From NCBI GenBank assembly GCA_025058535.1, contig JANXEL010000059.1, positions 1-37,175 of the forward strand: a DNA stretch of 37,175 nt, in the 5' to 3' direction. The stretch is from Ignisphaera sp. Its GTDB lineage: Archaea > Thermoproteota > Thermoprotei_A > Sulfolobales > Ignisphaeraceae. A model generated the notes under the pieces. It worked only from the letters and a program-made list of their open reading frames with translations, was not told the DNA's origin and did no database searches. A program made the position numbers and the translations under genes. Within the stretch, counting starts at the first letter, position 1. Each line of letters begins with the position of its first letter. This document shows positions 1 to 37,175 of the stretch, one piece after another.

Positions 1-972
1 CTGGATCTGATTAGTGGTAGGATTATTGCTGTAGTTGGCTTTGGTAATCAGGGTAGGGCATGGGCCACCACTCTAAGGGACAGCAAGCTCCATGTGATTG
101 TCGGGAATATTAGGGATGCTGCATATGAAGAGGCTGTTAGAGCGGGCTTTGAAACATATTCTATTGGTGAGGCTGCTAGTAAAGCAGATATCATTGCCCT
201 CCTACTTCCTGATGAGGTTGCCCCAAGGGTATTCTATGAGGAGATAGAGCCTCACGTTAGAGGTAAACCGCACTACGTGTTGGTCTTTGCAAGCGGGTAT
301 AATGTGGCCTACGGCTTTATAGAACCTCCACAAAATGCTGATACGGTGATGGTTGCTCCAAGGATGATTGGCGCTGGTATTCTAGACCTCCATAGACAGG
401 GTAGAGGATACCCTGTACTGCTCGCCGTTGCTAGAGATGTATCCGGAAATGCATGGGGCTATGCAAAGGCTGTGGCAAAGGGTATTGGGGCTATTGGGAG
501 GCCAGGTGGCGTTGCTATAAGGTCGAGCTTCGAGGAGGAGGCTCTAGTGGATCTACTGACGGAGCAGACGTGGAGCCCCCTTCTGATAGCGGCCTTCATG
601 GCATACTTCGAGGTTGTAACCAAGGAATTCGGGGTATCTCCAGAGGTTGCCATACTTGAGCTGTATGCATCTGGAGAGCTGGCGGAAGTGGCAAAGCATA
701 TGGCGGAGCTTGGGCTATTAGAACAGCTGAAGCTCCATTCAAGAACAAGCCAGTACGGGCACCTCACTAGACTAAAGAGGTACCTCACAGAGGATCTAAA
801 GGATAAGATTAGACAAGCCGCTAGGGAGATCATAAGTGGTGAGTTCGCTAAGGAGTGGGCGCTGGAACAGCTCGTGGGGCTACCAACCTTCAAAAAGCTG
901 CATAAAGAGCTAGCAGAATCGATGCTAGCCAAAGCTGAGAGGGAGCTCTACAGAGTTCTCGGTAGGAGATAG
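1..972 (+). CDS. IlvC-family ketol-acid reductoisomerase-like protein, 5' partial
   Basis: The reading frame is open from base 1, so the start lies outside the window; 323 residues are visible. The N-terminus shows a Rossmann motif GFGNQG, followed by LLLPDEV and the helical C-terminal domain with FEEEALVDLLTEQ, which keeps the Asp and Glu that bind Mg in the family. Canonical ketol-acid reductoisomerases convert acetohydroxy acids to dihydroxy acids in branched-chain amino acid synthesis. Here the family signature HGFN reads FASGYN, so the conserved His is Ser, and the APK motif reads APR. The phrase LHSRTSQYGHLTR is, as I recall, typical of an IlvC-like paralogue group rather than of the classical enzyme. 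No ilvB, ilvN or ilvD gene is in the window. Family membership is sure; the substrate is not. Confidence 0.8.
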   Translation: MDLISGRIIAVVGFGNQGRAWATTLRDSKLHVIVGNIRDAAYEEAVRAGFETYSIGEAASKADIIALLLPDEVAPRVFYEEIEPHVRGKPHYVLVFASGYNVAYGFIEPPQNADTVMVAPRMIGAGILDLHRQGRGYPVLLAVARDVSGNAWGYAKAVAKGIGAIGRPGGVAIRSSFEEEALVDLLTEQTWSPLLIAAFMAYFEVVTKEFGVSPEVAILELYASGELAEVAKHMAELGLLEQLKLHSRTSQYGHLTRLKRYLTEDLKDKIRQAAREIISGEFAKEWALEQLVGLPTFKKLHKELAESMLAKAERELYRVLGRR

Positions 973-1655
973 AGGGAAAGCTCACCAGACTGGGCACACA
1001 CCCTGTAGGCAGTTAGAGGTTTAGAGATTGCTGTAGATCGAGGCTTGCCCTCCCCACCCAGTGTATACATTAAGCAGCTGTTATTACGGGTCTGAAAACC
1101 ATCTGATTTGCACTGGTGAAGTAGTGCATGAAACTGCAGCTAGCGAAGCAATGATGGATATCTGGGGAAGCCAGCACGTCGGATACCTCAAATAAACCTG
1201 GATAGATGGAGGCATGAATAGGTTGGATGCCCATTAGAACGAGGTGCGCCTCTCAATCAAAATGATTATACCTGATGAGAGCAGGGATATATACTGTAGT
1301 GGAGCGTGGGTAAAGCAGTAGTGACATCATCACTCTTCAATGAAGCACTAATTGCGGCAGTGTACAGAGTTTGCAAATTTTATTACTGCTTTTACTTTAG
1401 TAGGAAGTTTTCAAAGAGCTCCACGGCTGACCCAGTTGAAGGTGTGTTTAGAATGTGTTTTAAACAGGAGTTGAATTCATGCACCTCCATCCACCACCTT
1501 TTATTGAAGTGGTGCAGTAGCCCGGTACTAGCTGGTCTGGGCCCACCTTGTAATTGAGACCAAGGCGAGCACTTGAATTCCAGAGGTTGCGTCCACTATT
1601 TTGAATTCGTTATTGGAGGTTCCATACAGATGAAATGCGCGTTCCATGTGGTACC
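973..1655. other. Long intergenic stretch, no convincing gene
   Basis: The stretch separates the IlvC-like gene from the surface-protein gene. A TATA-like run (ATATATAC near 1288) precedes a weak open frame at 1306-1557 (GTG start, 83 codons) whose translation has no recognisable features and is rich in Cys, Ser and His, so I did not call it. Three copies of TTGAATTC occur at 1471, 1573 and 1601. Confidence 0.6.
1471..1608. repeat. Three copies of TTGAATTC upstream of the surface-protein promoter
   Basis: TTGAATTC occurs at 1471-1478, 1573-1580 and 1601-1608, all in the same orientation and with different flanks. Three copies of one 8-mer in 138 bases is more than chance suggests. The last copy lies about 50 bases upstream of the TATA box at 1656. 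A role as activator or repressor sites is possible but not shown. Confidence 0.4.
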
Positions 1656-1692
1656 TTATATAGCTGTTCCCCTAGCTACCTCTAACTGAGGT
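1656..1692 (+). promoter_or_regulatory. TATA box and ribosome-binding site of the secreted coiled-coil gene
   Basis: TTATATAG at 1656-1663 is followed by the Shine-Dalgarno GAGGT at 1688-1692, nine bases before the ATG at 1702. Transcription would start near 1685, giving a very short leader. Confidence 0.6.
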
Positions 1693-1701
1693 TGTGAGAA
1701 A

Positions 1702-3537
1702 ATGGGAATCTGCACAGATCTAGAGAGATGTGTAGGGGTAAAGCTGATAGCCACACTACTCTCAATACTCTTAGCGCTATCCATGCTTCCAGTATCTGGA
1801 GCAGTGCTAGTGGCGCAGAACGGTGGTGAAGCTGCCCACCAGGTTGAGCTGGCTAAGGCAGGGATTCTCCGTATAATGCTCACAGCAGCAGCTAATCTAA
1901 ACGTGTCTACCGAGCTGAGAATCTCTATAGATTCTCTGCTCAGAGTTAACATATCTGCGCTAGAGCGTAGTGAGCTGAAGGAGTGGGTTTCAAGTGCTTC
2001 AAGGCTTCTGACCAGCATTGAGGTGGAGATTAGAGAAGGTAGGGCGTATGCTACCGGCACGGTTTTGAGGAGGTACCTAAATGGTCTTGCAAGAGCAGTT
2101 GAGGCTAGAGCTAAGAGGCTCAACCTCACAGATGATGAGATAGGGAAGATTACAGCCAACATATCTAGCGCTAGAACGGCTAGAGAGGCTGTGAAGATTC
2201 TCGAGAGGTTGCGGGAAGGTGTGGAGGTGCGAAATGCGGAGAGATTTGCGGTATTGGTTGTTAAAAGAAGTGCGGAGAGTGTTGAGGAGGGTTCTGTAGA
2301 GTTGATTGCAAGAGCGCACAGTATGCTCGAAAAGGTTGCAGGTGTCCTCAATACAACTCTCGATAGATTGAGGGCTGCTAACGCTTCAGAGAGCGCTCTG
2401 GAGGCTGTTGGCCGAGCCATGGAGAAGGTGAGAACTGCAAGAGAGATTCTGGGGAATGTCACCATCAAAGTTGCTGGAGCTCCTCCACCCATTAGAGGCG
2501 AGCAGATCAGGGAGCGTGTTAGAGAGGCTGTGAATAAGACGCTCTCTAATCTAGTTGAGAGGCTTCTGGAGGAAATTGGAGAGCTTAGAGAGAAGGTTGG
2601 AGAGCTTAGAGAGGAGTGTAGGAATGCAAATGCAACACAGCTTGTAGAGAGGTTAGAGGCTATACTGCAGCAGCTGGATTATGCAGCCAGCAGGATTGTG
2701 AACATATCCACGGTAGATCTCTATACAGTGATGGGGGAGATCTCAAGGATAAAGCTTGAGGTTAGACAGATTGAGAAGATGCTAGAGACCAGCATTGAAG
2801 AGATCCCAAGGCACCTCATGGATCTAGACAACCTCTTCAACAAGACTGTGAGGGAGCTGAGGAGCCTTATAGAGGATGTAAATAGAGCTGTGGAGGAGCT
2901 CAGCAAAATAGATACGTCTAGAATTGTATGCATAGCTATATACCCACCTCCACCAGCTTGTGAAATAGCTAGAAGGTTACCAGAGATCCTAGAGCATGCC
3001 AGAAGGGTTGTTCTAGAGGAGCAGAATAACATGGGTAGAGCTATGGAGCTGTATAGCGAAGGTAGAAAGGGTGAAGCGGTAAGCCTACTGCTTAGGACAA
3101 AGGCGCGGCTATACTCCGTGAAATTCCAGCTAGACTACGTAAAGAAGCTCCTCCAAGAGTTCATAGGGAGAACACCAGTTCCATCCACATCTACACCAAT
3201 TCCACCAATGCCGCCCGTCGAGATAAACCAAACAAAGGTAAGGCTGTATGTCACTGAGCTTCGCATTAGGGGAAGAACCCTCCAGCTTCAAATGACTGCT
3301 GAAAATAGAGGTGCTGTGGACATCAAGGTGAATAGAATCATCCTAAGGGCTGGTGAGATATCGATAGAGAGGAGCGTGAGTGTTATTGTCAAAGCTGGCT
3401 CTATGGCCAGAATTGTGGTGAACATAGATGTGGACATCAATACAGCTGTTGAGCTGCTTCGATATCATAGGATTGTAGTAGAGCTGTACGCAGGGGAACT
3501 TTTGGTGGCGTCCACATCAACAAACATAGGTGTGTAG
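1702..3537 (+). CDS. Secreted coiled-coil surface protein, unknown function
   Basis: 611 residues. A hydrophobic segment at about residues 13-36 (LIATLLSILLALSMLPVSGA) looks like a signal peptide. Residues 45-485 are almost wholly helical, with long heptad-like stretches rich in Glu, Arg and Leu (for example ELREKVGELREE) and many N-glycosylation sequons (NVS, NIS, NLT, NTT). A Pro/Thr linker (PVPSTSTPIPPMPP) near residue 490 leads to a beta-rich domain of about 95 residues. There is no C-terminal membrane segment, so the protein is either released or held by a partner. The following gene encodes a membrane-anchored exported protein and may be that partner. I do not recognise the family. The start is supported by GAGGT nine bases upstream. 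Confidence 0.85.
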   Translation: MGICTDLERCVGVKLIATLLSILLALSMLPVSGAVLVAQNGGEAAHQVELAKAGILRIMLTAAANLNVSTELRISIDSLLRVNISALERSELKEWVSSASRLLTSIEVEIREGRAYATGTVLRRYLNGLARAVEARAKRLNLTDDEIGKITANISSARTAREAVKILERLREGVEVRNAERFAVLVVKRSAESVEEGSVELIARAHSMLEKVAGVLNTTLDRLRAANASESALEAVGRAMEKVRTAREILGNVTIKVAGAPPPIRGEQIRERVREAVNKTLSNLVERLLEEIGELREKVGELREECRNANATQLVERLEAILQQLDYAASRIVNISTVDLYTVMGEISRIKLEVRQIEKMLETSIEEIPRHLMDLDNLFNKTVRELRSLIEDVNRAVEELSKIDTSRIVCIAIYPPPPACEIARRLPEILEHARRVVLEEQNNMGRAMELYSEGRKGEAVSLLLRTKARLYSVKFQLDYVKKLLQEFIGRTPVPSTSTPIPPMPPVEINQTKVRLYVTELRIRGRTLQLQMTAENRGAVDIKVNRIILRAGEISIERSVSVIVKAGSMARIVVNIDVDINTAVELLRYHRIVVELYAGELLVASTSTNIGV

Positions 3538-3546
3538 AACCAATTA

Positions 3547-3556
3547 TTTTTTAAAT
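3547..3556 (+). promoter_or_regulatory. TATA box suggesting a leaderless transcript
   Basis: TTTTTTAAAT centred near 3552 puts transcription start at about 3577-3580, which is where the GTG and ATG candidate start codons of the next gene lie. This fits leaderless initiation. Confidence 0.5.
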
Positions 3557-3576
3557 CTCCACATAGAATCAGCAGA

Positions 3577-4380
3577 GTGATGTGTCTTAGGGGTGGAAAT
3601 ACTGTGGGGAAATTCATTTCCACATCAACAGTATCTGCAGCCCTGCTGCTACTAACATTAATTTCCACCACTGCCTACTGTGAGCTGAAGCCCTATGCAA
3701 CTATATACGTGAATGAAAATGGTGTGGCTATAGTAAACATAACTGTTGGTGCTAGCCAGGGGGTCAACACAGCCTCCCTGCCTGTGAAACCCCTAGAGCT
3801 AACAATAGAGGTTAGGTGCGATGGGTATGAGGCTCCTTGGGTACTTGCTAACGATACACAGCTGCACTTCTACACTGAAGATGTCTGCAGCGCTGCTGTG
3901 AGCTATGTGGCCAACACGTCAATCCAAGGCGGTGTGCTCACCATGGAGGTGGTGGGTGGTGGACCTGTAAAGCTCGCTCTAGCCTCAAATATAGTGCTTC
4001 TAACACTACCGCAAAGCGTAGCAGCTGTAGCACGTGAGAGCAACCTGCTAGCTATAGTGTTCACTGCTCCGGCAACAATAGCCTATACAGTGCTCACAGA
4101 ACCAACAACTACGGAGCCAACAAAGGGTCCAACAACAACCATACCGACTCAAGCAGCCAGCCCGACACCAGTGCCAACCACAAAACCCACAACACCTACA
4201 CAAACAACCACACTGATCCAAACAACTGAAACAGCTACACCAGCTCAAGCAGTAGAACAGACAAAAACCCTCAAGCCACCAGCAATAGCTGTAATTGGAA
4301 TAGCCATAGCAGCAACTGCTGTGACAATCACAGTGCTGCTGAAACGTAGAGGTGTACTCAAACAGCACACAAGGACTTAG
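3577..4380 (+). CDS. Membrane-anchored exported protein with Thr/Pro-rich stalk
   Basis: 267 residues. A hydrophobic leader at about residues 14-34 (VSAALLLLTLISTTAYC) is followed by a domain of about 150 residues with sequons (NIT, NDT, NTS), then a low-complexity Thr/Pro/Gln stalk (about 194-245), a transmembrane helix (AIAVIGIAIAATAVTITVLL) and a short basic tail KRRGVLK. This is the layout of an archaeal cell-surface protein with its body outside. Alternative starts are ATG 3580 and GTG 3604; the last would give a more compact signal peptide, but the TATA position favours 3577-3580. It lies 39 bases after the secreted coiled-coil gene and has its own promoter. No family recognised. Confidence 0.8.
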   Translation: MMCLRGGNTVGKFISTSTVSAALLLLTLISTTAYCELKPYATIYVNENGVAIVNITVGASQGVNTASLPVKPLELTIEVRCDGYEAPWVLANDTQLHFYTEDVCSAAVSYVANTSIQGGVLTMEVVGGGPVKLALASNIVLLTLPQSVAAVARESNLLAIVFTAPATIAYTVLTEPTTTEPTKGPTTTIPTQAASPTPVPTTKPTTPTQTTTLIQTTETATPAQAVEQTKTLKPPAIAVIGIAIAATAVTITVLLKRRGVLKQHTRT

Positions 4381-4695
4381 ACGTTTCCAATCAATTTTAC
4401 AAATGACTACACGTTTTAGATCTATCAACAGGATCTACACATCCTCAGTACATGTATTAGGAGATTCTCCAAGCACACACTCCTCCAAATAGAACTCGTG
4501 ACTAACTGAAAAACTTCGTGCTACAGTCTACCCTGAAGAACCAGGCAAGCCTTGAAGGATTTGAGAAGTAGATAGCCTAACGATCAATTTGTGCCCACCA
4601 TTCAATCTTGCACTAGGTCCGTTCACATTGAAGTGTAGAGTGGGTGTACTCTCACATAGGGTGGTAGTTTACAGGCCTCTCTAGCTGTGTGTCTT
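4381..4695. other. Intergenic stretch between convergent genes
   Basis: About 315 bases between the 3' ends of the surface-protein gene and the KaiC-like gene. I see no gene, RNA or clear terminator in it. Confidence 0.55.
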
Positions 4696-6078
4696 CTATG
4701 ATATCAGGCGGCTCAGCAGCTTATTAGCATCCTCCCTAACCCTTGCCAGAACCTCCTCACTAATTTCAATAACTGTTGGCTCTCTGCCTCGTCCCCAGCT
4801 GTAGAGTATAGGTGTAAGGACACCATCTCTGTGTCTGTAATGGAGGTTGATTATTTTCTCAGAGAGTGTGGCATTCATTCTGTGCCAGTGTGGATCTACT
4901 CTGGAACCAAACCTCACCACAAGTTTGCCTCTATTCTTAAGCCAGAACAGCTCATTTATTAGGGTGCTCCAGTACTCCTGAGGGTCGGCTATTGCGTTGA
5001 ATAGCTCGATCCCGTGGAACATAACAACATCGGGATTCAGCTTCTCGATGAGCTCCACAGCCACCACATGGAGATGCGTCACTGATAGGCTTGCAGGATT
5101 TAGGGATTCAATGTATAGGTACCTCTTTACAATCCTTCCTGCAGATTCTCTGGAGAGACCTGCATATCTGGTAAGAGCTGCAATATGTGCCTCCAGGTTT
5201 TCATCCCTCGAGTGTCTGTAGGATATAAATAGCCCCTTGAGGTTATTTGTAGCGAGTATGTCTATGAAAGGTATTGCTACTACAGGTGGTCGGGCTATGG
5301 ATGGATATGATACGTAGACTATGTCGCCCCTTCTCACAGGCTCTAAAACAAGCCTGGTTATTTCGAGGGTGCTGTTGAGTAGGTCTCCACCACCTAATCC
5401 CCTCTCCGGCCTGGGGGGCACGTAAACCTTGAGGCCCTCCCCCTCAATTATTGAGAAGGGCAGCTCCGTTACGGAAACAGGTGCTCCACGGACCTTCCTA
5501 AGCTCTAGTGAACGTGAAAGCAGACCTCTTAGAGATCTGTGCTTAAGGTAGATTATGGCATCTGCGACGAATTCTATAGCTCCCAACTCCAGCACCTCTT
5601 TCCCAAGAGGAATCTCTGCTACAGCTATTAATAGACCACTAACCACCTGTGCGAGCTGGTAAAAGAAGTTCAGAAGTAGTGCTCTCTGAGCCTCCTTCCT
5701 TTCATAGAGCTCTAGTGCAGCATTTACTGAATCTATCACCACAATCCTGTGTCCACCCTTTGCCACAATCTTCGTTATAGCATTCATCACATCCTCAGCT
5801 GATGTGGTGGGAAGCCTAACAAACTCCAGCAACCCTTTGCTCTCAGCTTCACCCAACCTTATTCCGAGTTTATCCATATTAGAAAACAGCTTATCCCTAT
5901 CTTCGTAGAATGTTATGTAGAGGCACTTCCTACCCAGTAGGGTGTTTGCATAGCAGATCTTAGAGGCAAGGATGGTTTTACCAGCACCCGGGTGACCAAC
6001 AATCAAAAGCATGCTACCAGGCTTCAACCCACCAAGTAGAGCATCGAGCTCTCTAGAACCGGTGGTGAGCACGTCCAT
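4696..6078 (-). CDS. KaiC-like RecA-superfamily ATPase with degenerate second domain
   Basis: 460 residues. The N-terminal RecA/KaiC domain has a Walker A motif GHPGAGKT at residues 28-35, the KaiC-type segment TFYEDRDKL near 57-65, and a Walker B strand RIVVIDS at 111-117 with Asp116. Residues from about 245 onward look like a second RecA-type fold (VVAIPFIDILATNN, later DVVMFHGIELF) with no Walker A, so it probably does not hydrolyse ATP. Such archaeal KaiC-like proteins are ATPases of signalling or DNA metabolism with mostly unknown targets. A TATA-like element (TTTATAAT) lies about 50 bases upstream on the minus strand. The gene stands alone, so context gives no role. Confidence 0.85.
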   Translation of the reverse strand: MDVLTTGSRELDALLGGLKPGSMLLIVGHPGAGKTILASKICYANTLLGRKCLYITFYEDRDKLFSNMDKLGIRLGEAESKGLLEFVRLPTTSAEDVMNAITKIVAKGGHRIVVIDSVNAALELYERKEAQRALLLNFFYQLAQVVSGLLIAVAEIPLGKEVLELGAIEFVADAIIYLKHRSLRGLLSRSLELRKVRGAPVSVTELPFSIIEGEGLKVYVPPRPERGLGGGDLLNSTLEITRLVLEPVRRGDIVYVSYPSIARPPVVAIPFIDILATNNLKGLFISYRHSRDENLEAHIAALTRYAGLSRESAGRIVKRYLYIESLNPASLSVTHLHVVAVELIEKLNPDVVMFHGIELFNAIADPQEYWSTLINELFWLKNRGKLVVRFGSRVDPHWHRMNATLSEKIINLHYRHRDGVLTPILYSWGRGREPTVIEISEEVLARVREDANKLLSRLIS

Positions 6079-6679
6079 AGAGCTTCCCTACAATTCTTGT
6101 GCCAGCACCTCCACCTAATGCATCTGCAATTATAAACTTTTATGTGACTACACTATATATCTTGTGCACCCCATTCATCCTGACTATCCATGTAGCACTA
6201 CATGTATACCTACAGTTGAAGGATCTGCAACAGACACACGCCCTTGAGTCAATGGTCTACATAAGTGCGATTTGTAGGAGCTCTCCTCCCTAGGATTACA
6301 GTCAATTTCACTGTGAATACATGAGGAGAGCACCCATTTATCTCCCCACGCTCCCAGATCCTCAGAGCCATAGATGTGCTATCTGCGCGGCAGTAGAACA
6401 ATTCATTGAAGAGAGTATGGGGTGCTCCCAAAAACTATTAGTTAACGCTACTCTCGGTAAATTTGAGGGAGTTAGGGCTTCTCAACACTAAAAAGCACAG
6501 CTTTCAACGGCTAGCTCAGTTAGAACATCATAGCCATACTGAGCATGCTGCAGATAGTCCTCACCGATTCTGTCTGTCAACATAGCACTGCCGACCACTA
6601 TGTTCAAAAACCCTAGGTGCTTCTAAGACAGATGGGTGTCTGCAGAAGATAAGCTGGGGTAGTTGTTTAGGTGAAGCAT
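6079..6679. other. Long intergenic stretch with nested inverted repeats
   Basis: About 600 bases between divergent genes. The left end must hold the promoter of the KaiC-like gene. I see no credible coding frame. A nested inverted repeat at 6280-6331 is listed separately. Confidence 0.55.
6280..6331. repeat. Nested inverted repeat
   Basis: GCTCTCCTC at 6280-6288 pairs exactly with GAGGAGAGC at 6323-6331. Inside the 34-base loop is the palindrome TTCAC-T-GTGAA at 6307-6317. As RNA on either strand this would fold into a two-tier hairpin. It is far from the nearest start codon and its role is unknown. Confidence 0.4.
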
Positions 6680-7570
6680 ATGTGCAGGCAGATCGTGCTC
6701 ATCGGTAATGGTAGAGGCTTAGAGGGTGTTAGGATACCTCTCATAAGAAGCTTGGTTGAGTCCTCCAAATTCGACCCCCACAGCTCAAAGCTCTTTGGAC
6801 CTTCTGACGCTAGCCATTCTGATGGCTGGGGCTTTGTAAGGGTGGTCCTTACAGGCAATGGGGTAGAAAGAATATCAGTTGAGAGGTCGCTAAAGCCTAT
6901 GTATAGAGATGAGTGGGTAAGGCACATTGAAGAAATGAAGGTGCCAGAAAATGTGGGGGCTGTGGAGATGATTCACGCTAGGGCTGCTTCAAGTGGCGTG
7001 GTAGATGTTCGAACCACCCATCCTATAGAGGTTGATACCACCAGGGGGTATAGGCTATTCCTGGTTCACAATGGTTCTGTAGATAAGTTAGAGCTGCTTA
7101 AGAGGCTAGGAATAGATGGGGAGGGTAGCTATGCCAAGATCTACAGCGATACCTACTTTCTAGCCCAATTAATGGCTCAGCTCATAGATCAAGATATCAC
7201 TAGAGAGGTGATAGCAGATATAGCTACGTACACCAGAACTGCTCTAAACATAGGAGCCATTCTAGTTAAGGATAGGGAGGTTCAGGTAGTGGCTGGTAGC
7301 TACTACAAAGTTTTAGATAAACCCATTGAGAGGAGAAACTACTACAGGTTGTATAGAGCCTGCAGAAACTCTCTGATTCTCTACTCATCATCAACACTGA
7401 TAGACTTCTATAGACCAGACCTGGATCTTGAGTGGAATGAGGTTCCAAATGGTCTCTTTGAGATCTACAGACTCAAATTTGATGAGAAGCTGAGAGTGGA
7501 GAAGGTATCGGAGCTTTTAGTGGCCGCTAGCCAATCACTCTGTAGTGGGATGCTGCTAGATTTCAAATGA
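6680..7570 (+). CDS. Class II glutamine amidotransferase domain protein
   Basis: 296 residues from ATG 6680. An upstream GTG at 6671 would bury the catalytic residue; the GGTGA at 6670-6674 that includes it is the ribosome-binding site, and starting at 6680 gives Met-Cys, with Cys2 as the N-terminal nucleophile after Met removal. Other family landmarks are SDGWGF at 47-52, HARAAS at 99-104, THP at 113-115 and LVHNG at 128-132, the glutamine-binding and oxyanion parts of the Ntn fold. The protein would hydrolyse glutamine, or a related gamma-glutamyl amide, to ammonia. No synthetase domain is fused. Its 3' end overlaps by 15 bases the end of the convergent FluG-type amidohydrolase gene, which sits beside a glutamine-synthetase-like gene, so a shared nitrogen role is plausible. 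Confidence 0.85.
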   Translation: MCRQIVLIGNGRGLEGVRIPLIRSLVESSKFDPHSSKLFGPSDASHSDGWGFVRVVLTGNGVERISVERSLKPMYRDEWVRHIEEMKVPENVGAVEMIHARAASSGVVDVRTTHPIEVDTTRGYRLFLVHNGSVDKLELLKRLGIDGEGSYAKIYSDTYFLAQLMAQLIDQDITREVIADIATYTRTALNIGAILVKDREVQVVAGSYYKVLDKPIERRNYYRLYRACRNSLILYSSSTLIDFYRPDLDLEWNEVPNGLFEIYRLKFDEKLRVEKVSELLVAASQSLCSGMLLDFK

Positions 7571-8770
7571 ATAGACATGTGCTGCATTCCTGTATAGAAT
7601 CCTCCCAGCTATCTCCAAAGCGTCATCCACCTCTAGAAACTCTGAGGAGACCAACTCCTTTAGCACTGTAGCAAAGGCTCTCCTAAACGCTATTGCACCT
7701 ACCCAGTGTATCTCTGGTGTGTAGTAGCCATCTGATGCATACATTATCTTTGAGGCTGGAGCTAACTCTAGAGCCTCCCTAATTCTATTCTCCAAGTTGG
7801 ATAGACCAAATGGTGTCGCCACAGACACATCCATGTAAACATTGGGGAAGGCATTTGCTAGATAGGATGTCATTACAACGTTTGGGTACCCTCCGTGTAC
7901 CAGCACTATCTTTGTTTTTCTCACCCTTTCATCCTTGAGGAATGGGAACAGTAGGTGTGGGAAGCTTTTTACCAGCAGAATATCCTTGTCCCCTATCCCA
8001 GTGTGTATCTGCACCACTCTACCATGCTCTCTACACTTTTCTACAACTAATGAGAGTACATACTCCCTCAGAATCCTAGCAACAGGGCCAAACCAGGCTT
8101 GTTCACAGTACCCTTTCTTGCACTCCATGAACTCCCTTCTAGCCTCTTCCTCACTTCTCCACAGCACCTCTAAGCCAGTTCTATACGCTATAATGGATTT
8201 AAATCCCACGTACCTAGGATCTCTAGCGAATTTTTCAATACTATACTCTATACCTGATGCGAAATCAGAGAAAGAATCGCTCTCCTCGAAAATGCGCCTT
8301 ATGTCCGGCTCAATTCTATGCAGATATCTGACGGAGACCCACTTGGGAAGATTCTTCTCAAATTCTCCAATCTCTATGTAGGGTAGTGCGTGTTCTCCTC
8401 CAGCCTCGGAGTAGCCATCATCGATGATAAGACCCTTAATACCAGCTCGCTCAAAAAGGAGCTCTACATAGTCTCTGAAGCTCCTCTCAGCTAACTCAGA
8501 CCTCACTTCCATAACTCTCTCAGGATCCTTCGCGCTCTCTAGACCTAGAAGCTTCGATAATTCTCTCATCAGAAACTTGTAGACTAGCAGACTCTCCAGA
8601 TCTTTGAATCCATCACTTTCGTATGCCGGTCCTCCTATTGCAAGCAACCCGGCTAGATGGCTCGTTGTTAATCTAGTAAACTTGAATGGATGGGAGTGTG
8701 TGTCTACAATCCAAACTCTCTGAATCCCATCCTCTAACTCCCTATTGTCCTGAGCTCCTCTGCGTGCCAT
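7556..8770 (-). CDS. FluG-type amidohydrolase
   Basis: 404 residues, an amidohydrolase of the TIM-barrel metal-dependent family. Visible ligands are THSH (His25 and His27), GFKS (Lys191), VQIHTGIGD (His256), LVHGGYP (His292) and YASDGYYTPE (Asp347). The HTGIGD, HGGYP and SDG(YY)TPE phrases match the N-terminal half of fungal and bacterial FluG proteins, whose C-terminal half is a glutamine-synthetase-like domain. Here the two halves are separate neighbouring genes: the synthetase-like gene ends 16 bases upstream on the same strand. Likely reaction: hydrolysis of an amide or gamma-glutamyl compound made or used by the partner. The substrate cannot be read from sequence. The ATG at 8770 follows GTAGAGG. 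Confidence 0.85.
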   Translation of the reverse strand: MARRGAQDNRELEDGIQRVWIVDTHSHPFKFTRLTTSHLAGLLAIGGPAYESDGFKDLESLLVYKFLMRELSKLLGLESAKDPERVMEVRSELAERSFRDYVELLFERAGIKGLIIDDGYSEAGGEHALPYIEIGEFEKNLPKWVSVRYLHRIEPDIRRIFEESDSFSDFASGIEYSIEKFARDPRYVGFKSIIAYRTGLEVLWRSEEEARREFMECKKGYCEQAWFGPVARILREYVLSLVVEKCREHGRVVQIHTGIGDKDILLVKSFPHLLFPFLKDERVRKTKIVLVHGGYPNVVMTSYLANAFPNVYMDVSVATPFGLSNLENRIREALELAPASKIMYASDGYYTPEIHWVGAIAFRRAFATVLKELVSSEFLEVDDALEIAGRILYRNAAHVYSFEI

Positions 8771-8786
8771 CCTCTACAACCACACC

Positions 8787-10145
8787 CTAGTACGCATCTA
8801 GAAACATCTTTCTCTCCCAGTCAGTAACCCTGTAGTAGTATTGATCCCACTGGAACTTCTTTAGTTTTACATACTCAGAAACAAGGGTATCGCCCCAGAC
8901 CTCCCTCATTAGAGTGCTTCGATCGAGCTCCCTAATAGCATCTAGAAGGGTTTCCGGATATCTGTACCAGTTCTTTTCCTCTCTATTTCTTTCTAGATAG
9001 CTCGATGGATTGTCGAGACACGGCTCCCCTGGATCTATCTTCTTCATAATCCCATCAACGCCGGCGGCTATAATGCTTCCAATAGCTAAGTAGGGATTGG
9101 CAGTTGCATCAACAAATTTCATCTCCAGTCTTGTGGATTGAGCCTCCCTACCCCTTGCAGGCCTTGCTATTCTTATTGCAGCCTCCCTATTCTCAGGGCC
9201 ATAGCACGCAAATGCTGATGCCCATGAATTTGGTCGAAGCCTCTTGTAGGAATTCACAGATGATGCAGTAAATGCTATAATCTCCTTAAGGTGTTTTAGA
9301 ACACCTCCTATGAAGTGGTAAGCCTCGCTGCTTAAGAGGTAAACATCATCTTCATCGTAGAATAGATTAACATCATCTCCCCACATACTGATGTGGATAT
9401 GCAGCCCACTACCGGGCAGATCCTCTGATGGTTTAGGCATGAAGGAGGCATAGAGACCATGCTTTCCTAGGACCCCCCTCATGGTCTCCCTAAAGTATAT
9501 AAAGTTATCTGCAGCTCGAATTGGTGTCTCAGGCTTTAGAGACAGTTCATGTTGACCAGCTCCGTACTCCGGATAGTAGTGATCTACATATATACCCTGG
9601 TGCTCAAGTGCGTGCACAACCTCACTTATTATGGGGTGCACAGTGTTCATACCCTCTGTAGAGAAACAGCGGTGCTTTTCATAGAGCTCCACTTCCCCAC
9701 TAGAGCTCTTCCTAAGTATGTAGAACTCCGGTTCGAGGCCTATCCTAAATTTGTACCTTAAATTATCCAAGTATCCCCTTAGTCTTGGTCTAGGGTCAAC
9801 CTCGTGAGGCCTGTCTCCTACATACTGCTCTACTATCATAGCCGCTGTGCTCTCCACATATGGAAGTATTCTGAATGTCGAGATATCAGGGATTAGTGAT
9901 ACCTCTCCCCGTGGTCCATACATAGTTCCAGCTACAACTAGATCTAGTACACTAAACCCTGACTGCATAATTACAGCTAGTGTGAGCCCTCCCCTAAGAT
10001 CTGCCTCTATATTTTCAGCCATCGAGACTCTTCCTCTAATAACATTGTCCAGATCTATGTAGAGGTATCTTATGAACTTGGTGTTCCTCTCACGAATGGT
10101 TTTTACAATTAGTTCAGGTGTTATTTCGCCAGGGTTCAGATTCAT
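8787..10145 (-). CDS. Glutamine-synthetase-like gamma-glutamyl ligase
   Basis: 452 residues with the GS beta-grasp and catalytic domains. Seen: GLEPEFYIL (Glu138 and Glu140), YGAGQHELSLKPE (Glu200), GSGLHIHIS (His249), RPNSWA and RLEMKFVDATANPYLAIG. These cover metal, ammonia and ATP sites of class I GS. The Arg of the usual RxExR motif is Lys here (LEMK), and the N-terminal segment differs from classical GlnA, so this is probably a GS-like ligase joining glutamate to an amine rather than the housekeeping enzyme. It lies between an amino-acid/amine permease gene (21 bases upstream) and the FluG-type amidohydrolase gene (16 bases downstream), an arrangement that suggests one operon for uptake, gamma-glutamylation and hydrolysis. 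Confidence 0.85.
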   Translation of the reverse strand: MNLNPGEITPELIVKTIRERNTKFIRYLYIDLDNVIRGRVSMAENIEADLRGGLTLAVIMQSGFSVLDLVVAGTMYGPRGEVSLIPDISTFRILPYVESTAAMIVEQYVGDRPHEVDPRPRLRGYLDNLRYKFRIGLEPEFYILRKSSSGEVELYEKHRCFSTEGMNTVHPIISEVVHALEHQGIYVDHYYPEYGAGQHELSLKPETPIRAADNFIYFRETMRGVLGKHGLYASFMPKPSEDLPGSGLHIHISMWGDDVNLFYDEDDVYLLSSEAYHFIGGVLKHLKEIIAFTASSVNSYKRLRPNSWASAFACYGPENREAAIRIARPARGREAQSTRLEMKFVDATANPYLAIGSIIAAGVDGIMKKIDPGEPCLDNPSSYLERNREEKNWYRYPETLLDAIRELDRSTLMREVWGDTLVSEYVKLKKFQWDQYYYRVTDWERKMFLDAY

Positions 10146-10166
10146 AGAGTGGCACCAAAAATTTAT

Positions 10167-11555
10167 CTAGTATCTCTCATAGCTTTTTGGAACAATGAAT
10201 TTCGCCAGGACCCACAGTATCAACACCCATACAACACTGACTACCCAGGTAACAACTGCAGTATCAAGGCCATAGCTTGTTGCAAGGTCGTAGAACATTG
10301 CGAAGACCGTTATTGCTATACCTATAAAGCCTATGGCTGGTGTTATAGGCCACCCTGGCACTCTCCACGGTAGCTGTTTAACTGAATCTGGATAGGTTTT
10401 TCTAAATTTAAATGCTGCCAAGAGTGTCAGGAACCATGATATAATCCACGCCCATACGAGCTGGTACCCTAGGAGCATATAGCCTAGGGTATGCCCCACA
10501 AATGTCCCCAGCAGTATCAAGGTGATTGATATTATCAACACCAGCGCTATGTTGTATACAGGGGTTCCAAAGGTTGGATGTACATATCCAAACCACTTGG
10601 GAACCCTATACCCTCTTTTTGCCAGTCCATACAGATCTCTAGCGGGCTGGTACATTGTTCCCATGAGTAGACATGTAGAGGCGGCTAGCCATGCGGCGAA
10701 TGCTATTACCATGCCTCCTACTGAACCCCATAGTCTATAGGCAGAGCTTGCATATACAGCTTCATAGAATTTTACGACCTCCTCGTACGGCAGTGTTCCC
10801 ACCAAGCCTACTAGAGCCCATGTATACACAACTATGAAAGTTATTGAGGCCCAGAATAGCACCTTCGCTATATCGACTGGCTTTTTAGCTTCCTCACCAG
10901 CAAACAGCACTGTTGAAGCTCCCATAAATGCATACACAGCTGGAGGTATAGCAGCTATTATTCCCCCTAAACCATTTGGAAGGGGATTAGCAAAATTACT
11001 AGGGTCTATGTAGAATGTCGCTGATATTGCGTACCCAACCATTATTCCTATGAGGAGAGCTGTGAGCATAAATTGTGCACCAGCAGCGATTGCTACACCA
11101 ACCATATTCAGTACTGCGAACAGTACCACAAAGGCTAGTGCGAATACCGTGACCCACAGTGTTTGATCGCCCAACTCCACACCCGCATACGAGAGCATGC
11201 TATAGATGTAAGTGCCTAGAGCAAGGCTTGTTGAACCACCTGCGATAATCCAGCCAATGCTGAATGATGTAGACGCTATGAAACCCAGTCTAGAACCGTA
11301 GAAATGGGAAACCCAGGGCTCAGGACCACCTGCAGATGGTTTCCATATAACCAGCTCACCAAAAGATATCATCAGGAACATTTGTGTAATCCCTGCAATC
11401 AGGTAGCTTATAATTACAGCAGCTCCTGCTGACACCATAGCGTAGCCCGTGAACGTAAATATACCATCTCCCACAACAGCACCAACTGCAATGGTGTAAA
11501 GCCATGCAAATCCGAGCACCTTTTTGAGTTCAGCTACAGTTTCCCCACTACTCAT
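10167..11555 (-). CDS. APC-family amino acid or amine permease
   Basis: 462 residues from ATG 11555 (MSSGETVAELKKVLG). This start has GGTGG nine bases upstream; an earlier ATG at 11606 would add an unlikely Cys/Trp-rich leader. About 12 hydrophobic helices are visible. The first, AVGAVVGDGIFTFTG, carries the APC signature region (unwound TM1 with GxG). Later helices include SITLILLGTFVGHTLGYMLLG. The family imports amino acids or polyamines by proton or sodium coupling or exchange. It is the first gene of a likely three-gene minus-strand operon with a GS-like ligase and a FluG-type amidohydrolase, so it probably supplies their substrate. A TATA-like CTTAATAAAC lies near 11610. Confidence 0.88.
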   Translation of the reverse strand: MSSGETVAELKKVLGFAWLYTIAVGAVVGDGIFTFTGYAMVSAGAAVIISYLIAGITQMFLMISFGELVIWKPSAGGPEPWVSHFYGSRLGFIASTSFSIGWIIAGGSTSLALGTYIYSMLSYAGVELGDQTLWVTVFALAFVVLFAVLNMVGVAIAAGAQFMLTALLIGIMVGYAISATFYIDPSNFANPLPNGLGGIIAAIPPAVYAFMGASTVLFAGEEAKKPVDIAKVLFWASITFIVVYTWALVGLVGTLPYEEVVKFYEAVYASSAYRLWGSVGGMVIAFAAWLAASTCLLMGTMYQPARDLYGLAKRGYRVPKWFGYVHPTFGTPVYNIALVLIISITLILLGTFVGHTLGYMLLGYQLVWAWIISWFLTLLAAFKFRKTYPDSVKQLPWRVPGWPITPAIGFIGIAITVFAMFYDLATSYGLDTAVVTWVVSVVWVLILWVLAKFIVPKSYERY

Positions 11556-11619
11556 CTCCACCATCCACCACATGGTGTTGCATGGAGAGCACTTATGTTG
11601 GTACATGTTTATTAAGCTT

Positions 11620-12023
11620 TAGTACTACCTGTAATACTGTGCATGGTAACTGTTACAGATGCAACTGCTCTTAACTGAGCATCGTAGTTGGAACTGTGGA
11701 TAAGGACTGTTTAGCCTGAGATGGATGAGGGAATGCTGCGCCAGACTCTATCCACAGCTATAGAATCATTTGAGGCATTCAGCACTCTGGACTGACGGAC
11801 CTCTAAATAAGATTTGTTGGAACCTTCTGAGCCGATGACCACCCACTACTTTATCTGATGTATATCCGGTAGCTTGTAGAAGTTTGTACACATACGTCAT
11901 CTTAACAACGTTATCCAGCAGCGTGTAATGCTTTCTCCTCAATTTCGATGGGAGAGTGTTCTGTGATCTAAAGTTTTTTGCTTTCACTGTAGCAACTCTG
12001 CCTAGCACACTTGGTAGCCCGTC
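11620..12023. other. Intergenic stretch, no supported gene
   Basis: About 400 bases upstream of both the permease (minus strand) and the nuclease-like gene (plus strand). A minus-strand open frame (11766-12092) runs into the nuclease gene antisense and has no recognisable features. No RNA gene seen. Confidence 0.5.
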
Positions 12024-13307
12024 ATGTCCTGTGATGCTGCCTTCGAACTCTTTAATGAGGTTAGAGATCGTCTTGCTGCCTCCGGCGGCCATCTTGGAGT
12101 GGAAGACATTAGGCTTCTCGACGAAGCTAAGAGAAGACTCGTTCTATGCCTCGTTGGTGATGGTGTTGATAGAGCTGTTGAGTGGCTTGAGCAAGTTAGA
12201 AAGGTTCTAAGGTGTGTGGAGAGTAGATTTGGTGTGAGAGGCTTTACACTGCCAAAGGAGCTCACATCCTTTATGGCCAGCCCTATAGAGCATCTGAAAA
12301 AGAAGCTCTTCAACTATGTTGACGACTACTTGAATGTCAGGCTTGGGTATGAGAGTCTCTTTAGGAAGTCTCTATCAGCGCTGACAACCTCTCTAAGGAC
12401 AAATGCAAGAAGCTGCTACCAGCTGTGGGGCTTTACATCAATTCTTCTCCACTTGGGGGATATGGGTTATCATTTGGTCTACCCAGAGCACAAGTTCATA
12501 AACTTTGATAGAAGTGGTAAGCAGAGGCTGGGTGTTATACCACCCAATACAGTTCTAATGAATCTTGAGAGAGGCTTTCTAAGCTTCTTCTACGAGGCTC
12601 CGAGACCTCTAAGCTGGGAGGATACCTCTGATCTTCAGAGGGTGTGGAGCTTGTACACAGCTCTGAGACCCGACTTAATGATATACGGTGGAAAGGTGCT
12701 GGACGTAGTTGAGCTAGAGTCGACGCCACCGATAAAGAGACCGAACGTCGTGGTTGAGTTCAAGGAGGTTGAGGACTGGTATGCGAGGGTGAGAGATCTA
12801 AGGGGGTATTTCAGAAGACCTCTAACAGCTGAGGAGTGGAGATATAGGTGGTGGCAGAGATTGAGGGAGGAGCTCATTAAGATAGCAGACCTACAGCAAA
12901 TTGTGGATGCTGTAGAGGAGAAGATTGAGAGGGGTAGAGCTCCATCCCTGAGGGTGAGGGAGTACCAGCTTCTAACACTGTACAGAGCAACGTACAGACC
13001 GGATAGAATGATACTCATATCAAGGACAAAGACACCGAGAGAGGTCAGAGTACATCTGGAGAGCAGCGGAATTGAGGTTTACGATGATATGGGCTTCAGC
13101 ATCGAGAGGCTTAAGCAGATTGCGGAGGAAGTTGGTAGCTTTGCCAGCTATGGAGAGGAGGATATTATAACAATAGAGATTCCAAAAACACTTGCACAGC
13201 TTCTAAGCAGAGCATCGAAAACACTGAACCTGGACTACATAGAGATGCTGAACACTGCAGTAAGGCTGCTTCTGAACAATCTTGATAAGAAAGATATTTC
13301 TACCTAG
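12024..13307 (+). CDS. PD-(D/E)XK nuclease-like protein, function unknown
   Basis: 427 residues. After an acidic helical N-terminus (about 1-120) comes CYQLWGFTSILLHLGDMGY at 131-149, resembling the YxLW helix that precedes the catalytic core in some PD-(D/E)XK families. Then RPDLMI at 215-220 (Asp217) and VVEFKE at 243-248 (Glu245, Lys247) give the D...ExK pattern. The C-terminus (TLAQLLSRASKTLNLDYIEM) is helical and could be a small DNA-binding or dimer domain. I infer a metal-dependent nuclease, possibly in repair or defence; no partner gene is adjacent. The ATG is the first possible start, as an in-frame TAG lies at 12015. It has no strong ribosome-binding site. Confidence 0.7.
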   Translation: MSCDAAFELFNEVRDRLAASGGHLGVEDIRLLDEAKRRLVLCLVGDGVDRAVEWLEQVRKVLRCVESRFGVRGFTLPKELTSFMASPIEHLKKKLFNYVDDYLNVRLGYESLFRKSLSALTTSLRTNARSCYQLWGFTSILLHLGDMGYHLVYPEHKFINFDRSGKQRLGVIPPNTVLMNLERGFLSFFYEAPRPLSWEDTSDLQRVWSLYTALRPDLMIYGGKVLDVVELESTPPIKRPNVVVEFKEVEDWYARVRDLRGYFRRPLTAEEWRYRWWQRLREELIKIADLQQIVDAVEEKIERGRAPSLRVREYQLLTLYRATYRPDRMILISRTKTPREVRVHLESSGIEVYDDMGFSIERLKQIAEEVGSFASYGEEDIITIEIPKTLAQLLSRASKTLNLDYIEMLNTAVRLLLNNLDKKDIST

Positions 13308-13694
13308 CCACAGCCTACCTTCACCACCAACATTATCCAACTGTACATCCCACCAGCACCAGTGCTGAATGTAGGCTAAGAATTGCTGTGGCAGCGGAAA
13401 TTTATTCTCTATTTAGTGATCAAGAAGCACATGAGCTGTCAACAGGGTTGTAGAGAGCTAACGACTCTAACAGTATCTGGTGGTAGTATCTACCTCACTA
13501 AAGCCTTTGATGTGAGTACCTTATGCACCCAATGAGCCTTCCAATACGGGTAAAAATCTACTCTAGATCAGGACTAACCTAGGTGCAGCAGTGCTTGATG
13601 AAAATATTTTAAAAAGAAAAATAATGTGCACAATCTAAATTTTCAAGCTGGGGGCAGACCATGATGCACAGTAAACGAGCTGAGCTAGCGTACT
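13308..13694. other. Intergenic stretch, no supported gene
   Basis: Non-coding by my reading. It includes an AT-rich run near 13600-13635. No RNA gene or repeat array is evident. Confidence 0.5.
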
Positions 13695-13838
13695 CTATAT
13701 CCTCAAGCTGGTGGTGCACTCCCATTCACTAAATCCTCCTCTTATTTCGGAGAACAAGTATTCACATACAATAACCAGTCCACCCCCAACAGTGGCAATC
13801 ACAACTGCACTACTCCATGGCTTGAAGCTGGCCGTCAA
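13695..13838 (-). CDS. Possible small single-pass membrane protein
   Basis: A 47-codon frame from TTG 13838 to TAG at 13695, within a long gap. The translation has a basic/aromatic start (TASFKPWSS), a clear hydrophobic helix (AVVIATVGGGLVIVCEYLF) and an acidic tail (SEIRGGFSEWE). This is the layout of a small membrane protein. A TATA-like TCTAAAATC lies near 13885 on the minus strand. There is no strong ribosome-binding site and no family is recognised. It could be a remnant of a longer gene or chance. Confidence 0.3.
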   Translation of the reverse strand: MTASFKPWSSAVVIATVGGGLVIVCEYLFSEIRGGFSEWECTTSLRI

Positions 13839-13981
13839 AAACGATTTCTAGATACTACACAGCTTTTCCACATCTACGGATTTTAGAGAACTGAATCATT
13901 AGGAGCTACAGGTGTTGGGAAGCAGCAGGGTTGTAAAGCAGATAAGACGGGTAAGGAAAGAGGTCGCTCTGGTAGTGGAAG

Positions 13982-14782
13982 ATGAGTGTGAGAACCATTT
14001 TCATAACAATTGCAATCCTTGCTACAGGACTTCTAGCAGGCTACAGCATAGGTTCTTCAAAACCTTCTGCAACCACCACAGTGATTCACACGCTGCCACG
14101 GACTATAACGGTGACCCACATATCCACAGCCACAGTCACACACACAGCTGTAGCTCCACCTACAACAGTTACAAGAATTAGCACCACAGCAACAACTACA
14201 ACTAGGACAGTTACAGAGACAAGGACAGCAACTGAACGTGTGGTGGTATCAACAGCAACACGGGAGTACACAGTTACAAGAACAGCTATTGTTAGAGAAA
14301 CTGTTGCTGCTGATAATGCAACCATTGATGTTCTTGTTGATGAAGAGTATTTTTCTAAGCTTTTCAACCTGATTCTCAATGCAAGTAGAAGTATACGTGT
14401 GGCAATGTATGTTGTTAAGTATGATTCACATGAATTTGATGATCCTGTGAACATCCTGCTGTACGCGATTATAGAGGCTAGAAACAGAGGTGTGGATGTG
14501 AAAATTGTTGTTGATGATGCTACACAGAGGAGCTATCCAGAGACAATAGAGCTTCTGAAAATTCATGGAGTTCCAGTGAGGCTTGATGAGAGTGGATCCA
14601 CAACAATGCATGCAAAGATGATCATAATCGATGGCCTCTACGTGTTTGTGGGAAGCCACAACTGGACAGAGAGTGGACTAAGCTATAATAGAGAGGTATC
14701 AGTACTCATAAAATCCACAGCCACAGCACAGCAGCTTGAAGAGTACTTCAACATAGTGTGGAGTCGTGGAAGAGCACTATAA
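13982..14782 (+). CDS. Exported phospholipase-D-superfamily protein with one HKD motif
   Basis: 266 residues. A signal anchor at about 5-24 (IFITIAILATGLLAGYSIG) is followed by a Thr/Val-rich low-complexity stalk (28-108) and a single PLD domain. The catalytic HKD motif is MHAKMIIIDG with His210, Lys212 and Asp217, followed by GSHNWTESG, the usual SxxN continuation. One-motif PLD proteins such as the bacterial endonuclease Nuc work as dimers that share the active site. The sequence suggests a nuclease or phosphodiesterase held outside the cell on a flexible stalk. ATG 13982 is preceded by GTGGAAG. Neighbours are not functionally related. Confidence 0.8.
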   Translation: MSVRTIFITIAILATGLLAGYSIGSSKPSATTTVIHTLPRTITVTHISTATVTHTAVAPPTTVTRISTTATTTTRTVTETRTATERVVVSTATREYTVTRTAIVRETVAADNATIDVLVDEEYFSKLFNLILNASRSIRVAMYVVKYDSHEFDDPVNILLYAIIEARNRGVDVKIVVDDATQRSYPETIELLKIHGVPVRLDESGSTTMHAKMIIIDGLYVFVGSHNWTESGLSYNREVSVLIKSTATAQQLEEYFNIVWSRGRAL

Positions 14783-14830
14783 TCGATTAAAGCTTCTACC
14801 ACATTACAATGTGTGCACCATAGCAGTAGT

Positions 14831-14867
14831 GGAACTGCCCTCCAAGGGAGGCTGGTTCAAAGGTTCC
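14831..14867 (+). other. Nested hairpin downstream of the PLD-like gene
   Basis: GGAAC at 14831-14835 pairs with GTTCC at 14863-14867, enclosing CCTCC (14839-14843) paired with GGAGG (14847-14851). It lies about 50 bases after the stop codon and could be a transcript 3' structure. There is no U-tract behind it. Confidence 0.3.
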
Positions 14868-14927
14868 CCGAGCTCTCTGACCCATTTAGGGAGGTGCGAT
14901 CAACCTTATGAACATAAATTCAACTTG

Positions 14928-14937
14928 TTTATATAAA
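14928..14937 (+). promoter_or_regulatory. TATA box TTTATATAAA
   Basis: A near-ideal archaeal TATA element. Transcription would start near 14958, 15 bases before the ATG at 14973, which supports that small gene being real. Confidence 0.65.
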
Positions 14938-14972
14938 CTTATATTCTTGTTACTCACCCGCTAAATTGGGAG

Positions 14973-15320
14973 ATGGGTATACTTAATATGGGTATATCTA
15001 CTCGATGCATTGCTATTGATAGCAGTAATACAAACGACATTGTTAATGCCTTGAATCTACTCTGTAGAGAGACGAAGTATTTCTGCTTTAAACCCAGAGA
15101 TTACGCTGAGGCTCTGATCTCACTTTCATGGGCAGAGACAATCCAGTTCACAGACGTCGAATGCATCAAGGACACCAGCTGTGCTCTAAATGTACTGAGG
15201 AGCTTTGCAGAGGTTCTAACCCTAGCTCTAGACCAGAAATATACTTTTACAATAGATATAAGAGCCGTTAGGAGTACCCTGGATGAGATTCTTAAGAGTA
15301 ATCTAAAACATTTTTATTAG
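14973..15320 (+). CDS. Small cytosolic protein of unknown function
   Basis: 115 residues with ordinary globular composition, five cysteines, no signal peptide and no membrane helix. I do not recognise the family. Support comes from a strong TATA box at 14928 at the right distance and an inverted repeat directly after the stop codon. The GGGAG before ATG 14973 is too close to serve it well; ATG 14988 is an alternative start. The gene stands alone among non-coding stretches. Confidence 0.55.
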   Translation: MGILNMGISTRCIAIDSSNTNDIVNALNLLCRETKYFCFKPRDYAEALISLSWAETIQFTDVECIKDTSCALNVLRSFAEVLTLALDQKYTFTIDIRAVRSTLDEILKSNLKHFY

Positions 15321-15369
15321 ATTAGATGTGAAGAACTACTACCACCTTACTTCTCTTAACGCATCTAAT
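15321..15369 (+). terminator. Inverted repeat directly after the small gene
   Basis: ATTAGATG at 15321-15328 pairs exactly with CATCTAAT at 15362-15369, with an inner GAAG (15330-15333) / CTTC (15350-15353). It begins at the base after the stop codon. Archaeal termination does not need hairpins, so a 3' RNA structure is an equal possibility. Confidence 0.4.
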
Positions 15370-15746
15370 GAAAGCACCAAGCTTCTGGAATCCTTCAAGA
15401 TAGCCTAGATATTCTAAGCGATGGGGTGAAACTTCGTGCTCAGCTACACCAGTCATCTGTAGAGTGCTGCCTTCAGCTGCAATTAAAACTACAGCATATG
15501 TTATGTACAGTTACGGTCGGTGTTAGCACACACTGTAGCATGGTTTGATAGCCGGGAAAAACTATGCCGGCAATTTCTGCTCCATTGACTAGGGTGTTTG
15601 ATGCGCTAACCTCTTTCTACAGTTTATTTATGTACCTACCTAAACAATCTAGAGATTGTGTGGATATGGGGAATACCGTTGATGGTGCTGCAGCCCTAGG
15701 CTTTCTAACAGATTCACCTCAACCTGTATTCGAAAGCCGTCCTTAG
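15370..15746. other. Intergenic stretch, no supported gene
   Basis: No credible gene. A 60-codon plus-strand frame at 15564-15746 has no supporting signal. Confidence 0.45.
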
Positions 15747-15905
15747 ATCTTCGTAGAATTGTTGAAGGTTGAATGCAGTGTTGAGAGGTCCCTTGAGTGG
15801 AGTCTTTGGGAGTGGAGAGCTCTACGCTCTTTTGTGAGTTAGTTTGGAAAGCTTATCAAGAATGATGCTGGTGTGGTAATGGAGAGAGGTGTAGCTTTGA
15901 TTTAG
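15747..15905 (+). pseudogene. Possible gene remnant with internal stop
   Basis: The plus-strand frame translates as VELLKVECSVERSLEW, then WEWRALRSFVS, a TAG at 15840, then FGKLIKNDAGVVMERGVALI and a TAG at 15903. The composition is protein-like but there is no start codon and an in-frame stop interrupts it. It may be the decayed end of a lost gene. It could also be chance. Confidence 0.2.
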
Positions 15906-15923
15906 ACTGAAGTGCGTGGTCCT

Positions 15924-17276
15924 TTAGCTAACGGATTTGGAATCAATCGCGAGATTGCTGACGGTGTTTAGACGCTGGAGACAGTATTCAAGCATGTTCT
16001 CTCTAGATCTAAGAACCCTCTGCCACATATTCTTGTTGGATGCTGGCTGACCGCCGCCCATTAGGCACCCACCTGGGCAGAGCTCAAATACTACACTTCT
16101 ACTACTGCTGCCCATACTGAGCTCCTCCTTCAACTCAATATTGCTTCTCACACGCTTCACACTGGAGGTGCTACTGTATATAGTTTGGTCCGGCTCTCCA
16201 GATCCGAGTATGCCAAGCGGCATAGTCCTCAAAACCAGCTGGAGCTCACGAGAAGTGACACTATTTGGCAGATGCCGACGCCATGCTATGCATTGTGTAA
16301 CGTAGAGTGCATTGTTGGGAATGCGCGGTGTGAGCAGCTCTATACTGATTTTAGGCAAAAATCTGCTCGAAACTGTGTACTCTGCAGGGGATCTAGCGTA
16401 GATCCTTCCAGGCTCGGCATAGTGTAGGTTTGAAATTACCACCACCTCACTAAATCCTAGCTCCCTAAGAGCTGTAACCACCTGCCCCGGTTCAATGTTC
16501 TCTGCCTCAGCAATTGAAGCAAGAGATTCAAGCTCAATGTATACTGGAGACCCAGAGTGGCTACGCACCTTCTCAGGCTCCATTCTGAAGTACACTGCAC
16601 CCACGGGGCAGTATGCTGTACAGAGGCCACAGTAGATGCAGCCAGCCTTATCGAGAGCCTCCTGATACGGTGTGGAGATCATCGTCAATACGCCTCTGTG
16701 GGTGTAGTTTAGCACGTAGGCACCCACCCTACGACAGACCTCAATACACCTACCGCACACGATACACTTAGATGAGTCGAGTGTTAGAAAACCATCTGAA
16801 TCCGTGACAACGATTAACGGCCTCTCCACTACCTCAAATCTCTTTTCACCAATCTTCGGCACCTCTCCTCTGAGCAGCCTCTCCAGCAGCACCATAAACT
16901 CACCTAGGTTGACTGGGCACCCACGTGCCCAGTAGTCTACCCTAACGTAGTGGTTCAGTGGTCTGGATCTCGGTACGCCAAATTCATTGAGTACACCACT
17001 CTGGACACCACCCATCAGGCTGCACGAACCTAGTGCAATTAGAACCTTCGACCTACCTCTAATCTCCCTCAGACGTTCAGCATCCTCAGCTCCGGTGATA
17101 GAACCCTCAACCACAGCTATATCGAAATCTTCCTCTCCTCTAGCCCCAATTAAACGCCAGTGGAAAACTTTAGCTCCATACCTTTCCACTAAGCTGAACA
17201 ACTCTTCACTCACTATGTTGTATAAGCAGCCCTCACAACCAGTAAGTGATATAAATGCGATCCTTGCTGTGCACAT
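15924..17276 (-). CDS. [NiFe] hydrogenase small subunit fused to ferredoxin and [FeFe]-hydrogenase-like domains
   Basis: 450 residues from ATG 17276, two bases after the large-subunit stop; the ATG at 17318 lies inside that gene and is less likely. Residues 1-135 are a group 3 small-subunit domain with proximal-cluster ligands in LTGCEGC (Cys14, Cys17), GSCSLMGG (Cys85) and RGCPVN (Cys120). Residues 171-181 (CIVCGRCIEVC) and 213-223 (CIYCGLCTAYC) are two [4Fe-4S] ferredoxin motifs. Residues 240-440 align by eye with the [FeFe]-hydrogenase H-domain: EPGQVVTALRELGF, then YVTQC (Cys329, the L2 position) before TSREL, and ELCPGGCLMGGGQP (Cys400, Cys404), the L3 motif. The L1 motif TSCCP is absent and that region is shorter than usual, so a full H-cluster is doubtful. 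It is last in the operon. It should pass electrons between the NiFe site and the NuoEF-like diaphorase. Confidence 0.88.
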   Translation of the reverse strand: MCTARIAFISLTGCEGCLYNIVSEELFSLVERYGAKVFHWRLIGARGEEDFDIAVVEGSITGAEDAERLREIRGRSKVLIALGSCSLMGGVQSGVLNEFGVPRSRPLNHYVRVDYWARGCPVNLGEFMVLLERLLRGEVPKIGEKRFEVVERPLIVVTDSDGFLTLDSSKCIVCGRCIEVCRRVGAYVLNYTHRGVLTMISTPYQEALDKAGCIYCGLCTAYCPVGAVYFRMEPEKVRSHSGSPVYIELESLASIAEAENIEPGQVVTALRELGFSEVVVISNLHYAEPGRIYARSPAEYTVSSRFLPKISIELLTPRIPNNALYVTQCIAWRRHLPNSVTSRELQLVLRTMPLGILGSGEPDQTIYSSTSSVKRVRSNIELKEELSMGSSSRSVVFELCPGGCLMGGGQPASNKNMWQRVLRSRENMLEYCLQRLNTVSNLAIDSKSVS

Positions 17277-17278
17277 AC

Positions 17279-18520
17279 CTAGCCAGCCCTCACCACGTGA
17301 ACAGCGCACGGTATGCATGGATCGTATGCTCTCACGAGCATCTCCACATACCTAGGTACATCAGCCACTCTACCACTTTCTATTAACGAGCTGACGAGAG
17401 CCTTTGCGGAAGTCTCTATATGCCTTGTAAACATAACCGTGGGCGTTATGATGTCAGCCTTTTCAACGATACCATCACACACTTCATAGTAGTGCAGCAG
17501 GAGTCCACGAGGTGCTTCGACTATGGCTAGACCCCTACCCTTTTTTCTCACCGGATCTACCTTCCTTGGCCGCTTGTCTAGGCAGTCCCTAAGATTGTGC
17601 TCAACATTTCTAATAGTGGTGCGGATCTCGAAAGCCTTGGCTAGTAGATTGCCATACGGATTTAGCTTAATGGACTCCAGCACGGCAGGGTCTATATGTG
17701 TGGAGCTGGCATCTCTAGCCAACATCCTTGCTCTAGCACCTACAAAGAATGTACGGCCACCTAGGGTACACTCTCTAGCCCTAGAATATTCGCGCACGCC
17801 TTCAACGAACAAATCGCCATAGTTATCCACACTAACATCGACTCTGCCTTCGCTACTCAGCAGCTCGTACGGTTCTCCCACTGGAACGCTCTTCTCTGGC
17901 CACAGTGCGAGCGCTAGATAGTGGGGCGAAGGGTCTCGGAGATCGTGCAGCGCTATGCTAGAAATAAAGTATTCCACTAAGCTGTCCACTGCTGGGATCA
18001 CCTCATTAATCAATCTGATTGCTCTCTCAATACGCCACCTACCCACATCCGCTACAAATCCTCCGGGTGCATATGGTGGGGGGTTCGACAGTCTACCTGA
18101 TATAAGGTCCAGCGCATTCGTCACTGTCTTCCTCACCTTCAATACACTTCTAACAACCTCTGAGGTAGGTCTTCTGTAGTCTGGTAGTGCCAGAAATGCT
18201 AGGTGAATTAGATTGTTTTCAACTATCTGCAGTTTATTACACGCATCCCTTAGCTTAGCTGTAGAATCATCTACCTCAATCCCTAGAGCGCTTTCTAGAG
18301 CTAGATTAGAGGCCCAGAAGTGTGCGTGGCTACAAAGACCACATATCCTCGAGGCTATGAAGGGCACCCTCCAGTACTCATGCTTTAAAACAAGCCGCTC
18401 AAACAGCCTCTCACTAGATAAGCCAACATATTGAACGTCAACACCATTGTGACCGAGGTAAACCACTACCTCCGATTCCCCAGCAACTCTATCCAGTTCA
18501 AACTTCAGGCTGTTGACCAT
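17279..18520 (-). CDS. [NiFe] hydrogenase large (catalytic) subunit, group 3-like
   Basis: 413 residues. The N-terminal nickel-site motif RICGLCSHAH supplies Cys60 and Cys63, and the C-terminal motif DPCIPCAVH supplies Cys402 and Cys405, so all four NiFe ligands are present. Only five residues (VVRAG) follow His408, the usual maturation cleavage point, so there is little or no peptide to remove. The subunit performs H2 oxidation or proton reduction in the cytoplasm. The gene overlaps the HoxU-like gene by 23 bases and has AAAGGAGGT eleven bases before its ATG. No hydrogenase maturation (hyp) genes are in the window. Confidence 0.93.
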   Translation of the reverse strand: MVNSLKFELDRVAGESEVVVYLGHNGVDVQYVGLSSERLFERLVLKHEYWRVPFIASRICGLCSHAHFWASNLALESALGIEVDDSTAKLRDACNKLQIVENNLIHLAFLALPDYRRPTSEVVRSVLKVRKTVTNALDLISGRLSNPPPYAPGGFVADVGRWRIERAIRLINEVIPAVDSLVEYFISSIALHDLRDPSPHYLALALWPEKSVPVGEPYELLSSEGRVDVSVDNYGDLFVEGVREYSRARECTLGGRTFFVGARARMLARDASSTHIDPAVLESIKLNPYGNLLAKAFEIRTTIRNVEHNLRDCLDKRPRKVDPVRKKGRGLAIVEAPRGLLLHYYEVCDGIVEKADIITPTVMFTRHIETSAKALVSSLIESGRVADVPRYVEMLVRAYDPCIPCAVHVVRAG

Positions 18521-19166
18521 TAGAGGGACTTACCTCCTTTATTAGTTTGGAGAGATCCTCAGGTAAGTTATTCCAGAACACCCTAATTGCCGACAAAAGG
18601 CTCTCAACATCCACATTCCGCATTTTATAGTGCTTGAGAGCCTCCCTCCAGACACCTTTAGATAGTATGAACCCTCTGCACCCAGTGCAGGGTGCCCCCA
18701 GCTTGGTGCACTCCGCATTGCAGCCAGCAATTGTTAGTGGACCGAGGCACGGTATGCGGTAACTCAGCAGACACAGCTCGCCATACAATGGACACTCCGA
18801 GCACACCGGTATGCCCTCGATGAGCATTTCCTTAGCTAGTGAGACTAGGGTGCACGATCCCTTCACTGAGCAATTCCAGCATGAAATTGTGTGGATTGCG
18901 AGCAGCAGTTCTAGATTGAGCCTTCTCAGGCTAATCAATTCCTCATCGTGAGTCACAATAGATGCGCCCTCCTGTACAGGGTATCTGCAAGCAGGTACAA
19001 CCCTTCCGTTCAGCTTTACAACACATATCCTGCAGGTCGCCTCACTGAATACCCCCTGTAGGTAGCAGAGGAGTGGAACCTTGAAGCCCGCCTCCTCAAC
19101 CGCGTCTATGATGTAGCTACCCGGCGGCACATCAACCTCCACACCGTTTACATGCACCTTAACCAT
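18498..19166 (-). CDS. HoxU/NuoG-like iron-sulfur subunit carrying a small-subunit distal-cluster module
   Basis: 222 residues. Residues 1-75 form a plant-type [2Fe-2S] domain (Cys34, Cys45, Cys48, Cys60). HTISCWNCSVKGSC at 92-105 is the His-Cys3 [4Fe-4S] motif of NuoG and HydA. Unusually, residues 122-163 then hold eight more cysteines: CSECPLYGELC, CLGPLTIAGC and CTKLGAPCTGC. That pattern matches the medial and distal cluster part at the C-terminus of group 3 [NiFe] small subunits, which the fused small subunit of this operon lacks. So it appears to link the NiFe module to the NuoEF-like module. It begins nine bases after the NuoF-like gene. ATG 19166 follows GGTTGG. Confidence 0.88.
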   Translation of the reverse strand: MVKVHVNGVEVDVPPGSYIIDAVEEAGFKVPLLCYLQGVFSEATCRICVVKLNGRVVPACRYPVQEGASIVTHDEELISLRRLNLELLLAIHTISCWNCSVKGSCTLVSLAKEMLIEGIPVCSECPLYGELCLLSYRIPCLGPLTIAGCNAECTKLGAPCTGCRGFILSKGVWREALKHYKMRNVDVESLLSAIRVFWNNLPEDLSKLIKEVSPSNGQQPEV

Positions 19167-19175
19167 GGTTCCAAC

Positions 19176-21002
19176 CTACACCTTCCTAACTGCTCCAAAT
19201 GGGCACACAGCCAGACAGGCACCACACTTAATGCACCTCGTCCTATCGATGGTGTACACCTTTCCCGGAGCACCATCGATTGCACTGGTGGGGCAGGATT
19301 TTATGCAGATGCCACACCCGCGGCACAGATCCTCATCAATAACGTACGTCACGAGCTTGGGGCAGGATTTAGCGGGGCACCTCTTATTCACTATGTGCTC
19401 TCTGTACTCATCCTCAAAGTATCTAAGTGTGGAGAGCACTGGATTTGGAGCTGTCCCACCAAGGGCACAGAGGCTGGTTCTACTAATTGCTGCACCTAGC
19501 TCACGGAGAACACCAATATCACTCTCCACACCATCACCACTAGCTATCCTGCTGAGAATGTCGTTCATTATCTTCATACCAATCCTGCACGGTGCGCACT
19601 TCCCACAGGACTCTGCAAGCGTAAAGTCTGTGAAGAACTTCGCTACACTGACCATACAGCTCGAATCGTCTATCACTACCAGTCCCCCGGACCCCATTAT
19701 CGCACCGTGGGCCTGAAGGCTTTCGTAGTCCAGTTCAAGGTTGAAGAGATCGGCTGGTATGCAGCCTCCGCTTGGACCACCGACCTGCACAGCCTTTACC
19801 ACTCTACCTTCGCGCGGCCCACCAGCAATTTCATAGACCAGCTTTCGTATGGTTGTACCTATAGGCACCTCGTACACTCCCGTCTCCCTAACGGCTCCCG
19901 TTACGCAGAACATCTTGGTCCCCTTGGACTTCTCAGTTCCGTATCTGGTGAACTCCTCTACACCAACTTGGAATATTGTGGCTACATGCGCAAGAGTCTC
20001 CACATTGTTTACAACCGTCGGGTTGCCCCATAGACCATGGGTTGCTGGATAGGGTGGTCTCTGCCTTGGTCTAGCTCTACCCTCCAGAGCTGCAATTAGA
20101 GCTGTCTCCTCACCACATACAAATGCTCCAGCGCTTCTGCAGACCTCCACATCAAAGCTGAAGCTTGTGCCAAGAATGTTCTCGCCTAGAAATCCGTGTT
20201 CTCTGGCCTGCTCTACAGCCTTCTCCAGCCTATCGGCCATGAGGGGCTTCTCAGCCCTCACGAATATAAACCCCTTTGAGGCTCCTACAGCGTAGCCCGC
20301 TATCACCAGACCCTCTACCACCCTATGGGGATCTGATTCCGCTAGAAGCCTGTTCATGAACGCCCCAGGGTCACCCTCATCACCATTGCACACAACAAAC
20401 TTCACACTAGCCTTCTCCTCGTAGGCTATTCTCCACTTGAGCCACGTTGGAAATCCAGCTCCTCCTCGACCCCTGAGCCCCGACTTCTTAACAATATCAA
20501 TTACCTCCTCCCTACCCATCCTCAGCGCGTTCATCAAGCCTCTGTAGCCCCCTGTCATAATGTAGTCCTCTATGGACTCTGGATCAACCAGCCCACAGTT
20601 TCTCGATACAAACCTCACCTGATTCCTCCAATTGGGTATAGAATCTAGAGGTGGAGCACCGTAGTCCCTATCACCCACCCTGAATCTAATTGCATACGCT
20701 CCACTCAGATCTCCATCTAGGTAGCTCGTAATGATCTCCTCTAGGTTTTCCAGCCTTACATTCCCGTATATCGCTGGTGGCCTGCCCCTCTCCGCTATTT
20801 CGATCCAGGGGTCTAGGAAGCACATACCCATACACCCAGCCCTCCTTATCTTCACATTCAGATTGAGTTTCTCCACTGTTTTTCCCAACATTCTATACAG
20901 CTCAAGAGCTCCGGCTGCAATTGTACAGCTTGCTAGCGGTACTTTGATCACTATCTCCCCCTGATCTCCATAGATTAGCCTGTGGACTGCATCACCAATC
21001 AT
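19176..21002 (-). CDS. NuoF/HydB-like NADH-binding flavoprotein subunit of the hydrogenase
   Basis: 608 residues from ATG 21002. That ATG overlaps the stop of the NuoE-like gene by four bases (ATGA) and has GGAGGTG six bases upstream, better than the GTG at 21011. An N-terminal thioredoxin-like [2Fe-2S] domain keeps Cys26, Cys57 and Cys61 but has Val where the first ligand is expected. The central NuoF domain has GLRGRGGAGFPTWLKW (FMN) and CNGDEGDPGAF (NADH), then ESCGKCAPCRIG with a later Cys for the N3-type [4Fe-4S] cluster. The C-terminus adds two ferredoxin motifs, CRGCGICIKSC and CIKCGACLAVC. This is the HydB-type layout of bifurcating hydrogenases. It should exchange electrons with NAD(H). 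Confidence 0.93.
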   Translation of the reverse strand: MIGDAVHRLIYGDQGEIVIKVPLASCTIAAGALELYRMLGKTVEKLNLNVKIRRAGCMGMCFLDPWIEIAERGRPPAIYGNVRLENLEEIITSYLDGDLSGAYAIRFRVGDRDYGAPPLDSIPNWRNQVRFVSRNCGLVDPESIEDYIMTGGYRGLMNALRMGREEVIDIVKKSGLRGRGGAGFPTWLKWRIAYEEKASVKFVVCNGDEGDPGAFMNRLLAESDPHRVVEGLVIAGYAVGASKGFIFVRAEKPLMADRLEKAVEQAREHGFLGENILGTSFSFDVEVCRSAGAFVCGEETALIAALEGRARPRQRPPYPATHGLWGNPTVVNNVETLAHVATIFQVGVEEFTRYGTEKSKGTKMFCVTGAVRETGVYEVPIGTTIRKLVYEIAGGPREGRVVKAVQVGGPSGGCIPADLFNLELDYESLQAHGAIMGSGGLVVIDDSSCMVSVAKFFTDFTLAESCGKCAPCRIGMKIMNDILSRIASGDGVESDIGVLRELGAAISRTSLCALGGTAPNPVLSTLRYFEDEYREHIVNKRCPAKSCPKLVTYVIDEDLCRGCGICIKSCPTSAIDGAPGKVYTIDRTRCIKCGACLAVCPFGAVRKV

Positions 21003-21514
21003 GCATCCCACCTCCTCTGCGCCTCTGTCAAATACCTCATTACAACCTTCCTAGCCTCCTGTGGCGATAGCTTCCCGTGTATGTACCTCTCGTTAATCCT
21101 TGTATCTACAACCATCACCACCGGGGCTAAGCTGCAGCAGCCAAAGCATCTAGCCTTTTCAAGAGTTATACCCTCACCCCTAAGAGCCATCCTGATAGCT
21201 TCGTATACCTCAGAAGCACCTCTTAAATAGCAGGCCGTGCCATAGCAGACCTGAAAAACGAACTCACCAATGGGAGTGAGCCTAAATTGGTGGTAGAAGG
21301 TGATGGTGGCCACAACCTCAGATAGAGGTACCCTGAGCTTCTGTGCCACATACTCCACTACTTCCCTAGGTAGGTACCTCAGCCTACCCTGAATCTCTTG
21401 AAAAATGGCTATCAGCTTACTCTGATCATATCCATACTTCATCAGCACCTCATCAACGTGGTGCTTCACACCCTCCAATACTCTAGGATGAGAATCCTGT
21501 GGAGCTAGGAGCAT
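20999..21514 (-). CDS. NuoE/HydC-like [2Fe-2S] subunit of the hydrogenase
   Basis: 171 residues. Helical N-terminus, then the thioredoxin-like domain with ligands in VCYGTACYLRGA (Cys90, Cys95) and ARCFGCCSLAP (Cys123, Cys127), all four present. In Nuo, Hox and Hyd complexes this subunit sits on NuoF/HydB. It is the first gene of the five-gene minus-strand operon. ATG 21514 has GGTGGG six bases upstream. A TATA-like element lies about 165 bases further upstream, so the leader may be long or another promoter may exist. Confidence 0.92.
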   Translation of the reverse strand: MLLAPQDSHPRVLEGVKHHVDEVLMKYGYDQSKLIAIFQEIQGRLRYLPREVVEYVAQKLRVPLSEVVATITFYHQFRLTPIGEFVFQVCYGTACYLRGASEVYEAIRMALRGEGITLEKARCFGCCSLAPVVMVVDTRINERYIHGKLSPQEARKVVMRYLTEAQRRWDA

Positions 21515-22197
21515 ACAACACCCACCGGTGTCACAGTACTAGAGCTGCACGTGGCCCCACCCCATACCCTCCAGCAACCTCTATCAATTCATTGGATTGG
21601 AGATCTGCACTATTTTCCATCAAAGATGTTCTCCTCTCTTTGACCCTCCATTCTCACATACATACCTTTTAATTCAAGTATTTAAGTATTTTCATATTTC
21701 CAGTACAAACGTTTGCATGTTGTAAGGTTCATGTACCATTCAATTAGATGATCTAGAGTTGTAAGTCTAAGCCTGCACAGCTGATCCGGTTAATCAAAGA
21801 GGATTGAACAACCCAGCTCTAGGAGAATCCCAATCGCTGATGTTCGTGGCGATAGTGTGGGTTGCTGTGTAGATCACACTAGCCCAAGGCCGTATTCATC
21901 TAAGTGCTGGTGCAAAATGGTTTGGAGACGTAGTTCAAGAGCATGCTGAAACCTTCAGGTTTAGCCATGTGGAGTTGAATGGTATGCAGAGAGCCTACTG
22001 CGGTTGAATAGAAATAGAGCTGCAAACCCTGGGTCTACAGCTGCACGATCACAGTGGGCACTCCAATCATCCATGGAAAAATCTCCACACTCTTGGAAAC
22101 TAGGAGATTGACTACTGATTTGATGTGCGAGTGGTTGATGGGTAGAACCTGGCAAACTAGTAGGGAGCGCTGGAGCTTTTATTTTTGTAAGGAGAGG
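21515..22197. other. Long intergenic stretch between the hydrogenase operon and fdhD
   Basis: About 680 bases between divergent genes. It holds an AT-rich TATA-like region at 21676-21690 and an inverted repeat at 21620-21643. I see no coding frame or RNA gene. Confidence 0.5.
21620..21643. promoter_or_regulatory. Inverted repeat upstream of the hydrogenase operon
   Basis: TCAAAGA (21620-21626) and TCTTTGA (21637-21643) form an exact 7-base inverted repeat with a 10-base spacer, about 106 bases before the NuoE-like start and between it and the TATA-like ACTTAAATACTT on the minus strand (21676-21687). It could be an operator or an RNA hairpin in the leader. Confidence 0.35.
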
Positions 22198-22902
22198 ATG
22201 CTTTACGGTAGAGTAGTTATGCACATTGCATATATACCCATTAGAAGGGTTTTTAGGGATGGTAGAGCGGAGGATGTAGTTGATGCTGTTGCTGTTGAGC
22301 TGCCGGTGGAGATTTACGTGAATGGAGTTAGAGAGGCTGTTTTGGAGACAAGCCCAGGGATGCTGGAGGAGCTTGGGATGGGGTATGCGAGGGTCCGGGG
22401 CCTTGCTGTAGAGGGTGTGAAGGTTAATGGTGGTAGAATTGATTTGCGTGCCAATCCCCTGAGAACCATTGGACCTGGGGTGCCGATTGTCGGTTTTGCG
22501 GTGGGTATAGAGGGTGTGTTTAGAGCTGTAGAGAATGTGTTTTCCCTTGCAAAGCTGTTTAGAGAGACCGGCTGCTTTCACGTAGCAGCGCTGACGAGCG
22601 TAGATGGAGGTGTTGTAGAGCTCGTTGAGGATATCTCTAGACACTGTGCACTGTACAAGCTGATTGGAAGGATCTCTAAGATAGGGATGGATGCCAGCAA
22701 TAAACTTGTTGTAATGTCCTCTAGAGCAGCCTCACACCTGGTGGAGGCCGTAGCGTTGCTCACAGCTCCTGTGGCAGTATTCAGGGGAGCACCAACGGGC
22801 AGAGCTATTGAGAGGGCCAGGGAATTGAATCTAACACTGGTTGCACACACAGGTAGGGATAAATTCAACATCTATACACATGGCTACAGGATTAAGTTGT
22901 AG
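22198..22902 (+). CDS. fdhD: FdhD-family formate dehydrogenase accessory protein
   Basis: 234 residues from ATG 22198, chosen because homology begins soon after it; AGGAG lies only three bases upstream, so the start is not certain, and ATG 22219 is possible. Seen: VELPVEIYVNG, TGCFHVAAL at 125-132, EDISRHCALYKLIG at 144-157, SSRAASHLVEAVALL and GAPTGRAIERA, ending FNIYTHGYRI, all family landmarks. FdhD transfers sulfur to the molybdenum or tungsten cofactor of formate dehydrogenases. The CxxC pair of the E. coli protein is not present; single cysteines are at 126 and 150. No formate dehydrogenase gene is in the window, but the gene lies next to the NAD-linked hydrogenase operon. Confidence 0.85.
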   Translation: MLYGRVVMHIAYIPIRRVFRDGRAEDVVDAVAVELPVEIYVNGVREAVLETSPGMLEELGMGYARVRGLAVEGVKVNGGRIDLRANPLRTIGPGVPIVGFAVGIEGVFRAVENVFSLAKLFRETGCFHVAALTSVDGGVVELVEDISRHCALYKLIGRISKIGMDASNKLVVMSSRAASHLVEAVALLTAPVAVFRGAPTGRAIERARELNLTLVAHTGRDKFNIYTHGYRIKL

Positions 22903-23045
22903 AACCGTTGGAACACCAGCAGGCTCATTCTACCTGAGTGAGCACACACCAGAGACTACCCAAAGCCGAACTGTGTTTTAGGTGTAGACATGGACGCAGG
23001 AGCCGATCTGCATTGTGGATGCAATGGTGATGGTGGTGCAACTCG

Positions 23046-24011
23046 CTATCTCATGGGTACAAACACCGCCTCTTCTGACGGTCTGTATCTGTATACCCCC
23101 TTCGATCTAATGAACCTCCCCACAGCCACCCCTAATGCTGAGAGTGATGATAGAGCTCCCCCCAGAAAGCCGTGTATGGGGAGACCTAGAGCTGCACCAG
23201 TGATCAATCCCCCTATAGCTGCTGCGACAAGCACTATTGCTACCCCTCCAACAAGACCCACCACCCTTGATTTCACACCCATTGGATACTCCAGATGCAG
23301 CACAGTTCCATCTGATGCATCTACCACAGATGTGTACGTCCTACCCCTGTATCTGTACCTCACCAGCCAGAATGGATAGTGTGCTACTCCCACATATTTA
23401 GAGTTGTCCACAAGATCGTAGTTGTCTCCACATGCAGCTACCGCCTCTGATACGGCTTTACTTACGTAGGGCTCTTTCACACTCTTGAACACTGCCTCAG
23501 GATCTAGGGATGGCTGTAGATACACACCCTCTCCAACTATAGCTGGCCTGAAGAACCTCCTACCCCTCGCTGGGAAGCTATAGCCTTCTGGTATGTGCAT
23601 TGGCAGACCTTGCGCTGCTGGTGTGACTATGTATGCTGTTTCCTCACCTCCGTGGACATCTATCTCCACCTTGCCCTCCTCTGCCTCCTCCTTCCCACCT
23701 CTGCACCCAGCCTTCACGTTAACCTCGTAGATGTAGAGGGGTACAAGATACATGTACGAGGATTCGAATTCTGTAGCACTCTCAAAATCCTCAGCAATTC
23801 CAACCTGCATCAGCGCAAACTCCTTTAACAATCTGTAGACAGAGTTCTTATCGTAAGATGCTGTGAATATGTAGTGCTCTACATGTGCCTCAGGATTATC
23901 TATTCTAAAAGTTGTTCCACAGTAGGGGCAGGTAGCGTAGGTATATACCTTAGGTACATCAAATTTAGCTTTGCAGAAGGGGCACGAGAACTCAACTGCA
24001 TCTTCGCTCAT
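23046..24011 (-). CDS. Zinc-ribbon membrane protein of the SPFH cluster (second paralogue)
   Basis: 321 residues from ATG 24011, which shares one base with the stop of the upstream gene (TAATG). A longer frame exists upstream but lies antisense-free inside that gene and has no support. The N-terminus is a zinc ribbon, CPFCKAKFD and CPYCGTTFR. A soluble middle domain of about 180 residues follows. Two hydrophobic segments (VVGLVGGVAIVLVAAAIGGL and GFLGGALSSLSALGVAVG) lie near the end. It is last in a four-gene run with an SPFH protein and a second zinc-ribbon protein of the same architecture. The layout recalls YdjG-type proteins of bacterial phage-shock-like operons. Function unknown. Confidence 0.8.
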   Translation of the reverse strand: MSEDAVEFSCPFCKAKFDVPKVYTYATCPYCGTTFRIDNPEAHVEHYIFTASYDKNSVYRLLKEFALMQVGIAEDFESATEFESSYMYLVPLYIYEVNVKAGCRGGKEEAEEGKVEIDVHGGEETAYIVTPAAQGLPMHIPEGYSFPARGRRFFRPAIVGEGVYLQPSLDPEAVFKSVKEPYVSKAVSEAVAACGDNYDLVDNSKYVGVAHYPFWLVRYRYRGRTYTSVVDASDGTVLHLEYPMGVKSRVVGLVGGVAIVLVAAAIGGLITGAALGLPIHGFLGGALSSLSALGVAVGRFIRSKGVYRYRPSEEAVFVPMR

Positions 24012-25105
24012 TACACCCCCCTCAATATTCTGAGCAGCCTGTGCTGGGTCAAGCGTCTCGTGGACAGAGCCACACCGGAGCCAAACAAAACTGATTTGAC
24101 TGGCGATAAGGCTCTTCTCATACAGTGCCAAGAGGCTGCAAGGCCAAGTATAGCGAGCACAGCACCCACCCACATGTCCATTAACGCAAATCCAATGCCG
24201 CCTAGGATTCCTGAAACCACTGCTGCTAGAGATCCCCATGCAATTCTTTCCAGCCTCTTCATAGGCCTCTCCAGCACCACCACCTCTCCATCCCACCCAC
24301 TTAGGATAGATCTGTACATCCCATTTCCGTACCTGTAGGAAGCAATGTACATTGGCAGCAGCACGGGTCTGGAGGACACCATTTTTATGTTCATGGGGGT
24401 TATTCTCCTCCACACTATAGAGGAGCCAACAACATTCTCACCACGGCGCCTCACCCTCTGCTCCGCCTCTCTCCTCATATAATCCTCGACCAGCTCCCTC
24501 AGCCTATCTAGATGCGTATCCAGAGCTATGTCCATCGCTGTCTTCCCATCTATCTCAATAGACAGTACACCTCTCCACATACTCTTATCGAGCTCTACCC
24601 TGCCTAGTGGAACTGCACCCACCCTGCTGCCCATGTACCTGTCCGCCAACGCCTTCACTGAAACTAAGTCAGAGCCTCTTCTAGCTACAACCGGTACTGT
24701 GCTGCTGTATGGACCGTAAACGCCATTCACATAGACACTACGGGTATCCACCCAGCACCTCTCCCGATTCCTCTCCTTTCTACACCTTCTCACCTGCACA
24801 GCCACCCTACCGCTGTAGACTGCCTCGGCGGAAGCATCAACAAAGTAGAATGGAACTGCAACAAATGTTGCTCTAGACAGATTCACCTTTTTGAAAACCT
24901 CAGCGAGCCCCCTTCTAGATGCAAACTCCAGCAGTTTCTCCAGAGCCTTCCCCTCCTCTATGGGGCTAACCATCAGTACCTCTTCCTTTAAATCCTCCCT
25001 GATCCAGTTCAGATGCCCACAGTAGCTACAGACTGTGGCTATAGTTTCCGGGGTTATGTCAAGAGGAGCACCACAGTTTCCACATCTGTACGATTCACCT
25101 ACCAT
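24011..25105 (-). CDS. Zinc-ribbon membrane protein of the SPFH cluster (first paralogue)
   Basis: 364 residues. N-terminal zinc ribbon CGNCGAPLD and CSYCGHLN, a soluble domain of about 250 residues with the phrase LPMYIASYRYGNGMY that parallels the next gene, then two membrane segments (AAVVSGILGGIGFALM and WVGAVLAILGLAASW) and a basic tail. It begins ten bases after the SPFH gene and overlaps the next gene by one base, so translation is probably coupled. Same domain order as its neighbour but low identity, so an old duplication. Its role is probably in the membrane-bound complex with the SPFH protein. Confidence 0.8.
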   Translation of the reverse strand: MVGESYRCGNCGAPLDITPETIATVCSYCGHLNWIREDLKEEVLMVSPIEEGKALEKLLEFASRRGLAEVFKKVNLSRATFVAVPFYFVDASAEAVYSGRVAVQVRRCRKERNRERCWVDTRSVYVNGVYGPYSSTVPVVARRGSDLVSVKALADRYMGSRVGAVPLGRVELDKSMWRGVLSIEIDGKTAMDIALDTHLDRLRELVEDYMRREAEQRVRRRGENVVGSSIVWRRITPMNIKMVSSRPVLLPMYIASYRYGNGMYRSILSGWDGEVVVLERPMKRLERIAWGSLAAVVSGILGGIGFALMDMWVGAVLAILGLAASWHCMRRALSPVKSVLFGSGVALSTRRLTQHRLLRILRGV

Positions 25106-25115
25106 TCAGAATCTC

Positions 25116-26159
25116 CTAGCTGAGCTTGCTACCGCAGACAGGGCAGAAGTTCGCCTCTAGGGGGGATACATGACCGTTGGGGCACCACCTAACCTGCTTG
25201 CCACAGTACGGACAGAACCTGGCATTTGCCGGCACCGGCCCCTGTCCACAGTAGGGACACCTAGCAATGTACTGCTGCTGTGGAGCTGCTGCCAGCCCGC
25301 CCACCGCCCCAGTCTGCTGCTGTGCTTGTGGTGGAGGTGGTTGGAGTGCCCATGGAATGGCAACAACACCAGCTCCTATAGCAGCTCCACCAGCCTGCGT
25401 CTTTTCTATGGCTTCTGCAAACTTCCTTGCCGTCTCCTGCTGAACTAGGTATGCTGCTGATGTACCCTGCATTAGCCAGAACATCCTCTCTCTGTACTCA
25501 GGTGGTACATCTATCCCCTCAAACTGCAGATCCTCAAGCATAAGCCCAATCTCATCAAATGCTCCTCTGAGGATCATTAGAGCCCTCTTACCGGCCTCCT
25601 CGACCCTCATGTAGAGATCCCTTATGCTCGATCCACTTATGAACGACATTAGCTTTGTTAGAAAGTAGCTTCTGATATAGCTATCCAGCTCCTCCCTAGT
25701 GTACCTCTCATCAGGCCCCACAACCTTATTCACAAATAGAACCGGGTCTGCAACCCTATAGTAGTACACACCGTGGAAGAGCACAGGTATGAGCTCTACA
25801 GTCTGGCTCCTACCACCAAACTTCCCCTGCATCCTGTTCGTGTTAACGAAAACCACTATAGATCTAAAGATGCTCTCGCCATACACCCCCTCCACAAGCC
25901 CCTGGAGAAAGGGTACATTCTGTGTGTCGAGAACGTGCCTACCGGGGCTAAGCATTCCATACACCTTTCCATCTCTATAGAATATAGCTCTCTCCCACTC
26001 CTTCACAACAACAGTTGAACCCCACGGGATAACCTCCTCAGGATACCTCCACACAACATCATTTGGAGTTGCATCTCTCCACTCGATCAACTTTGGCTGA
26101 AGGCCGCTTACCTTGCTACCAGCCTTACCCAGCACCTTTCCAACTATGTTTGAAACCAA
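25116..26159 (-). CDS. SPFH (band 7) domain protein with C-terminal zinc ribbons
   Basis: 347 residues. Residues 40-215 form an SPFH/stomatin-type domain of the kind found in YdjI-like proteins (KEWERAIFYRDGKVYGMLSPGRH is split across its first strands). An Ala/Gly/Gln/Pro-rich linker (about 250-295) leads to two zinc ribbons in the last 48 residues, with CPYCG, CPYCG, CPNG and CPVCG knuckles. There is no membrane helix, so it probably assembles at the membrane surface. In bacteria this architecture is encoded in PspA/YdjFGHI-type envelope-stress operons. Its neighbours are two zinc-ribbon membrane proteins and a helical protein, matching that theme. Confidence 0.87.
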   Translation of the reverse strand: MVSNIVGKVLGKAGSKVSGLQPKLIEWRDATPNDVVWRYPEEVIPWGSTVVVKEWERAIFYRDGKVYGMLSPGRHVLDTQNVPFLQGLVEGVYGESIFRSIVVFVNTNRMQGKFGGRSQTVELIPVLFHGVYYYRVADPVLFVNKVVGPDERYTREELDSYIRSYFLTKLMSFISGSSIRDLYMRVEEAGKRALMILRGAFDEIGLMLEDLQFEGIDVPPEYRERMFWLMQGTSAAYLVQQETARKFAEAIEKTQAGGAAIGAGVVAIPWALQPPPPQAQQQTGAVGGLAAAPQQQYIARCPYCGQGPVPANARFCPYCGKQVRWCPNGHVSPLEANFCPVCGSKLS

Positions 26160-26222
26160 TTGTGCTCAGCCTCTAGATGGAGATCAGCTACCTTGCTAAT
26201 AAACTTGCCCATAGGTAGCGGG

Positions 26223-26723
26223 CTAGGAGGTCCAGCCTCTAACGATCTTCTCCCTCTCTACGAGCTGACTCCTCAGATCATCTATGAGCTTCAGTAGATC
26301 TGAAACTCTATCCCTTACAGGATTTCTCAGCACAGCCTCCCTCTTAACACTGACTGCAAAATCCTTCACCCTCTCAGCATCATCAATGAGAGCTGCATCA
26401 ACCTCTCTAATTCTGGCTAGATCCTCCTCCTGTATCTTAACAATGTTGAAGTGTGGTGCATAGCCGTGTTCAGCCCATCTAATCCTATCCGCCACAGTCC
26501 TTAGACTCCTTAGAGCACTATCATAGAGTTCAGCCGCTCTAAAGTCGTATTCAGCCATACCTGCTATAGCCTCCTCCAAATCTCTAATAGCTCCGCTCAA
26601 CAAACTCACAATATACTCTCTCACAAGCCTATCATCCTCCCTCAAGTGCTCCTTTCTTCTATACCCTCGAAAACCAGGCAGAATGTTGAGAAGTTTCTCG
26701 AGTGCTGCCTCACGTCTAACCAT
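26223..26723 (-). CDS. All-helical coiled-coil protein of the SPFH cluster
   Basis: 166 residues, nearly all charged helix, no membrane segment and no cysteine. Segments such as LLSGAIRDLEEAIAGMAEYDF and SDLLKLIDDLRSQLVERE suggest a helical bundle or coiled coil. I do not recognise the family; by position and shape it could stand in for PspA in this cluster, but there is no sequence match I can claim. GGTGGAG five bases before ATG 26723 and a TATA element at 26763 support the start and an own promoter for the four-gene run. Confidence 0.75.
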   Translation of the reverse strand: MVRREAALEKLLNILPGFRGYRRKEHLREDDRLVREYIVSLLSGAIRDLEEAIAGMAEYDFRAAELYDSALRSLRTVADRIRWAEHGYAPHFNIVKIQEEDLARIREVDAALIDDAERVKDFAVSVKREAVLRNPVRDRVSDLLKLIDDLRSQLVEREKIVRGWTS

Positions 26724-26762
26724 CTACGCTCCACCAATCAACACTTCTATATATTCTGCACC

Positions 26763-26772
26763 AAGTTTAAAA
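26763..26772 (-). promoter_or_regulatory. TATA box of the SPFH gene cluster
   Basis: TTTTAAACTT on the minus strand. Transcription would begin near 26742, about 19 bases before the ATG at 26723. Confidence 0.5.
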
Positions 26773-26794
26773 GTAGATGTGAAGCAGCTCCACA

Positions 26795-27121
26795 CTACTT
26801 CACCGCATACACCACTATCAGCCCAAGCCCCACAATGAGGATTGACAGGCCTACAACACCGCTGCTGGTGATTGTAGAGGCTAGTACAGCTAAGGCTATA
26901 TCTATAAGGAGTAGACTCCATATGAAGTAGTACTTTCTCTCACTTCCACCACCCTCTAGAAATCCTCTATAGAGCAGAAGTAGAGCTATTAAAACTAGAT
27001 TTACAGCCGCCAGCATGGAGGGGGCTACAACACCGTAGTGTATGAGCGCTACATCAACACCGATCAGAATGAGTACAACCCCTGTTATCACACCACTAAA
27101 GCGTTTAACCAAAATAGACAT
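26795..27121 (-). CDS. Small four-helix membrane protein
   Basis: 108 residues, almost entirely four transmembrane helices: GVITGVVLILIGVDVALI, AAVNLVLIALLLLYRGF, YFIWSLLLIDIALAVLAS and GLSILIVGLGLIVVYAV. The loop between helices 2 and 3 (LEGGGSERK) is polar. No family recognised. It has GAGGTG six bases before its ATG. It is divergent from the winged-helix regulator at 27273 and lies upstream of the SPFH cluster on the same strand, so it may belong to the same envelope system. Confidence 0.7.
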   Translation of the reverse strand: MSILVKRFSGVITGVVLILIGVDVALIHYGVVAPSMLAAVNLVLIALLLLYRGFLEGGGSERKYYFIWSLLLIDIALAVLASTITSSGVVGLSILIVGLGLIVVYAVK

Positions 27122-27153
27122 TGTAGCACCTCTCTACAACTTCTGAAACTTCT

Positions 27154-27162
27154 CTAAATAAG
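27154..27162 (-). promoter_or_regulatory. Candidate TATA box of the four-helix membrane protein
   Basis: CTTATTTAG on the minus strand, about 37 bases before ATG 27121. A second candidate for this gene is the minus-strand copy within the inverted repeat at 27202-27211. Confidence 0.4.
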
Positions 27163-27201
27163 CTTTCTGGGGGAATTCTAGATGCTGTATAGCGGTGCTG
27201 A

Positions 27202-27240
27202 ATTTAAAGTGGAGGCTCTATACCACTAAGCACTTTAAAT
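27202..27240. promoter_or_regulatory. Perfect 10-base inverted repeat overlapping divergent TATA boxes
   Basis: ATTTAAAGTG (27202-27211) and CACTTTAAAT (27231-27240) are exact reverse complements, centre to centre 29 bases, near three helical turns. Each arm holds a TATA-like TTTAAA facing outward. The plus-strand arm is correctly spaced for the regulator gene at 27273 (start near 27262). The minus-strand arm could serve the membrane-protein gene. It may be a symmetrical divergent promoter, an operator for the regulator, or both. Confidence 0.55.
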
Positions 27241-27272
27241 CCAGCTAAGATAATTCCAGCTGTGGTGCTTCG

Positions 27273-27596
27273 ATGATGGTTGAGCGCACATATGAGAGTA
27301 TTAGGGAGAGAATTACAAGATTTTTAGAGGAGGTAGAGGGGCCTGTTTCTGCTGAAGATATAGCTCGCACATTTGAGGTGGATGTACCTGAAGTCTACAT
27401 TCACTTGGAGCACATAGCTAAGAGCGTTAGAAGAGAGAGTGGTGGTGGAAAGGCTCTCATGATGACACCACCTATGTGCAGAAAATGCGGCTACATCTTT
27501 AAGGATCTTGAAAAGCCTAAAAAACCATCAAAGTGCCCACGATGCAAAAGTGAATGGATAGAACCACCAAGATTTCTGATTAGATCCCGTGAATAA
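27273..27596 (+). CDS. Winged-helix and zinc-ribbon transcriptional regulator
   Basis: 107 residues. Residues 5-60 form a winged helix-turn-helix (RERITRFLEE, then GPVSAEDIARTFEV as the turn region). Residues 69-95 form a zinc ribbon, CRKCG and CPRCK (Cys69, Cys72, Cys88, Cys91). This is the compact archaeal regulator family of COG3357 type. GTGGTG lies five bases before the first ATG; a second ATG follows at 27276. It is divergent from the membrane-protein and SPFH cluster and has an inverted repeat in its promoter, so autoregulation and control of that cluster are plausible. Confidence 0.85.
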   Translation: MMVERTYESIRERITRFLEEVEGPVSAEDIARTFEVDVPEVYIHLEHIAKSVRRESGGGKALMMTPPMCRKCGYIFKDLEKPKKPSKCPRCKSEWIEPPRFLIRSRE

Positions 27597-27751
27597 GTAT
27601 AGAGCTAGCTACTACCACTTCAGCTACTCTAATAAGCACAGGGCATTCGATTATTGGCCAGCCACAAGCCCACCTCTACATCCCCTATGGATAGCTGTAA
27701 ACACATATCCAGGATGCTGGAGAGGTTGTGATGGGAATCGCTCTGCTTCTG

Positions 27752-27829
27752 TGGCGGGCCCGCCGGGATTTGAACCCGGGACCTTCGGCTCCGGAGGCCG
27801 ACGCTCTATCCAAGCTGAGCTACGGGCCC
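27752..27829 (-). tRNA. tRNA-Arg (anticodon CCG)
   Basis: Reading the minus strand, the cloverleaf is complete: acceptor GGGCCCG paired with CGGGCCC, D-arm GCTC/GAGC, anticodon stem TCGGC/GCCGA with loop CTCCGGA (anticodon CCG), T-arm CCGGG-TTCAAAT-CCCGG. Discriminator G and an encoded CCA end at 27752. There is no intron. Confidence 0.97.
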
Positions 27830-27850
27830 CTTGATGGCTAGCTGTAAATC

Positions 27851-27860
27851 CCTTATATGT
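27851..27860 (-). promoter_or_regulatory. TATA box of the tRNA-Arg gene
   Basis: ACATATAAGG on the minus strand, centred 26 bases before the first tRNA base, the standard archaeal distance. Confidence 0.6.
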
Positions 27861-28038
27861 GCTGCTGAGAGTATTAGCTGCACCTGCTTCTTTTAGCTAT
27901 TTGGTTGGCGCTGCAACAGTTTCCCTCCAAGAGTAGACTGTGATAGTGTACCCCACTCCAATACCACACTAGCTGAATCCAGCTCCTTTCAACAGCACAT
28001 ATAGTAGATCGAGAATAGCACCACAAGGGTAGAACTTA

Positions 28039-29070
28039 GTGTGGAGAGTATATATTGCAGAGCTGAAGAAACTCTGCCTAGTAGTAGGCAGGCCTCCAGC
28101 AGCATCTAGGGGTGGGACTCTGAGTATCGGACTTGGCTTTTTCTGCTCTACGAGTGGTAACGAGCTATCGACAAACCACAGTATCCGGCTACACAACCTC
28201 AGTAGAAGCTCAGTGGTCAGAGCTTTCCAGAGGAATCTCAGAGACTTTATAGAACTTCTAAAGCTATCCTGTAGAATGGGTTTAGCTATATTCAGACTCG
28301 GATCCCATTTTGTACCCTTTGCATCACACCCAGAATTCCAGCCTGAGTGGGCTAGAGAAATCGAGAACACCCTTAAACACTCAGCCAATCTGGTGAAGAG
28401 CTTCGGAGTTAGAGTAACCATGCACCCAGCTCAGTATGTAGTTCTCAACAGCCCTAGACAGGATGTTGTGGAGAGGTCTCTAGCTGAACTCAGGTACCAC
28501 TTCTGGATACTCGACACTCTGGGCCTAGGGAGGGAGAGTGTAGTGGTTATCCATATCGGGGGAGTTTACGGAGATAAGAGTAGAGCTCTAAGGAGATTTG
28601 AAGAGAGTTTGTACCAGAATAGATGGTTGCTCAAGAGGCTAGCAATTGAAAATGACGAGAGGTACTATACAGCTCAAGAGGTGTTGGAGGTGGCTGAAGC
28701 ACTCGGTATTCCATTCGTATTCGACTACTACCACCACACTCTAAATCCCTCCAGCTTTAGTGTGGATAGATTGATCTCCACTTGGAGAGGAGTGGTACCA
28801 GAGGTCCACATCTCGTCGAAGCCTGATAGAGTGGCTAGGTTTGGTGAGCATGGAGATTACGTGGACATTCAAGACTTCAAGAACCTCATCAACATCTTCA
28901 ATTCTGGAAACCCTATTGATGTAGTCGCTGAAGCTAAGGGGAAGGAGAAAGCTATTTCAAAACTGCTTAAAGAAATTGAGAGGGAGGGTATGGATAGCTT
29001 AATTAGAAAGCCTATGTGCTCTCCAGAGAGCACCACACTAGTTTTAGAAAGATTTGAGAACTCGCTATAG
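28039..29070 (+). CDS. uvsE: UV damage endonuclease (UVDE/UvsE family)
   Basis: 343 residues. TIM-barrel metal-site residues of the family are all visible: MHPAQY (His129, Gln132), VIHIGGVYGDK (His172, Lys180), ENDE (Glu204), FDYYHH (Asp229, His232), VHISS (His257), EHGDY (His271) and VAEAKGKEKA (Glu298). The enzyme nicks DNA 5' of UV photoproducts and some other lesions, starting alternative excision repair. Homology starts near residue 28 (LSIGLGFF); the 27 residues before it depend on the GTG at 28039, as no ATG, GTG or TTG lies between. No other repair gene is adjacent. Confidence 0.87.
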   Translation: MWRVYIAELKKLCLVVGRPPAASRGGTLSIGLGFFCSTSGNELSTNHSIRLHNLSRSSVVRAFQRNLRDFIELLKLSCRMGLAIFRLGSHFVPFASHPEFQPEWAREIENTLKHSANLVKSFGVRVTMHPAQYVVLNSPRQDVVERSLAELRYHFWILDTLGLGRESVVVIHIGGVYGDKSRALRRFEESLYQNRWLLKRLAIENDERYYTAQEVLEVAEALGIPFVFDYYHHTLNPSSFSVDRLISTWRGVVPEVHISSKPDRVARFGEHGDYVDIQDFKNLINIFNSGNPIDVVAEAKGKEKAISKLLKEIEREGMDSLIRKPMCSPESTTLVLERFENSL

Positions 29071-29166
29071 TAGAGCTCTCTATAGAGCTGCTTCAATAGG
29101 TGATAGAAGCTGCAGATACTAGAGGTGGTTTCCATCTAGAGAGCCTCCTGAGAAATCCTTCTGAAC

Positions 29167-29179
29167 GGTTACGGTAACC
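29167..29179 (+). promoter_or_regulatory. Palindrome upstream of the URO-D-family promoter
   Basis: GGTTAC-G-GTAACC is a perfect 13-base palindrome. Its centre is about 30 bases upstream of the TATA box at 29199. The position suits a transcription factor site. Confidence 0.45.
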
Positions 29180-29198
29180 CTTGGGGGTACTGACTAGC

Positions 29199-29207
29199 TT
29201 TTTATAT
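29199..29207 (+). promoter_or_regulatory. TATA box of the URO-D-family gene
   Basis: TTTTTATAT; transcription would start near 29230, about 33 bases before the TTG start. Confidence 0.5.
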
Positions 29208-29262
29208 CCTAATTACACTCTTAAAAATTCGCACTTCAAAACATTGTAGAGGTGTAGCTCTA

Positions 29263-30354
29263 TTGAATGGCAGAGTCGTGCTCGCCATGATGTATAGGGA
29301 GAGCTTTCTAAAAGCTGCAAGATTTGATAATCCCAGATTCATCCCATGCAGAATCATCTTAACTCAACCCATACTAAACACCTATAGGGAAGGTGCTGTA
29401 GAGCTGATAAAAAGGTATCCGCTGGCCTTCGCTGAGCATGATCCTAACAGCATTGTATTTGATGATAGGCCCGGTCTCGTTTTTGAGGACAGGTTCGCCC
29501 AGGATGTGTATGGAACTGTGTGGAGGTTTAAGATTAGAGGCTTAGGGGGAGAACCCTACAGGTACCCCCTGGAGAACCTGGATAGGGTGAGGGAGTGGAG
29601 CCTACCTGAACCTGAGGCTGGGTATCCACTAGGCTATGCCAATCCGAAGCCTATAATTCCGTGGGAGGAGCTGTTTAGCGATTTTGACAGACTCAGGGAG
29701 CAGGGTAGAATTGTGGTATTCAGCCTACACCACTTCCTGTTTCAGAAGCTCATGGACCTAGTCCCCCTGAATAAGCTCATCTATGCGATCTACAAGGGTG
29801 ATGAGAGGCTGATTGCGGCAATTGAGAAGATTGTAGAGTACCAGTACGGCCTACTCAAAGTAGCAGAGAGGTATAGAGGGATCGACGTAGTTGCCTTTCT
29901 AGAGGATCTAGGGAGCCAGGAGAGTCCATTAATAAGAGCAGAACACCTTAGAAAGTACTTTCTACCACACTACAGAAGGTTCTTTGATGAGGTGAGAGGC
30001 ATGGGTGCTATAGTCTACTTCCACAGTGATGGGAAGATCATACCACTGGCTGACGTAATTCTAGAGGCTGGTGTAGATGTTCTAAATATACAGGACGTTG
30101 TTAACGGTGTTAGCAATATTGCGGCAAGGTTTAGGGGGAAGGTGTGCATAGATCTAGATGTAGATAGGCAGCACCTAATACCGTACGGCACGAGGGAGGA
30201 GATAAGCAGACACATTGAAAACGCTATTGAGAAGCTGAATACGGAGTCTGGAGGCTTGATGCTACACATAGAGGTGTACCCGCCCACACCACTAGAGAAT
30301 GTACACCACCTAGCAGAGGCTTGCTACAGATACTGTTACCGAAATCTTGGCTGA
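29263..30354 (+). CDS. Uroporphyrinogen decarboxylase (URO-D) family protein
   Basis: 363 residues from TTG 29263, supported by GAGGTG eight bases upstream; ATG 29287 is the alternative. The TIM-barrel shows VYFHSDGKIIPLADVILEAG and VDVLNIQD, typical of URO-D-like proteins, and the C-terminal HIEVYPPTPLENVHH. The RQAGR motif that marks true HemE near the N-terminus is absent, so heme synthesis is unlikely. Relatives include corrinoid/CoM methyltransferases such as MtaA and many enzymes of unknown substrate. No corrinoid protein gene is nearby. It has its own promoter with a palindrome upstream. Confidence 0.75.
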   Translation: MNGRVVLAMMYRESFLKAARFDNPRFIPCRIILTQPILNTYREGAVELIKRYPLAFAEHDPNSIVFDDRPGLVFEDRFAQDVYGTVWRFKIRGLGGEPYRYPLENLDRVREWSLPEPEAGYPLGYANPKPIIPWEELFSDFDRLREQGRIVVFSLHHFLFQKLMDLVPLNKLIYAIYKGDERLIAAIEKIVEYQYGLLKVAERYRGIDVVAFLEDLGSQESPLIRAEHLRKYFLPHYRRFFDEVRGMGAIVYFHSDGKIIPLADVILEAGVDVLNIQDVVNGVSNIAARFRGKVCIDLDVDRQHLIPYGTREEISRHIENAIEKLNTESGGLMLHIEVYPPTPLENVHHLAEACYRYCYRNLG

Positions 30355-30500
30355 GGTGCACCATCCAGCTGTAGTAAAGAGATTGTCATTTAAACCACAG
30401 TGCAGCTGAGGAGAAAGCTCCACATAACCTAGCCACATGATGAAAAACACTGCGAAACTTTAGATGCACACCTAAAAATTCATAAAAACGAGAATTTCTG

Positions 30501-31247
30501 TTATTGAGTGTGAATTGATTTGAACCTCTGCGCATCCCGAACCATGTATATATTGTTGAACATTATATACACATCCCTATTCCACCCATGGTATCTCGCA
30601 GCAATCTCTGAAAGCTTTCTGAGATCATCATCACTATACCTGTACCTGTAGTTCACCTCACCCTTTCCAATTCCGTGAAGCCTAAAGTAGACAACCTCCC
30701 TATCCACAGCAGGTAGAGCTTTGAATGGATCTGTTATGTGGATAACACCTCTAAACTTAGATACGATCTCTGCCACCCTATCACTATTCTGCAGCCAGGT
30801 TCCCCTGGGTTCCCAGCCAATTGCAAACTCCCCTGTGTCCACTGATGAAAAGAACTCGATAGCATTTCTCCGATTCTCCTCACTATAGCCAAAGCTGGAC
30901 GGCGTTTGAACCACTATGACTCTGGCCTGCAGAGCTCTAGCACCCTTGACAACCACATCCCAAGCCTCGAATACTTCCCTGGACGGCCTCAGAAACCCAT
31001 ACCTATCGCTTAGAGTTTTATCTGGAACAAACCTAGCTCTTCTCCATGTCGGTGAGTCAATTGGGTGTGTAACCGCCTGCCAGGCCTTTAGGGTAAAGAT
31101 GAAGTGCTGAGGTGCTTCAGATCTGTACCTCCTAAGTCTATCCACATCTGGAGGGTTATAGAATGTTTCCTGGAGCTCTACCGTGTTGAAGAGCGTGTAG
31201 TACCTGGATCTAGATATGGAAAAGCCGCAGCAGCCAACGAGAATCAT
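30501..31247 (-). CDS. DUF72 (YecE-like) family protein
   Basis: 248 residues. Family landmarks: N-terminal VGCCGFSISRSRYYTLFNTVE, ETFYNPP, FTLKAWQAVTHP, WEPRGTW, YFRLHG and, near the end, DVYIMFNNIYMVRDAQRF. DUF72 is a TIM-barrel family with no settled function, often near DNA-processing genes. A TATA-like TTTATTTTA at 31284-31292 on the minus strand lies 40 bases upstream. It is convergent with the URO-D-family gene. Confidence 0.85.
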   Translation of the reverse strand: MILVGCCGFSISRSRYYTLFNTVELQETFYNPPDVDRLRRYRSEAPQHFIFTLKAWQAVTHPIDSPTWRRARFVPDKTLSDRYGFLRPSREVFEAWDVVVKGARALQARVIVVQTPSSFGYSEENRRNAIEFFSSVDTGEFAIGWEPRGTWLQNSDRVAEIVSKFRGVIHITDPFKALPAVDREVVYFRLHGIGKGEVNYRYRYSDDDLRKLSEIAARYHGWNRDVYIMFNNIYMVRDAQRFKSIHTQ

Positions 31248-31368
31248 CCATACACACCATAGAGGTGTATCTGGAGCTGGCCGTAAAATAAATTGCTACA
31301 CGCATCAGCACCCGAGAAGGTTGTTGGAAGGATTAAAATACTGTATAGAGGTGGGTTTAAATTGATGT

Positions 31369-32916
31369 CTATACTACAATTCTCCAAAGGGGTTCTCTAA
31401 CCCTCTGCTTATCCTCTCCCAGCACTACAGGTTCTACATTAACCAACTCACAGAACTTAACAAGCTTGTTAACGTGGTTCCCAGGCACACCGTGTATGTG
31501 GTTTGCTGGAAACACGTTTATAAATTCATCGAATGAGGCTCTAAGTTTAACGTACATGTGCGGCCACGTTGGATTTGTTTGATCTCTCAGCTTCTTCTTC
31601 TCACCCTCAGGGAGATCTATCGCATCACCTCTCACTATAACCATGTACATCCTATCTCCGTACACACCCAGTCTGGCAAAGGTCATCTCACCGGGTGCTG
31701 CATCGAACTCCACTGAGGCTCCTCCAGCTGGGAAGTACATCTCTATAGCTGGCCAGAGGGTGACCTTCTTTAAGTTCTCCCTAGGGTCGAAACTCCTTGA
31801 AGCGTACCAGCTTGCGTGATTTCCAGAGTTTGCAAATATCCATATATCCCTCTCAGGCACGTAAAGCCTAACGTCCGCAAAGAGCACTGGAAGGCCTCCG
31901 CTTATGTACTTCAGTATCTGCATAGTTATGGCTCCAAATGAGTCCGCCTCAGTTGAGCATACAAGCGGCTCCTTAGAGCCGTTCCAGTCGTAGGGGTCGT
32001 TCATGAGCATCTCAGCAACATCGGTAATGACAACATACTCCGTGAATTCCCTCTGCCCCTTTATACCGCAGAAGTCGAAGCCATACTCCTCACTGACCAT
32101 CTTCATAGCTAGGTAGAGCCTTAGCTGCATCTTCAGCTTTTCCGGCGTCAGCATCTTACCATCATATCTAATCCTGTCTCCAAGCATATCGCTGAGCCAT
32201 CTGAACCCCCTTTCAACCTCCTCAGCTGGTACCCTCTCCATGTACTTGGCAAGCAGAAGTTGGTCCACCTGGTACCCCGTGACTCCGAACACCCTTTGAA
32301 TTGGAATCATGTGGAAGTAGCCTGTCTCCATACCCATTGAGTGGCCTCCAAATATTCCATACACCTGCCCACGAAGTGATGCAGCAGCCTCTGCAGCCAT
32401 TATCCAGTCAACTATCTCCTCCTGTATCCTCGGATCCTCGATGTCGCCTACAATCCTGTGCGTTCTTAGACCAGCCTGCCTGAGGGCACCATCGGTTGCC
32501 AAGAGACCTACGTTCCCGGGGTACTCCCCCTCGTTGTTAGAGACGTTGAGTATGAGCACATCTCTACCTAGAGTATTGACCAGGGGCCAGACGAGGTATG
32601 GGTAATTCCATATGTAGTACTGCAGCACCAGAATCTTAACACCGTGTCTAGCTAGATGTTCACCAACCTCCCTAGAATCCCTTGCAGACGATACGACCTT
32701 AGGTGCTAGAACCACTTCCGGCTTGGAGCCCCAGTGGTACTGGAGTTTTCTGTCCAGAATTTCCGCAAGCCTCTTCATCCGCTTCACACACTCACTCTCG
32801 AGGCGCTCCATAACGCTTACTCTCTCATCTCCGAGCATGGCTATGCCTATGGGGACGAGCCTCAAAGCTTCTCCACCAGCACTACCTGTTAACTTCTGTA
32901 GAATTTTAGCTTTCAT
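31369..32916 (-). CDS. L-fucose/D-arabinose isomerase family protein
   Basis: 515 residues. The Mn-site residues of the FucI/AraI fold are visible: STEADSFGA (Glu323), LFADVR (Asp348) and NHIHGVPGNH (His473/His475). The family interconverts aldoses and ketoses such as L-fucose and L-fuculose. Distance from classical FucI is large and no sugar kinase, aldolase or transporter lies nearby, so the sugar is uncertain. ATG 32916 follows GGGAGAGG. The gene is divergent from hdrC with only 82 bases between. Confidence 0.82.
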   Translation of the reverse strand: MKAKILQKLTGSAGGEALRLVPIGIAMLGDERVSVMERLESECVKRMKRLAEILDRKLQYHWGSKPEVVLAPKVVSSARDSREVGEHLARHGVKILVLQYYIWNYPYLVWPLVNTLGRDVLILNVSNNEGEYPGNVGLLATDGALRQAGLRTHRIVGDIEDPRIQEEIVDWIMAAEAAASLRGQVYGIFGGHSMGMETGYFHMIPIQRVFGVTGYQVDQLLLAKYMERVPAEEVERGFRWLSDMLGDRIRYDGKMLTPEKLKMQLRLYLAMKMVSEEYGFDFCGIKGQREFTEYVVITDVAEMLMNDPYDWNGSKEPLVCSTEADSFGAITMQILKYISGGLPVLFADVRLYVPERDIWIFANSGNHASWYASRSFDPRENLKKVTLWPAIEMYFPAGGASVEFDAAPGEMTFARLGVYGDRMYMVIVRGDAIDLPEGEKKKLRDQTNPTWPHMYVKLRASFDEFINVFPANHIHGVPGNHVNKLVKFCELVNVEPVVLGEDKQRVREPLWRIVV

Positions 32917-32998
32917 GGATGGCCTCTCCCAAGCTGGATTCCGCTCCAGTTTATCAAAGATTTTTAGGGATTGGTGTGCTAAAGTATAGCGAGTTGCT
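32917..32998. promoter_or_regulatory. Divergent promoter region of the isomerase and hdrCBA-mvhDG genes
   Basis: 82 bases serve both directions. On the plus strand a TTTTTA element near 32961-32966 lies about 35 bases before the hdrC ATG. On the minus strand TTTGATAAACT lies near 32949-32959. Both are moderate TATA matches, so the two transcription units may influence each other. Confidence 0.4.
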
Positions 32999-33487
32999 AT
33001 GGTGCTTGAGAAGCTGGTGGAGGTATCCCTAGAAACTCTTCGGGCATGCTACACCTGCTTTAAGTGTATAGGTGTCTGCCCAGCTGGTCTTAGACCCAAT
33101 CTGTTTGTGAAAGCCTATCTCAGTACAGTGTTTAGAGAGCTCCGCGATGTGTATGAGGAAATCGTGACGAATTCCAGCCTATGGTCATGCGCTAAATGCC
33201 TTAAGTGTGTTGAGGTGTGCCCACAGAAAGTGCCGTTAAACGATGTTATTGAGTACCTCCAGCGTGAAGCTGCAAAGAGGGGTCTTGCACCGCGGGCATA
33301 TCAAGACATGGTTGAGAACATTATGGGTACATTTCTCGCATTTGGTAGCCAGACCATAGTTTCCAGAGATGGAGACTTCTACACAACTGGGGAGGCTAGG
33401 GAGCTCTTAGGTCTAACTCCTCTTCCAGAGCCAAACAAAATTGAGAAGTTTAGAGAGAGGTTGAAGGGGTTGAGGAGTATTGGCTAG
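32999..33487 (+). CDS. hdrC: Heterodisulfide reductase subunit C
   Basis: 162 residues. Two [4Fe-4S] motifs: CYTCFKCIGVCP (Cys17, 20, 23, 27) and CAKCLKCVEVCP (Cys64, 67, 70, 74), with the helical spacing of HdrC. The protein relays electrons from HdrA to HdrB. First gene of hdrC-hdrB-hdrA-mvhD-mvhG on the plus strand, with stops and starts close enough for one transcript. Confidence 0.92.
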   Translation: MVLEKLVEVSLETLRACYTCFKCIGVCPAGLRPNLFVKAYLSTVFRELRDVYEEIVTNSSLWSCAKCLKCVEVCPQKVPLNDVIEYLQREAAKRGLAPRAYQDMVENIMGTFLAFGSQTIVSRDGDFYTTGEARELLGLTPLPEPNKIEKFRERLKGLRSIG

Positions 33488-33488
33488 G

Positions 33489-34370
33489 ATGGTGAAGCTA
33501 GCTGTATTCACAGGCTGCTTCGCACTATCAAAGCAGATTGCGGTAGAGCTGTCTACACTTAGAGTTCTCCAGCACCTAAACGTAGAGCCCATAGTTCCAA
33601 GAAGTGTGAACTGCTGTGGATTTGCGTTCAGAGGTCTGTATCCATCAATGTCCCTCTACCTCACTGGTAGGCTCCTCGCCTCTCTCACAGCCTCGGATCC
33701 TGATGGAATTCTCACCCTCTGCAATGGATGCTACCTAATGCTTAGGGAGGCTGTCCACAGGCTCAGAGAGGATAGGAGGCTGCTGGAGTCAGTTAGAAGC
33801 TATCTTAGAGATGAGGGTCTCGAGCTTAGGGGGATTCCAAGGATAGTGCATCCCGTGGAGCTCCTCCACGATATTGTCGGCACCGAGGTGCTAAAGGGCA
33901 TTAAGAGGACTGGAGACAATAATGTGCTCGTGGCTACCCACTACGGCTGCCACGCCCTGCGACCATCAACTGTACCATCCTTCGACAATTCAGTGAACCC
34001 CAGTAAGATGGAGAGAATCGTGGAGGCGCTGGGCTTTAGAGCTAGAGACTATCCGGAGAGGCTCGACTGCTGTGGAGCGGTACTGCTGGCAACAAATCCA
34101 AGCCTCGCAATGAAGCTGGCGTACTCCAAAATAAGCGGTACTGCCAGATGGGGATTCCACCTACTCGTAACAACGTGTCCGTACTGTTTTGAGATGCTCG
34201 ATGCTAGGCAGGAGGCTGTGATGCAGACGTTCGGCGACGAGCCGAGGCTACCCGTAATGCTCCTGACTCAACTCATCGGCCTACAGCTCGGCTTAAGTGA
34301 AGGTGATGTAGCGCTCAATCTCAATCTCTCCCCAGTCGACAAAGTTCTGCCACAAATTGTAAGGAGGTGA
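33489..34370 (+). CDS. hdrB: Heterodisulfide reductase subunit B
   Basis: 293 residues from ATG 33489, with GAGGAG eleven bases upstream; TTG 33480 is the less likely alternative. Two complete CCG-type motifs are present: Cys10, NCCG (42, 43), LCNGC (78, 81) and Cys154, DCCG (194, 195), TCPYC (230, 233). In methanogen HdrB these bind two non-cubane [4Fe-4S] clusters that cleave the CoM-S-S-CoB disulfide. The natural disulfide here is unknown, since no methanogenesis gene is in the window. Confidence 0.93.
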   Translation: MVKLAVFTGCFALSKQIAVELSTLRVLQHLNVEPIVPRSVNCCGFAFRGLYPSMSLYLTGRLLASLTASDPDGILTLCNGCYLMLREAVHRLREDRRLLESVRSYLRDEGLELRGIPRIVHPVELLHDIVGTEVLKGIKRTGDNNVLVATHYGCHALRPSTVPSFDNSVNPSKMERIVEALGFRARDYPERLDCCGAVLLATNPSLAMKLAYSKISGTARWGFHLLVTTCPYCFEMLDARQEAVMQTFGDEPRLPVMLLTQLIGLQLGLSEGDVALNLNLSPVDKVLPQIVRR

Positions 34371-34375
34371 CGGGC

Positions 34376-36367
34376 TTGGAGGGAAGTAGTAGGATAGGTG
34401 TATTTCTGTGCCACTGTGGTACTAATATAGCTGGTGTTGTAGACATCAAAAGGGTTGCTGAAGAGATTGGAAAGATACCCAATGTGGTGGTCTGGGACCA
34501 CAGATTCCTGTGCTCTGCAGATGGTATAGATAGTATGGTTAGCAGTATAAGGTCTAGTGGTGTAGACAGGGTTGTTGTAGCAGCATGTTCATTTAGAACG
34601 CACGAGCCTGTGTTCCAAGCAGCTCTCCACAGAGCTGGTCTAAATCCATACCTGCTGGAGATTGTGAGTACCAGGGAGCTGTGTTCATGGGTGCACGAGG
34701 GGGAGAAGGAGAAGGCTACGGAGAAGGCTATTAGAATGGTTAGGGCCGCCATTGCTAAGATTAGGGATAATCGACCGCTGGAGCGTAGGAGGCTTCCTGT
34801 TGTACCGGCTGCCCTTGTTGTAGGAGGTGGTGTGGCTGGTATAAGAGCTGCTCTAGATATTGCTGATTCTGGCTTTACAGTGTATCTGATTGAGAGGGGG
34901 GCCAGCATTGGTGGGAATATGGCCAGGCTCGACAAGACATTCCCGACACTAGACTGCTCAATATGCATCCTTGGGCCCTTGATGAACGCTGTTGCTCAGC
35001 ATCCGAACATTAGGCTGCTCACCTACAGTGAAGTTGTGTCGGTAGAGGGTAGGGTGGGAGAGTTCGTGGTGAAGATACTCAGAAAGCCGAGGTACATTAA
35101 GGAGAGTCTCTGTAAAGGGTGCCTCATATGCATCGCTAAGTGCCCTGCGAGAGCCATTGATGAATTCAACCTGAAGCTCTCTCACAGAAAAGCAATATAC
35201 GTGCCGTATCCCCAAGCAGTTCCTCGAATCCCCGTCATAGATCCCGATGCGTGTCTCTACCTCCGGAAGGGGATCTGCAGAACCTGTGAAAAGCTCTGCC
35301 CAACAGGAGCTGTAGACTTTGCCCAGAGAGGTGAGGTTGTGGAGGTTAGAGTCGGCTCAATAATTGTTGCAACAGGTTTTGAGGAGTACGACATCTCCAG
35401 CGTCTATGAGTACGGTTACGGCAGATACCCAAATGTTGTTACCGGACTTCAGCTAGAGCGTCTCGTAAGCTCCTATGGACCCACAGAGGGGAGGCTCACT
35501 GTTCCTGGACTTGGCATAGAGCCTAGACGGGTAGCAATAATAAACTGTGCTGGTTCGCGTGACGAGAGGCATCTACCATACTGCTGCAGGGTTGGGTGTA
35601 TGGCTAGCCTCAAGCATGCGTGGTACATCAAGCACCTTGTGCCAGAGGCAGAGGTACTCATATTCGCCGATGAGATAAGAGCGTCTGGAAAGAACTTTGA
35701 GGAGTTCTACAGAAGGATAAGGCTGCTACCTGGTGTCTACATAGTTAAGAGCAGGGCAAGTGAAGTTAGAGCTAACCCCAGCGGTACACTATCCATTAAG
35801 GCGTACGATCCTGTGCTCAATCGCGAGGTGACTGTGGAGGTTGACCTGGTGGTTCTTGAGGTGGGCATCGTAGCAAGCCGCAGTACAGAGGCTGTAAGAA
35901 ACATACTGAAGCTAGGGGCATCGCCCACAGGTGGATTTCTGCTGGAGCTGCACCCAAAGCTCAACCCTGTTGAAACTGCTGTTGATGGTGTCTACATATG
36001 TGGTGCTGCAGCTGGGCCAAAGGATATACCAGAGAGCGTAGCACAGGCTAGTGCAGCTGCTAGCAAAGTTATAGCACTGCTTTCAAGGGGCTACATAGAG
36101 ATTCAGCCACACACCGCACGAGTTGTCGAGGAGCTGTGTAGTGGCTGCAGGATCTGCGTTACAGCATGTGCGTACGGTGCTATAAGGATTGTTGAGAGGG
36201 GTGGAAGGAATGTGGCCTCTGTAGATGAGGTTCTATGCAAGGGGTGTGGATCCTGTGTAGGCTCGTGTCCAAGTGGAGCCATTGAGATTCAAAATCTAAA
36301 GCTGAGCCAGGTGGAGGCAGTGATGTCTGAAATGCAGGGGTGGGAACCCTATGTCCAGAGAGCCTAG
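34376..36367 (+). CDS. hdrA: Heterodisulfide reductase subunit A (flavin-bifurcating)
   Basis: 663 residues from TTG 34376. A full Shine-Dalgarno AAGGAGGTGA at 34361-34370 sits five bases before it; the GTG at 34367 lies inside that site and is unlikely. Seen: FLCHCGTNIAG (Cys12, Cys14), FAD-binding VVGGGVAGIRAA near 148-159, SIGGNMARLDKTFPTLDCSIC (split by the cluster-ligating Cys194 and Cys197), ferredoxin motifs CKGCLICIAKC and C..CRTCEKLC, and two more near the end, CSGCRICVTAC and CKGCGSCVGSC. HdrA splits electron pairs between ferredoxin and HdrB. Length matches methanogen HdrA. Confidence 0.93.
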   Translation: MEGSSRIGVFLCHCGTNIAGVVDIKRVAEEIGKIPNVVVWDHRFLCSADGIDSMVSSIRSSGVDRVVVAACSFRTHEPVFQAALHRAGLNPYLLEIVSTRELCSWVHEGEKEKATEKAIRMVRAAIAKIRDNRPLERRRLPVVPAALVVGGGVAGIRAALDIADSGFTVYLIERGASIGGNMARLDKTFPTLDCSICILGPLMNAVAQHPNIRLLTYSEVVSVEGRVGEFVVKILRKPRYIKESLCKGCLICIAKCPARAIDEFNLKLSHRKAIYVPYPQAVPRIPVIDPDACLYLRKGICRTCEKLCPTGAVDFAQRGEVVEVRVGSIIVATGFEEYDISSVYEYGYGRYPNVVTGLQLERLVSSYGPTEGRLTVPGLGIEPRRVAIINCAGSRDERHLPYCCRVGCMASLKHAWYIKHLVPEAEVLIFADEIRASGKNFEEFYRRIRLLPGVYIVKSRASEVRANPSGTLSIKAYDPVLNREVTVEVDLVVLEVGIVASRSTEAVRNILKLGASPTGGFLLELHPKLNPVETAVDGVYICGAAAGPKDIPESVAQASAAASKVIALLSRGYIEIQPHTARVVEELCSGCRICVTACAYGAIRIVERGGRNVASVDEVLCKGCGSCVGSCPSGAIEIQNLKLSQVEAVMSEMQGWEPYVQRA

Positions 36368-36779
36368 GATTATAGCATTCACGTGCACCTACTGTGCCTA
36401 TGCTGCTGCTGAAGCTGCTGGTGTGAGCAAGCTACACTACCCTCCACACATCTATATAGTTAGGCTACCGTGCAGTGGAATGTTCAAGAGCCACCATGTG
36501 CTCAAGGCCCTTCGCAGCGGCTATGATGCTGTTCTGTGGGGTGGGTGCCACCCACCGTACGACTGCCACTTTGTGAATGGCAACTACAAGGCTTTGGTGC
36601 GAGCTACCCTGCTGAAGAACTATCTAAGGCAGCTTGGTTTTGAAGATGATAGGTTTAGGCTTGAGTGGATAGCTGCTGGTGAGGCTGAAAGGTTTGCATC
36701 GATAGCTAGGGAGATGGTGGAGAAAGCTACCGCTCTACCCAAGCTAAGGTTTCTGAAACACAGTGAGGTAGTGGACTGA
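36351..36779 (+). CDS. mvhD: F420-non-reducing hydrogenase iron-sulfur subunit D
   Basis: 142 residues. Landmarks CTYCAYAAAEAAG, RLPCSGM and GGCHPPYDCHFVNGN supply the cysteines of the [2Fe-2S] site and match MvhD, the adaptor that joins the hydrogenase to HdrA. It overlaps hdrA by 17 bases and has GGGGTGG eight bases before ATG 36351. Its stop overlaps the next start (TGATG). Confidence 0.93.
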   Translation: MSREPRIIAFTCTYCAYAAAEAAGVSKLHYPPHIYIVRLPCSGMFKSHHVLKALRSGYDAVLWGGCHPPYDCHFVNGNYKALVRATLLKNYLRQLGFEDDRFRLEWIAAGEAERFASIAREMVEKATALPKLRFLKHSEVVD

Positions 36780-37175
36780 TGGCCACAACCATTGGTATAG
36801 TTAGCTTAGCTTACTGTGCTGGTTGCGAGGTTGCCCTAGCCTCAACGGAGAGGTTCTGCGAGCTCCTATCAAATGATGCAATTAGAATTGGCTACTCAAC
36901 ACTTCTGGTTGATGCTGATAAGCTTGAGAGCGTCGATGTTCTGCTAGTAACAGGTTCCATTAGGACTCGCGAAGATGTTGCAGCTGTTAAAGAGGCTAGT
37001 AGGAGAGCTTTAAAAGTAGTTGCCTTTGGCAGCTGCGCGTGCTATGGAGGTCTACCTGGTCTCGCCAATACAATCGATAGGAAGGAGATGATAGGAGGAG
37101 TGTTTGGCTCTGTTGAACCAACAGTAACAGGGGCCAGGCCCGAGCTCACGAGATTTGTGGTACCTATCGAAGAAG
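36779..37175 (+). CDS. mvhG: [NiFe] hydrogenase small subunit (MvhG-like), 3' partial
   Basis: 132 residues are visible before the window ends. The start ATG 36779 shares one base with the mvhD stop. The N-terminus IGIVSLAYCAGCEVAL gives the proximal-cluster CxxC (Cys13, Cys16), and FGSCACYGGLPG (Cys86, Cys88) the next ligand and the family GG. Gene order predicts an MvhA large subunit just outside the window, completing an HdrABC-MvhADG complex. Unlike the small subunit of the 15924 operon, this one starts as an ordinary group 3 subunit. Confidence 0.9.
   Translation, partial: MATTIGIVSLAYCAGCEVALASTERFCELLSNDAIRIGYSTLLVDADKLESVDVLLVTGSIRTREDVAAVKEASRRALKVVAFGSCACYGGLPGLANTIDRKEMIGGVFGSVEPTVTGARPELTRFVVPIEE

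Follow-up and report, generated by a model that had tools for sequence, protein, structure and literature searches.

Apparent reciprocal exchange of C-terminal halves between HydA and a [NiFe] hydrogenase small subunit in an archaeal hydrogenase operon

In this study, we have found that two neighbouring proteins of an Ignisphaera sp. hydrogenase operon, here called S' and A', appear to have arisen by an exchange of C-terminal halves between HydA and a [NiFe] hydrogenase small subunit. The operon lies in the window, by which we mean the whole stretch of DNA analysed (37,175 nucleotides of contig JANXEL010000059.1). Its five genes, C-B-A'-L-S', probably encode one soluble NAD(H)/ferredoxin-linked bifurcating [NiFe] hydrogenase, in which A' and S' are interlocked and the [FeFe]-type domain of S' persists as a vestigial or structural arm; we put the probability of this reading at roughly 70%. 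The enzyme would be an H2-using one with its halves swapped, rather than one with two working hydrogen sites, and it shows a way for hydrogenase classes of separate origin to combine, through a half-swap between neighbouring electron-transfer subunits.

Results

The S' fusion protein

S' is a protein of 450 amino acids encoded at 15924..17276 on the minus strand, as are all of the operon features described below. Its start codon is ATG; the mechanically called open reading frame reaches 17318 (464 amino acids). The protein joins the N-terminus of a [NiFe] small subunit to two [4Fe-4S] motifs and a shrunken [FeFe]-type domain, a fusion that had been proposed in a sequence-only reading of this DNA and that is now confirmed by Pfam, profile, hhalign and model comparisons. 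Every feature listed in that reading (Cys14/17/85/120, the two [4Fe-4S] motifs, TQC before TSREL and the L3 signature) is present. Residues 1-143 (16848..17276) form the N-terminal domain of a [NiFe] small subunit, with the four proximal-cluster cysteines of group 3 enzymes (C14, C17, C85 and C120). The match to Oxidored_q6 that was expected of this N-terminus was found over residues 28-143 of the 464-residue frame (E 9e-18), and in a PDB search residues 2-157 of the Pyrococcus SHI delta subunit matched positions 3-154 of the S' profile (E 1e-37). Residues 164-235 (16572..16787) are the dicluster ferredoxin domain of HydA, with eight invariant cysteines in two CxxCxxCxxxC motifs (171/174/177/181 and 213/216/219/223). 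Finally, residues 244-430 (15987..16547) make up an [FeFe]-hydrogenase-type domain whose H-cluster site is incomplete; the last third of the protein contains EPGQVVTALRELGF, TQC (C329) ahead of TSREL, and then ELCPGGCLMGGGQP (C400, C404).

A profile was needed to assign this last domain, because the single sequence gives no significant Pfam match to Fe_hyd_lg_C (E 0.048 and 13.7 bits over the last third, under the cut-off of 22.1). The match predicted by the sequence-only reading was therefore missing from the lone sequence and appeared with a profile built from eight orthologous C-terminal domains, which gave 43 PDB matches at E <= 0.002, all of them [FeFe] hydrogenases (best 3e-9). Similarly, hhalign of S'-type terminal domains against five [FeFe] sequences gave a probability of 99.9 (E 5e-31, 223 columns), with control pairs at 0.3-23%. 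The AlphaFold model of S' has a mean pLDDT of 86, with much of the last domain above that mean; its matches to the HydA and CpI folds have E values of 1e-14 to 5e-17, and its match to the Pyrococcus sulfhydrogenase small subunit has an E value of 1e-11. We also considered whether the terminal domain might be the C-terminal domain of Acetomicrobium mobile HydA. This was not supported, as the terminal-domain profile was significant to [FeFe] hydrogenases only; the S' profile matched A. mobile HydA (7t2r_A) solely in the ferredoxin part.

Distribution and conservation of the S' family

An alignment-based scan of genome contigs recovered the S' family, a close-relative scan of genome contigs with the single protein having returned zero matches. 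There are 32 further proteins with the S' layout, mostly from uncultured Thermoproteota, and full-length relatives share 28-53% identity with S'. They come from Desulfurococcales, Pyrodictiaceae, Sulfolobales, Thermofilaceae, Wolframiiraptor and Bathyarchaeota MAGs, together with one from Archaeoglobales; the fusion was not found in the other searched genomes of the source genus or family. The 15 cluster cysteines of S' are essentially invariant among the proteins compared: C14 and C17 are each present in all 32 proteins covering the region, C85 in 32 of 33 and C120 in 33 of 33, and the eight ferredoxin cysteines and the three terminal ones (C329, C400 and C404) are each found in 33 of 33. The gene order C-B-A'-L-S' is kept at nearly all inspected loci with sufficient flank.

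Some loci depart from this pattern. In L058 (G073) the fusion gene is broken by several stop codons, and in L097 (8001-9316, Bathyarchaeota JZ_bin_32) the match has no long open reading frame across it; both are apparent pseudogenes. In L096 (5113-7197, Bathyarchaeota SKYB62), the A' gene directly neighbours that of S', the intervening [NiFe] large-subunit gene being absent, and large subunits are encoded elsewhere in that genome. In the window itself, the G+C content of the operon is 0.48-0.53 (16000-21000), against 0.43-0.45 in the stretches just below. Because of this higher G+C content and the absence of the fusion from the other genomes searched in the genus and family, it is possible that the operon was acquired horizontally.

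A' is the reciprocal fusion

The sequence-only reading recognized the fusion in S' and missed its counterpart in a neighbouring gene, so that it caught only half of the event. A' (222 amino acids, 18498..19166) begins with the N-terminus of HydA/NuoG (residues 1-117, 18816..19166; HydA1 E 4e-19; NF040763 positions 1-120, E 3.5e-29), which carries ligands for a [2Fe-2S] cluster (C34, C45, C48 and C60) and a His-ligated [4Fe-4S] cluster (H92, C96, C99 and C105). It continues with the C-terminal domain of a [NiFe] small subunit, a domain with two clusters (residues 119-213, 18528..18812; C122, 125, 132, 140, 149, 153, 160 and 163). All of these ligands, including those of the two transplanted clusters, are invariant in 24 of 24 proteins. 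Residues 161-256 of SHI delta match the C-terminal domain of A' in a PDB search (E 8e-16), and small-subunit C-termini align with A' C-termini in hhalign (E 6.7e-27).

The cross-over points in both proteins are located directly by NCBIfam models. Positions 1-120 of NF040763 ([FeFe] A6 HydA) correspond to A' 2-119 and positions 131-265 to S' 155-278, while positions 6-159 of NF040836 (sulfhydrogenase delta) correspond to S' 4-140 and positions 164-256 to A' 119-210. Furthermore, three unswapped archaeal loci (L154, L155 and L156) encode a whole HydA (530-549 amino acids) and a whole small subunit (238-246 amino acids), and each half of A' and S' matches the expected half of these proteins. As A' and S' hold reciprocal pieces and these relatives are unswapped, the genes for HydA and the [NiFe] small subunit have swapped their C-terminal halves. 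A tree of the ferredoxin and terminal domains, rooted on [FeFe] hydrogenases, places the swapped proteins in one clade (98/98) with L153 as its deepest branch and the unswapped proteins as its sister (100/99); thus, one exchange suffices. Nearly all cluster sites appear, on present sequence evidence, to have outlasted the half-swap.

State of the [FeFe]-type domain

Using CpI numbering, we compared S' with canonical, unswapped, L153 and other swapped sequences in a joint alignment. In CpI, C299 is a relay, C300 is a cluster ligand, and M353, K358 and M497 hold the di-iron site. In canonical [FeFe] hydrogenases, the residues at these positions are C299, C300 (replaced by Ser in two TSCSP types), M353, C355, K358, E361, M497, C499 and C503. 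In the S' of the window, the changes are C299R, C300S, M353T, K358W and M497E, with C355, C499 and C503 kept. The L1 site (S' residues 293-299, 16380..16400) has no cysteine at all, and R295-S296 stand at CpI C299 and C300 instead of TSCCP or a variant. At L2, MPCxxKxxE has become TQCIAWRRH; the remnant TQC (16290..16298) keeps the cysteine (C329), and M, K and E are lost, W332 standing at K358. The L3 remnant LCPGGCLMGGGQP (16044..16082; C400 and C404) retains CxxxC with GGG (CPGGCLMGGGQP).

The loci form a graded series from canonical through unswapped and swapped with both L1 cysteines to swapped without them, and the order of events is therefore testable. In the unswapped proteins, C299 has become Ala or Glu and M353 and M497 are lost, with all four cluster cysteines kept. 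L153 keeps both L1 cysteines and has changed M353, K358 and M497. Serine occupies the C300 position in all 32 swapped proteins other than L153, and C299 is missing from all but one of the 31 that remain when the window and L153 are set aside. The span from C355 to C499 is 144-160 residues in canonical proteins, 132 in the unswapped ones, 84 in L153 and 67-77 in the other swapped proteins (71 in the window). From this series we tentatively propose, at somewhat less than even odds, a route, not known to have been described before, in which one reciprocal exchange between HydA of a bifurcating hydrogenase and the small subunit interlocked the modules and stepwise dismantling of the [FeFe] site followed.

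A search of 17 genomes, including the source genome, found no HydG or HydF above the curated cut-off. This absence is weak evidence, because it is shared by G273, a genome of the window's phylum whose 603-residue [FeFe] hydrogenase (L157, 5916-7727) has canonical TSCCP, MPCxxKK and CPGGC motifs and which also has neither HydG nor HydF above the cut-off. Taken with the loss of both L1 cysteines and of the residues that hold the di-iron site, it leads us to consider that the [FeFe]-type domain of S' very probably holds no H-cluster. The sequence-only reading was thus well founded in its fusion and in naming archaeal hybrid hydrogenases as the proper frame, but its H-cluster-like domain cannot be upheld as a usable one: the L1 cysteines, M353, K358 and M497 are replaced, the span is halved, and HydG and HydF were not found. 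Genes of this kind should not be counted as [FeFe] hydrogenases in surveys of H2 cycling.

A three-cysteine cluster in the terminal domain is possible. The three remaining cysteines and S296 are invariant or nearly so, as is E299 of S', a pattern that points to a genuine function, not to decay, and counts against our favoured reading. We rejected Ser296 as a proven cluster ligand: bacterial TSCSP sequences also carry Ser at this position, keeping Cys at C299, so that a serine there is not diagnostic by itself.

The other subunits of the operon

L (413 amino acids, 17279..18520) is a [NiFe] large subunit (PF00374, E 3.5e-23; Pyrococcus SHI alpha, E 9e-36) that keeps both CxxC motifs of group 3 enzymes, RICGLCSHAH and DPCIPCAVH. 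HypD, of the Hyp maturation system, is present (E 7e-104). The large subunits of L084, L085, L086 and L089-L092 stop exactly at DPCLPCxVH and, having no extension past this motif, would mature independently of the protease that normally cleaves the tail; the L of the window has five extra residues.

B (611 amino acids, 19176..21011) is a HydB-type NADH/FMN subunit with the B1-B4 ligands and the N-terminal cysteines of B5, and its residues 29-611 align with A. mobile NiFe-HydB (E 6e-193). The B1 ligands and the equivalents of C438, H525, C531 and C536 of B2 are conserved in 25 of 25 proteins, and those of B3/B4 in 23 of 25. Against the bifurcating reading, the remaining B2 ligand (C476 in A. 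mobile) is Ala in the window and Thr, Val, Ala, Ile, Lys or Ser in nearly all relatives, though this position is only semi-conserved (Cys/Thr) in known enzymes. C (171 amino acids, 20999..21514) is a HydC/NuoE subunit (PF01257, E 2.9e-33) that keeps the C1 [2Fe-2S] ligands in CYGTAC and CFGCC. Thus, the B1, B3, B4 and C1 ligands that mark the NiFe-Bfu cluster set are all present. In two swapped loci, L092 (940-2760) and L153 (3476-5152), HydB has no C-terminal B3/B4 ferredoxin domain, which suggests that the ferredoxin branch has been lost there.

Discussion

Hybrid complexes made from fused [FeFe] and [NiFe] hydrogenases have reportedly been found in ten archaeal orders, and they resemble the present proteins in the [FeFe]/[NiFe] fusion and in the uncultured archaeal hosts. 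S' shows the traits that define that class: a single polypeptide holds an [FeFe]-derived domain together with a [NiFe] subunit, and its archaeal operon also encodes a [NiFe] large subunit. S' is therefore probably a member of the group of archaeal 'hybrid hydrogenases' described by Greening et al. (2024, Cell, doi 10.1016/j.cell.2024.05.032). A literature search on these loci returned nothing relevant beyond citations of that paper; the half-swap between A' and S', the relatives in uncrossed form and the graded disappearance of L1 were obtained in the present analysis.

Apart from the fifth B2 ligand, the bifurcating cluster set of HydB and HydC, together with [NiFe] S and L subunits, is shared with the NiFe-HydABCSL/NiFe-Bfu enzyme of A. 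mobile (PDB 7T2R, PMC8880783; PMC9304861), as are HydA-type clusters with a demoted H-cluster position. In that enzyme, HydA carries a [4Fe-4S] cluster, A5, in place of the H-cluster, the path runs FMN-B1-A1-A2-A3-S1-[NiFe], and the arm formed by A4/A5, which lies at the dimer interface, is a dead end (PMC8880783). However, A. mobile HydA is one chain holding A1-A5, whereas here HydA is split over A' and S'; its HydS is a short HoxY-type subunit of 179 amino acids with S1 only, whereas here the small subunit is of the long type and has exchanged halves with HydA; and the terminal domain of S', unlike that of A. mobile, is a shrunken [FeFe] domain. The group A, NADH-linked [FeFe] hydrogenases (A6/HydA; NF040763; T. 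kivui and T. maritima HydA) share the domain order and are homologous to the A' N-terminus and to the ferredoxin and terminal domains of S', but in S' L1 is lost, L2 is changed and half of the L2-L3 region is gone, and the chain is cut into two pieces, each joined to a piece of the [NiFe] small subunit. Among solved structures, L and the two small-subunit halves have their best relative in the group 3b sulfhydrogenase of Pyrococcus (PDB 9NEZ; SHI alpha and delta), although in SHI delta both halves lie in one chain and here they lie in two proteins.

Mapped onto the A. mobile enzyme, A1 and the His-ligated cluster fall in A', the ferredoxin domain and S1 in S', and both clusters of the small-subunit C-terminus in A'. 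The A. mobile path is not exactly transferable, because the long-type small subunit adds two clusters that have no counterpart in HydS. In the bifurcating [NiFe] hydrogenase that we favour, L would process H2 at its [NiFe] site. Electrons would then pass from the proximal cluster in S' to the small-subunit C-terminal and HydA N-terminal clusters in A', on to the ferredoxin domain in S', and back through the [2Fe-2S] cluster of A' to the FMN in B, where they would be split between NAD+ and ferredoxin (B2-B4 and C1). The swap of C-terminal halves between HydA and the small subunit would have left this path in place, but the path would now weave repeatedly between A' and S', making the two proteins mutually dependent and locking the modules together; a gain in stability at high temperature from such interlocking is a guess. 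The terminal domain of S' would stand in the place of A5 as an arm that is structural or a dead end, and it would most likely carry a single three-cysteine cluster, or no cluster of importance to catalysis.

It is unlikely, in our judgement, that this domain is instead a working redox arm in which C329, C400, C404 and perhaps S296 bind a [4Fe-4S] or [3Fe-4S] cluster for electron exchange with an extra partner, ferredoxin or another acceptor, with no H2 chemistry. The invariance of the three cysteines in all 33 proteins, the serine at the C300 position in 32 of 32 swapped proteins excluding L153 and the near-invariant E299 would all suit such an arm, as would the [3Fe-4S] cluster obtained by a Cys-to-Ala change in TamHydS, made at the C-terminal [4Fe-4S] cluster and not at the H-cluster (PMC13104023). 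However, the operon has no gene for a partner, and the equivalent arm of A. mobile, at the dimer interface, was judged nonfunctional (PMC8880783).

We give slightly less credence to a Hox-like, NAD(P)-linked hydrogenase that does not bifurcate and uses H2 and NAD(H) only. Its [NiFe] and diaphorase modules would resemble those of Hox and SHI, as they do here, the missing fifth B2 ligand would fit, and the B3/B4 domain is absent from the HydB of L092 and L153, as if the ferredoxin branch had been lost in some relatives. Against this, the B of the window retains B3/B4 together with four of the five B2 ligands, and C1 is retained in C, a set that Hox lacks.

Very improbable is the enzyme that the sequence-only reading implied, with an H-cluster in the [FeFe]-type domain evolving H2 alongside the [NiFe] site. 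The L3 motif CPGGCxxGGGQP and the L2 cysteine are retained, and the title of Greening et al. (2024) refers to active hybrid hydrogenases, but both L1 cysteines are missing (L153 alone keeps them), C299, M353, K358 and M497 are replaced, the domain is shortened, and HydG/HydF were not found over the cut-off in the 17 genomes. The chance that assembly or annotation fused two separate genes, the objection raised in advance by the sequence-only reading, is negligible: the contig does come from a MAG (1.72 Mb, 94% complete, 103 contigs), but about 30 further archaeal contigs carry this architecture, with an identical fusion and operon order in independent assemblies from several archaeal orders, and the matching reciprocal fusion adjoins S'.

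Other loci on the contig

On the plus strand, at 22054-22902, a gene divergent from the hydrogenase operon is like FdhD, an accessory protein of formate dehydrogenase (TIGR00129, E 5e-36, slightly below the cut-off). A second redox locus lies on the plus strand at the end of the contig (32999-37174), and corresponds to an HdrABC-Mvh-type complex. It comprises open reading frames that are HdrC- and HdrB-like by eye, an HdrA2-like gene (34367-36367), a VhuD/MvhD-like gene (36351-36779) and, interrupted by the contig end, the beginning of a further [NiFe] small subunit.
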